Below are positions 1 through 64,000 of a stretch of 64,000 nucleotides of DNA, piece after piece. How positions within the stretch are numbered: position 1 is the first letter of the stretch; each line of letters opens with the position of its first letter. The stretch is from positions 66,210,501 through 66,274,500 of the forward strand of contig NC_091263.1 of assembly GCF_042477335.2 (NCBI RefSeq), given 5' to 3'. The notes beneath the pieces are model-generated. The model saw only the letters and a program-made list of their open reading frames with translations, was not told the origin of the DNA and did not search any database. The translations under genes and the position numbers were made by a program. This DNA is from Ovis canadensis. Taxonomy: Eukaryota > Chordata > Mammalia > Artiodactyla > Bovidae.

Positions 1-74
1 TGGTCCAAAGGAAGTTCCACAACCCCCCCCCCCACCCCCACAGCAGTTCCCACAGTACAGAAGGGGCCACTTAC

Positions 75-712
75 ATTATTACAGGTGATGTCGAAGTTCC
101 CCCTGACCTGGTCCAGGGTGACTGTCCCCTCACACCGTTTCAGCAGCTGGAAGGGCAGGCTCAAGGTCAAATGGAACCACCCACCCCCAGGCCATAAGCT
201 CCCAGGCTCACACCAGGGGCCGGGAACCTTGCTCGAAGCCCGCTGTTCAGCAGTCTGGCAAGCAGCCTCCCGCGCCCCCAGCCCCAGGCTCACCCCATTC
301 TCCTTGAAGTCACACTGCTCCGGGGGTTGCTGGGTGGTCCTGGGACACACGGTCTCCTTCACCCTGAAGCTCACCCGCTTCGGGCTGTCCGGGTCTTCAT
401 CCTGCTGGAGGATCGGAGTGGGGAGACTGGGCTCGGGCTCAGGCTTCCTTCTCTGCTCTGTGTCCCTGCTCCCCCACACAGAGGGTCCCTTCCCCAGCCC
501 CCTCCCTGGCTCACATCCTGAGGAGGCTGGTCCAGCTCGAGAAGACGGTAAATGTTGGGTTCTGAGGACTGCTCATTGAGCTGATCCACAGCACGAAGCA
601 CGGCCTCCCTGTAGCTGAGGACCTGGGCGCTGGCCGAGGGCAGCGCTAATCCCAGCAGCAGGAGCCACAGCGAACAGCGCCCCAGGGAGAGGCTGGCCCT
701 CTGGGTCTCCAT
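75..712 (-). CDS. CATHL1: CATHL1 (bactenecin / cyclic dodecapeptide) precursor, copy A, exons 1-3; exon 4 beyond left edge
   Basis: Cathelicidin preproprotein, stored in neutrophil granules and cut by elastase to free a C-terminal antimicrobial peptide. Exon 1 is 515-712 (66 codons), exon 2 294-401 (36 codons) and exon 3 75-146 (24 codons); all junctions are phase 0 with GT/AG borders. Residues 1-29 form a signal peptide with core [14 protein letters not shown]; Gln30 opens the cathelin domain. Its four conserved cysteines fall at 85, 96, 107 and 124. Exon 2 ([12 protein letters not shown]...) and exon 3 ([13 protein letters not shown]...CNN) match bovine bactenecin-1, not the proline-rich members. 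The reading frame is open throughout, so this copy could be functional, but the mature peptide lies left of position 1. It is about 99.5% identical to the copy at 4005-5321. The start is the only ATG with a good signal peptide and lies 40 nt below a TATA box. Confidence 0.93.
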
Positions 713-751
713 GGTGCCCAGTCTGCCTCCTCCCAGCCCGAGGGACCCTCC

Positions 752-759
752 TTTTATGC
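752..759 (-). promoter_or_regulatory. TATA box of CATHL1 copy A
   Basis: On the minus strand GCATAAAA, 40 nt upstream of the ATG. The same box at the same spacing (38-40 nt) occurs in the units at 5361, 19547, 28614, 37003 and 49088. Confidence 0.7.
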
Positions 760-1804
760 TCAGCCTGGGCCTGATGCAAAGACTCAACGTGAGGCGCCCC
801 ATCCCTGGCCTCCTCCCAGGGTGCGAGGTGGACTTGCCTCAGGCTTTGCTGTTGCTTCAGGGGATTTCTGGGCAGTCGGCAGGGAGGCCCCTGTGCAAGG
901 TGAAGAAAGGGTTTCCCCATCTCCCTGACAATATCTCGGCCTTTCCTGGGGTCCTAGGGAAGTGTCAGGATTTCTCAAAGGGGTTGAGTCGTCCAGGAGA
1001 GGGAGGGACCAGGCACTGTCTACATCCCTTCTGAGTCCACACCAGGGGCCCCTCATGATCCGGGGTAAAGGTGTGTATTCAGCAGTCAGCCTCCACCTCT
1101 TGGCACTGCCTGGAACCCAGTAGAGAGTCACTTAACATTTGGTGCGTGGATGACAGTGCCGCATCTCAAGATGTACACACCAGCCAGTCCCTAGGGAGAC
1201 ACAAGGCCCACACCAGCCTTTTCTCAGTGCCCGTGCCTCAGACAGTGAGCTCCATTTGTCCCCTCTCCTGGATTCCTCTGCATTGCTTTTCTCAGTTTAA
1301 AAATGTCCTGACCTTAGACCCCACTAAACATGGCCTATTGTCCTGGCCCTACTCCTGCAGAGCTTGAGGAAAGGGTATCTACACCACCTACACCAATTAT
1401 TTGCAGGCTCTCATTCAAGCCCATCACAGGCTGAGCAGCCCTCCCTAGATTCAGAGGCCACACTCAAGCCTTGTCTTATCTGTCCTCCTGAACTTGCCCC
1501 TGACCAATTCTCCCCATCCCTGCTCTCCTGGGTCCCCGCCTCCTCCCTGGGGGCTCCTGCTGACTCTCCTCCAGGGAGTCTCCTCTTAGGAGGCAGGGCT
1601 GGCTCAGGAGCATCCTGGCTGCTTCTCCTCCCCGTCCTCACACGTTTCTGGGGACGGCCCTTCTCAAGACACCAGTGCCCATCACACACATACTGGGCTT
1701 TGCCTCTGGGTTCAAGACTCCCATGAAGAGCCTGGTGGTCCACATTGGGCTACTGGCTGGGTGCTGCCGCAGGAGCCCTGAGCTGGAAGCCTGGGAGCCC
1801 CACC

Positions 1805-2488
1805 TGCTCCTTCTTCCTCCTGAGGACACTCCCCTGACCTCCCAGCTCCCATGCCCTGGGCCTACCCTGTCTTCTCTCCTCTCAGTGCAGCCACAACGTG
1901 TAGACTCCACCTTCCCCAAAAGCCAGGTTCTACCTGACCACTGTCCACCCTCCACGCCATTTTCTAGGGCTCCAACACACTACCCATTTGATCATTTTAC
2001 CCCCTGATTCCGGAGCCCACACTGCCCGCTACCTGGCATTAGTGCATAGACATTTGCTGCCCTTAGTTTTCGTCACCCCAGACTTTTGGGCCTCGGGTGC
2101 CAGGCTGCCCCAGCCAGCCCATCCCATCAGGCCCCATGGAGCCTCTTGCTCCTTCTTTCTCCTGAGGACACTCCCCTGACCTCCCAGCACCCCTACCCTG
2201 GGCCTACCCCGTCTTCTCTCCTCTCAGTGAACCACAACCTCCAGACTCCACCTTTCTCGAATACCAGCTTCTCCCTGACCACTGTTCACCCTCCATGCTA
2301 TTTTCTAGGGCTCCAACACACTGCCCATTTGACCGTTTCACCCCCTGCCTCCCAACCCTACAAGCCCCCGCCCTGGCATCAGGGCCTAGATGGTTGTTAT
2401 TCTCAGTTTTCCTCACCCCAGACTTGCGGGCCTCGGGTGTCAGGCTATCCCACCCACCCAAATCCCTCAGGCCACTCAGAGCCTCCTG
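1805..2488. repeat. 342-bp direct tandem duplication in unit 1 upstream flank
   Basis: Two adjacent copies begin at about 1805 and 2147 with tgctccttct and contain the shared landmarks tgaggacactcccctgacct, gtcttctctcctctcagtg and ttctagggctccaacacac. The copies differ by scattered substitutions (roughly 80-85% alike by eye). The corresponding flanks of the other units have one copy. Confidence 0.75.
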
Positions 2489-3452
2489 CTCCTCCCCACA
2501 TCTCGGCCCCTGATATCTCTCTGCTTGCCCTGCTTTACGTCCTTGGGAAGCCTTCAGGCATCTGCAGGCACAGAAGGCACCTCCTCCTCTTTTCTGACAT
2601 AGGACGTCAGTCTTCAGGACATCCCTTCTAATTTGACCCCCAAGTGACTCCATGTCCAGTCATCTGGACAAGTCACCAAGTAGAGTGGCCAGCGCTGGGG
2701 TGTGGAGGGAGTACAACCGGGAGAGATAATAAGCCAAAATATTAAAGGGGCCCAGAGGCCGTGAAGCAAATTCTAATCCAGTTTCCCTCGGGATGGCCAC
2801 GTGACTGCAGCTCAGGGGTAGCTCATGGCCTCTGTGGGCCTCTGGGACTGGGGACAATTGTCTGGGACACCACGGAAGATGGCAGCTCGGATGGATGGTG
2901 GTGGTTACACACTCAGCCTTGGAGAGGAACGAGAGGTGGGCTTCTGTGCACCCTGCTTTCCTTCTCCAGGTTTGACCCTGGACTGTGGTCAAGTTGTATC
3001 CTTTTCCCAAATCAAAGGCTGAAAGCGGCTTGATTACAATAGAGCATAATCAGCAATACACGTAGTGACTGGTTCTGGTAACCCTGAAATCCTCTCTGTG
3101 CTCTCCTGCCTCTGGGCCCTTCACTGTTACACTCTTCAGACTGAAGCCCTCTTCCCCCGCCCTTCCCTGATCCTTAGGAGGGCCCACTTCCGGGTCCTCA
3201 GGCTGCACTTCCAGTGATGTGAGAGGTGAAAGCATCCGGCTTTCCTGGTTTAGTCCTCACTGCCTGTCGGAACTGAGGTCTGCTCAGGAAAGACATCACG
3301 GTCCTCATCTTAAAGTGGTTGCCCCCGCCTCCGCACCGGGTCCTTCAGAAATCCGCATGCACCTTTTCCCCAGCCAACTCAGGTATGAGCCCTGATCCTG
3401 CATCGCCCCCTCCTCTGCTCCTTCCAGCCAGCGTCATGTCCATGAGACTCAT

Positions 3453-3917
3453 GGGCCTTGCACCTGCACTCTGAGCCCTGAGACTCAACTGCGTCTCTCT
3501 AAGTGCTTCACAAGGTGAGAAGCGTGGCCCTCGTGGACTGTCAGCTCCATGAGAGCAGGAGCAGCGTTCCCACCCGCACTGCACACACAGCAGGTCTCCT
3601 TAGGTCCCACTGGGTGTTGGAGGAGAAGGGCAGGGCTGGGTGAAGGGCTCGGGAGGCGCCCAAGGATGGAGACGCTGTCCTGGAGCTCCTGAGGCTCCTG
3701 CCTCCCTCGTGGGTGGAACAGGGGCCTCACCCTTCTCCGTGTTCACAGGAGTGATCTCACACACACATACACTCAAGGACACACACACACTCAAGGACAC
3801 ACACACAGACACATAGACACACACACAAGACATGGAATTGGTCAAGATTGTTTCTTGGTAACTGTGAGGAGGGGAGACAATGAAATTGAGACCTGGAGGA
3901 TATCATGTCACAAGAGT
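3453..3917. repeat. Shared 3' flank of a cathelicidin unit (unit 2), truncated
   Basis: Short version of the downstream flank seen beside each gene: block from ttgcacctgca through gactgtcagctcca and tgggtgttggagga to a CA microsatellite. Part of this block (ggactgtcagctcca...gcacacacagcaggt) resembles the 3' part of ancient L2/MIR-type repeats, which is an inference. No gene. Confidence 0.6.
3758..3830. repeat. (CA)n microsatellite, imperfect
   Basis: Imperfect CA dinucleotide run with interspersed ctcaagga units. It sits at the same place, just below the poly(A) site, in each unit. Confidence 0.85.
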
Positions 3918-3923
3918 TTATTT
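3918..3923 (-). promoter_or_regulatory. Poly(A) signal AATAAA of CATHL1 copy B
   Basis: AATAAA on the minus strand about 80 nt beyond the stop codon at 4005-4007, giving a short 3' UTR. The position is conserved in all other units. Confidence 0.7.
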
Positions 3924-4004
3924 TTCAGATCCAGTAGCTTGAGGCCGAGTAAGAAAACCCTTAGGACTCTTTGCTGGCTTGTGACAGAAATCTACAAGAG
4001 CTGA

Positions 4005-5321
4005 TTATCTGCAAACCCTTATAAGTACGAAGTGACATATTCGGGCTGCCTGTGGTGGTGCCCACGGTTGCTTTGTAATCCTGATGCTCTGGTGCTGTGA
4101 AACAAGAAAAACACAGGTTGCTTGCTGGTACTGCATCACCATCAAGCCAAGATCCCTCCCCACCTGGCCCTTCCTTTTTCAGGGTCACACACAGGATCCT
4201 CGGGGCACAAGTTCCCCTCTGGCTGTGATAGTTGGAACATGAGATGGAATCCCCACACTCACAAAGAGATGAAGAGACTGAGGGAAGACAAGGGCTTCCC
4301 AGAGTCACAAGCCCATCCCAGCAAAGCTGGAAGGGAGCAGAGGCTGAGGGCTCGTGACTCTCAAAACTTTAGCACGGTCAGAATCCCTGGTATTCCTGGG
4401 AAAAGACCAATGGTCAGACCCCACCCCAGAGTCCAACTCAGGTGGTCTGAGTGGGGCTGCGAATCTGCCTTGCTGACAAGTTCTCTGGGTGGGGACCCCA
4501 GGAGAACCACTGCTCTAGGGACACACAGCCAGGACTGGAGACCTGGGGCTCGGGGAGGAAAGGGGCAGATAGGAGGGCCTTTCTCTGCCCTGGATGGGGC
4601 AGTGGGTCGTTGGTCCAAAGGAAGTTCCACAACCCCCCCCCCCACCCCCACAGCAGTTCCCACAGTACAGAAGGGGCCACTTACATTATTACAGGTGATG
4701 TCGAAGTTCCCCCTGACCTGGTCCAGGGTGACTGTCCCCTCACACCGTTTCAGCAGCTGGAAGGGCAGGCTCAAGGTCAAATGGAACCACCCACCCCCAG
4801 GCCATAAGCTCCCAGGCTCACACCAGGGGCCGGGAACCTTGCTCGAAGCCCGCTGTTCAGCAGTCTGGCAAGCAGCCTCCCGCGCCCCCAGCCCCAGGCT
4901 CACCCCATTCTCCTTGAAGTCACACTGCTCCGGGGGTTGCTGGGTGGTCCTGGGACACACGGTCTCCTTCACCCTGAAGCTCACCCGCTTCGGGCTGTCC
5001 GGGTCTTCATCCTGCTGGAGGATCGGAGTGGGGAGACTGGGCTCGGGCTCAGGCTTCCTTCTCTGCTCTGTGTCCCTGCTCCCCCACACAGAGGGTCCCT
5101 TCCCCAGCCCCCTCCCTGGCTCACATCCTGAGGAGGCTGGTCCAGCTCGAGAAGACGGTAAATGTTGGGTTCTGAGGACTGCTCATTGAGCTGATCCACA
5201 GCACGAAGCACGGCCTCCCTGTAGCTGAGGACCTGGGCGCTGGCCGAGGGCAGCGCTAGTCCCAGCTCAGGAGCCACAGCGAACAGCGCCCCAGGGAGAG
5301 GCTGGCCCTCTGGGTCTCCAT
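4005..5321 (-). pseudogene. CATHL1: CATHL1 (bactenecin dodecapeptide) copy B, signal-peptide frameshift
   Basis: Complete four-exon cathelicidin: exon 1 5125-5321, exon 2 4904-5011, exon 3 4685-4756, exon 4 4005-4094. Exon 4 reads HQSIRITKQPWAPPQAA then RICHFVLIRVCR and a stop, the same layout as bovine bactenecin (RLCRIVVIRVCR), with the two cysteines of the disulfide loop kept. Exons 2 and 3 are open and carry the four cathelin cysteines. Exon 1 is 197 instead of 198 nt: near 5266 one base is lost within the leucine codons of the signal peptide, so the frame shifts and reaches TAG about four codons on. The sister copy at 75-712 is intact at this place. Splice sites, TATA box and poly(A) signal are preserved, so the lesion looks recent. 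A sequencing or assembly error, or an allele, remains possible. Confidence 0.88.
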
Positions 5322-7860
5322 GGTGCCCAGTCTGCCTCCTCCCAGCCCGAGGGACCCTCCTTTTATGCTCAGCCTGGGCCTGATGCAAAGACTCAACGTG
5401 AGGCGCCCCATCCCTGGCCTCCTCCCAGGGTGCGAGGTGGACTTGCCTCAGGCTTTGCTGTTGCTTCAGGGGATTTCTGGGCAGTCGGCAGGGAGGCCCC
5501 TGTGCAAGGTGAAGAAAGGGTTTCCCCATCTCCCTGACAATATCTCGGCCTTTCCTGGGGTCCTAGGGAAGTGTCAGGGTTTCTCAAAGGGGTTGAGTCG
5601 TCCAGGAGAGGGAGGGACCAGGCACTGTCTACATCCCTTCTGAGTCCACACCAGGGGCCCCTCATGATCCGGGGTAAAGGTGTGTATTCAGCAGTCAGCC
5701 TCCACCTCTTGGCACTGCCTGGAACCCAGTAGAGAGTCACTTAACATTTGGCGCGTGGATGACAGTGCCGCATCTCAAGATGTACACACCAGCCAGTCCC
5801 TAGGTAGATACAAGGCCCACATCATCATCTCTTTGTCCAGCCCTCAGACAGTGAGTTCCATTTGTCCCCTCTCCTGGATTCCTCTGCATTGCTTTTCTCA
5901 GTCTAAAAATGTCCTCTCCCCAGAACCCACCAAACCTGGCCTATTGCTTTGACTGCCTCTCATCTGGCCTGAGAAATGGTCATCTGCACACTTCTTTGCT
6001 CTGTTTCACACTCAGGCCATCACAGGCTGGACAGCCCTCCCTAAGTACAGGGGCCACACTCAAGCCTTATCTGTATCTTCACGGGCTGTAGAGTACATCT
6101 GTCCTCCAAACACTGATTCTCCCCTGCCGCTTCTCTCCTGGGTCCCCTCCTCCTCTGTGGGTTCTACTGAATCTCCTCCAGGGAGTCTCCTCTTAGGAGG
6201 CAAGGCTGGCTCGGGTGCATCTGGGCTGCTTCTCCTCCCAGTTCTCACAGGTTCCAGGGGCTGTCCCTTCCCTTTTCAAGACACAAGTTCTCATTCACAC
6301 ACATCACTGGTCTGTGTCTGGGTTCAAGACTTCCATGAACACCCTGGTTGTCCACACTGGGCTGTTGTCTGGGTGCTGCCACAGGAGCCCTGAGCTGGAA
6401 GCCTGGGGGCCCCACCTGCTCCTTCTTCCTCCTGAGGACACTCCTAGACCTCCCACCACCCCTGCCCTGGTCCTACCCCATCTTCTTTCCTCCAAGGGGG
6501 AGCCGGAATGCCCAAAGTCCTCCTCTGTGTTCCTGGCTCTTCCCTGACCACTGTCTGCCCTCCATACTATAGTTAGGGGGCTCCTGCAAATCACTGATTT
6601 GGGCATTTCACTCGCCTCCTTGAGCCAGGGGCATTAGGGTCTGGATGGTTGGGTCTCTTTATTGTCGTCACTCCCCACCCTACAGGCCTCAGGTTTCAGG
6701 TCCCAGGCCCCCCCTATCACTCAGGCCTGTCGGAGCCTCCAGCTCATCTCCCAACTGTGCCCCTTGTCCCCCTGCTTGCCCTGGCCTTCCTCCTTGGAAA
6801 GTCTTCCCTGACATCTAAGAACACTCAGAATCTCCTCCTCTTGGCTCTCACAGCCCTCAGAAAGTTTCTTCTCATTTGACTCATGTTCAGTCCTGTGGGT
6901 GAGACACCAGGCTTGAGGGCTGGTGCTGGGTGGTAGAGAGCACAGATGGAAGATACAAGCAGCCAAAGTGTTAGAAGAGCTCAGAGACCATGAAGCTAAT
7001 TCTTATAAGGCTTCCCTTGGGATGGCCATGTGACTGGAGGCCAGGGGTAGCTCTTGGCATGTGTTGGCCTGTGGGACTCTGGGCAGTTGGCTGGGGCCCC
7101 TTGGAAACTGGCAGCTGGATGGATGGTGCTGGTTACACATTAGCCTTGGAGAGAGAAGGAGAGGTAGGCCTCTGTGCAACCTGGTTACACAGCCCAGGTT
7201 TTGCCCCAGTGGCCTCTTGGTCAAGCTGTATCCTTTTCCCAAGTCAAAGAGGGAAAGGGAGATGATTACAATAGAAAATAACTAGCAATACACATGGTTA
7301 CTGGCTATTAAGTAAGCCTGAAACCCTCCCTTTGCTTTCTTGCCTCTGGGCCTTTGCATTGGCTCACACTTCAGACTGAAGTCCCCTCCCCTATCCTCCC
7401 TAATTCTGTGTAGGGTCCTCAGCGAGGTCCTTGATGGCATCTCCCATGGTGAGGAGCATGTCTTCCATGCCCTGAGCAACCAGCTTTTCTGGCTTAGTCC
7501 TCACAGCCTGTTAGGGCTGAGGTCTTCTCAGGAAAGACAGCACAGCCCTTGTCCCCAGCCAGCATGTCCCCGACTCTGCATCTGATCCTTGAGAAACCCG
7601 CGTGCACCCAACAAACTCAGGTAGGAGCCCTGATCCTGCATTGCCCCCTCCTTTGCTCCTCCCAGCCATCCTTCCTGTCCATGAGACTCTGGGGCAAGGA
7701 GAAGCAGAATCCAGTCCCAACCAGTGCCCCCAGACCTCTGGGAACACCCATCAGCTCTCTGTGTAGGTCAGTTGATGAGGAAAATGAGACCCACAGGTAA
7801 ACCATTCAATCAAGGACCCCCCTTACTAGGAAATGGCAGACTCAGCAGGGTGACCCAAAC
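5322..7860. repeat. Shared 5' flank of a cathelicidin unit (unit 2)
   Basis: Upstream flank homologous to those of the other units. Positions 5322 to about 5800 are near-identical to 713 to about 1190; beyond that the match falls to roughly 80-85%. The conserved distal block lies at about 7110-7290. No open frame here looks like a gene. Confidence 0.7.
5361..5368 (-). promoter_or_regulatory. TATA box of CATHL1 copy B
   Basis: GCATAAAA on the minus strand, 40 nt upstream of the ATG, identical to that of copy A. Confidence 0.7.
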
Positions 7861-8440
7861 CCTCCCTTAGGAAGGTGCTCTACCCTGAGACGAGCTTAAA
7901 CCTCACCCCAAAAGCCCTGGAACTGGCGTTGCACCCCTGCTTTAGGACTAACTGCGGAGGGAGCTGGGCTTTCGTGTCCCTCACAGGCAGTCACTTACAC
8001 AGGCCAAGTGCAGAGGAGACAGAGTACCCCAGCCATCTCCTGGGGAGGGGGCAGCTGTGAAGGCAGCTGTGAAGGGGGACCTGTGAGCCATTACCATCTA
8101 CCTCCCACAGTCCCAACAGCTGGGGGTCCTCAGGGCAGCCGCCCAGTGACAGGATCTGAGCGAGACACTAACAATGCCTACTGCCCAGCGCCCCACCCAG
8201 AGATCAGCATCCCTCTGGCCCCCTCAACCAAAGGGGTCAAAACTGAACTGTCATCTCCCCCCACACACATCTCATACCTACACCCAGGCGCTGAGCAGCC
8301 CGGGACCGTGCGCTCACAACCCATGCTCACATGGTCCAGCCTGTCAGGGAACCAACTTGCCTCATCTTGTCTTCAGTAGCTCATCCCAGGCAGCCCCACA
8401 CTCTCTCAGCCTCTAGAGAGGCTCTTCCCTCCTCTCGTGA
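7861..8440. other. Unassigned single-copy intergenic sequence
   Basis: No gene, no recognisable transposon and no match to other parts of the window. Open frames are short and lack features of real proteins. Confidence 0.5.
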
Positions 8441-10325
8441 CCACTGCCCTGGCTTGATGCTCAAAGCCATTAATGGACGGATCTGATATTTGTTCTCTCA
8501 GGGGGTAAGAGGTCCAGGGATGGAACAGCAGACACTCAGAAGCCAATGCCCTTAGAAGGCACTGAGTAGGCCTGCAGACCTCCCTGCTAGGGACCACTTC
8601 AGCTCCCTGCTCTAGGATTCAGATGGAACCAGTGTAAGCATCTACCCCTTTCTGCTCTCAGTGGTTACCTGCGCATGCTGAGAGCCTCCTCCACAGCAAG
8701 GAACCTCAGGTCAATGCCAACGTAGAATATGAAAGGACGAGACTGGCCCGAGGCTACAGGTGGATGACCATGGGAGCAGGACGGGCCATCACGGGGAACG
8801 ACTGAAAACAGAAGTGACCTGCACAGATGCCATGTCACCCTGATGGGTGGTCCGTCTCTCCGGTGGGGCTGGGATGTGCCAGCGGTGACGGGCCTAATGT
8901 GGAGCATTTGCCAGTTTCCATGGTGTAAAAATTTCCACCATGGCTGATTTCAAGCTACCAAGAGTGTAACAGCCAGCTCAAAAAACAAAACTGACCATTT
9001 CACACTTGGCTCTACCAAGCCTGGATCCTCGGGCACAGACACAACCCAGCTCTGAGTTCCGTTTGTAGGGCTTCCCCCCACAGCATATGGCGATGTAGAG
9101 AAGATGCACAAGGTTCCTCTAACTTGTCTGCAATCAACCCACCTGCTCACCAAGAGGAGACAAGCCTGACAGGTAACAAAGTAAATGCTCTGTGAGATCC
9201 TACCCTCTGTCCCTCTCAGACAGGGGAATATGTCTTGGTTCACAGTGGCCCAGAAGGGGACCGAAGGCAAGCCTTTAGTGGAAGGAGTTTGTTTGCGAGG
9301 TAATTCCAGAAAAAGCCAGCAAAAGTGTAGACAGAGGGGTCAGGGCAGGACATGAGTGAGAAGAAAACATGTCAATAAACAGGTACTAAAGTGGATGACA
9401 GGAGCTCAACCCAGCTGGGGACCTCAGGCAGAGGTGTGATACGTCTGGAGGTGGGCCCCCAACGGAGTGAGGAAGAGATGTTTTTACAGCAAGTTCCCCC
9501 AGGGGTTAGTTGAAGCTGCTCCCTGATACAAACACCCTAGTGCTTTCTGTCTGCCTCAGAGCAAAGGTCAGCTAGAGAATGGGGAATGGGCAGGACATGG
9601 GCAGTGTCTGAAACACACAGGCAAATAGACATGTGACCTCTGTGTCACTCTGTCTCTCACGCCCTCATGGAGAAATCTTCACCCCGATGAGCAGGATACT
9701 TCTTTTTAATGGTGCAAATGTTTATACTATGTGATCGCTAAGCACAAACCCACCACTGACATCTGAGACCCAGCTGAAGAAACAGTATTGAGGCTAAACG
9801 CCACAGGAAAAGCCAGGAGGGATGGGCTATTTCAGAATTAACATTGTTGAGGGCAAGAAGTAAGTATGTCCTGGGTGTTGCACCTGCAGGCTCAGCCCTG
9901 AGACTGAACTTCGTCTCTGTGAGTGTTTAACAAGGCGAGAAGCCTGGTCCCTCGTGGACTGTCAGCTCCACGTGAGCAGGAGCAGCATTCCCACCAGCAC
10001 TGCACACACAGCAGGTCTCCGTACGTCCTACTGGGTGTTGGAGGAGGAGGGCAGGGGCGGCTGAAGGGCTCGGGAGGGACCCAAGGGTGGGGACACTGTC
10101 CTGGAGCTCCTGGGGCTGCTGCCTCCCCCGTGCCCTCCTGGAAGGAACAGGAGCCTCACGCTTCTCTGTGCTCACAGGAGTGATCACACACACACACATA
10201 GACACATACACATAGATGCACACACATTCGTGGGGGGCCTCCCAGAGTTAGGGATATGGTCCTGATAAGTGGGCGAAGGGGAGACAAGTGGAATTAAAGC
10301 CTGGAGGAAGCTGTTTTCACAAGAA
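8441..10325. repeat. Shared 3' flank of unit 3, with an extension shared only with unit 8
   Basis: From about 8905 this is the common downstream flank (ttcaagctaccaagagtgta, ctcaccaagaggagacaagc, ggttagttgaagctgctccc, gtgagtgtttaacaaggc). The part before it (8441-8905) matches only 57420-57900, including gaggctacaggtgg and cctgatgggtggtcc. No gene seen. Confidence 0.65.
10185..10229. repeat. (CA)n microsatellite, unit 3
   Basis: CA-rich imperfect run at the conserved position downstream of the gene. Confidence 0.8.
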
Positions 10326-10331
10326 TTTATT
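10326..10331 (-). promoter_or_regulatory. Poly(A) signal AATAAA of the indolicidin-like gene
   Basis: AATAAA on the minus strand, 83 nt past the stop codon at 10414-10416. Confidence 0.65.
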
Positions 10332-10413
10332 TTCACTGTCCAGAAGCCTGAATCAGAACAAATCAGACACTTAGGAGTCTTCCCCAGGTTCAGGATCCGA
10401 CAGTCCTTCTCCA

Positions 10414-11693
10414 TCAACCTCGGATTCTGTGTCCAAGCCAGACTGGCCACGGCCAGCGTATCCCGACACTCTGAAACTGTGAAACAAGAAGACACAGGCT
10501 TCTTTTGGGACTGACTCAAGATTAACCCTTGACACACCCCGCACACACACACACCTCGACCTTCCCAGGCTGCCCAAGGAGCCTTGGAACCCCAGGTCAC
10601 GTTCCAGCTGTGACCCTTGGAGCATGTGGTTGAATCTCCACACTACAGACAGAGAGGAAACTGAGGGCCACAGATGGCATGGGGCTTCCCAGGGTCATAA
10701 GCACATTCCAGCAAAGCTGGATGAGAGCAGAGGCTGAAAACCCATGACTGCAGTCAGTGTGTCACAAACTGAGCTCAGTCACAATTCCCTGGAGGTCTTG
10801 TGAAAATCCAAATGGCTGGGCCCCACCCCAGTGTCAGATTCAGGAAGTCTGAGTGGGTCCTGAGGATCTATCTCATGTCAGTTCCCAGATGGAAACCCCA
10901 GTAGAGAACCCCTGCTTTAAGCGAGGCAGCCCCAGGGCTGGAGACCTGGGGCTTAGGGAAGGAGGGGCCAGGGTAGGAGGGGCTCTCTCTGCCCTGGATG
11001 GGGCAGCAGGTCATTGGTATAAAGGATGTTCCACACACTACCTTCCCTAGAAACCCCCCAGTCCAGAAGGGGCCACTCACCTCATTGCAGTTTAGGTCAA
11101 ACTGGTCATTGGACAGGTCCAGGGTGACTGTCCCCACACACTGTTTCACCCACTGGAAGGAGAGGCTCAGATCAAACTGGATCCCCCGAGCCATAACCTC
11201 CCAGCCTCACCGCAGGGACAGGAAACCTTCCCAGAAGCCCCCTGTTCAGCTCCCTGGGAAACATTGACCCTACTCCCAGCCTCACCCCTTTCTCCTGGAA
11301 GTCACACTGCTCCACAGGCTGCTGAGTCATTCTGGGGCACAGAGTCTCCTTCACCGTGAAGCTCACAGGCTTTCGAGTGCCCAGATCTTCATCCTGGTGA
11401 TGGATTAAAGCGGGGGGGAAACTGGGTTCAGGCTCACTTTTCCTTCTCTGATCTGTCTCCCTGCCCCTCACCTAGACAGCCCCCTCCCCAACTCACATCC
11501 TTGGGAGGCGGGTCTAGCTCCAGGAGGCGGTAAAGATTAGCTTCTGAGGACTGTTCACTGAGCTGATTGACAGCACGAAGCACGGCCTCCCTGTAGCTGA
11601 GGGCCTGGCGCTGGCCGAGGGCAGCACTAGTCCCAGGAGCAGGAGCCACAGTGACCACCGCCCCAGCGAGAGGCTGGCCCTCTGGGTCTCCAT
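10414..11693 (-). pseudogene. CATHL4: Indolicidin-type cathelicidin (CATHL4 orthologue) with new Trp-rich peptide; exon 1 frameshift
   Basis: Four exons: 11497-11693, 11286-11393, 11081-11152, 10414-10476. Exon 2 ([16 protein letters not shown]...) is closest to the bovine indolicidin precursor, and exon 3 reads [17 protein letters not shown]...CNE. Cathelin cysteines 85, 96, 107 and 124 are kept. Exon 4 reads FQSV then GIRWPWPVWLGHRIRG and a stop. It is short, rich in Trp, Pro and Arg, and ends in Gly like indolicidin (ILPWKWPWWPWRR-Gly), with the elastase Val just before. Exon 1 is 197 nt: one C is missing in GCGCCCAGG at the signal-peptide cleavage site (about 11605), shifting the frame after SASA. 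The TATA box is also altered (GCAGAAAA instead of GCATAAAA at 11733-11740). I infer a recently silenced gene. All splice sites are canonical, so a sequencing error should be excluded. Confidence 0.85.
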
Positions 11694-13845
11694 GGTGCCC
11701 AGTCTGCCTCCTCCCAGCCCGAGGGACCCTCCTTTTCTGCTCAGCCTGGGCCCTGATGCAAAGGCTTAACCAGGAGTCTTCCTGACCTGCCCCATCCCTG
11801 GCCTCCTCCCAGGGTGTGAGGTGGACTTGCCTCAGCCCCTGCTGTTGCTTCACGGGATTTCTGGGCAGTGGGCAGGGAGGCCCCTGTGCAAGGTGAAGAC
11901 AGGGTCTCCCTGACAACTCCTTGGTCTCTTCTGGACACCCTGGGGAGTGTCCCCGTCAGGCTTGCTCAAAATGCTTGAGTCCTTAAGAGATCTGTCTTAC
12001 ACTTGCACACCTGAACAACAGTTTAAAGGACTTTGCATGTGTGCATGCTAAGTCACTTCAGCATGTCCAACTCTCTGTGACCCCATGGACTGTAGCCCAC
12101 CAGGCTCCTCTGTCCATGGGGTTCTCCAGGCAAGAATACTGGAGTGGGTTGCCATGCCCTTCTGCAGGGGATCTCCCACATCCAGGGATCAAACCCATAT
12201 GTCTTACATCTCCTAAACTGGCAGGCGAGTTCTTTACCACTAGCTTCACATGGGAAGCCCTTAAAGGAGTATATTCAATAATAAATCTCCTGCTCAAGGC
12301 TCTTGGCCAGCAGGCACTCAACAACTTTCACGAATGATTGACAGTATCATCATGTCTAGAGCCTAACTGCCCCCCAAGCCAGTACCAAGGCAGGCATCAA
12401 GGCCACACCATCCTGTCCTCTGGGCTCAGTTCTCAGCCAGTCAGGAGCTTGGCTCCATCTGTCCCCTCTTCTGGATTCTTCTGATTACTTTCTCAGTCAT
12501 ATATTTCCTAAGGCCAGATGCCTGGGCTGTTACCCTGGTACCTCCCCAACTATGACGAAGTGTCATCTGTATCATGACCACAGTCCTTTGTTCTCTCTCA
12601 CAGTGAAGGCAACCAAAGGATGGACAGTCCTCACCAAATAATTAGGTTAGGTTAAAGCCTTTTCTTTATGCAGCTTCTAGAGAGCATGTTCCTAGCTGTC
12701 CCCTGACCACTGTCCACCCTCCACATCATTGTCTAGGGGTCCTGCAAACCACTGATTTGACCATTTCACCTGCCGCCTTGAGTCAAGGGCAACAAGGTTT
12801 GGAGCTTGATGCTCGGCGTTGTCCTCTCCCTCCTGCCTGCAGGCCTCGGGTGTCAGGCTCCCCTGTACATCCCAAACACTCAGGCACCTCAGAGCCACCT
12901 GCTCGTCTCCCATCTCTGCCCCTGATCCCTCTGCTTGCCCTGAACTTCCCCTTAGGAAGCCTTCACTGATGTCCACGGAGATTCAGCACCTCCTCATCTT
13001 GGGTCCCGCAGCCTTCAGGAAGTCTCTTCCAATTTGACCTCAAGTGAATTCCTGTCCCATGCCCTGGTAGGGACACCACGCTGTGGTGGCCAGTGTGTGG
13101 GGTTTTGAGAACACAGCTGGCTGAAAGGATAATGGACCAAAGCAATAGACGGGTCACAAGCCAAGAAGGAAATTCTTGTACAAGTTTCAGGAGGAATTAT
13201 CATGTAGTTGTGACTTCTGGGGTTGTTTTGGTCTCAGTTTTCCTATGGGACCCTTGGGGACTTGGCCAGGCCCCCTCGGAAGGTGGCAGGTGGATGGATA
13301 GTGCTGGTTACACATCAGCCTTGGAGAAGGAAGGAGAGGTGGGCCTCTGTGAAACCTGGTTTCACAGTCCAGGTATTGCCCAGTGGCCTATTGGTCAAAC
13401 TATATCCTTTTCCCAACTCAAATGAGGAAAAGGAGATGGTCACAGTAGAAAAGAATTGGCAACACACATGATTACTGGCTACTAGGTAAGCCTGAAACCT
13501 TCCCTGTGCCTTCTTTCCTCAGAAACTTTATATTTGCTCATACTTCAGACTGAAGTCCCCTCTCCCATCTTTGCACACCCTCAGGATCTCAGGGTGAGCC
13601 TCCTGGGAGACCACAACATTTGAGCAGGAAGTGAGCTGAGCTCATCCAGACATCCACTTCCGGGAGGATGGAGGAGGACAGAGCCCTTCACACGAGGCCC
13701 ACACACTCCTCCCTCTTCCTGGGTGCCTCTGTGTTCCCTCCCCACGGACTGGCTTGTGCTAGCGGAGGTCTTCCATCTGCCCATGGGTGCACTGGGAAGG
13801 TAGAAACAGCCCTTCCAGCAGCTCCTCCCAGGTTTTGACGAGTGT
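11694..13845. repeat. Shared 5' flank of unit 3
   Basis: Upstream flank homologous to that of the other units, interrupted by a Bov-tA SINE (12031-12260). The conserved distal block lies at about 13290-13480. No gene. Confidence 0.65.
12031..12260 (-). mobile_element. Bov-tA SINE, with target-site duplication
   Basis: Sequence reads gtccaactctctgtgacccc, actgtagcccaccaggctcc, tctccaggcaagaatactgg and ends cacatgggaagccc, the complement of a tRNA-derived ruminant Bov-tA element. Flanked by ttaaagga at 12023-12030 and 12261-12268. Confidence 0.85.
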
Positions 13846-14040
13846 GTGCTTTTGGAAGTAAAGACAGATGCTACTCAGTTTTATCACCAACAGTGGACTC
13901 CAGCTGTGTGTTCAGGTACCAAGTCTCCTACCTGCAGTTCTCACTGCCTCAGCCGCACAGACAGGATGGGGCAGCACAAGCATGGGAGGCGTCAATACTC
14001 TGGCAGGAACATCTACTGGTTTGAAGCTACCACGAGCTTA

Positions 14041-14356
14041 AAAGGAAAGTGAAAGTCATTCAGTTCATGCCTGACTCTTTGCAACGCTATGGACTGTACA
14101 GTCCATGGAATTCTCCAGGCAAGAATACTGGAGTGGGTGGCCTTTCCCTTCTTCAAGGGATCTTCCCAACCCAGGGATTGAACCCAGATCAACCACATTG
14201 CAGGTGGATTCTTTACCAGCTGAGCCACAAGAGAAGCCGAAGAATACTGCAGCGAGTAACATATCCCTTCTCCAGAGGATCTTCCCGACCCAGGAATCGA
14301 ACTGGGATCTCCTGTATTGCGGGAAGATTCTCTACCAGTTGAGCTTCCAGGGAAGC
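14041..14356 (-). mobile_element. Bov-tA SINE, dimeric
   Basis: Two tRNA-derived modules in tandem (tctttaccagctgagccaca near 14210; ctctaccagttgagcttcca near 14330) after the Bov-A type arm. Flanked by accacgagctta (14029-14040) and accaagagctta (about 14358-14369), an imperfect target-site duplication. Confidence 0.8.
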
Positions 14357-14507
14357 CACCAAGAGCTTAACAAACAGCTAAAAAAAATCCTGACCATTGA
14401 ACAATTGGCTCTGGCAAGCCTGTATCCCTGATACAAACAAAACAGAGCCCTCAGTTTCCCGATAGGCTTTCCTCCCATGGTGAGGAGTGATGTAGAGTGA
14501 GACACAT

Positions 14508-16248
14508 CAGTTCAGTCAGTTCAGTTGCTCAGTCATGTCCAACTCTTTGCAACCCCATGGACTGCAGCAAGCCAGGCTTTTCTGTCCATCAACAACTCCT
14601 GAAGCTTGCTCAAACTCATGTTCATTGAGTCGGTGATGCCATCCAACCATATCATCCTCTGTCGTCCCCTTCTCCTCCTGCCATCTTTCCCAGCATCAGG
14701 GTCTTTTCAAATGAGTCAGTGCATCGTGTCAGGTGGCCAAAGTATTTGAGCTTCAGCTTCAGCATCAGTCCTTCCAATGAATATACAGGAGTGATTTTCT
14801 TTAGGATAGACTGGTTGGATCTCCTTGCAGTCCAAGGGACTCTCAAGAGGCTTCTTCAACACCACAATTCAAAAGCATCAATTCTTTGGGGCTCAGATTT
14901 CTTTTATGGTCCAATCTCAAATTCATACATAGCTACTGGAAAAAGCATAGCTTTGACTAGATGGACCTTCGTCCGCAAAGTAATGTCTCTGCTTTTTAAT
15001 ATGCTGCCTAGGTCTGTCACAGCATCTCTTCCAACGAGCAAACATCTTTTAATTTCATGGCTGCAGTCACCATATGCAGTGATTTTGGAGCCCAAGAAAA
15101 TAAAGTCTGTCACCATTTCCGTTATTTCCCAAATTATTTGCCAGGAAGTGACAGGACTGGATGCAGTGATCTCAGTTTTTTAAATGTTGAGTTTTAAACC
15201 AGCTTTTTCACTCTCCTCTTTCACTTTCATCAAGAGGCTCTTCAGTTCTGCTTCATTTTCTGCCATAAGGGCAGTGCCATCTGCATATCTGAGGTTATTG
15301 ATATTTTTCCCAGCAATCTTGATTCCAGACTGTGCTTCATCCAGCATTGAATCCAGCATTTCTCATGATGTACTCTGCATATAAGTTAAATAAGCAGGGT
15401 GACAATATACATCCTTGAAGCATTCCTTTCCCAATTTGGAACTAGTCCATCATTCCATGTCTGGCTCTAACTGTTGCTTCTTGACCTGCATACAGATTTC
15501 TCAGAAGGCAGGTAAGGTGGTCTGGTATTCCCATCTCTTTCAGAATTTTCCAGTTTGTTGTGGTCCACACAGTCAAAGGCTTTGGCGTAATCACTAAAGC
15601 AGAAGTAAATGTTTTTCTGGAACTCTCCTGCTTTTTCTATGATCCAACTGATGTTGACAATTTGATCTCTGGTTCCTCTGACTTTTCTTAATCCAGCTTG
15701 AACATCTGAAAGTTCTCGGTTCACATACTGTTGAAGCCTCACTTGGAGAATTTTGAACATTACTTTACTAGCGTGTGAGATGAGTGCAATTGTGTGGTAG
15801 GTTGAACATTCTTTGGCATTGCCTTTCTTTGGGGTTGGAATGAAAACTGACCTTTTCCAGTCCTGAGGCCACTCCTAAGTTTTCCAAATTTGCTGGCATA
15901 TTGAGTGCAGCATTTTAACAGCATCATCTTTTAGGATTTGAAACAGCTCGACTGGAATTCTATCACCCTCACAACCTTTGTTCGAAGGCCCTAAGGCCCA
16001 CTTGACTTCACATTCCAAGATGTCTGGCTCTAGGTGAGTGATCACACCTTCCTGATTATCTGGGTCATGAAGATCTTTTTTGTACAGTTCTTCTGTGTAT
16101 TCTTGCCACCTCTTCTTAATATCTTCTGCTTGTTAGATCCATACCATTTCTGTCCTTTATGGAGCCCATCTTTGCATGAAGTGTTCCCTTGGTATCTCTA
16201 ATTTTCTCGAAGAGATCTCTAGTCTTTCCCATTCTATTGTTTTCCTCT
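14508..16248 (-). mobile_element. BovB (RTE-type) LINE, 5'-truncated, about 1.7 kb
   Basis: Starts at the 3' end of the element (cagttcagtcagttcag) and runs on the minus strand. It retains reverse-transcriptase fragments, including an FDCVDHNKL-type segment near 15560 and MVTDFIFLGSKIT near 15115. The frame is broken several times. Inserted in the shared 3' flank; the other units read directly from gagacgcatga to cctctaacctgcc. No clear target-site duplication, so a small target deletion is possible. Confidence 0.85.
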
Positions 16249-17098
16249 AACCTTCCTGATTCAGCCCCACCTGCTCACCAAGAGGAGACAAGCCTCACAG
16301 GTAGCAGAGTACATGCTCTGTGAGATCCTGCCCTCTGTCCCTCTCAGAGAAAAGAATCTGTGTCTTGGTTCAGGTGGACCCAGAAGCAGACCTAAGACAA
16401 GCAATTAGCAGAAGTAGTTTGTTTGGGAGGCAATTCCAGAAAGCTTTGTAGGGATGTAGAGACATGAGACAAGGCAGGACCTGAGTCAGAAGAGTATGTT
16501 CAATGAAGAGGTCACTGAAGTGCATGGCTGAGACTAAAGCCAGCTGGGGACCTCAGACAGAGGTGTAACACATCTGGGAGTGGGACACCCAAGGAGGGAG
16601 AAAGAGGAGATGCTTTTCCATCAAGTTCCCCCAATGGTTAGTTGAAGCTGCTCCCTGGATTCAAACTCTCCAGGGCTACCATCTGCTCCAGAGCAAAGGT
16701 CAGCTAGAAAATGGGGAGTGCGCAGGACATGAGCAGTGTCTGAACACTGAAGCAAACAGTGATGTGATCTATGTGTCACTCACAGAGACGCAGTTCAGTT
16801 TCAGGGCTGAGCCTGCAGGTGCAATGCCCAGAACAGTCTCTGTGAGTGTTTAACAAGGTGGGAAGCCTGACCCCTCGTGGACTGTCACCTCCGTGCGAGC
16901 AGGAGCAGCATTTGCACCAGCACTACACACACAGTAGGTGTCCGTACGTCCTACTGGGTGTTGGACGAGGAGGGCAGAGGCAGGTGAAGGGCTCGGGAGG
17001 GACCCGAGGGTGAGGACGCTGTCCTGGAGCTCCTGGGGCTGCTGCCTCCCCCCGTGCCCTCCTGGAAGGAACAGGGGCCTCACACTTCTCTGTGTTCA

Positions 17099-17199
17099 CA
17101 GATACATACACACACACATAGACAAACATGCAAACACACAGAAACATAGACACACACATACATAGACACACACACACACAGAGGCACACACACACAGTA
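17099..17199. repeat. (CA)n microsatellite, unit 4
   Basis: Longest CA-type run in the window, with ata and gaca interruptions. Confidence 0.85.
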
Positions 17200-17289
17200 G
17201 CCCTCTAAGAGTTAAGGACTCAGTCTCAATAAATGGGAAGAGGCGAGAAAGTAGAAATTGAATCCTGGAGGAAGTTGTTTTCACAAGAA

Positions 17290-17295
17290 TTTATT
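17290..17295 (-). promoter_or_regulatory. Poly(A) signal AATAAA of Bac6 gene
   Basis: AATAAA on the minus strand about 218 nt past the Bac6 stop at 17513-17515. Confidence 0.65.
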
Positions 17296-17512
17296 TTTCA
17301 CCATCCAGAAGTCTAAGCCAAAACAAATCAGACCCTTACGACTCTTCTGTGGACTCAGGATTCACCAAAATTCTTTAATGGGTGTGATGGCAGCCAATCC
17401 TTCACCATTTTCAAGGAAACCTTGAAATGAGAGATGTCAGCAGGAATGGACGTAGACTTGGCATTGGTCTTGGCCACAGCGCTAAACTCGACCTGGGCCT
17501 TCACAATGATTA

Positions 17513-19509
17513 TCACAGTGGTTTTGGCCATGGCCTTAGCCCTGGCCTTGGCAGTGGTAATGGCAATGGCTTTGGCCACGGTCTTGGCCCTGGCCTTGGC
17601 AGTGGCAATGGCAATGGCTTTGGCCATGGTCTTGGCCCTGGCCTTGGCAGTGGCAATGGCAATGGCTTTGGCCATGGCCTTTCGCTTGGGAAATGTTGAT
17701 GCCGGGGACGAAGTCTCCTGACACTCTGAAACTGTAAACCATGACAAAACAGATTTGTTGTGGGACGGGGCAAGGGTCAAGACAACATCCCTCACTTCAC
17801 ACCTGAACAGCCCTGTAACTGGGACACCACAAGTGTTGGGCCCGGTTCACCCTCTGGCTGTTATCTTTGAAGCATGTGATTGAATCCCTATGTACAGAGA
17901 CTTGTGGAGAAACTGAGGTCCACAGACAACATGAGGTTTCGCAGGGCCACAAGCCCATCCTAGCAAAGCTGGATTAGAGCAGGGGATGAAACATCATTAC
18001 TTACTTGAGTCAGTGCCTCTCAACCCAATGCCTCTCAGCCCAGTCAGAATTCCCTAAAGGCCTTGTGAAAGTACAATGGCTGGACCCCACCCCAGAGTCT
18101 GATTCATTCTGAGAGCTCAGTGGGACCTGAGACCTGTCTCATGTCAGTTCCCGGTGGGGACCACATTACAGAAACACTGCTCTAAAGGACAGAGCCAGGG
18201 CTGGAGACCTGGGGCTCGGGGGAGGGAGGGGCCTGGGTAGGAGGGCCTTTCTCTGCCCTGGATGGGGCACCGGGTCATAGGTCCAAAGCATGCTCCACAG
18301 CCCACTTGTTAGCATCTGCACAACACAGAAAGGGCCACTCACCTCATTACAGTTTAGACCAAACTGGTCATCAGACCGGTCCAGGCTGAGTGTCCCCACA
18401 CACTGTTTCACCAGCTGCAAGGGGAGCTCAAGGTCAAACTGGAACCCTCGGGCCATAACTTCCCTGGCTCACCTCATCCCCTAGATGCTGGAAACCTTCC
18501 CGAAGTTCCCTGTTCAGCTCAATGCTTCCCTGAGAAGCATTGATCCCAGCCCTCATTCCCTGCCCCCAGGCTCACCCCATTCTCCTTGAAGTCACACTGC
18601 TCTGCAGGCTGCTGGCTCAGCCTGGGGCACAGGGTCTCCTTCACCATGAAGCTCATTGGCTTTCAAGCTCCCCGGTCCTCCACCTGGTCAACGATCAATG
18701 TGGGGAGACTGGGCTTGGATCATGTTTCCTTCTCTCATCTGTCTCCCTGCCTCCCACCCGGACAGCAGCCTCTCCAGCCCGCAGTGTGTCCGGCCCTGGG
18801 CTTGGTGCTAGAGGCACAGGGGAGGGCACGGAGCCCTTGCCCGGCCTCATGGGCACTCAGAGAGCAGGAGCGGCCCTCACAGCAGCACTGCTGGCAGCGC
18901 CTCCCCTCAGAGGGACCCACGGAGGTCAGGGCCGCCTGCAGGAAGAGCCCTTGTCACTGGAGCCTCCAGGCTGACGGAGGCCCTCCTGGCAGGGAGACAC
19001 TGAGGTGCAGGGGGGACATTAGCAGGGAAGTCACCTCACAGAGCCTGTGACCCCTCCATCCCTGGAGCTCCCAGAAGTCCAGAGAGCCTGAGCCAGGTGT
19101 GCAGGGCACCTGATCCCACAGCAGAGAGGCTAAGGCAGGAAGCCTGGTGCTGGGAGGGGCCCCAGGTCTGGGAAGGTTTCCTGGAAGAGATGGGAGCCCA
19201 CCTAGAGGGAAAAGTGCCTTCCTGACAGGAGGACCAGCCTGAGCGAGGGGGCAACAGTGTGGCCAAGGCAGGCGGGAAAAGGGCCCGTCCCCAGCCCCCT
19301 CCCCAACTCACATCCTTGGGAGGCGGGTCTAGCTCCAGGAGGCGGTAGAGATTAACTTCTGAGGACTTCTCATTGAGCTGACCCACAGCACGAAGCATGG
19401 CCTCCCTATAGCTGGGGGCCTCGGAGCAGGCCGAGGGCAGCAATAGTCCCAGCAGCAGTAGCCACAATGAATACTGTCTCAGGCAGAGGCTGGCCCTCTG
19501 GGTCTCCAT
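17513..19509 (-). pseudogene. BAC6: Bac6-type proline-rich cathelicidin, nonsense codon in exon 2
   Basis: Exon 1 19312-19509, exon 2 18576-18683, exon 3 18343-18414, exon 4 17513-17731. Exon 1 (signal [14 protein letters not shown], then [12 protein letters not shown]) and exon 3 ([17 protein letters not shown]...CNE) are open. Exon 4 gives FQSV then a 68-residue peptide starting [13 protein letters not shown]. This is followed by three copies of the 16-residue unit [16 protein letters not shown] (last ending GL) and RPWPKPL. This is sheep Bac6, related to bovine Bac4, with one 16-residue unit more than the about 52-residue Bac6 I remember. In exon 2 codon 73 is TGA (18663-18665) where the sister genes have CGA (Arg), a CpG-type C-to-T change, which would truncate the protein inside cathelin. 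Otherwise splice sites, TATA box and poly(A) signal are normal, so this may be a null allele or a very young pseudogene. Confidence 0.87.
17532..17692 (-). repeat. 48-bp minisatellite encoding the 16-residue Bac6 units
   Basis: Plus strand shows ggccttggcagtggcaatgg and related blocks in about three tandem copies within exon 4. Codon units encode [16 protein letters not shown]. Confidence 0.8.
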
Positions 19510-19546
19510 GGTCCCCAGTCAGCCTCCTCATAGCCCAAGGAACATC

Positions 19547-19554
19547 TTTTATGC
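19547..19554 (-). promoter_or_regulatory. TATA box of Bac6 gene
   Basis: GCATAAAA on the minus strand, 38 nt upstream of the ATG. Confidence 0.65.
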
Positions 19555-20956
19555 CCAGTCTGGACCTGAAACAAAGGAAAAACCAGGAGTCTTTCTGACC
19601 CGCCCCATCCTTGCCCTCTTCCCAGGGTGTGAGCTGGTCTTGCCACAGTCCTTGCTGTTGCCTCATGGGTTTTCTGGGCAGTGGGCAGGGAGGCCCCTGT
19701 GCAAGGTGAGAAAATGGTTTCTCCATCTCTCTTAATACCTTGGCCTCTCTGGGGCACATGGGAAGTGTCACAGTAAGGCTTGCTCAGGTGGGTTGTGCCC
19801 TCCAAGAGGGAAGGAGTACACAGTGTCTACATCCCCTCTGACCTCCCTCCACTCCTGCCCAGCTCCTCCCCCTGTATCCTTTCATCTCAGTGAAGCCACA
19901 AGCCCCACAGTTTAACGTCTTTGTGTTCCAGGCTCTTCCCTAACTACTGTCCACCCTCCACCCCGTCATCTAGGGCTCCTGCCAGCCACTCATGTGGCCA
20001 CCGACCAGCTGCCTTGAGGCAGGGGCACCATGGTCTGGATATTGATCCTCATCATTGTCCACAGCCCTGCCCTGAGGTTCTCAGGTGTCACGGTGCCCCA
20101 TCCACCCCAACCACAAGCAACCTCAAGCCTCCTGCCCTCCTCCCATCTCTGCACCTGATACATCTGTTTGACCCATCTTCCAACTTGAGAAGCCTTCCCT
20201 GACCTGCAACCACACAAGGAAACTTCTCTTGGCTCACAGAGATTTCAGGACATCCCTTCTGATTTGACCTCAGTGACTCCCTGCTCAGTGCTCTGGTTGA
20301 ACACTGGTGGGGATGGGGGAGCGGGGCCCACTGGGAGGACAAGAAAGAACAGCTGGGAAAAAGAATGTGCCCAAGGGACAGAGGAGTCCTGAGACCATGA
20401 AGCCCATTCGAATCCATCACCAGCAGGGAAGGACCATGTGCCCGTGAGGTGGCTCGTGGACTCAGTTGCCCTGGGGGACCCTTGGGGGCTTGGCCAGACT
20501 GCCTTAGAAGGTGGCAGCCTGGATGGATGGTGCTGGTTGCCCACTCAGTCTTGGAGAAGGAAAGAAAGCTGGGCTTTGTGAAACCTGGTTACACAGCCCA
20601 GATATTGCCCCAGAGGCACCTTGGTCAAGCTGTATCCTTCTCCCAAATCAAAGGAGGAAAGGGAGATGATTGCAATAGAAACTAACTAGCAATACACATG
20701 GTTACTGGATGGCTGATAACCCTGACACCCACCCTATGCTTTCCTGCCTCTGAGCCTTTGCCTTTGCTCAGACTTCAGACTGAAGTCCCCTCGTCCATCC
20801 TCTCTGGATGTGGTGTCGTGTCCTCTGCCAGGTTCAGGCTGTGCCTCCTATGATGCCAAGTGTGAGCCTTCCATGCCTCCAGGATCCTGCTTTAGTCTTC
20901 ACAGCCTGCCAGAACAGAGCTCTTCTCAGGAAAGGCACCACGCCCTTGTCCCCAGC

Positions 20957-21342
20957 CAGTTCAGTTGAGTTCAGTCCCTCAGTTGTGTCCGACTCTTTTT
21001 GACCCCATAATCGCAGCACGCCAGGCCTCCCTGTCCATCACCAACTCCCGGAGTTCACTCAGACTCATGTCCAACAAGTCAGGGATGGCATCCAGCCATC
21101 TCATCCTTGGTCATCCCCTTCTCCTCCTGCCCCCAATCCCTCCCAGCATCAGAGTCTTTCCCAATGAGTCAACTCTTCACATGAAGTAGCCAGAGTACTG
21201 GAGTTTCAGCTTTAGCATCATTCCTTCCAAAGAAATCCCAGGGCTGATCTCCTTCAGAATGGACTGGTCGGATCTCCTTGCAGTCCAAGGGACTCTCAAG
21301 AGTCTTCTCCAACACCACAGTTCAAAAGCATCAATTCTTCCA
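20957..21342 (-). mobile_element. BovB LINE 3' fragment
   Basis: Reads cagttcagttgagttcag...gtgtccgactctttttgacc...ccttgcagtccaagggactc, the complement of the BovB 3' end. Absent from the same place in units 5 and 6 (about 30023 and 38405), so it inserted here after those copies separated or was lost from them by conversion. Confidence 0.85.
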
Positions 21343-22748
21343 ACCAACTCCACATCCGGTCTTTGGGGAATCCACATACACTTTATACCCCCAACAAACT
21401 CAGGTAGGAGCCTTGATCCTGCATCACCCCCTCCTTTTCTCCTCTCAGCCACCCTTCTGGTCCCTGAGAGTCTGGGGCAATTGGAACGGAAACCCAATTC
21501 TAAACAGGGCCCCAGATCTCTGGGAACACACACCAGCTCTCTGTGTACATCAGTTGTCAAGGAAAATGAGACCCACAGGCAAATCTTTCAATCAACGACA
21601 TCCCTCACTCACTAGGAAATGGCAGACCCAGTGGGGCACCCAATCCCTCCACTGACCCAGCATGCTAACCACCTCTCAGGGACCAGTGGAGGGCAATTTA
21701 GCCCTCCTTCCTGCCCTCTGCAGGAAACAGGGAAGGTTCCAATGACCTGTGAGGATGGACTTGGGTGAGGGCTGAGCATCAGGACCCTTTCTCTGCTAGC
21801 GTCTACCTCCTCCTTCCCACTGACCACTTCAGGTGAAGCAAGGAGATGCGGAGGCTAAGTCCTCCTGGAAACTCCTCAGCTAGCCTGGGGTTTCCCAGGC
21901 ACGGGTTTGATGAATCAGATTAGCTTGCAGGAGGGCAGCACCAACCCACCCCCAGGTACTGAAGAGGGGGATATAAAACCAGCAGAGGCTGCACCACCCA
22001 CACCGTAGCCAGAGTACTTGCAGGGCATCAGGGTGAATGCTCAGAGTCAACCTTGAGCCCAGTGACTCCAAGGGCCTCAGCTGAGCCAAGCTCAGGCTGC
22101 AAATCTCACCATCACCAAGCACAGCAAACATCCTACCAGCTCCTCTCCACAGGATCTGGGACTGTGTGACAAGGTGACCTCGGCCCGGGTGGGGGCTGAG
22201 CGGGAAGGTGCCTGAGCTTTGCAGAAGAGAACCAGGCTCAGGGCCAGCCCCAGGCAGTGAAAAGACCATGGGGCATGGGTACCACTTTTGTGAGTGGGTT
22301 TTTACTGGGGACATGGGTGTAGACAAGGCAGCTGGGGGCCCAGGCCAGACCTGTCAGCAGAGAGACTGAGGGGCTGTTCTCTCCCCAGACAGGACCCTGG
22401 ATGCCTTGGGTGCATCAGGAAAGCAAATCCTCTTTCATTCTTCTACCAGCACAAAGACTGCAAACCCTCAGGACCTCAGGGTCAGCCTCCTGGAGTCCAC
22501 GACCTTCAAGCAGGAAGTGAGCTGAGCCCATCCAGACAAAATGACCTTCTAGCAGGAAGTGAGCTGAGCCCATGCAGACATCAACTTCTGTGAGGATGGA
22601 GAAAGACAGGGCCCTTCACATGAAGCCCACACACTCCTACTCCTTTCCTGGGTGCCTCTGTGTTCCCTCCCAAATGACTGGCATGCCCTAGTGGAGGTCT
22701 TCCATCTGTCCATGGGTGCCCTGGGAAGGTAGAAACAGCCCTTCCAGG

Positions 22749-24615
22749 AACAAAAGATCTGTATATAGAAAACTATAAAACACTGGTGAAAAAAATCAAA
22801 GATGACACTAATAGGTGGAGAAATATACCATGTTCATGGATCAGAAGAATCAATATAGTGAAGATTAGTATACTACCCGAAGCAATCTATAGGTTCAATG
22901 GAATCCCTATCAAGATACCAGCGGTACTTTTCAGAGAACTAGAACAAATAATTTCACAATTTGTATGGAAATACAAAAAACCTTGAATAGCCAAAGCAAT
23001 CTTGAGAAAGAAGAATGGAACTGGAGGAATCAACCGGCCTGACTTCAGGCTATACGACAAAGCTACAATCATCAAACAGTATAGTACTGGCACAAAGACA
23101 GAAACATAGATCAATGGAACAGAATAGAAAGCCCAGAGATAAATCCACGCACCTATGGATACCTTATCTTTGACAAAAGAGGCAAGAATATACAATGGGC
23201 AAAAGACAATCTCTTTAACAAGTGGTGCTGGGAAAACTGGTCAACCACATGTAAAAGAACGAAACTAGAACACTTTCTAACACCATAAACAAAAATAAAC
23301 TCAAAATGGATTAAAGATATAAATGTAAGACCAGAAACTATAAAACTCCTAGAGGGAAACATAGGCAAAACACTCTCTGACATAAATCATTGCAGGATCC
23401 TCTATGACCCACATCTCAGAGTAATGGAAATAAAAGCAAAAATAAACAAATGGGACCTAGTTAAACTTAAATGCTTTTGCACAACGAAGGAAACTATAAG
23501 CAAGGTGAAAAGACAGCCTTCAGAATGGGATAAAATAATAGCAAATGGAGCAACTGACAAAGAATTAATCTCAAAAATATGCAAGCAACTCCTGCAGCTC
23601 AATTCCAGAAAAATATGTGACCCAAGCAAAAACTGGGCCAAAGAACTAAACAGATATTTCTCCAGAAAAGACATACAGATGACTAAAAAACACATGAAAA
23701 AAATGCTCAATATCACTCATTATCAGAGAAATGCAAATCAAAATCACAGTGAGGTACCATCTCACACCAGTCAGAATGGCTGCTATCAAAAAGTCTACAA
23801 ACAGTAAATGCTGGAGAGGGTGCGGAGAAAAAGAAACCCTCTTACACTGCTGGTGGGAATGCAAACTAGGACAGCCACTATGGAGAATGATGTGGAGAGT
23901 CCTTAAAAAACTGGAAACAGAACTGCCACATAACCCAGCAGTCCCACTGCTGGGCATATACACCGAGGAAACCAGAATTGAAAGAGACACGTATACTCCA
24001 ATGTTCATCGCAGCACTGTTTACAATAGCCAGGACATGGAAGCAACCTAGATGTCCATCGGCAGACGGATGGATAAGAAAGCTGTGGTACATATGCACAA
24101 AGGAATATCACTCAGCTATTAAAAAGAATGCATTTGAATCAGTTCTAATGAGGTGGATGAAACTGGAGCCTATTATACAGAACGAAGGAAGTCAGAAAGA
24201 AAAACACCAATACAGCATATTAAGGTATATGTATGGAATTTAGAAAGATGGTAATGATGACCCTATATAAGACACAGTGAAATCAGAGACACAGATGTAA
24301 AGAACAGACTTTTGGACTCTGTGGGAGAGGGAGAGGGTGGGTTGATTTGAGAGAATAGCATTGAAATATGTGTATTATCATATGTGAAAGAGACCACCAG
24401 TCCAGGTTCGATGCATGAGAAAGGGTGCTCGGGGCTGGTGCACTGGGATGACCCTGAGGGATGGGATGGGGAGCGAGGTGGGAGGGAGGTTCAGCATGGG
24501 GAACACCTGTATACCCATGGCTGATTCATGTGGATGTGTGGCAAAAACCACCACAATATTGTAAAGTAATTAGGCTCCAATAAAAATTAATAAATAAAAG
24601 GAAAGAAACAAACAA
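22749..24615 (+). mobile_element. L1 LINE, 5'-truncated (ORF2 C-terminal part and 3' UTR), first duplicate
   Basis: Carries the end of L1 ORF2, with segments such as [17 protein letters not shown] and [16 protein letters not shown], plus a 3' UTR ending in an A-rich tail. The frame is broken. Flanked by aaacagcccttccag at about 22734-22748 and 24616-24630 (target-site duplication). An essentially identical element with the same flanks lies at 31360-33226. Confidence 0.88.
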
Positions 24616-26181
24616 ACAGCCCTTCCAGTGGCTCTTCCCAGGTTTTGACATCTAGTGTGCGCTTTGGAAAATAAAGACATTGCTACTCAGTTTCATCAAC
24701 AACGGCGGACTCCAAGTTGTGTGTTCTGGTACCAACTCTCTTCCCTGCAGTTCTCATTGCCTCAGCAGCACGGACAGGACCGGGTGGCACGGAGCTTGGG
24801 AGGCATCAACACACTGGCAGGAACATCCGCCGTTTCAAAGCTACCAGGAGCTTAACAAGCAGCTAAAAAAAATCCTGACCATTTTACAGTTGGCTCGGGC
24901 AAGCCTGTATCACCGGCACAGACACAACAGAGCCCTGCGTTTCCCTTTAGGGTTTCCTCCCACAGTGAGAAGTGATGTCGAGTGAGACGCATGAACTTTC
25001 CTGATATCAGCCCCGCCTACTCACCTAGAGGAGACAAACCTGACAGGTAACAAAGCACACCCTCTGTGAGATCCTGCCCTCTGTACCTCTGAGACAAAGG
25101 AATCTGTGTCTTGACCTGGAAACAGACCTAAGACAAGTATTAGTGGAAGTAGTTTATTTGGGAGGCAATTCCAGAAAGATCCAGCAGGGATGTAGAGACG
25201 GGAGACAGGGCAGGACCTGAGTCAGAAGAGTACGTTCAATGAAGTGCACGGAACCTCAGACAGAGGTGTGATATGTCCGGGAGTGGGCTACTCCAAGGAC
25301 CAAGGAAGAGGGGGTGTTTTTCTATCAAGTCCTCTCAATGGTTAGTTGAAGCTGCTCCCTGGATTCAGACTCCCCAGTGCTTCCAGTCTGCCCCAGAACA
25401 AAGGTCAGCTAGAGAAGGGGGAGTGGGCAGGACAGGAACAGTGTCTGAAACACCGGGGCAAACACATGTGACCTGTGTGTCATTCTGAGTCTCTCACCCT
25501 CATGCAGAGCTCTTCACCCCAATGAGCAGGATGCTTCTATTTAATGGTGCAAATTTTTATACCAAGTGATCCTTAAGCACAAACCCACCACTGAAATCTG
25601 GGACCAGGTAAGGAAACAGAGATGTGTCTCGATGCCACAGGAAAAGGCAAAAGGAGTGGGCTTTTCCAGAGTTAAATTTGTCAAGGGCAGGTGGGACATT
25701 CTGGACATTGAACTTTCCAGCTTAGCCCTGAGACTGAACTGTGACTCTGTGAGTGTTTAACAAGGTGAGAAGCCTGGCCCCTCGTGGACTGTCAGCTCCA
25801 TGAGAGCTGGAGCAGCATTCCCACCAGCACTGCACACACAGCAGGTCTCCGTACATCCCACTGGGTGTTGGAGGAGGAGGGCAGGGGTGGGTGAAGGGCT
25901 CGGGGGGGACCTGAGAGTGTAGACACTGTCCTGGAGCTCCTGAGGCTGCTGCCTCCCCCGTGCCCTCCTGGAAGGAACAGGGGCCTCACGCTTCTCTGTG
26001 TTCACAGGAGTGATCTCACACACACACAGAGACATACATGTGCATAGATACACACCCATGCACAGGCACACACACACACACACTCAAAGGAGGCCTCTCA
26101 GACTTAAGGACTCGGTCTCAGTAAGTGTCAAGATGTGAGAAAATTGAAACTGAAGGTGGGGGAAAGTTGTCTTCACCAGAA
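24616..26181. repeat. Shared 3' flank of unit 5
   Basis: Common downstream flank with no insertions; almost identical to 33227-34792. No gene. Confidence 0.7.
26016..26092. repeat. (CA)n microsatellite, unit 5
   Basis: Imperfect CA run at the conserved position; identical to the one in unit 6. Confidence 0.8.
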
Positions 26182-26187
26182 TTTATT
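26182..26187 (-). promoter_or_regulatory. Poly(A) signal AATAAA of Bac11 gene
   Basis: AATAAA on the minus strand about 216 nt past the stop at 26403-26405. Confidence 0.65.
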
Positions 26188-26402
26188 CTTCACCATCCAG
26201 AAGTCTAGGCAAACAAGTCAAACCCTTAGGACCCTTCTGTGGACTCAGGATTCATCAAAATTCTTTAATGGTTGTGATGTCACCCAATCCTTCGCTGTTT
26301 TCCAGGAAACCTTGGAATGGGAGATGTCAGCAGGAATGGATGTGGGCTTGGCACTGGTCTTGGCCGCAGTGCTAACCTTGATGTTGGCCTTCCCAATGAT
26401 TA

Positions 26403-28576
26403 TCACAGTGGCCTTGAAATTGGACTTGGCTGTGGCTGTGGTAACGGCAATGGCCTTGGAATTGGCCTTGGCCGTGGCCGTGGTAATGGCAATGGCCTTG
26501 GAATTCGCCTTGGCCGTGGCCGTGGTAATGGCAATGGCCTTGGAATTGGCCTTGGCTGTGGATGAGGTAATGGCAATGGCCTTGGAATTGGCCTTGGCTG
26601 TGGCCGAGGTAATGGCAATGGCCTTGGAATTGGCCTTGGCTGTGGCCGAGGTATTGGCAATGGCCTTGGAATTGGCTTTGGCCAAGGTCGTGGTAATGGC
26701 AATGGCCTTGGAATTGGCCTTGGCTGTGGCCGTGGTAATGGCAATGACCTTGGCCTTGGCCTTGGCCTTGGCCTTGGCCTTGGCAAACGTGGGCGCCGGG
26801 GGCGAAGTCTCCTCACACTCTGAAGCTGTAAACCATGACAAAACAGATTTGTTGTGGGATTGTGCAAGGGTCAGGACAAGATCCCTCACTTCACACCTGA
26901 ACAGCCCTCTAACAGGGACACCATGAGTGTTGGACCCTGTTCAACCTCTGGCTGTTATCTTTGAAGCATATGACTGAATCCCTATATACAGACACCTAGG
27001 GAGAAACAGGTCCACAGCCAACATAGGGCTTCCAAGGTTCACAAGCCCATCCTAGCAAAGCCGGATAAGAGCAGGGGATTAGAAATCATTACTGAGTCAA
27101 TTCCTCTCCACTTCAGCCTAGTCAGAATTCCCTGCAGGCCTTGTGAAAACACAAATGGCTGGTCCCACCCCAGAGTCTGATTCAGGAGCTCTCAGACACG
27201 ACAATCTGTCTCATGTCAGTTCTCGGGTGGGGACCGCATCAGAGAACCACTACTCTAAGGGATGTAGAGCCAGGGCTGGAGACCTGGGACCTAGGGGAGA
27301 GAGGGGTGCAGGTAGGAGGGCTTTTCTCCACCCTGGATGGGGCAGCGGGTCATCGGTCCAAAGCATGCTCCATACTCTACCCCCTAGAATCCTCCAAAAC
27401 CAGAAGGGGCCACTCACCTCATTACAGTTTAGGTCAAACTGGTCATTGGATGGGTCCAGGCTGACTGTCCCCACACACTGTTTCACCAGCTGCAAGGGGA
27501 GCTCAAGGTCAAACTGGAACCCCCGGGCCATAACCTCCCAGGTTCACCTCATCCCATAGATGCTGGAAACCTTCCCGAAGTTCCCTGTTCAACTCGCTGA
27601 GAAGCACTGATCCCAGCCCTCACTCCCCGCCCCCAGGCTCACCCCATTCTCCTTGAAGTCACATTGTTCCGGGGGCTGCTGGGTCATCCTGGGGCACACA
27701 GTCTCCTTCACCCTGAAGCTTGCAGGCTTTCGAGCTCCCCAGTCCTCCACCTGGCCAACGATCAAAGTGGAGAGACTGGCCTCAGGCTCATGTTTCCTTC
27801 TCTCATCTGTCTCCCTGCCCCCAACCCGGACGGCAGCCACTCCAGCCCCCTGTGTGTCCGGCCCTGGGCTTGGTGCTAGAGGCACAGGGGAGGGCGCACA
27901 GCCCGTGCCCGGCCTCATGGGCACACAGAGAGCAGGAGCGGCCCTCACAGCAGCACTGCCGGCAGCGCCTCCCCTCAGAGGGGCCCAGGGAGGTCAGGGC
28001 CGCCTGCAGGGAGAGCTCCTTTCACTGGAGCCTCCAGGCTGACAGAGGCCCTCCTGGCAGGGAGACACTGAGGTGCAGGGGGACATTAGCAGGGAAGTCA
28101 CCTCACAGAGCCTGTGACCCCTCCATCCCTGGAGCTCCCAGAAGTCCAGGGAGCCTGAGCCAGGTGTGCAGGGCACCTGATCCCACAGCAGAGAGGCTAA
28201 GGCAGGAAGCCTGGTGCTGGGAGGGGCCCCAGGTCTGGGAAGGTTTCCTGGAAGAGATGGGAGCCCACCTAGAGGGAAAAGTGCCTTCCTGACAGGAGGA
28301 CCAGCCTGAGCGAGGGGGCAACAATGTGGCCAAGGCAGGCGGGAGAAGGGCCCGGTCCCAGCCCCCTCCCCAACTCACATCCTTGGGAGGCGGGTCTAGC
28401 TCCAGGAGGCGGTAGAGATTAACTTCTGAGGACTTCTCATTGAGCTGACCCACAGCACGAAGCACGGCCTCCCTGTAGCTGAGGGCCTGGGTGCTGGCCG
28501 AGGGCAGCAATAGTCCCAGCAGCAGGAGCCACAGGGAACACCATCCCAGCGAGAGATTGGCCATCTGGGTCTCCAC
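26403..28576 (-). CDS. BAC11: Bac11-type proline/arginine-rich cathelicidin, expanded repeats, canonical ATG replaced by GTG
   Basis: Exon 1 28379-28576, exon 2 27643-27750, exon 3 27418-27489, exon 4 26403-26825; all open, with canonical splice sites. Exon 2 begins [12 protein letters not shown], exon 3 reads [17 protein letters not shown]...CNE, and the cathelin cysteines are kept. Exon 4 gives LQSV then a 136-residue peptide. It has an Arg/Pro head ([18 protein letters not shown]...SLPLPRPQP), seven 14-residue units of type [14 protein letters not shown], and SPISRPL. That is longer than the Bac11 known from sheep as I recall it (about 90-100 residues). At the usual start the codon is GTG (28574-28576). 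In-frame ATGs exist at codon 5 (28562-28564, giving [17 protein letters not shown], still a good signal peptide) and in the leader at 28642. Translation from Met5 is plausible, so I call it coding with a caveat. Confidence 0.87.
26424..26717 (-). repeat. 42-bp minisatellite encoding 14-residue Bac11 units
   Basis: Seven tandem copies. On the plus strand each unit carries ggaattggccttggc and gtaatggcaatggcctt. Units differ by a few substitutions (PQP, PWP, PRP and HPQP variants). Confidence 0.8.
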
Positions 28577-31359
28577 GGTCCCCAGCCGGCCTCCTCCCGC
28601 CTGAGGGATGCTTCTTATATGCTCAACCTGGGCCTGATGCAAAGGTTCAGCCAGGAACCTTCCCCATCCCTACCCTCCTCCCAGGGTGTGAGCAGGTCTT
28701 GCCACAGTCCTTGCTGTTGCCTCATGGGTTTTCTGGGCAGTGGGCAGGGAGGCCCCTGTGCAAGGTGAGAAAATGGTTTCTCCATCTCTCTTAATACCTT
28801 GGCCTCTCTGGGGCACATGGGAAGTGTCACAGTAAGGCTTGCTCAGGTGGGTTGTGCCCTCCAAGAGGGAAGGAGTACACAGTGTCTACATCCCCTCTGA
28901 CCTCCCTTCACTCCTGCCCAGCTCCTTCCCCGCCTCCTTTCATCTCAGTGAAGCTCAAGGCCCACAGTTTAACTTCTTTGTGTTCCAGGCTCTTCCCTAA
29001 CTACTGTCCACCCTCCACCCCGTCATCTAGGGCTCCTGCCAGCCACTCATGTGGCCACCGACCAGCTGCCTTGAGGCAGGGGCACCATGGTCTGGATATT
29101 GATCCTCATCATTGTCCACAGCCCTGCCCTGAGGTTCTCAGGTGTCACGGTGCCCCATCCACCCCAACCACAAGCCACCTCAAGCCTCCTGCCCTCCTCC
29201 CATCTCTGCACCTGATACATCTGTTTGACCCATCTTCCAACTTGAGAAGCCTTCCCTGACCTGCAACCACACAAGGAAACTTCTCTTGGCTCACAGAGAT
29301 TTCAGGACATCCCTTCTGATTTGACCTCAGTGACTCCCTGCTCAGTGCTCTGGTTGAACACTGGTGGGGACGGGGGAGCGGGGCCCACTGGGAGGACAAG
29401 AAAGAACAGCTGGGAAAAAGAATGTGCCCAAGGGACAGAGGAGTCCTGAGACCATGAAGCCCGTTCGAATCCATCACCTGCAGGGAAGGACCATGTGCCC
29501 CTGAGGCCCGGAGTGGCTTGTGGACTCAGTTGCCCTGGGGGACCCTTGGGGGCTTGGCCAGACTGCCTTGGAAGGTGGCAGCCTGGATACACAGTTTAGT
29601 TGCCCACTCAGTCTTGGAGAAGGAAAGAAAGCTGGGCTTTGTGAAACCTGGTTACACAGCCCAGATATTGCCCCAGAGGCACCTTGGTCAAGCTGTATCC
29701 TTCTCTCAAATCAAAGGAGGAAAGGGAGATGATTACAATAGAAACTAACTAGCAATACACGTGGTTACTGGGTGGCTGATAACCCTGACACCCACCCTAT
29801 GCTTTCCTGCCTCTGAGCCTTTGCCTTTGCTCAGACTTCAGACTGAAGTCCCCTCGTCCATCCTCTCTGGATGCGGTGTCGTATCCTCTGCCAGGTTCAG
29901 GCTGTGCCTCCTATGATGCCAAGTGTGAGCCTTCCATGCCTCCAGGATCTTGCTTTAGTCTTCACAGCCTGTCAGAACAGAGCTCTTCTCAGGAAAGACA
30001 CCACGCCCTTGTCCCTAGCCAGTTTCCCCCCAACTCCACATCTGGTCTTTGGGAAACCCACATACACTTTTCACCCCCAACAAACTCAGGTAGGAGCCTT
30101 GATCCTGCATCACCCCCTCCTTTCTCCTCCCAGCCACCCTTCTGGTCCCTGAGGATCTGGGGCAATCGGAATGGAAACCCAGTTCTAAACAGGGCCCCAG
30201 ATCTCTGGGAACACACACCAGCTCTCTGTGTACATCAGTTTTCAAGGAAAATGAGACCCACAGGCATATCTTTCAATGAAGGACACCTCCCCCCTCACTA
30301 GGAAACGGCAGACCCAGTGGGGAACCCAATCCTTCCACTGACCCGGCATGCTATCCACCTCTCAGGGACCAGTGATGGGCAATTTGGCCATCCCTCCTGC
30401 CCTCTGCAGGAAACAGGGAAGGAAGGTTGAGCATCAGGACCCTCTCTCTGCTAACGTCTACTTCCTTCTTCCCACTGACCACTTCAGGTGAAGCGAGGAG
30501 ATGGGGAGGCTAAGTCCTCCTGGAAACTCCTCAGCTAGCCTGGGCTTCCCAGGCACGGGGTTTGATGAAGCAGGTCAGCTTGCAGGAGGGCAGCACCATC
30601 CCACCCCCAGGTACTGGAGGGGGGGACATAAAACCAACAGAGGCTGCACCATCCACACTGTAGCCAGAGTACTTGCAGGGCATCGGGGTGACTGCTCAGA
30701 GTCAGCCTTGAGCCCAGTGATCCCAAGGGCCTCAGTTGAGCTAAGCTCAGGCTCCAAATCTCACCATCACCAAGCACAGCAAACATCCTACCAGCTCCTC
30801 TCCACAGGATCTGGGACTGTGTGACAAGGTGACCTCGGCCCGGGTGAGGGCTGAGCGGGAAGGTGCCTGAGCTTTGCAGAAGAGAACCAGGCTCAGGGCC
30901 AGCCCCAGGCAGTGAAGACCATGGGGCATGGGTACCACTTTTGTGAGTGGGTTTTTACTGGGGACATGGGTGTAGACAAGGCAGCTGGGGGCCCAGGCCA
31001 GACCTGTCAGCAGAGAGACTGAGGGGCTGTTCTCTCCCCAAACAGGACCATGGGTGCCTTGGGTACATCAGGAAAGCAAATCCTCTTTCATTCTTCTACC
31101 AGCACAAAGACTGCAAACCCTCAGGACCTCAGGGTCAGCCTCCTGGAGTCCACGACCTTCAAGCAGGAAGTGAGCTGAGCCCATGCAGACATCAACTTCT
31201 GTGAGGATGGAGAAAGACAGGGCCCTTCACATGAAGCCCACACACTCCTACTCCTTTCCTGGGTGCCTCTGTGTTCCCTCCCAAATGACTGGCATGCCCT
31301 AGTGGAGGTCTTCCATCTGTCCATGGGTGCCCTGGGAAGGTAGAAACAGCCCTTCCAGG
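28577..31359. repeat. Shared 5' flank of unit 5
   Basis: About 98% like 36966-39730 (unit 6) by eye; both have tacacagtttagttgcccac in the distal block (about 29590-29770). No gene. Confidence 0.7.
28614..28622 (-). promoter_or_regulatory. TATA box of Bac11 gene
   Basis: GCATATAAG on the minus strand, 38 nt upstream of the GTG/ATG start site. Units 5 and 6 share this variant, which differs from GCATAAAA of the others. Confidence 0.65.
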
Positions 31360-33226
31360 AACAAAAGATCTGTATATAGAAAACTATAAAACACTGGTGA
31401 AAAAAATCAAAGATGACACTAATAGGTGGAGAAATATACCATGTTCATGGATCAGAAGAATCAATATAGTGAAGATTAGTATACTACCCGAAGCAATCTA
31501 TAGGTTCAATGGAATCCCTATCAAGATACCAGCGGTACTTTTCAGAGAACTAGAACAAATAATTTCACAATTTGTATGGAAATACAAAAAACCTTGAATA
31601 GCCAAAGCAATCTTGAGAAAGAAGAATGGAACTGGAGGAATCAACCGGCCTGACTTCAGGCTATACGACAAAGCTACAATCATCAAACAGTATAGTACTG
31701 GCACAAAGACAGAAACATAGATCAATGGAACAGAATAGAAAGCCCAGAGATAAATCCACGCACCTATGGATACCTTATCTTTGACAAAAGAGGCAAGAAT
31801 ATACAATGGGCAAAAGACAATCTCTTTAACAAGTGGTGCTGGGAAAACTGGTCAACCACATGTAAAAGAACGAAACTAGAACACTTTCTAACACCATAAA
31901 CAAAAATAAACTCAAAATGGATTAAAGATATAAATGTAAGACCAGAAACTATAAAACTCCTAGAGGGAAACATAGGCAAAACACTCTCTGACATAAATCA
32001 TTGCAGGATCCTCTATGACCCACATCTCAGAGTAATGGAAATAAAAGCAAAAATAAACAAATGGGACCTAGTTAAACTTAAATGCTTTTGCACAACGAAG
32101 GAAACTATAAGCAAGGTGAAAAGACAGCCTTCAGAATGGGATAAAATAATAGCAAATGGAGCAACTGACAAAGAATTAATCTCAAAAATATGCAAGCAAC
32201 TCCTGCAGCTCAATTCCAGAAAAATATGTGACCCAAGCAAAAACTGGGCCAAAGAACTAAACAGATATTTCTCCAGAAAAGACATACAGATGACTAAAAA
32301 ACACATGAAAAAAATGCTCAATATCACTCATTATCAGAGAAATGCAAATCAAAATCACAGTGAGGTACCATCTCACACCAGTCAGAATGGCTGCTATCAA
32401 AAAGTCTACAAACAGTAAATGCTGGAGAGGGTGCGGAGAAAAAGAAACCCTCTTACACTGCTGGTGGGAATGCAAACTAGGACAGCCACTATGGAGAATG
32501 ATGTGGAGAGTCCTTAAAAAACTGGAAACAGAACTGCCACATAACCCAGCAGTCCCACTGCTGGGCATATACACCGAGGAAACCAGAATTGAAAGAGACA
32601 CGTATACTCCAATGTTCATCGCAGCACTGTTTACAATAGCCAGGACATGGAAGCAACCTAGATGTCCATCGGCAGACGGATGGATAAGAAAGCTGTGGTA
32701 CATATGCACAAAGGAATATCACTCAGCTATTAAAAAGAATGCATTTGAATCAGTTCTAATGAGGTGGATGAAACTGGAGCCTATTATACAGAATGAAGGA
32801 AGTCAGAAAGAAAAACACCAATACAGCATATTAAGGTATATGTATGGAATTTAGAAAGATGGTAATGATGACCCTATATAAGACACAGTGAAATCAGAGA
32901 CACAGATGTAAAGAACAGACTTTTGGACTCTGTGGGAGAGGGAGAGGGTGGGTTGATTTGAGAGAATAGCATTGAAATATGTGTATTATCATATGTGAAA
33001 GAGACCACCAGTCCAGGTTCGATGCATGAGAAAGGGTGCTCGGGGCTGGTGCACTGGGATGACCCTGAGGGATGGGATGGGGAGCGAGGTGGGAGGGAGG
33101 TTCAGCATGGGGAACACCTGTATACCCATGGCTGATTCATGTGGATGTGTGGCAAAAACCACCACAATATTGTAAAGTAATTAGGCTCCAATAAAAATTA
33201 ATAAATAAAAGGAAAGAAACAAACAA
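31360..33226 (+). mobile_element. L1 LINE, 5'-truncated, second duplicate
   Basis: Same element as 22749-24615, offset by 8611 bp. I found a single substitution between the two (a silent C/T in codon Asn near 32793). The flanks and target-site duplication are also the same, so this is a duplicated copy, not a second insertion. Confidence 0.88.
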
Positions 33227-34792
33227 ACAGCCCTTCCAGTGGCTCTTCCCAGGTTTTGACATCTAGTGTGCGCTTTGGAAAATAAAGACATTGCTACTCA
33301 GTTTCATCAACAACGGCGGACTCCAAGTTGTGTGTTCTGGTACCAACTCTCTTCCCTGCAGTTCTCATTGCCTCAGCAGCACGGACAGGACCGGGTGGCA
33401 CGGAGCTTGGGAGGCATCAACACACTGGCAGGAACATCCGCCGTTTCAAAGCTACCAGGAGCTTAACAAGCAGCTAAAAAAAATCCTGACCATTTTACAG
33501 TTGGCTCGGGCAAGCCTGTATCACCGGCACAGACACAACAGAGCCCTGCGTTTCCCTTTAGGGTTTCCTCCCACAGTGAGAAGTGATGTCGAGTGAGACG
33601 CATGAACTTTCCTGATATCAGCCCCGCCTACTCACCTAGAGGAGACAAACCTGACAGGTAACAAAGCACACCCTCTGTGAGATCCTGCCCTCTGTACCTC
33701 TGAGACAAAGGAATCTGTGTCTTGACCTGGAAACAGACCTAAGACAAGTATTAGTGGAAGTAGTTTATTTGGGAGGCAATTCCAGAAAGATCCAGCAGGG
33801 ATGTAGAGACGGGAGACAGGGCAGGACCTGAGTCAGAAGAGTACGTTCAATGAAGTGCACGGAACCTCAGACAGAGGTGTGATATGTCCGGGAGTGGGCT
33901 ACTCCAAGGACCAAGGAAGAGGGGGTGTTTTTCTATCAAGTCCTCTCAATGGTTAGTTGAAGCTGCTCCCTGGATTCAGACTCCCCAGTGCTTCCAGTCT
34001 GCCCCAGAACAAAGGTCAGCTAGAGAAGGGGGAGTGGGCAGGACAGGAACAGTGTCTGAAACACCGGGGCAAACACATGTGACCTGTGTGTCATTCTGAG
34101 TCTCTCACCCTCATGCAGAGCTCTTCACCCCAATGAGCAGGATGCTTCTATTTAATGGTGCAAATTTTTATACCAAGTGATCCTTAAGCACAAACCCACC
34201 ACTGAAATCTGGGACCAGGTAAGGAAACAGAGATGTGTCTCGATGCCACAGGAAAAGGCAAAAGGAGTGGGCTTTTCCAGAGTTAAATTTGTCAAGGGCA
34301 GGTGGGACATTCTGGACATTGAACTTTCCAGCTTAGCCCTGAGACTGAACTGTGACTCTGTGAGTGTTTAACAAGGTGAGAAGCCTGGCCCCTCGTGGAC
34401 TGTCAGCTCCATGAGAGCTGGAGCAGCATTCCCACCAGCACTGCACACACAGCAGGTCTCCGTACATCCCACTGGGTGTTGGAGGAGGAGGGCAGGGGTG
34501 GGTGAAGGGCTCGGGGGGGACCTGAGAGTGTAGACACTGTCCTGGAGCTCCTGAGGCTGCTGCCTCCCCCGTGCCCTCCTGGAAGGAACAGGGGCCTCAC
34601 GCTTCTCTGTGTTCACAGGAGTGATCTCACACACACACAGAGACATACATGTGCATAGATACACACCCATGCACAGGCACACACACACACACACTCAAAG
34701 GAGGCCTCTCAGACTTAAGGACTTGGTCTCAGTAAGTGTTAAGAGGTGAGAAAATTGAAATTGAAGGTGGGGGAAAGTTGTCTTCACCAGAA
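33227..34792. repeat. Shared 3' flank of unit 6
   Basis: Almost identical to 24616-26181 up to about 34720, then a few differences appear. No gene. Confidence 0.7.
34627..34697. repeat. (CA)n microsatellite, unit 6
   Basis: Imperfect CA run, same sequence as in unit 5. Confidence 0.8.
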
Positions 34793-34798
34793 TTTATT
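34793..34798 (-). promoter_or_regulatory. Poly(A) signal AATAAA of Bac7.5 gene
   Basis: AATAAA on the minus strand about 216 nt past the stop at 35014-35016. Confidence 0.65.
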
Positions 34799-35013
34799 TT
34801 TCACCGTCCAGAAGTCTAGGCAAACAAGTCAAACCCTTAGGACCCTTCTGTGGACTCAGGATTCATCAAAATTCTTTAATGGTTGTGATGTCACCCAATC
34901 CTTCGCTGTTTTCCAGGAAACCTTGGAATGGGAGATGTCAGCAGGAATGGATGTGGGCTCGGCGCTGGTCTTGGCCGCAGTGCTAACCTTGATGTTGGCC
35001 TTCCCAATGATTA

Positions 35014-36965
35014 TCACAACCACCTTGGAATTGGCTGTGGCTGTGGCCTTGGAATTGGCCTTGGAGGTCGCCAAGGTAATAGTATTGGCCTTGGAATTCG
35101 CCTTGGCTGTGGCCGTGGTAATGGCAATGACCTTGGCCTTGGCCTTGGCCTTGGCCTTGGCCTTGGCCTTGGCAAACGTGGGCGCCGGGGGCGAAGTCTC
35201 CTCACACTCTGAAGCTGTAAGCCATGACAAAACAGATTTGTTGTGGGATTGTGCAAGGGTCAGGACAAGATCCCTCACTTCACACCTGAACAGCCCTCTA
35301 ACTGGGAACCACGAGTGTTGGACCCTGTTCACCCTCTGGCTGTTATCTTTGAAGCGTATGATTGAATCCCTATATACAGACACCTAGGGAGAAACAGGTC
35401 CACAGCCAACATAGGGCTTCCAAGGGTCACAAGCCCATCCTAGCAAAGCCAGATTAGAGCAGGGGATTAGAGATCATTACTGAGTTTATTCCTCTCTACT
35501 TCAACCCAGTCAGAATCCCCTGCAGGCCTTGTGAAAATACGAATGGCTGGACCCCATCCCAGAGTCTGATTCAGGAGCTCTCAGACACGACAGTCTGTCT
35601 CATGTCAGTTCCCGGGTGGGGACTGCATCAGAGAACCACTACTCTAAGGGATGTAGAGCCAGGGCTGGAGACCTGGGACCTAGGGGAGAGAGGGGTGCAG
35701 GTAGGAGGGCTTTTCTCTACCATGGATGGGGCAGTGGGTCATCGGTCCAAAGCATGCTCCACACTCTACCCACTAGATCCTCCAAAACCAGAAGGGGCCA
35801 CTCACCTCATTACAGTTTAGGTCAAACTCATCATTGGACGTGTCCAGGCTGACTGTCCCCACACACTGTTTCACCAGCTGCAAGGGGAGCTCAAGGTCAA
35901 ACTGGAACCCCCCGGGCCGTAACCTCCCAGGCTCACCTTACCCCATAGATGCTGGAAACCTTCCCGAACTTCCCTGTTCAGCTCGCTGAGAAGCATTGAT
36001 CCCAGCCCTCACTCCCCGCCCTCAGGCTCACCCCATTCTCCTTGAAGTCACACTGCTCCGGGGGCTGCTGGCTCGTCCTGGGGCACACAGTCTCCTTCAC
36101 CCTGAAGCTCACAGGCTTTCGAGCTCCCTGGTCCTCCGCCTGGTCAAAGATCAAAGTGGGGAGACTGACCTCAGGCTCATGTTTCCTTCTCTGACCTGTG
36201 TCTCTGCCCCGGACCCGGACAGCAGCCTCTCCAGCCCTCTGTGTGTCCGGCTCTGGGCTTGGTGCTGGGAGCACAGGGCAGGGCACAGAGCCCTTGCCCA
36301 GCCTCACGGGCACACAGAGAGCAGGAGTGGCCCTCACAGCAGCGCTGCTGGCAGCGCCTCCCCTCAGAGGGGCCCAGGGAGGTCAGGGCCGCCTGCAGGG
36401 AGAGCTCCTTTCACTGGAGCCTCCAGGCTGACAGAGGCCCTCCTGGCAGGGAGACACTGAGGTGCAGGGGGACATTAGCAGGGAAGTCACCTCACAGAGC
36501 CTGTGACCCCTCCATCCCTGGAGCTCCCAGAAGTCCAGAGAGCCTGAGCCAGGTGTGCAGGGCACCTGATCCCACAGCAGAGAGGCTAAGGCAGGAAGCC
36601 TGGTGCTGGGAGGGGCCCCAGGTCTGGGAAGGTTTCCTGGAAGAGATGGGAGCCCACCTAGAGGGAAAAGTGCCTTCCTGACAGGAGGACCAGCCTGAGC
36701 GAGGGGGCAACAGTGTGGCCAAGGCAGGCGGGAGAAGGGCCCGTCCCCAGCCCCCTCCCCAACTCACATCCTTGGGAGGCGGGTCTAGCTCCAGGAGGCG
36801 GTAGAGATTAACTTCTGAGGACTTCTCATTGAGCTGACCCACAGCACGAAGCACGGCCTCCCTGTAGCTGAGGGTCTGGGCGCTGGCCGAGGGCAGCAAT
36901 AGTCCCAGCAGCAGGAGCCACAGCGAACACCGTCCCAGCGAGGGGCTGGCCATCTGGGTCTCCAT
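35014..36965 (-). CDS. BAC7.5: Bac7.5 proline/arginine-rich cathelicidin precursor, intact (192 aa)
   Basis: Exon 1 36768-36965, exon 2 36032-36139, exon 3 35806-35877, exon 4 35014-35214; every frame and splice site is intact. [16 protein letters not shown] starts a 29-residue signal peptide ending PSASA; the cathelin domain has cysteines at 85, 96, 107 and 124 (exon 2 [12 protein letters not shown], exon 3 [17 protein letters not shown]). Exon 4 gives LQSV, with the elastase site after Val, then a 62-residue peptide. It runs [18 protein letters not shown]..., [14 protein letters not shown], and ends [14 protein letters not shown]. This is the sheep/goat Bac7.5 with one extra Arg-Pro pair compared with the 60-residue form I know. 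Peptides of the Bac7 family enter bacteria through SbmA and block the ribosome exit tunnel; this is family knowledge. TATA box at 37003-37011. Confidence 0.95.
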
Positions 36966-39773
36966 GGTCCCCGGTCAGCCTCCTCCCGCCTGAGGGATGC
37001 TTCTTATATGCTCAACCTGGGCCTGATGCAAAGGTTCAACCAGGAACCTTCCCCATCCCTACCCTCCTCCCAGGGTGTGAGCAGGTCTTGCCACAGTCCT
37101 TGCTGTTGCCTCATGGGTTTTCTGGGCAGTGGGCAGGGAGGCCCCTGTGCAAGGTGAAGAAATGGTTTCTCCATCTCTCTTAATACCTTGGCCTCTCTGG
37201 GGCACATGGGAAGTGTCACAGTAAGGCTTGCTCAGGTGGGTTGTGCCCTCCAAGAGGGAAGGAGTACATAGTGTCTACATCCCCTCTGACCTCCCTTCAC
37301 TCCTGCCCAGCTCCTCCCCCTGTCTCCTTTCATGTCAGTGAAGCTCAAGGCCCACAGTTTAACTTCTTTGTGTTCCAGGCTCTTCCCTAACTACTGTCCA
37401 CCCTCCACCCCGTCATCTAGGGCTCTTGCCAGCCACTCATGTGGCCACTGACCAGCTTCCTTGAGGCAGGGGCACCATGGTCTGGATATTGATCCTCATC
37501 ATTGTCCACACCCCCGCCCTGAGGTTCTCAGGTGTCACGGTGCCCCATCCACCCCAACCACAAGCCACCTCAAGCCTCCTGCCCTCCTACCATCTTTGCA
37601 CCTGATACCTCTGTTTGACCCGTCTTCCAACTTGAGAAGCCTTCCCTGACCTGCAACCACACAAGGAAACTTCTCTTGGCTCACAGAGATTTCAGGACAT
37701 CCCTTCTGATTTGACCTCAGTGACTCCCTGCTCAGTGCTCTGGTTGAACACTGGTGGGGATGGGGGAGCGGGGCCCACTGGGAGGACAAGAAAGAACAGC
37801 TGGGAAAAAGAATGTGCCCAAGGGACAGAGGAGTCCTGAGACCATGAAGCCCGTTCGAATCCATCACCTGCAGGGAAGGACCATGTGCCCCTGAGGCCCG
37901 GAGTGGCTCGTGGACTCAGTTGCCCTGGGGGACCCTTGGGGGCTTGGCCAGACTGCCTTGGAAGGAGGCAGCCTGGATACACAGTTTAGTTGCCCACTCA
38001 GTCTTGGAGAAGGAAAGAAAGCTGGGCTTTGTGAAACCTAGTTACACAGCCCAGATATTGCCCCAGAGGCACCTTGGTCAAGCTGTATCCTTCTCTCAAA
38101 TCAAAGGAGGAAAGGGAGATGATTACAATAGAAACTAACTAGCAATACACGTGGTTACTGGGTGGCTGATAACCCTGACACCCACCCTATGCTTTCCTGC
38201 CTCTGAGCCTTTGCCTTTGCTCAGACTTCAGACTGAAGTCCATCCTCTCTGGATGCGGTGTCGTGTCCTCTGCCAGGTTCAGGCTGTGCCTCCTATGATG
38301 CCAAGTGTGAGCCTTCCATGCCTCCAGGATCTTGCTTTAGTCTTCACAGCCTGTCAGAACAGAGCTCTTCTCAGGAAAGACACCACGCCCTTGTCCCCAG
38401 CCAGGTTCCCCCCAACTCCACATCCGGTCTTTGGGAAATCCACATACACTTTTCACCCCCAACAAACTCAGGTAGGAGCCTTGATCCTGCATCACCCCTT
38501 CCTTTCTCCTCCCAGCCACCCTTTTGGTCCCTGAGGATCTGCAGCAATCGGAATGGAAACCCAGTTCTAAACAGGGCCCCAGATCTCTGGGAACACACAC
38601 CAGCTCTCTGTATAGATCAGTTGTCATGGAAAATGAGACCCACGGGCAAATCTTTCAATCAAGGACACCTCCCCCCTCACTAGGAAATGGCAGACCTAGT
38701 GGGGGACCCAATCCCTCCACTGACCCAGCATGCTATCCACCTCTCAGGGACCAGTGGAGGGCAATTTGGCCATCCCTCCTGCCCTCTGCAGGAAACAGGG
38801 AAGGAAGGTTGAGCATCAGGACCCTCTCTCTGCTAGCGTCTACTTCCTTCTTCCCACTGACCACTTCAGGTGAAGCGAGGAGATGGGGAGGCTAAGTCCT
38901 CCTGGAAACTCCTCAGCTAGCCTGGGCTTCCCAGGCACGGGGTTTGATGAAGCAGATCAGCTTGCAGGAGGGCAGCACCATCCCACCCCCAGGTACTGGA
39001 GGGGGGGACATAAAACCAACAGAGGCTGCACCACCCACACTGTAGCCAGAGTACTTGCAGGGCATCGGGGTGACTGCTCAGAGTCAGCCTTGAGCCCAGT
39101 GACTCCAAGGGCCTCAGCTGAGCCAAGCTTGGGCTCCAAATCTCACCACCACCAAGCACAGTAAACATCCTACCAGCTCCTCTCCACAGGATCTGGGACT
39201 GTGTGACAAGGTGACCTCGGCCCGGGTGGGGGCTGAGCAGGAAGGCGCCTGAGCTTTGCAGAAGAGAACCAGGCTCAGGGCCAGCCCCAGGCAGTGAACC
39301 GACTGTGGGGCATGGGTACCATTTTTGTGAGTGGGTTTTTACTGGGGACATGGGTGTAGACAGGGCAGCTGGGGGTCCAGGCCAGACCTGTCAGCAGAGA
39401 GACTGAGGGACTGTTCTCTCCCCAGACAGGACCCTGGATGCCTTGGGTGCATCAGGAAAGCAAATGCTCTTTCATTCTTCTACCAGGACAAAGACTGCAA
39501 ACCCTCAGGACCTCAGGGTCAGCCTCCTGGAGACCACGAACTTCAAGCAGGAAGTGGGCTGAGCCCATGCAGACATCAACTTCTGGGAGGATGGAGGAAG
39601 ACAAGGCCCTTCTCACGAAGCCCACACATTCTTCCCTGTGTGCCTCTGTGTTCCCTTCCCACTGACTGGCTTCTCCTAGTATATGTCTTTCATCTGTCCA
39701 TGAGTGCCCTGGGGAGGTAGGAACACTCTTCCAGCAGCTCCTCTGAGGTTTTGCCATCTACTATGCACTTTGG
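36966..39773. repeat. Shared 5' flank of unit 6
   Basis: Homologous to units 4 and 5. The L1 of those units is missing: the target (gaacactcttccagcagctc near 39721) is uninterrupted. The distal block lies at about 37990-38160. No gene. Confidence 0.7.
37003..37011 (-). promoter_or_regulatory. TATA box of Bac7.5 gene
   Basis: GCATATAAG on the minus strand, 38 nt upstream of the ATG. Confidence 0.7.
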
Positions 39774-40018
39774 AACTCCAGTACTTTGTCCACCTCATGT
39801 GAAGAGTTGACTCATTGGAAAAGACTCCGATGCTGGGAGGGATTAGGGGCAGGAGGAGAAGGGAACGACAGAGGATGCGATGGCTGGATGGCATCACCGA
39901 CTCGATGGACATGAGTTTGAGTAAACTCCAGGAGTTGGTGATGGACAGGGAGGTCTGGCGTGCTGCGATCCATGGGTTCGGAAAGAGTCAGACACGACTG
40001 AGCAACTGAACTGAACTG
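39774..40018 (+). mobile_element. BovB LINE 3' fragment
   Basis: Reads ccacctcatgtgaagagttg...gatgctgggagggattaggg...gagtcagacacgactgagca, then gaactgaactga, the 3' end of BovB in forward orientation. Confidence 0.85.
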
Positions 40019-40760
40019 ATCCACTTTGGAAAGACAGAGGGACCAACTCCTGGGGAGAATGAGGGACTGGAAATCAGAATGTAATCTCCTCTGATTCTAT
40101 TTCTCATGAATCCACCTCTCTCCTGATCCCCGGTTCAACCTCAATAGATCCGGGCGGCACTTGCTTTTCTGATTTCCAAAAAACAATTTGGAAGCCAGCA
40201 AAAATTAAACCAGAAAGAAAGAAAGAAAAAGAAAGGACTTCCCTAGTGATACAATGGTAAAGAATCCTTCCATCAAAGCAGGAGACACAGGTTCGATCCC
40301 TGGTCCAGGGAGATCCCACATGCCGTAGGACAACTAAGCCTGTGGGCCCCAACTCCTGATCCTGTGCTCTAGAGTCACAACCCACAGCTACTGAGCCCAC
40401 GTGCTGCAACTAGTGAAGCCTGCATGCCTAGAGCCCATGCTCTGCGACAAGAGAAGCCACCGCACTGAGGAGTCTGCATACCACAACCAGAGTTCAGCCC
40501 CTGTTCGGTGCAACTGGACAAAGCTGTAGCCCTTCACTGCAAAGTAGTGAGAGACCTGGCACAGTCAAAATAAATAAACAGTCAAATTTTTTAAAAGGAA
40601 AGAAAAAGAAGAAACAGAACAAAGTAATTTGGAGATTTTAAAAGCGCTTTTCAGACTGCTCACCACAAGCAAAGAACCACTGTTCATGTCTCCAACAGCA
40701 AACTGCCTCCCGAGGGGGAAACTCTTTTCAGATACTGACCTTGATTAAAAACAACACACA
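40019..40760. other. Intergenic remainder of the unit 6 upstream region, with an inserted SINE
   Basis: Outside the SINE at 40236-40610, 40019-40110 resembles 51825-51900 of unit 7 and 40620-40755 resembles 51985-52110. No gene. Confidence 0.5.
40236..40610 (+). mobile_element. Cetartiodactyl tRNA-derived SINE (CHR type)
   Basis: Starts gacttccctagtgatacaat with tRNA-like boxes (ggttcgatccctggtcc), continues through agagcccatgctctgcgaca and ends in an A-rich tail (aaataaataaac). Confidence 0.75.
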
Positions 40761-43315
40761 ACAGGCCAATATCACTGATGAACATAGATGCACAAATCCT
40801 CAACAAAATTCTAGCAATCAGAATCCAACAACACATTAAAAAGATCATACACCATGACCAAGTGGGCTTTATCCCAGGGATGCAAGGATTCTTCAATATC
40901 CGCAAATCAATCAATGTAATTCACCACATTAACAAATTGAAAAATAAAAACCATATGATTATCTCAATAGATGCAGAGAAGGCCTTTGACAAAATTCAAC
41001 ATCCATTTATGATAAAAACTCTCCAGAAAGCAGGAATAGAAGGAACATACCTCAACATAATAAAAGCTATCTATGACAAACCCACAGCAAACATTATCCT
41101 CAATGGTGAAAAATTGAAAGCATTTCCCCTAAAGTCAGGAACAAGACAAGGGTGTCCACTTTCACCGCTACTATTCAACATAGTTCTGGAAGTTTTGGCC
41201 ACAGCAATCAAAGCAGAAAAAGAAATAAAAGGAATCCAAATTGGAAAAGAAGTAAAACTCTCACTGTTTGCAGATGACATGATCCTCTACATAGAAAACC
41301 CTAAAGACTCCACCAGAAAATTACTAGAGCTAATCAACGAATATAGTAAAGTTGCAGGATATAAAATCAACACACAGAAATCCCTTGCATTCCTATACAC
41401 GAATAATGAGAAAGTAGAAAAAGAAATTAAGGAATCAATTCCATTCACCATTGCAACAAAAAGAATAAAATACTTAGGAATATATCTACCTAAAGAAACT
41501 AAAGACCTATATATAGAAAACTATAAAACACTGATGAAAGAAATCAAAGAGGACACTAATAGATGGAGAAATATACCATGTTCATGGATCGGAAGAATCA
41601 ATATAGTGAAAATGAGTATACTACCCAAAGCAATTTACAAATTCAATGCAATCCCTATCAAGCTACCAGCCACATTTTTCACAGAACTAGAACAAATAAT
41701 TTCAAGATTTGTATGGAAATACAAAAAACCTCGAATAGCCAAAGCAATCTTGAGAAAGAAGAATGGAACTGGAGGAATCAACTTGCCTGACTTCAGGCTC
41801 TACTACAAAGCCACAGTCATCAAGACAGTATGGTACTGGCACAAAGACAGACATATAGATCAATGGAACAAAACAGAAAGCCCAGAGATAAATCCACACA
41901 CATATGGACACCTTATCTTTGACAAAGGAGGCAAGAATATACAATGGAGTAAAGACAATCTCTTTAACAAGTGGTGCTAGGAAAACTGGTCAACCACTTG
42001 TAAAAGAATGCAACTAGATCACTTTCTAACACCGCACACAAAAATAAACTCAAAATGGATTAAAGATCTAAATGTAAGATCAGAAACTATAAAACTCCTA
42101 GAGGAGAACATAGGCAAAACACTCTCAGACATAAATCACAGCAGGATCCTCTATGATCCACCTCCCAGAATGCTGGAAATAAAAGCAAAAATAAACAAAT
42201 GGGATCTAATTAAAATTAAAAGCTTCTGCACAACAAAGGAAAATATAAGCAAGGTGAAAAGACAGCCTTCTGAATGGGAGAAAATAATAGCAAATGAAGC
42301 AACTGACAAACAACTAATCTCAAAAATATACAAGCAACTTATGCAGCTCAATTCCAGAAAAATAAATGACCCAATCAAAAAATGGGCCAAAGAACTAAAT
42401 AGACATTTCTCGAAAGAAGACATACAGATGGCTAACAAACACATGAAAAGATGCTCAACATCACTCATTATTAGAGAAATGCAAATCAAAACCACAATGA
42501 GGTACCACTTCACACCAGTCAGAATGGCTGCGATCCAAAAATCTGCAAGCAATAAATGCTGGAGAGGGTGTGGAGAAAAGGGAACCCTCCTACACTGTTG
42601 GTGGGAATGCAAACTAGTACAGCCACTATGGAGAACAGTGTGGAGATTCCTTAAAAAATTGCAAATAGAACTACCTTATGACCCAGCAATCCCACTGCTG
42701 GGCATACACACCGAGGAAACCAGAATTGAAAGAGACACATGTACCCCAATGTTCATCGAAGCACTGTTTATAATAGCCAGGACATGGAAACAACCTAGAT
42801 GTCCATCAGCAGATGAATGGATAAGAAAGCTGTGGTACATATACACAATGGAGTATTACTCAGCCGTAAAAAAGAATTCATTTGAATCAGTTCTGATGAG
42901 ATGGATAAAACTGGAGCCGATTATACAGAGTGAAGTAAGCCAGAAAGAAAAACACCAATACAGTATACTAACACATATATATGGAATTTAGGAAGATGGC
43001 AATGACGACCCTGTATGCAAGACAGGGAAAGAGACACAGATGTGTATAACGGACTTTTGGACTCAGAGGGAGAGGGAGAGGGTGGGATGATTTGGGAGAA
43101 TGACATTCTAACATGTATACTATCATGTAAGAATTGAATCACCAGTCTATGTCTGATGCAGGATGCAGCATGCTTGGGGCTGGTGCATGGGGATGACCCA
43201 GAGAGATGTTATGGGGAGGGAGGTGGGAGGGGGGTTCATGTTTGGGAACGCATGTAAGAATTAAAGATATTAAAATTTAAAAAATAAAAAAATTAAAAAT
43301 TAAAAAAAAATAAAA
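40761..43315 (+). mobile_element. Young L1 LINE, 5'-truncated, ORF2 open but for one stop
   Basis: Encodes the reverse-transcriptase part of L1 ORF2 ([44 protein letters not shown] with the FADD catalytic motif, [14 protein letters not shown]) and the C-terminal zinc-knuckle-like region. It runs in one frame from about 40778 to 42991, broken by a single TAG (41978-41980, where TGG is expected). A 3' UTR and a long A-rich tail follow. Target-site duplication: attaaaaacaacacacaa before it, attaaaacaacacacaag after it. Inserted after separation from unit 7, whose empty site is near 52331. Confidence 0.92.
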
Positions 43316-43896
43316 ATTAAAACAACACACAAGGGAGGAGCTGGGCAGGAGGGATTGTGGGTTGGATGGGGATGGAGACTGGGAGGACTGATGAGTGGCA
43401 GGGACGGGGTGGGCTAGAACTGTGTTTTGTGAAAGCCATGCTGTGCTGGTGTGAAACCCAAGCTCTGCAGTGGGCACAGAGCAGGTCCCCCCGACTGCCC
43501 CTGAAGCTGCTGAAGCTGGGGGCTCCCTCCACGGCTCCTTGCCACCATGGCCACCTGTTTGCCCATGGGTGAGCTCATTGAAGTGAGTTTTCCTCCAGTG
43601 GCGCCAGTTTCCTTCCAGTGAGTGAGGTGCCTGCGGTCCATCCAGTGCAATAACCCGAACATGAATCTCTGGGATGGTCATGATGAAAACTCTGTGAGGG
43701 GAGAGTGGGGCCCCTTGTGTCCTGCCCTCCAACTAGTCTCCCACAGCCATGTCATCTATGGAACCTGGAGACCTGAGTCCAAGAAAGGGACCTCTGTGTG
43801 TGGTCCTTCAGGATACAAAGGGCTCCTGTGAATCCACCTCCTCTAAGCTGACAGCACTCTTTTGTAAAATATATAATACTGCTGTGTGTGATATAC
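43316..43896. other. Intergenic sequence shared with unit 7 upstream region
   Basis: Matches 52335-52880 at perhaps 75% by eye (ggagactgggaggactgatg, gtgtgaaacccaagct, tggtccttcaggatac). No convincing gene. Confidence 0.5.
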
Positions 43897-44109
43897 GGGC
43901 TTTCCAGGTGGCTCAGTAGTAAAGAATCCACCTGACAAGCAGAAGATTCGGGTTTGATCCCTGGGTCAGGAAGATCCCCTGGAGGAGGAAGTGGCAACCA
44001 ACTCCAGTATCCCTACCTGGAGAATCCCATGGACAGAGGAACCTAGGGGACTACAGTCCATGGGGTCCTGAAAGAGTCGGACATGACATAGCGACTAAAC
44101 AGCAGCAGC
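43897..44109 (+). mobile_element. Bov-tA SINE
   Basis: Forward copy: gggctttccaggtggctcag, ggtttgatccctgggtcagg, actacagtccatggggtcct, gtcggacatgacatagcgac. Confidence 0.85.
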
Positions 44110-44124
44110 GCTGGCTACCTAAGA

Positions 44125-44398
44125 GTTTTTTTAATTTTTTTTCGGGTCTTCATTGCTGAGCACGGGCTTTCTCTAGTTGTGGCGAGTGGGGGCCACTCTC
44201 TAGTTGCGGTGTGCAGGCTTCGGATCTCAGCGGCTTTTCCTGTGGCAGACCACAGGCTTTAGGGCAGGCGGCTCAGTGGTTGTGGTACACGGACTTCGCT
44301 GCCCTGCGGCACGTGGAATCTTCCCGGACCAGAAATCGAACCAGTGTCCCCTGCATTGGCAAGCACATTATTAACCACTGGACCACCAGGGAAATCCT
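44125..44398 (-). mobile_element. CHR-type tRNA-derived SINE
   Basis: Begins with a T-rich stretch (complement of the A tail) and ends ggaccaccagggaaatcctc, the complement of the SINE head. Confidence 0.7.
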
Positions 44399-46004
44399 CA
44401 CAGCACTCATGTCAGGAGGCAGGGCAGGGCTTACCACCATCAGACCAGGGAGGAAATGGAGGCCCTGGGTGGGGTGGCGGTGTGGCCTCGGGAGGGAGGT
44501 CTAGGCCGGTGCTGATGGCAGCACTCGGCTCCGGCTCTTGAGTAAACTTTTCCCGGTCCGATATGAGGCCTCCTACTTCTGTCTCAGATGACCCCCCAGG
44601 CCGCCTCTGCCTGGCCCCCATCACCACCCTGGTCAGCCCTGCATCGCTCCTGCAGCCCACTGCTTCAAGCGGCCTGGAGATTCAGCTTTTTGACTTGCAG
44701 CACAATGAGCATTGACAGGCTGCTCTGGGGGTCCCTTTCTGTGCTGTGCCAACTCCCACTCTCTTTCTTCCCTTCCTGAGCTGTCCCCTGTCCTCTGGTG
44801 CTCAAGACTATGGGTGAAGACAGCACATGAAAGCTGGGTAAGTATGTGCTGTGGCCAGCACAGCGGGTAGGGATCAAAAGTGGGTCAACATACAGTTTGG
44901 AAAAAAGAAACTACAGACAGAATTACAGTTTTAAAGATGGGACTGGGAGACTCAAGATCTCGAGGATCAAGAATCCCGCTGACAAATTCGATATCGCTTT
45001 TATTGAGCTCTTGGTATGCAGAAAGTGTCTGGGTTTTTTAGATAACATAAGTTTCCCATGTTCCCAGTCACGTCCCCAGCGAATGATTTTCTTTGGAACT
45101 TCTATGTTATTTTCTGTACAAAGGGCTCCAGATGACTGGAAGCAAAGATCCCCGCAGGAACATCAGAGAACCCATCAGTGCGTTCGCAAGCAGCGTTCTA
45201 ACTTGTGGTGACCCGATATTCCTGAGTCCTCACCTTTCACTTTCCCACTGCTCATGCAGGACTCACTGACCTCAGCTAATCAGCCCGGGTACTCTGGTTA
45301 TTTTTAACTATATTTCTTGTTGTGTTCTCAAGGCTTCAAAAAGACATCTGGATGTTTTCCCCACAAGGATGGAGTGAAATCAGTTGCTCTGAGAATGACT
45401 TCCAGGGTCTCCTTTAAGTGATGTGGGAAGTGTGGAGACACCACTGGCCAGGGCCAGCTACATAACTTGTAAGATGAAAATACATGTCCCTTGAATCAAA
45501 AATTATTAGGAAATTCAAGCTCTCAGAAGTCAGAGAGATTAGGAGAAAAGGGAAGGCCTCCACTGGCCATTGCTGCCTTTGAAGATGGAGATGAGCAAAG
45601 GCCTGGTTACAGCCTCTAGGAACTGAGACCAACCCCAGCCAGCAGCACGCAAGAGAGTCACTATCTCGATCCTACAAGCACAAAGGACCAAATTCTGCCA
45701 TCAACCTGAACGAGCTTGAAAGCAGTTCTCCCCTAGAGGTTATTGAAAGGCATTCAGCCGAATCAGCATCATGACTGGCCCTGTGAACAGAAAGCAGAGA
45801 CACCCATCATAGCTCCTAGCATCTGACCTACAGAGCTGAGCCACCAGGGTGAAATTTATCTTCACATGCCTAAAAGGAAATGCATGTTGGCTCAAGGAAA
45901 CTTCTCAGAGCAATGATGGCATCATAGAATGGAGTGAGGTCGGGAAGAGGAGCAGTCACCAAACTCAGCCATAAAGACAGCGGGGAAGGACTGCTCCTGT
46001 CGCA
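44399..46004. other. Intergenic sequence, no gene recognised
   Basis: 44399-45600 is loosely like 52870-53470 of the next unit (cagcactcatgtcaggaggcagggc, cactcccactctctttcttcccttcctg). 45600-46004 shows no match I can name. Open frames are short. Confidence 0.45.
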
Positions 46005-46511
46005 GGCTGCTGCTCAGTTTCGTTGGCAACAGCGGACTCCAGCCGTGTGTTCTAGTACCACTTGTCTTCCCTGCAGTCTTCACTGCCTCAGCGGCACAGG
46101 CAGGAGTGGGGTGGCCCGGAGCTTGGGAGGCATCAACCTGTCAGCAGGAACAGCCACCAACTTCAAGCTACCCAGAGTTTAACAACTAGCTCAAGAAAAG
46201 AAATCCTGACCATTTAACCTGTAGCTCTGGAAAGCCTGAATCCTCAGGCACAGACACAACACAGCCCCGCGTCTCCCTGTGGCATTCATCCCCGAATGCT
46301 GGATGAAGTAGAGCAATGTAGAGTGAGAAGCATGAGGTTCCTCTAACCTGCCTGAAATCAGCCCCACCTGCTCACCAAGAGGAGCCAAGCCTGACAGGTA
46401 GCAGAGTAAATGCTCCGTGAGTTCCTACCCTCTGGCCCTCTCAGAGAAGGGAACCTGTGTCTTGGTTCAGGTCGGCTCCGAGGCAGACCTGAGACAAGCG
46501 TTTCGTGGAAG

Positions 46512-46575
46512 TATTGTGTTGGCCAAAAAGTTGTTCAGGATTTCGGGTAAGATATTACTTTTTGGCTAATTCAGT
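46512..46575. mobile_element. Mariner-like MITE, about 60 bp
   Basis: Terminal inverted repeats ttggccaaaaagttgttcag and ...actttttggctaattca are imperfect complements around a short centre, flanked by TA-like ends. The other units run uninterrupted here (gtggaagtagtttgtttggg), which gives the empty site. Confidence 0.65.
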
Positions 46576-47494
46576 GTTTTATTTGGGAGATGATTCCAGA
46601 AAGCACCAGCAGGAGTGTAGAAAGGGGAGACAGGGCAGGACCTGAGTCAAACAGGATGTGTTTCAATGAAGAGGTTACAAAAATGGGAGACAGGGGCTCA
46701 ACCCAGCTGTGGACATCAGGGAGCGGTGTGACATGTCTGAAAACGGGCCACCCAAGGCTTGAGGAAGAGGAGGTGTTTTTCCACCAAGTCTCTGCAATGG
46801 TTGAATGAAGTTGCTTCCTGGATCAAACAGCCCTCCAGCCCAAAACCAGTGCTTCCAGTCTGCCCCAGAGCAAAGACTGGCTAGAGGATAAGGAGTGGGT
46901 GGGGCGTGGACAGTGTCTGAAACACCCAGGCAAACAGTGATGTGACCTGTGTGTCACTCTCTGTGTGTCTCTCACCCTCATGCAGAACTCTTCACCCCAA
47001 AGAGCAGGATGCTTGTATTTAATGGCGCAAATTTTTGTGTCATGTGATCCCTAAACACAAGCCCACTGCTTCAATCTGGGACCCAGCTGAAGAAATGGTA
47101 GTGTGTCTCAAAACCACAGGAAAAGCCAGGAGGGGCAGGCTATTCCAGAATTAAGATTGTCCAGGGCAAGAGGAACATTTTGGGCATTGTACTCGCATGC
47201 TCAACCCTGAGACCGAACTGTGACTCTGTGAGTGTTTAACAAGGTGAGAAGCCTGGCCCCTCGTGGAGTGTCAGCTCCACGTGAGCAGGAGCAGCGTTCC
47301 CACCAGCACTGCACACACAGCAGGTCTCCGTACGTCCTACTGGGTGTTGGAGGAGGAGGGCAGGGGCAGGTGAAGGGCTCGGGAGGGATCCGGGGGTGGG
47401 GACGCTGTCCTGGAGCTCCTGGGGCTGCTGCCTCTCCCCGTGCCCTCCTGGAAGGAACAGGGGCCTCACGCTTCTCTGTGTTCACAGGAGTGAT

Positions 47495-47519
47495 CACAGA
47501 CACACACATACAAAGACAC
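47495..47519. repeat. (CA)n microsatellite, short, unit 7
   Basis: Shortest CA run of the family, acagacacacacatacaaag. Confidence 0.6.
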
Positions 47520-47594
47520 TCCTAACGGTCATGGTAATTTGGAAGAGGGGAGACAGTTGAAATTGAAAGCTGGAGGAAGTTGTTTCCACAAGAT

Positions 47595-47600
47595 TTTATT
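47595..47600 (-). promoter_or_regulatory. Poly(A) signal AATAAA of Bac5 gene
   Basis: AATAAA on the minus strand about 78 nt past the stop at 47678-47680. Confidence 0.7.
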
Positions 47601-47677
47601 TTTTGGATGCTGACTCAGGCCAAATGAGATCCCAAGAGGTCTTCCCTGGGCTTATCAGGGAGTTATCTGCCTATTGT

Positions 47678-49049
47678 TCACCGTCTACCAGGAAATGGTC
47701 CTATGGGTGGACGGAAAGGTGGCCTGAATGGTGGCCGGATCGGTGGCCGGACCGGTGGGCGGAACGGTGGACGGAATGGCGGACGGATTGGTGGACGAAG
47801 GATTGGTGGACGAAATCTGACACTCTGAAGCTGTGAACCAATAAAAACAGGTTTCTTGTGAGACCCGGGGGAAGGTCAAGACAAGATGCAACCCTTCACG
47901 TCTGCCAGCCCATTCCTAGTAGACTCCAGGAACCTTGTACACCCAGATCACCCTCTGGCTGTGACCCTTGGAGCATATGGTTAAATCTCCACACCACAGA
48001 CAGAGATGAAACTGAGGCCCACAGATGATAAGGGACTTCCCAGGGTCACAAAGCCATCCCAAGAAAGCAGGGCACGAAAGATCATTACTGAGTCAGTGCC
48101 TCTCAAGCTTCTGCACAGTCAGAATCCCCCGCAGGCCTTGTGAAAATACAAACGGCTGGACCTCACCCCAGAGTCGGATTCAGTTGGTTTGAGTGGTGCT
48201 GAGAATCTGCCTTCCTGTCCCCGGGTGGGGACCCCATTAGAGAACCACTGCTTTAAGGGATGCACAGCCAGGGCTGGAGACCTGGGGCTCAGGGAAGCTG
48301 GGCCTGGTGGGAGGGTCTTTCTCTGCCCTCGATGGGGCAGTGGGGTCATTGGTCCAAAGGATCGTTCACATACTTACCCCGCCCAGTACCCCCTCAGTCC
48401 AGAAGGGGCCACTCACCTCATTACAGTTTATGTCAAACTGGTCATTGGATAGATCCAAGGTGACTGTCCCCACACACTGTTTCACCAGCTGCAAGGGGAG
48501 GCTCAAGGTCAAAGGAACCCCCTGGGCCATAACCTCCCGGCCTCCTCCCAGGAGTTGGAAATCATTCCCAAGCCCGCTGTCCAACCCCGGGGAAGCATCT
48601 GACATTCCCTTCCCCCCACCCCAGCCTCACCCCATTCTCCTTGAAGTCACACTCCTCCGGGGGCTGCTGGGTGGTCCTGGGGCACACGGTCTCTTTCACC
48701 GTGAAGCTCACGGGCTTTCTGGTGCCTGGGTCGACCTCCTGGTCATGGGTCAAAGTAGGGGAAACCGGGTTTGGGCTCTTTCTTCTTCCTCTGATCTGTC
48801 TCCCTGCCCCCCAACTAGCTGGCCCCCTCCCCAGATCCCTTCGTAACTCACATCATTGGGTGCAGGGTCTAGCTCCAAGAGGCGGTAGAGATTAGCTTCT
48901 GAGGACCGCTCGTTGAGCTGACCCACGGCACGAAGCACGGCCTCCCTGTAGCTGAGGGCCTGGGCGCTGGCCGAGGGCAGCACTAGTCCCAGCAGCAGGA
49001 GCCACAGTGACCAGCGCCCCAGCGAGAGGCTGGCTCCCTGGGTCTCCAT
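47678..49049 (-). CDS. BAC5: Bac5 proline/arginine-rich cathelicidin precursor, intact (176 aa)
   Basis: Exon 1 48852-49049, exon 2 48631-48738, exon 3 48417-48488, exon 4 47678-47830; all open and correctly spliced. [16 protein letters not shown] opens a 29-residue signal peptide; exon 1 ends ELDPAPND, typical of Bac5. Exon 2 starts [12 protein letters not shown], exon 3 reads [17 protein letters not shown]...INCNE, and the cysteines sit at 85, 96, 107 and 124. Exon 4 gives LQSV then a 46-residue peptide [15 protein letters not shown]...ending [11 protein letters not shown], built of Arg-Pro-Pro-hydrophobic tetrads. Position 7 is Leu (CTT) where sheep Bac5 as I know it has Arg (CGT), removing one positive charge. 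Total length equals the known Bac5 precursor. Bac5-type peptides kill Gram-negative bacteria by an intracellular route (family knowledge). TATA box at 49088-49095. Confidence 0.95.
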
Positions 49050-51850
49050 GGTCCCGGTCCTCATCCTCCCAGCCTGAGGAACCCTCCTTTTATGCTCAGC
49101 CTGGGCCTGGTGCAATCGATCAACCAGGAGTCTTCCTCACCCGCCCCATCCCTGCCCTCCTCCCAGCATGTGAGAAGGACTTGCCTCAGTCCCTGCTGTG
49201 GCCTCACAGGACTGCTGGGCAGTGGGCAGGGAGGACCCTATGCAAGGTGAAGAAATGGTTTCTCCATCTCCTGAGTGTTTTGGCCTGTCCATAGGAAGTG
49301 TCACAGGCAGGCTTGCTCAAGAGGGTTGTGTCCTCCAGGAGAGGAGGTGCCAGGCACTGTCCACATCCCCTCTGACTCTACACCATGGGCCCCTCAGGAT
49401 CCAGAGTAAAGGAGTGTATTCACGTCTCAATCGCCAGCTCTTGGCCCTGTCTGGCACCTAATAGGCACTCAGTTACCATTTGAAGATGGTAAGACCATCA
49501 ACTCCTGCTATAGACTTACATTTCCAGCCCATCCCTAGGCAGACATCAATCCTACACCATCCTGTCCTCTGGGCTGAGACCTCAGCCAGTCAGGGCTTGG
49601 CTCCCTTGGTGCCCTCTCCTAGATTCATCTCCACTATTTTCTCACTGAAAAAGTTCTCCTTCACAGCAACCCTCCCCCTGTCCCTGCAAGACATGGCTCA
49701 TTCCATTGATCCCTCTTGAACCAAGCATGGGAAGGGTCATCTGCACTGTGACCCCAATTCAGTGCCCTCTCTACACTCAAGGCCACTGCAGGCTGCCCAG
49801 TTCTCACTGGATCCATATTCACATTTAAGCCATGTCTTCATCTCCATAGACTCCAGGGACCCTCTGTCCTCCTGAACTTGCCCCTGACCAATTCTCCCCA
49901 TCCCTGCATTTCTGGGGCCCCTCCTCCTCCCTGGGGGCTCCTGCTGACTCTCCTCCAAGGAGTCTCCTCTTAGGAGGCAGGGCTGGCTCAGGAGCATCCG
50001 GGCTGCTTCTCCTCCCTATCCTCACACGTTCCTGGGGACGGCCCTTCTCAAGACACCAGTTCTCCTGAACATGCATCACTGATCTGTCTCTGGGTGCAAG
50101 ACTCTCATGAAGGCCCTGGTGGTCCGCACTGGGCTGTTGGCTGGGTGCTGCCGCAGGAGCCCGGAGCTGGAAGCCTGGGAGCCTCCTTCTCCTTCTTCCT
50201 CCTGAGGACACTCCCCTGACCTCCCTCCACCCCTGCCCTGGGCCTACCCCCGTCTTCTCTCCTCTCAGTGCAGCCACAACCTCCACACTCCACCTCCCCT
50301 GATTTCCTGGCTCTCCTCTGACCACTGTCCACTCTCCACACCATTTTCTGGAAGTCCCAACACACCACCAGTTTGACCTTTTCAAGTCCTGTCTTCAGCC
50401 GCCCACACTCCCCGCACCAGGCATCAGGGCCAAGGCTGCTATTTTCCGTTTTCCTCACTCCCAGCCCTGCGGGCCTCAGGTGTCAGGCTGCCGCTTACAT
50501 CTCAACCACCCAGGCCCCTCTGAGCCTCCTGCTCTCCTCCCATCTCTGCCTCTGATCTCTCTGTGTGCCCTCACCTCCACCTTGGGAAGCCTTCCCTGAC
50601 CTCCAGCTAGACTCATCATCTCCTCCTCTTCACCCACACAGCCTGCAGGACTTCCCTTCTGTTTGGACCTCAGTATCTCCCTGTCCAGTGCTCTGGCTGA
50701 GAAAGCAGCCTGAGGAGGCCAGTGCTGGGAGAGCACAGCTGGGAAAGATAATGAACCAAAATGATGAAGATGTCTGAAAGTGATGAAGCAAATTTTCCTC
50801 CATCTTCCCTTTCACCTGGTCCTGTGACTTGAGGCCTGTAATATTTCTTGGATTCAGTTGCCTTATGGGACTCTTGGGGACTGGGCCAAAGCCCCTCAGC
50901 TGGGTCTTATGGTGCTGGTTACACGTCAGCCTTGGAGAAGGAAGGAGAGGTGGGCCTCTGTGCAACCTGGTTTCACAGTCCAGGTATTGCCCCAGCGACC
51001 TCTTGGTCAAACTGTATCCTTTTTCCAACTCAACCGAGGAAAAGGAATGTCCACAGTGGAAACAACTGGTAGTACACATGGTTGCTGGCCATTAGGTAAG
51101 CCTGAAACCCGCCCTGTGCTTATCTGCCTCTGGGTTTGGGCATTTGCTCAAACGTTAAACTGAAGTTCCCTCCCCCATCCTCCCTGGATCCCTTGGAGGC
51201 TCCGCGTCTGGTCCTCAGGCTGCCCCTCCTGTGTTGGTGGTGAACCTTCCCTTCCTCCAGCAACCAGCTTTCCTGTTTAGTGCTCACAGCCTGTCAGAGC
51301 TGAGGTCTTCTCAGGAAAGACACCACATCCTCGTCCCCAGGCACGTGGTCCCTGACTCCATATCTGGTCCTTGAGAAACCCACATGCACCCTTCCCCCCA
51401 GCTCACTCAGGAATGAGCCGGAATCCTGCACGGCCCCCTCCTTTGCTCCTTTCACCCTTCCTTCCTGTCCAGACCCTCCACGGGAAAGAGAACTGAACCC
51501 CAGGCTGCCATGCCCCCGACTGTGAGGACACCCACCAGCTCTCTGACCAGCTGAAGAGTCAATGAGACCCACATGTGGTATCATTCCAAGAAGGACCCCC
51601 ATGTGCTGCAAACAGGAGGCAGGTCAAGCCATCTGGAGCCCAACTGCCAGGAGGATGGAGTAAGAGAGGGCACTTCACACAGGCACACACACCCTTCCAC
51701 TTCCAGGTCCCTGGTACTTGGGTGATCCTGTCCTACATCCTGGATTTTCCTTGTTCAATCCATTTGCACAGAGATGTCCTGGGAAGGCAGAAACTGCCCC
51801 TTCAGATGCTCTAGTCAGGTCCACTTTGTAAAGTGACCAGAGCAGGCACC
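49050..51850. repeat. Shared 5' flank of unit 7
   Basis: Homologous to the other units. The 49700-50300 part is closest to unit 8 (62300-62880), e.g. gtgaccccaattcagtgccctc. The distal block lies at about 50920-51090. No gene. Confidence 0.7.
49088..49095 (-). promoter_or_regulatory. TATA box of Bac5 gene
   Basis: GCATAAAA on the minus strand, 39 nt upstream of the ATG. Confidence 0.7.
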
Positions 51851-53713
51851 AACCCCTGAGCAGAAGGACAGATTGCTGATCAGAACACACTTTCCCCAGC
51901 CCTACCACTCACGTAAGCCCAACAGACTCGGGTGGCGATGTCTACATCACCAGGGAAGACCTACGTTTCTTATTTCCAAAAAGAATTTAGTAGATTTTAA
52001 AGACACCTTTCTGGCCTCTGATTACCAGCTGAGAACCACTGATCATGTCTCCAGCAAAAAAACTGCCTCTCTAGGTGTTTCTTCCCTATCTGAAATGACC
52101 TTCTCGATCAAAGTGAAGTGAAAGTAACTAAGCCGTGTGCAACTCTTTGCGATCCCATGGACTGTAGCCCACCAGGCTCCTCTGTCCATGGAATTCTCCA
52201 GGCAAGAATACTGGAGTGGTTTGCCATTCCCTTCTCCAGGGGATCTTCCCAACCCACAGATCAAACCCAGGTCTCCCACATTTCAGGCAGATTCTTTACC
52301 ATCTAAGCCACCAGGGAAGCCCCATCTTGTTTAAACCAACAGACAAAAGAAAAGCCTAGGAAGCTAGGATTAAAGGTAGGTGATCGGGGTGGAGACTGGG
52401 AGGGCTGATGGGTGGCGGAATCCATAGCGGGTGGAGCTGAGCCGGTGGGAGCCATGCTGTGATGGTGTGAAACCCAAGCTATGAGGACATCAGTGAGATC
52501 CCCCTGGCTACCCCTGAAACAGGTGACCCTCTCCATTCTCCTGGGAGATCCTGCCCTGAAGGTCACCTGTGCACCCTTGGGGAACCTCGTTGAAAGAGTT
52601 TTCTTCCAAGTAATTTGCCAGTGGCAGCAGCAGTGACTGAGGACCCCAGGTCCATCCTGTCACCAAAGCAACAACCCTAACACTAATCCTTAGGATGGTC
52701 ATGGTGACAACGCTGGAGCCTGGGGCCTCTTGTGTCCTGCCCCCACCTCACAGCCTCTCATGGCTGTGTTGTCTACGGAGTCTGGAGACATAAGTCCAAG
52801 GATGTGACCTGGGTGTATGGTCCTTCAGGGTACAACGGTCTCCCACGCATCCACCCACTCTGAGCTCACAGCACTCTTGTCAGGAGGCAGGGCATGACAC
52901 CACCAGTCTCACAAGACCAGAGAGGAAATTGAGGCCCAGGGTCGGGTGGGGTGTGGCCTTGGGAGGGAGCTCTTGGCCAAGTCAGGGTGGCACCCAGAGC
53001 TCTGGTTCCTGTGTGAGTTTCCTGGGGCCCACTGGGGCCTCCCTGTCTCTCAGACTAGCTCCCTGGTTCCCTGTACGACCCCAGCAACCATCATCCTGAC
53101 CTGCCCTGCCTCTCTCCTGCAGCCCAGTGCTTTTGAAGACAGTTCAAAAGCTGAGCATCAGTTCAAAAGCACTCTGTGCAGGGAAGGGCTGGTGGGGGTC
53201 CCCTTCTGACTCGTGTTGCCACTCTCTTCCTTCCCTTCCTGGGCTCTCCCCTGCCCTCTGACTGCTCAAGGCTGGGGGCAAGGACTCGGGGATTTTCTGG
53301 GCAAGTTCACAGGGAAATAAGTTTTCTCAGAACGACTTCCATAGACTCCTTCATGTGTTGTGGGAGGTGTGGAGTCACCACTGCCCAGAACCAGCTATAC
53401 CACTAGCAAATTGAAATTGCAGCCTCCCAGCTCCAAAAGGTATATAGAATTTCAAGACCTCAGGGATATATAGAGCATTAAACCAGGTACCCAGCTCTCC
53501 TGAGCACAGGGGCCTGTGTGACCTCCCTGGTGACACACCCATGATGCTGGCCCTGTCCCCAACCCCCAAAACACAGTGATGGCAAGAAGGACACCAAGTA
53601 CCTGCTTCTGGAGTTCCTCGGATAGTAGAGGTTTTAATTCCCTGGGAAATACAACAGGCACGTGTCGTTTAGATTTACTGGTTCTCTAAAGTCTTCTCTA
53701 AGAAGTAAAGAAG
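51851..53713. other. Intergenic region paralogous to 43316-45600, with one SINE
   Basis: Continuation of the unit 7 upstream region. It contains the empty site for the L1 of unit 6 near 52331 and a Bov-tA SINE at 52110-52322. No gene recognised. Confidence 0.5.
52110..52322 (-). mobile_element. Bov-tA SINE
   Basis: gatcccatggactgtagccc, tctccaggcaagaatactgg, tctaagccaccagggaagcc: complement of a Bov-tA element. Confidence 0.85.
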
Positions 53714-53984
53714 GGGACGTTCCCCGGAGCCAGCTAGTTAGGAATCTGCTTGCCAGTGCAGGAGACACAAGTTCAGTGCCTGGTCAGGGAAGATCCCAAA
53801 TGCCGAGACGCAACTAAGCCCATGCGACGCAACTACTGCAGCCCCGGTGCCCTGGAGCCTGTGATCCGCAGCAAGAGAAACGACGCCACGCACTGCAACT
53901 AGACCATAGCCCCCAGTCGCCGCACCTAGACAGAGCCAGCACACAGCAACTAAGACCCAGTGCAGCCAAAAGCGAAAAGAAAAA
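53714..53984 (+). mobile_element. CHR-type tRNA-derived SINE
   Basis: Diverged head (ggaatctgcttgccagtgca, tggtcagggaagatcccaaa) and body (gcaactaagcccatgcgacg...agcaactaagacccagtgca). Followed by A-rich DNA at 53985-54070. Confidence 0.7.
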
Positions 53985-55014
53985 CCTCTTCCTGTGTAAA
54001 GAACATAAAGTGATTTCTGTTTAAAAAAAAAAAAAGACAGAGAGAGAGGGAGTGAGAAAGAAAAAAAGTAGGGCTCTGAACACACCAATACAGAAGCACA
54101 GTGCCTTTGCAGCTCCCATTGTCCAGAAGGGCAACCAGGCCCCAGGAGAGCAAGAGAGAGGGGAGCTTAGCAAGGCCAGGGGGTGGCCGTGGCAAGCCTA
54201 GGGCTGGACTTCCAGGTCAGTGCTCTTTCCACTCCCCTCAGCATCTCCAGCCGTCCACCCCTGGGGGCATCTGGAGCTCGTAACTAGGCCCCTGTCTTCC
54301 TGTCCAGCCCAGCACCCTCCACCCCACCTGCCTGCACAAGCCCAGGAGGTCCCGCATCGCAAGCTGCTTCCTGGGCTGGGACAGCCTCCCCTCCTGCCCA
54401 GCGGCACAGCCCACACATCCACATTTAACTTAGCTGATCCATCCATGAAGGGCTAGGCATTTTCAGGACGGTGGTGGACCAAACCACCCCCACCCCCACC
54501 CCGGGAGCGCTGACACAGACCCCACGTCTGAGAGAGCTGCTTCTAGAATGTGACCAGCCACCTTTTCCTCTAGATGTTTCCCTCCAAATGCCCCATTTTC
54601 CTGTTTTCGGGGAAAGGACCGTTTTGTTGAGATTTTCATTTTTCACCCTTCCCGTGATAGGCGTGTTGCTCTTTGAGGCTCTGAACATCCACTGATGCCC
54701 AGTAACAAGCCAGTGACGCCTCTTGAATGGGCTGCAGCGTCAGGCTTGTGCTGTGTCCGTGTCTGCAGGAGGACCGTCGCCTGCTATCGGCTTCCTTCTG
54801 CCCCGGGCCCCAGGCTGTGTGGTTCTCAGTCCCCCCACACGTGTCACTGGAAAGGCTCCTAGGGCAGATCGGCCTGAGTGGGCGGCAGTCTGCGCAACCC
54901 GCGAGCTGCTTTCTTGAAGCTCTTCTGCATCCCCAGCTCTCCCGCTGATGTGAGTGCCTTCCTAAACGTCCACTCTTGTCTCCTAAACTGCTTTACTGCC
55001 ACCCTGTGGCCGAG
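53985..55014. other. Intergenic sequence, no gene recognised
   Basis: A-rich and (GA)-rich simple sequence at 54020-54070, then GC-rich unique sequence. Open frames show no signal peptide, known domain or splice pattern that I can defend. Confidence 0.45.
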
Positions 55015-55148
55015 CGGGGGAAGATCCCCCGGAGAAGGAAATGGCAACCCACTCCGGTATTCTGGCCTGGAGAAACCCGTGGACAGAGGAGCCTGGCGGG
55101 CTACAGTCCATGGGGTCGCAAAGAGGCGGACACGACTGAAGCAACCTG
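55015..55148 (+). mobile_element. Bov-tA SINE, 3' fragment
   Basis: aagatcccccggagaaggaa, tggacagaggagcctggcgg, gctacagtccatggggtcgc, gcggacacgactgaagcaac. Confidence 0.8.
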
Positions 55149-55254
55149 ACACGCGTGTGGCCAAGCCGAGCAGGAGAGCCTGGAGGGCTCCCACTGGGCA
55201 TTTGTACCAATGTCACTGTCCTAACTGGGTTTTCCCCAATGTCAGCACCCCTCA

Positions 55255-55480
55255 CAGTAAGGGTTATACAATATATTCACTGGAGGATAATTGCTTTACA
55301 ATATTGTGATGGTTTTTGCTATACATCAATATGAAGCAGCCATAGGTATACATGGGTTCCCTCTATCTGAACCTCCCCTCCCACCTCCATTCCCACCCTA
55401 TCCCTCCAGGTTGTCACAGAGCACTGACTTTGGGCGCCCTGCATCATACATTTTATTAATTGCATTCTAGTTGGATTCAG
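55255..55480 (-). mobile_element. L1 3' UTR fragment
   Basis: Complement of the ruminant L1 tail seen forward at 24480-24600 (here tttgctatacatcaatatga and aggtatacatgggttccctc). Confidence 0.65.
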
Positions 55481-55489
55481 TCACTATTT

Positions 55490-55602
55490 CCTTTTTTTTG
55501 GCCACACGGAATGGCTACGGAGCTTCCCCAACCTAGGATCAAACCAGTGCCCACTGCATTCGAAGGGCAGAGTGTTAATCATTGTACCATCCGGGAAATC
55601 CT
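55490..55602 (-). mobile_element. CHR-type SINE fragment
   Basis: T-rich start, then cttccccaacctaggatcaa and accatccgggaaatcctg, the complement of a degenerate tRNA-derived head. Confidence 0.55.
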
Positions 55603-55819
55603 GAAAGGGAACATTTGTGACCTAAAAAAGACATCCTATAGTACCATCTCAGCCTAAAGAGGAGTCGTCAGGGATGTCATCAGGACCACGTGGGGCCGCA
55701 GCCCCAGGGAGTGTGGCTTTGTTTACTACGAAGAGAAAAAGGGACCAGCTTTTAAAAGGGCATTTCATGTTCAGCACAGAGGAAGTCCTAGTACCAGGAG
55801 CATCAAGGTCTTTACTTCA

Positions 55820-56015
55820 TCAGTTCAGTTCAGTCACTCAGTTGCATCTGACTCTTTGCAACCCCATGGACTGCAGCAGACCAGGCTTCCCTGTCCATCA
55901 CCGATTTCCGGAGCCTGCTCAAACTCATATCCATCAAGTAGGTGATGCCATCCAACCATCTCATCCTCTGTCGCCCCCTTTTCCTTCTGCCTTCAATCCC
56001 CTTCTCCTCCTGCCT
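55820..56015 (-). mobile_element. BovB LINE 3' fragment
   Basis: cagttcagttcagtcactca, gcaaccccatggactgcagc, gatgccatccaaccatctca: complement of the BovB 3' end. Confidence 0.8.
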
Positions 56016-56424
56016 TTACTTTATAAAAGGGAGCAATTTCACATTGATGCTTGATGGATTCCGTTTTGTGGAATGCACTCATGGTTTCAAGAAACTTCAC
56101 TCAGCGAAAAAGCCTCTGAGTATTGCTGTTATTGTTCAGTCACGCCTGCACTATTGATAACACAGAAGGCAGAGCAATTAGATGGAAACTTTTGGCTTCC
56201 CAAACAACAAGCATCATCTACACATTAAATCACTAGACAATGTTGTCAGTATATTGTGGCAAGTCCCTTCCACTGTATGTTGATATATTATTGAATACAG
56301 ATGCGTTGATGACAGATGAATTCTGTCTGTAAACCCTACCACAATCACATAAAAGTATTTTAAACAGAAGTAAAAATAGTCAGCCGAAAGTGGACATATA
56401 ACAGAATCATAAAAAAAAAAAATT

Positions 56425-56540
56425 CAAAGGGGAACTCTGTGGCCGACCAGTGGTTAGGACTTGGTGCTCTCAATGCCAGAGTCTCGGGTTCAATCCTTGT
56501 TTGGAGAACTAACATCTTGCAAGCTAGGATCCTAAAACAA
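56425..56540 (+). mobile_element. tRNA-derived SINE relic
   Basis: accagtggttaggacttggt and ctcgggttcaatccttgttt resemble A and B box-containing SINE heads; strongly diverged. Confidence 0.45.
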
Positions 56541-57419
56541 GATCTAAAGAAGGCAGAAAAGTAAGAGAGAATAAGGTACTATCTGAAGGAAGAAAAGAAT
56601 TTTCAGATATGAGATTAAACTCCAAATGCATCAATGAGTATGTAATACAAGTGGTCCTGTGTTACCCAGCGGTTCTAGTTTCTGTATCTGATGTTTTCAC
56701 ATCTCACTGCTCCATCCAGGGTTAGTAGATGCCTGGAGACCACACACTCTCTCCCTCAGTCCGCCTGTCACATGCAAACTGACCAGCACCCCCATCCCAC
56801 CCTTTCTATTGCTGAGACTCTAAATCTCTGTCCTAGTAACCCCAGGGCCAGGTACCAACAAATTGGGGAGCCCCACACCCACACCAGCCCACTGAAATTA
56901 CTCAAGCTAATCCATCCTCAACCTGGTCTCACCCTCCCGCCTTGCCCATTCCTTCCCCGAGAACATCACACGGGCTGTGACTGTCCTCTCCTACAGGCCA
57001 GCACGACCTGCTCCTCCTCCCCCGGGGACTGTGAGTAACAGACTCACTCTGCACCAGCGATGGGCTCCCCACCTAGTGACTGGACCACAGGTGAATAAAG
57101 CCAAACTCTGGGGACATAGAAAACGCTGGGAGACAGAGACACAGGGAGAGTGGGAGAGAGGAGGGAAAGAGAAAGAGAGAAACACTTTAGGCAAAATGTA
57201 GGTGATCCTAGAAATAGAGAATTTGAGAGTTCATGCACTATTTTTGCATGCCTGCCTTGAGCACTGAACTGAGTGTTACTTCTAATCCTACCACTCCAGT
57301 CACTGAGCTTTTTCCTAAGTAATTTTCTCCCCAGAACGCCTTCTTTCCCTCCTGCTGGGCTTAGGCCCCGTCCATTGCAGGAGAACTGACGACTCAAGCT
57401 TGTCACGGAGAGATGCTCT

Positions 57420-59261
57420 GTGCCATTCATGAAATAATCTGTCACTTGTCTTCTCAGGGGTAAGAGGTCAAAAGGTCAAGCAGCAGACTCTCTCCCCAAT
57501 CACTGTAGAAGGCATTGACAAGGCCTGCACGCCTCCCTGCCTGGGAGCAGTTCTGTCTCCTTCTCAAGGGCTGAGACGGACACACTGTTGGCATCATTTC
57601 CTGTCTGCTATCAGAGGTCACATATGCAGGCTGAGTGCTTCCTCCATGCCAAGGGACATCTGGTCAACACTGATATAAAACATGAAAGGGCAAGATAGGC
57701 CTGAGGCTACAGGTGGGTTGCCATGGAAGCAGGATGGGCAATCATGGGAAGGAGTTGAAAACATGTGACCTGCACAGACGCCGTGTCATCCTGATGAGTG
57801 GTCCCCCTCTCCGTTTGGGCGGGAACATGCCAACTGTGACAGGCCTGATATGGAGTGTTTGCCAATTTCCATGATGTAAATATTCCTACCAAGGCTGATT
57901 TCAAGCTACCAAGAATATAACGACCAGCTCAAAAATACCCAGACCATTTAGCAGTTGGCTCTGGCAAGTCTGTATCTTCGGGCACAGGCCCACCAAAGCC
58001 CCCTCGGTTTCCTCTGTAGAGTTTCTTCCCTCAGCTTGGGGTGATGTAGAGTGAGAAGCATGAGGTTCCTCTAAACTGCCTGAAACCAGCCCCTCCAGCT
58101 CACCAAGAGAAGACAAGCCCAACAGGTAACAAAGTAAATGCTCTGTGAGATCCTGCCCTCTGTCCTTCTCAGGAACAAGTTGGCCAGAAGCAGACCTAAG
58201 AAAAGCATTGAGTAGAAGTCGTTTGTTTGGGAGGCGATTCCAGAAAGCACCGGCTGGAATGTAGAGAGGGGAGACAGGGCAGGACCTGAATCAGAAAAGG
58301 AGGTGTTGATGAACACATCAGTGAGGAAGCAGACATGGGCTCAACCCAGCTGGGGACCTCAGGCAGAGGGGTGAAACGTCTGCAAGCGGGCCACCCAAGG
58401 AGGAAGAAGAGGTGTTTTTCCATCAAGTCCCCTCAGTGGTTAGTTGAAGCTGCTCCCTGGATTCAAACTCCCCAGTGCTTCCAGTCTGCCGCAGAGCAAA
58501 GGTCAGCTAGAGAATGGGGAGTGGGCAGGACATGGGCAGTGTCTGAAACACACAGGCAAATTGACATGTGATTCTGTGCCTCTCACCCTCATGCAGAGCT
58601 CTTCACCCTGATGGACAAGATGCTTGTATTTAATGGTGCAAATTTTGTACCATGTGATCCCTAAACACAAGCCCACCACTTCAGTCTGGGACCCAGCTGA
58701 AGAAACAGTGCTGTGTCACAATGCCACAGGAAAAACCAGGCGGGGCAGGCAATTTCAGAATTAAAGGCCAGAGGTACGTTCTGGGCATTGCACCTGCAGG
58801 CTCAGCCCTGAGACTGAACTGCGTCTCTGTGAGTGTTTTACAAGGTGAGAAGCCTGGCCCCTCGTGGACTGTCAGCTCCACGTGAGCAGGAGCAGCATTC
58901 CCACCAGCACTGCACACACAGCAGGTCTCCGTACGTCCTACTGGGTGTTGGAGGAGGAGGGCAGGGGCGAGTGAAGGGCTCGGGAGGGACCCGGGGGTGG
59001 GGACACTGTCCTGGAGCTCCTGGGGCTACTGCCTCCTCCATGCCCTCCTGGAAGGAACAGGGGCCTCACGCTTCTCTGTGTTCACAGGAGTGATCTCACA
59101 CACAGACATAGATACACACATGCACATAGACACACACCCATACACAGACACACACACACGCACACGCACACACACATACACACACCCCTAACAGGTCCCG
59201 GTAAGTTAGAAGAGGGGAGACAATTGAAACTGAAGGCTGAAGGAAGTTGTTTTCACAAGAT
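57420..59261. repeat. Shared 3' flank of unit 8, with extension shared with unit 3
   Basis: 57420-57900 matches 8441-8905, and 57885-59261 is the common downstream flank. No gene. Confidence 0.65.
59096..59184. repeat. (CA)n microsatellite, unit 8
   Basis: Imperfect CA run with gaca, gata and cgca variants. Confidence 0.85.
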
Positions 59262-59267
59262 TTTATT
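59262..59267 (-). promoter_or_regulatory. Relic poly(A) signal of pseudogene unit 8
   Basis: AATAAA on the minus strand at the position used by the Bac5 gene. Confidence 0.5.
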
Positions 59268-59363
59268 TTTCAGATGCTGACACAGGGCAAAACTGATCCC
59301 AAGAGGTCTTCCCTGAGCTTCTGATTCACCAAAAACCCCTGTGAGGGAGTCATCTTCATATCG

Positions 59364-61380
59364 TTCAACTGTGGCCTGGGGAATGGAGATGGAGGTACTG
59401 TTTCTGGAGCCAACCATGGAGCACGGAGGTGGGTGGAGGGAACCACTGCCAGGGGCTCTCGTGGGGTTGAACGGCGATGAGCCAAATTTCCTGAAACTCT
59501 TAAGCTGTGCACCAATAAAAACAGGTTTCTGGTAAAAACTGGGTGACAGTCAAGACATGGCCCATCCCTTCCCATCTGACATTCCATTTGTGGTGGACTC
59601 CAGGAATCTTGGGGTCCCAGTTCACCTCTGGCTGTGACCCTTGGCACGTGCAATTGAATCCCTACACCCATAAAGAGATGAGGAAACTGAGGCCCACAGG
59701 AAGCCTGGGCCTTTCCAGTGTCCAAGCCCATCCCAGCAAAGCTGGATGGAACAGAGGCTGAAAGCCCATGAGTCCAGTCGGTGCCTGGCATATTCACAAC
59801 CCCCTGGAGGCTTTGTGAAAATCCAAATGCCTGGTCTCCACCCCAGAGTCTGATTCAGGAGGTTGGAAAAGACTGTGATGCTGGGAGGGATTGGGGGCAG
59901 GAGGAGAAGGGGACGTCCGAGGATGAGATGGCTAGATGGCATCACGGACTCGATGGATGTGAGTCTGAGTGAACTCTGGGAGACAGTGATGAACAGGGAG
60001 GCCTGGCGTGCTGTGATTCATGGGGTCGTAAAGAGTCGGACACAACTGAGCAACTGAACTGAACTGAACTGAGTGGAGCCAAGAACCTGCCTCTCTGTTT
60101 GTTTCTTCTTGGGGGCCCCATCAGACCATACTGCTCTAAGGTATGCAGAGCCAGGACTGGAGACCTAGGGCTCGGGAAGGCAGGGGCAAGGTCTGCCCTG
60201 GATTGAGGTGGGAGTAATTGATCCAAAGCATGTTCCAAACACCACAGCATTGTCAGCTGCACACCACAGAAGCAGCCACTCACCTCATAACGGCTTATGC
60301 GAATACATCGTCCCAGTGGTCCCCGGTGACTGTCAACCCATATTCTTTCACCGCCTGGAGAAGGAGGCTTGACGTCAAACTGGAACTCCTGGGCTATAAC
60401 CTGCCAGCCACACCCCACCTCACCGCAGGGACGAGAAAGTGTCCCCTGAAGTCCCTGGATTAGCTCCTTGGAAAGCATCCTCCTTCACTGCCCGCCCCCA
60501 GGCTCACCCCATTCTCCTTGAAGTCACACTGCTCCGAGGGCTGCAGGCTCGGCCTGGGGCACACAGTCTCCTTCACCATGAAGCTCACAGGCTTTCGAGC
60601 TCCCCGGTCCTCCGCCTGGTCAACGATCAAAGTGGGGAGACTGGGCTTGGCTCATGTTTCCTTCTCTGATCTGTCTCCCTGCCCCCGACCCGGACAGCAG
60701 CCTCTCCAGCCGACTGTGTCCGGCCCTGGGCTTGGTGCTAGGAGCACAGGGGAGGGCACAGAGCCCGTGCCCGGCCTCACGGGCACACAGAGAGCAGGAG
60801 CAGCCCTCACAGCAGCGCTGCTGGCAGCGCCTCCCCTCAGAGGGGCCCAGGGAGGTCAGGGCCGCCTGCAGGGAGAGCCCTTGTCACTGGAGCCTCCAGG
60901 CTGACAGAGGCCCTCCTGGCAGGGAGACACCGAGGTTCAAGGGGACATTAGCAGGGAAGTCACCTCACAGAGCCTGTGACCCCTCCATCCCTGGAGCTCC
61001 CAGAAGTCCAGGGAGCCTGAGCCAGGTGTGCAGGGCACCTGATCCCACAGCAGAGATGCTAAGGCAGGAAGCGCGCTGCTGGGAGGGGCCCCAGGTCTGG
61101 GAAGGTTTCCTGGAAGAGATGGGAACCCACCTAGAGAGAAAGTGCCTTCCTGACAGGAGGACCAGCCTGAGCGAAGGGAGTGACAGTGTGGCCAAGGCTG
61201 GGGGGAGATGGCTCCAGGAGGCGGTAGAGATTAGCTTCTGAGGACCGCTCACTGAGCTGATTGACAGCACGAAGCACGGCCTCCCTGTAGCTGAGGGCCT
61301 GGGCGCTGGCCGAGGGCAGCACTAGTCCCAGCAGCAGGAGCCCCAGTGACCAGGGAGAGGCTGGCCCTGTGGGTCTCCAT
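59364..61380 (-). pseudogene. Decayed cathelicidin pseudogene, Bac5-like 3' end with Bac7-type front
   Basis: Exon 1 remnant about 61210-61380, exon 2 60508-60615, exon 3 60284-60354, exon 4 remnant about 59364-59504. Exon 2 is still fully open ([30 protein letters not shown]). Exon 1 has lost about 8 nt inside the signal peptide, and its last codons with the splice donor are deleted into intron 1. Exon 3 is 71 nt, has lost its cysteines and contains a stop. Exon 4 has the acceptor and CTTAAGAGTTTCAGG in place of the usual LQSVR, but the Arg-Pro tetrads are gone; the 3' UTR follows the Bac5 gene. The long intron 1 is of the Bac6/Bac7.5/Bac11 type, so the locus looks like a hybrid. A BovB fragment sits in intron 3, and the TATA box is GCAGAAAA (61420-61427), as in the indolicidin-like unit. 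No function expected. Confidence 0.85.
59863..60071 (+). mobile_element. BovB LINE 3' fragment in intron 3 of the unit 8 pseudogene
   Basis: ttggaaaagactgtgatgct, ggaggcctggcgtgctgtga, cggacacaactgagcaactg followed by gaactgaactgaactga. Confidence 0.85.
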
Positions 61381-62002
61381 GGCCCCCAGTCTGCCTCCTC
61401 CCAGCCCGAGGGACCCTCCTTTTCTGCTCAGTCTGAGCCCTGATGCAAAGGCTCTACCAAGAGTCTTCCTGACCCCCCCAATCCCTGCCCTCCTCCCAGG
61501 GTGTGGGCTGGTCTTACCTCAAGCCTTCCTGTTGCCTCATGGGATTTCTGGGCAGTGGGCAGGGAGGCCCGTTTGCAAGGTGAAGAAATGGTTTCTGCAT
61601 CTCCTGACAACTTCTTGGCCTCTCTTGGATCCCATGGGGAGTGTCACCAGTGGGCTTGCTCAAAAGGGTTGTGTCCTCCAGGAGAGGGAGGGACCAGTCA
61701 CTGTCTGCATGCCCTCTGCCTCCACACCATGAGCTCCTCAGGATTCAGGGCAAAGGAGTGTATTCAGCACTCAACCCCCAGCTCTAGGCACTGCCTGGCA
61801 CACAGTATGCACTCATTTAACATTTGATGAGTGGATGACAGGACCAACCCCTTCTGAGCCTTACCCACCCAGCCTGTCCCTAGGCAGCCATCAACCCCAC
61901 ACCATCCTGTCTTTGGGGCCAGCCCTCAGCCTGTCAGGAGCTTGGCTCCATCTGTCCCCTCTCCTAGATTCATCTCCACTGTTTCTCAGTTAGGAAGTTC
62001 GC

Positions 62003-62293
62003 CTCCAGGTTGGAAGAGAATGGATACATATATACAGAGGGCTGAGTCCCTTTGCTGTTCACCTGAAGCTATCATAACATGTTTGTTAATCAGCTATGCG
62101 TGCATGCGTGCCTGCTCAGTTGCTTCAGTCATGTCTGACTCTTTGAGACTCTTTGAGACCCTATGGACTGTGGCCTGCCAGGCTCCACTATCCATGGGAT
62201 TCTCCAGGCAAGAATACTGGAGTGGGTTGCTTTGTTCTCCTCTAGCTTAATCAGCTATACTACAATACAAAATAAAAATGGTAAAAAGTACAG
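62003..62293 (+). mobile_element. L1 3' tail fragment, split by a SINE
   Basis: gctgagtccctttgctgttc, acctgaagctatcataacat and, after the SINE, actacaatacaaaataaaaa: the end of a ruminant L1-type 3' UTR. Neighbouring unit 7 lacks it. Confidence 0.65.
62098..62246 (-). mobile_element. Bov-tA SINE nested in the L1 tail
   Basis: Complement of Bov-tA (tgcttcagtcatgtctgact, tctccaggcaagaatactgg) bounded by a perfect 12-bp duplication ttaatcagctat at 62086-62097 and 62247-62258. Confidence 0.88.
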
Positions 62294-63702
62294 TCCTCCT
62301 TCACAGATACCCCCCCAACAGGCATTGCCTATTCAACTGACCCCTCCCCAGTCAAGCATGGGAAAGGTCATCTGCACTGTGACCCCAATTCAGTGCCCTC
62401 TCTACACTCAAGGCTGCCCAGTCCTCACTGGATCCGCATGCACATTCATCTCTACAGACTCCGGGGACCCCCTGTCCTCCTGAACTTGCGCCTGACCAAT
62501 TCTCCCCATCCCTGCTCTCCTGGGGCCCCGCCTCCTCCCTGGGGGCTCCTGCTGAGTGTCCTCCAAGGAGTCTCCTCTTAGGAGGCAGGGCTGGCTCAGG
62601 AGCATCGAGGCTGCTTCTCCTCCCCGTCCTCACACGTTCCTGGGGACGGCCCTTCTCAAGACACCAGTTCTCCTGAACACGCATCACTGCTCCGTCTCTG
62701 GGTTCAAGACTCCCATGAACGCTGGTGGTCCGCACTGCGCTGTTGGCTGGGTGCTGCCGCAGGAGCCCGGAGCTGGAAGCCTGGGAGCCTCCTTCTCCTT
62801 CTCCCTCCTGAGGACACTCCCCTGACCTCCCTCAACCCTTGCCCTGGGCCTACCCTGTCTTCTCTCCTCTCAGTGAAGCCACAACCTCCAGACTTCACCT
62901 TCCCTGATTTTCAGTTCTCCCACAGCACAATCCTCCCTGAATACCAATTTCTAGGTGCTAAGACAAAACGCTGAATGACCATTGTATCCCCTGATTTCAG
63001 AATACACAGATCCCTGCTTGGCAGTCGGGTCTGAATCTTGACACTCCCACTGTACACAGTGGGGACATCCCTCCAGTTCTCAGGTGTCAGGGTGCCCTGT
63101 CCACCCCAACTGCAAGACACTTTGGAGCCTCCTGCTCTCCTCCCATCTCTACACCTGATGTCTCTGCTTGACCTGCCCTTCCACCTTGAGACACCTTCCC
63201 TGACCTTAACCACACAAAGAAACTTCTCTTGGCTCGCAGAGACTTTAGAACATCCCTTCTGATTTGACCTCAGTGACCCCCTGCCCAGTGCTCTGGTTGG
63301 ACACCAAGGGGGAAGTGGGGGCCACTGGGAGGACAAGAAAGAACAGCTGGGAAAAAGAATGTGCCCAAGGGACAGAGGAGTCCTGAGACCACGGAGCCCT
63401 TTCGAATCCATCACCAGCAGGGAAGCACCATGTGTCCAGGGGCCCGGGGTGGCTCGTGGACTCAGCTGCCCTGGGGGACCCTTGGGGGCTTGGCCAGGCC
63501 TCCTTGGAAAGTGACACCCTGGATGGATGGTGCTGGTTGCCCACTCAGTCTTGGAGAAGGAAAGAAAGTTGGGCTTTGTGAAACCCGGTTACACAGCCCA
63601 GATATTGCCCCAGAGGCACCTTGGTCAAGCTGTATCTTTTCCCAAGTCAAAGGAGGAAAGGGAGATGATTACAATAGAAACTAACTAGCAATACACATGG
63701 TT

Positions 63703-64000
63703 AGTGAAATTCCAACTCCACGGGCCTCTTGACCTCCTGTACCTGTACCACTCTGACCACTTTGTGAAACCCTCAATGCCCCCTTGGCTTATTGCACTTC
63801 CCCAACCCCACCCCACTCTGCTCCACCACCCTGGACTGCTGAGGCCCTTCTCTCTTATCTGCACATCGAGCCCCACACCTGACCCACCTGAGATGAGCGG
63901 ACGGACTCTGCACCGCCCCACCGTCATCACAGCCCGTGTTCTCGAGAAGCAGGACCTCGGCAGGAAAGTAAGGGGCATGTGAACTTTGAGGGGGGTGGTC
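63703..64000. other. Unassigned sequence beyond the paralogous flank
   Basis: No match to other units of the window and no recognisable repeat or gene. Confidence 0.45.

Follow-up and report, generated by a model that had tools for sequence, protein, structure and literature searches.

The gene that we describe here, a four-exon cathelicidin gene on the minus strand of the Ovis canadensis genome (gene C; the ten loci of its cluster are lettered A to J), is very probably the sheep-lineage CATHL4, orthologous to the indolicidin gene of cattle and to the CATHL4 genes of buffalo and musk deer, and inactivated in the sequenced haplotype. As read, it cannot make its peptide, though its peptide-coding end is still legible. 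The stretch of DNA that was analysed (the window, 64,000 nucleotides) corresponds to C19:66210501-66274500 in a search of the whole genome (2.974 Gb, 42 contigs), and the features discussed below are collected in the table.

Gene C, its parts and the other cathelicidin loci of the cluster (window positions unless C19 is given)
Feature	Position	Strand	Description
Gene C, exon 1	11497..11693	-	197 nt (198 usual); ATG, signal peptide, start of cathelin domain; donor gtgagt
Gene C, intron 1	11394..11496	-	103 nt; 106 in musk deer CATHL4
Gene C, exon 2	11286..11393	-	108 nt, 36 residues; 30/36 with bovine CATHL4 (row without a database source)
Gene C, intron 2	11153..11285	-	133 nt; 137 in musk deer CATHL4
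Gene C, exon 3	11081..11152	-	72 nt, 24 residues
Gene C, intron 3	10477..11080	-	604 nt; 603 in musk deer CATHL4
Gene C, exon 4	10414..10476	-	63 nt with stop; FQSV, then GIRWPWPVWLGHRIRG, then stop
Gene C, poly(A) signal AATAAA	10326..10331	-	82 nt 3' of the stop codon
Gene C, short C run in exon 1	11607..11608	-	site of one-base loss, at the signal-peptide cleavage site; frame shift
Gene C, TATA-like box	11732..11739	-	CAGAAAAG, at -46
Gene I	left of window	-	SMAP34-like; no lesion in exons read
Genes A and B	window	-	dodecapeptide/CATHL1-like
Gene B	3979-5321	-	second dodecapeptide/CATHL1-like copy; one-base loss in exon 1
Gene D	17264-19509	-	OaBac6-like; in-frame TGA in exon 2
Gene E	start codon 28574-28576	-	OaBac11-like; GTG for ATG; exon 4 open for 140 codons
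Gene F	window	-	OaBac7.5-like; no lesion in exons read
Gene G	window	-	Bac5-like; no lesion in exons read
Gene H	59237-61426	-	degenerate
Gene J	right of window, C19:66277569-66279504	-	SMAP29-like; no coding lesion seen

That this is a cathelicidin gene is straightforward. It runs from 11693 to 10414 with AG/GT exon borders and a poly(A) signal, each intron beginning with GT and ending with AG, and it has the cathelin domain, the four cysteines, the four exons and the peptide in exon 4 that mark the family; its precursor, read through with an X at the lesion, matches the Pfam profile Cathelicidins (PF00666) with E = 5.8e-46. The peptide has 16 residues (3 Trp, 2 Pro, 3 Arg and 1 His) and ends in Gly, which is an amidation donor residue, so that exon 4 encodes what CATHL4 genes encode, a short cationic Trp-rich peptide with a C-terminal Gly. 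Coordinates, strand, exon 4 translation and peptide composition given in the initial annotation were all reproduced.

The same annotation had named the gene a caprine orthologue of CATHL4, and introns, short exon 4, position, tree and peptide combine to make CATHL4, the gene of indolicidin, its most likely identity on the sheep side. The sizes of its introns (103/133/604) and of its 63-nt exon 4 agree with those of musk deer CATHL4 (introns 106/137/603, exon 4 of 66 nt; PMC6719980, Table 2). In musk deer, intron 1 of CATHL1p is 115 nt long and that of the other six genes 579 to 624 nt (PMC6719980). The neighbours of gene C are the Bac6-like D on one side and the CATHL1-like pair B and A on the other, and the Discussion of the musk deer paper describes CATHL1 and CATHL4 as closely located, although its Table 2 assigns CATHL1p and CATHL4 to different scaffolds (PMC6719980). 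Within the window, intron 1 measures 113 nt in A, B and G and 628 nt in D, E and F; a short intron 1 is therefore a feature of all four genes A, B, C and G, of which C alone has so small an exon 4.

The prodomain points in the same direction. The bovine side of this comparison consists of five rows out of CATHL1-7, including CATHL2, CATHL4 and CATHL6, that do not come from a database. Over exons 1-3, the prodomain of bovine CATHL4 comes nearest to that of gene C among the rows compared (112/125), ahead of gene G (108/125) and bovine CATHL2 (106/125). The exons do not contribute equally, since in exon 1 bovine CATHL4 and CATHL6 are tied (60/65) and in exon 3 bovine CATHL4 and gene G are tied (22/24), so that most of the signal comes from exon 2 (30/36, the best other row reaching at most 27/36). 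The bovine CATHL6 row (127 residues) is out of register in the counts for exon 2, exon 3 and the total, and was properly aligned for the tree. The claim that both exon 2 and exon 3 fit the bovine indolicidin precursor better than any other cathelicidin thus holds for exon 2 and becomes, for exon 3, a tie between the bovine row and gene G. A prodomain tree with bovine CATHL1-7 had been suggested as a check; run with these five non-database rows of the seven, it pairs gene C with bovine CATHL4 with support of 90/88, short of the 95/80 at which the tool stars a branch.

The mature peptide was compared with 35 published peptides, namely 8 CATHL4 peptides and 27 controls (20 other cathelicidins and 7 further peptides); the cathelicidin peptides were taken from PMC11762488, where they are tabulated, PMC10459175 and PMC6017362 supplied controls, and the table rows left out were, among others, the prophenins, eCATH-3, EA-CATH1, VicBac, P9 and the mini-ChBac peptides. 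In global alignment all eight CATHL4 peptides scored 20 to 43 with shuffle P <=0.018, and all 20 other cathelicidins scored -3 or lower; BMAP34, alone among the 27 non-CATHL4 peptides, reached a shuffle P of 0.001, yet with a negative score. The seven further controls scored 12 or lower (P >=0.11), and three of them that are short and Trp-rich (tritrpticin and two puroindoline peptides) gave P of 0.12 to 0.17. Global scoring penalises unequal length, so the low scores of the longer controls are partly due to length. Local alignment discriminates less: P fell below 0.05 for one of the eight CATHL4 peptides (buCATHL4C, 0.010-0.012) and for none of the 27 controls, and the scores of the short Trp-rich controls (26 to 30) fall inside the range of 23 to 31 spanned by the weaker CATHL4 peptides. 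A CATHL4-type motif occurred in 0 of 20000 shuffles, a figure that is not evidence because the motif was written after the peptides were known. A search of the PDB with the padded peptide gave no match.

The best global match is buffalo buCATHL4C, RIRFPWPWRWPWWRRVRG (P = 0.0006 with 5000 shuffles, 0.0010 with 3000 and 0.0004 with 5000), as against 0.016 for bovine indolicidin, and by these alignments the peptide of gene C is nearer to a long buffalo CATHL4 form than to indolicidin. With buCATHL4C and buCATHL4D (RIRFPWPWRWPWWPPFRG) it has in common an Arg-flanked Trp/Pro core, an IR near the N-terminus and a PWP, and with buCATHL4C also a C-terminal R[I/V]RG, but it is shorter (16 residues versus 18 in the long buffalo forms) and poorer in Trp (three versus five in buCATHL4C). 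In the long buffalo class, charged residues flank the hydrophobic core on both sides (PMC4684500), and it is this class that the peptide of gene C resembles. The long buffalo forms are presumably products of the same gene, which in buffalo is described as highly polymorphic and multi-copy, with variable copy number and active peptides (PMC4684500). Bovine indolicidin, an amide (ILPWKWPWWPWRR-NH2), is likewise a short Trp/Pro peptide, differing in having five Trp instead of three and in lacking an extra Arg that the sheep-side peptide has on its N-terminal side. Two CATHL4 copies have been reported in cattle, versus the single, broken one found here. The forest musk deer CATHL4, similar to gene C in gene anatomy (intron lengths and short exon 4), is reported to be functional and expressed, in contrast to the broken gene C; independent pseudogenisation of cathelicidins has been described in cattle and musk deer (PMC6719980).

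What breaks gene C is a single base. Its exon 1 measures 197 nt versus 198 nt in five of the six other window genes measured (A, D, E, F and G); gene B, the sixth, has 197 nt through a lesion of its own, and the degenerate gene H was left out of this comparison. The C run of gene C is one base shorter than in A, B, E, F and G, and gene D differs in sequence at this position. The loss reported in the initial annotation is real, its place being 11608-11607 and not exactly 11605. The shifted frame meets its first stop at codon 60, within exon 1, and upstream of the cathelin domain, as far back as the nearest preceding stop, no ATG was found in the cathelin frame; as had been claimed, the loss blocks the peptide, and this holds for the present assembly. 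The reading frame is thus not continuous from the signal peptide through to the mature peptide, which makes gene C a family pseudogene in this haplotype. As a rule, a stop more than 50 nt before the last exon junction leads to transcript decay, and as the stop of gene C lies 197 nt before that junction, nonsense-mediated decay of its transcript is to be expected. Gene C is likely silent in this haplotype. Its private changes number 7 synonymous and 7 non-synonymous (two of the latter in one codon), compared with 13/22 in A, 6/12 in D, 4/5 in E, 0/3 in F and 10/6 in G; the figures for gene C give no evidence of past constraint.

One may ask whether the lesion is a segregating null, an intact allele persisting in other sheep or goats and the peptide being made there. 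We consider this possible but on balance improbable. A single coding lesion in a gene otherwise clean fits a recent loss, and the buffalo gene shows high polymorphism and a variable copy number (PMC4684500); against this, the sheep and goat rows shown in the table of PMC11762488 contain no Trp-rich peptide, and gene C and the degenerate gene H have a changed TATA-like box in common, which suggests an older weakening. A bolder form of the same idea, which we likewise consider possible but improbable, is that sheep and their relatives are still polymorphic for CATHL4, with carriers of intact alleles making an undescribed Arg-flanked Trp/Pro peptide like the long buffalo forms, and others, as here, being natural knock-outs.

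As to the box itself, seven of the ten cluster genes read CATAAAAG (I, A, B, D and G) or CATATAAG (E and F), and the form of C and H, whose 5' flanks are 84% identical, may be a second weakness of gene C. Its occurrence in both suggests that the change predates the split of C and H in this region, or that conversion spread it. Gene J, without a coding lesion seen, also has a divergent box, GCGTAAAG, and the change is therefore a possible weakness and not a proof of silence. A scan for bacterial promoters, unsuited to a mammalian gene, returned 0 promoter-like and 0 terminator-like sites.

It is much less probable that gene C is intact and working and that the missing base is an error of sequencing or assembly. 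Such an error would agree with the lesion being the sole one in the coding sequence, with splice borders, four cysteines and final stop all kept, and with the nearby gene B being likewise one base short in exon 1, but 42 contigs for 2.97 Gb suggest a modern long-read assembly, the window is without any N, no lesion turned up in A, F, G, I or J in the coding exons that were read, and the C run is just two or three C long. The lesion is probably real in the animal.

A second copy of gene C was not found in the search of the 2.97-Gb genome (which is no proof of rarity), the next best match being gene G at 79%, and its exon 4 matched nothing in that search but itself. A pattern search for relatives beyond this genome, with exon 1 of gene G, returned 577 matches in genome contigs and 49 in viral contigs, of which 0 were confirmed. 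That gene C is not a true CATHL4 orthologue and is instead a mosaic paralogue, with parts taken from cluster neighbours by gene conversion, is to us highly implausible: its 5' flank and, by one count, its exon 1 (168/178, 20 gap positions) are nearest to H, exon 1 standing level between F (91.4%) and H (91.0%) by another, its exon 3 is nearest to E (66/72), its FQSV stub is common to D and its 3' flank is 91-92% identical to E and G over 256-325 nt (perhaps a dispersed repeat), but the coding part of exon 4 is without a match in the six window genes, save 19 nt with D, and without another match in the genome, and exon 2 and the introns are only 64-85% identical to each of the six genes, which argues against a recent donor.

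For the preferred reading, a sheep-side CATHL4 lost in this haplotype, we can sketch how the ancestral gene would have worked, its processing and activity being transferred by analogy from relatives. The signal peptide would have routed the cathelin proprotein into the granules of neutrophils, elastase would have cleaved after the Val of FQSV, as it cuts the cathelicidin proprotein after a Val (PMC5891874), and the C-terminal Gly would have been consumed in amidation to give a cationic Trp/Pro/Arg peptide, GIRWPWPVWLGHRIR-NH2. The target of this peptide would be bacterial membranes and perhaps nucleic acids, as for its relatives, since buffalo CATHL4 peptides disrupt membranes (PMC4684500) and DNA binding is also ascribed to indolicidin (PMC6284057). 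In the present haplotype, the one-base loss in exon 1 would lead to the stop at codon 60, to transcript decay and to no peptide.

The suggestion that the peptide had never been catalogued should be qualified. Four stretches of it gave no hit when the text of one open-access library was searched for the exact strings, the portions of the literature searched contained no CATHL4 of sheep or goat, and GIRWPWPVWLGHRIRG differs from the published peptides compared; sequence databases lie outside this scope and may include an automatically annotated CATHL4-like gene of sheep. Lineage-specific loss is already familiar in the cathelicidin family, which is known for such losses. A broken sheep-side CATHL4 would fit the missing Trp-rich peptide in the sheep and goat rows shown in the review table (PMC11762488), one broken copy set against the duplication in cattle and the expansion in buffalo provides a contrast of loss and expansion for one ruminant antimicrobial gene, and the legible exon 4 adds one more natural CATHL4 peptide sequence.

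Finally, the cluster as a whole deserves a few remarks. The sheep cathelicidins are known to lie on sheep chromosome 19 (PMC3487008), and the Pfam Cathelicidins profile gave at least 20 exon-level matches in the genome (40 candidates scored), all of them at C19 66.206-66.279 Mb, where ten loci can be distinguished, each of them on the minus strand. Lesions affect five of the ten (B, C, D, E and H), so that decay is common in the cluster; the other five, I, A, F, G and J, showed none in those coding exons that were read (with the splice sites of I and J checked in outline only). Gene H, nearest to gene C in its 5' flank and without special likeness to it in exons 2-4, is possibly a remnant of the 5' end of a second CATHL4. 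Gene B is identical to gene A in the translation of exons 2 and 3 and in its exon 4 peptide, RICHFVLIRVCR, a dodecapeptide that differs from the published sheep one, RICRIIFLRVCR (PMC11762488). Exon 4 of gene D has one proline-rich repeat more than the published OaBac6, gene G encodes a Bac5-like peptide identical to OaBac5gamma in the 43 residues listed, and the peptide of gene J, RGLGRLGRKIVRGVKKYGPTVLRIIRIAG, departs from SMAP-29 in 3 of 29 residues (PMC11762488). Genes D, E and F are carried by tandem units of 8-9 kb at about 16800-43000, whose aligned blocks are 81-92% identical between D and E and 90-96% between E and F.
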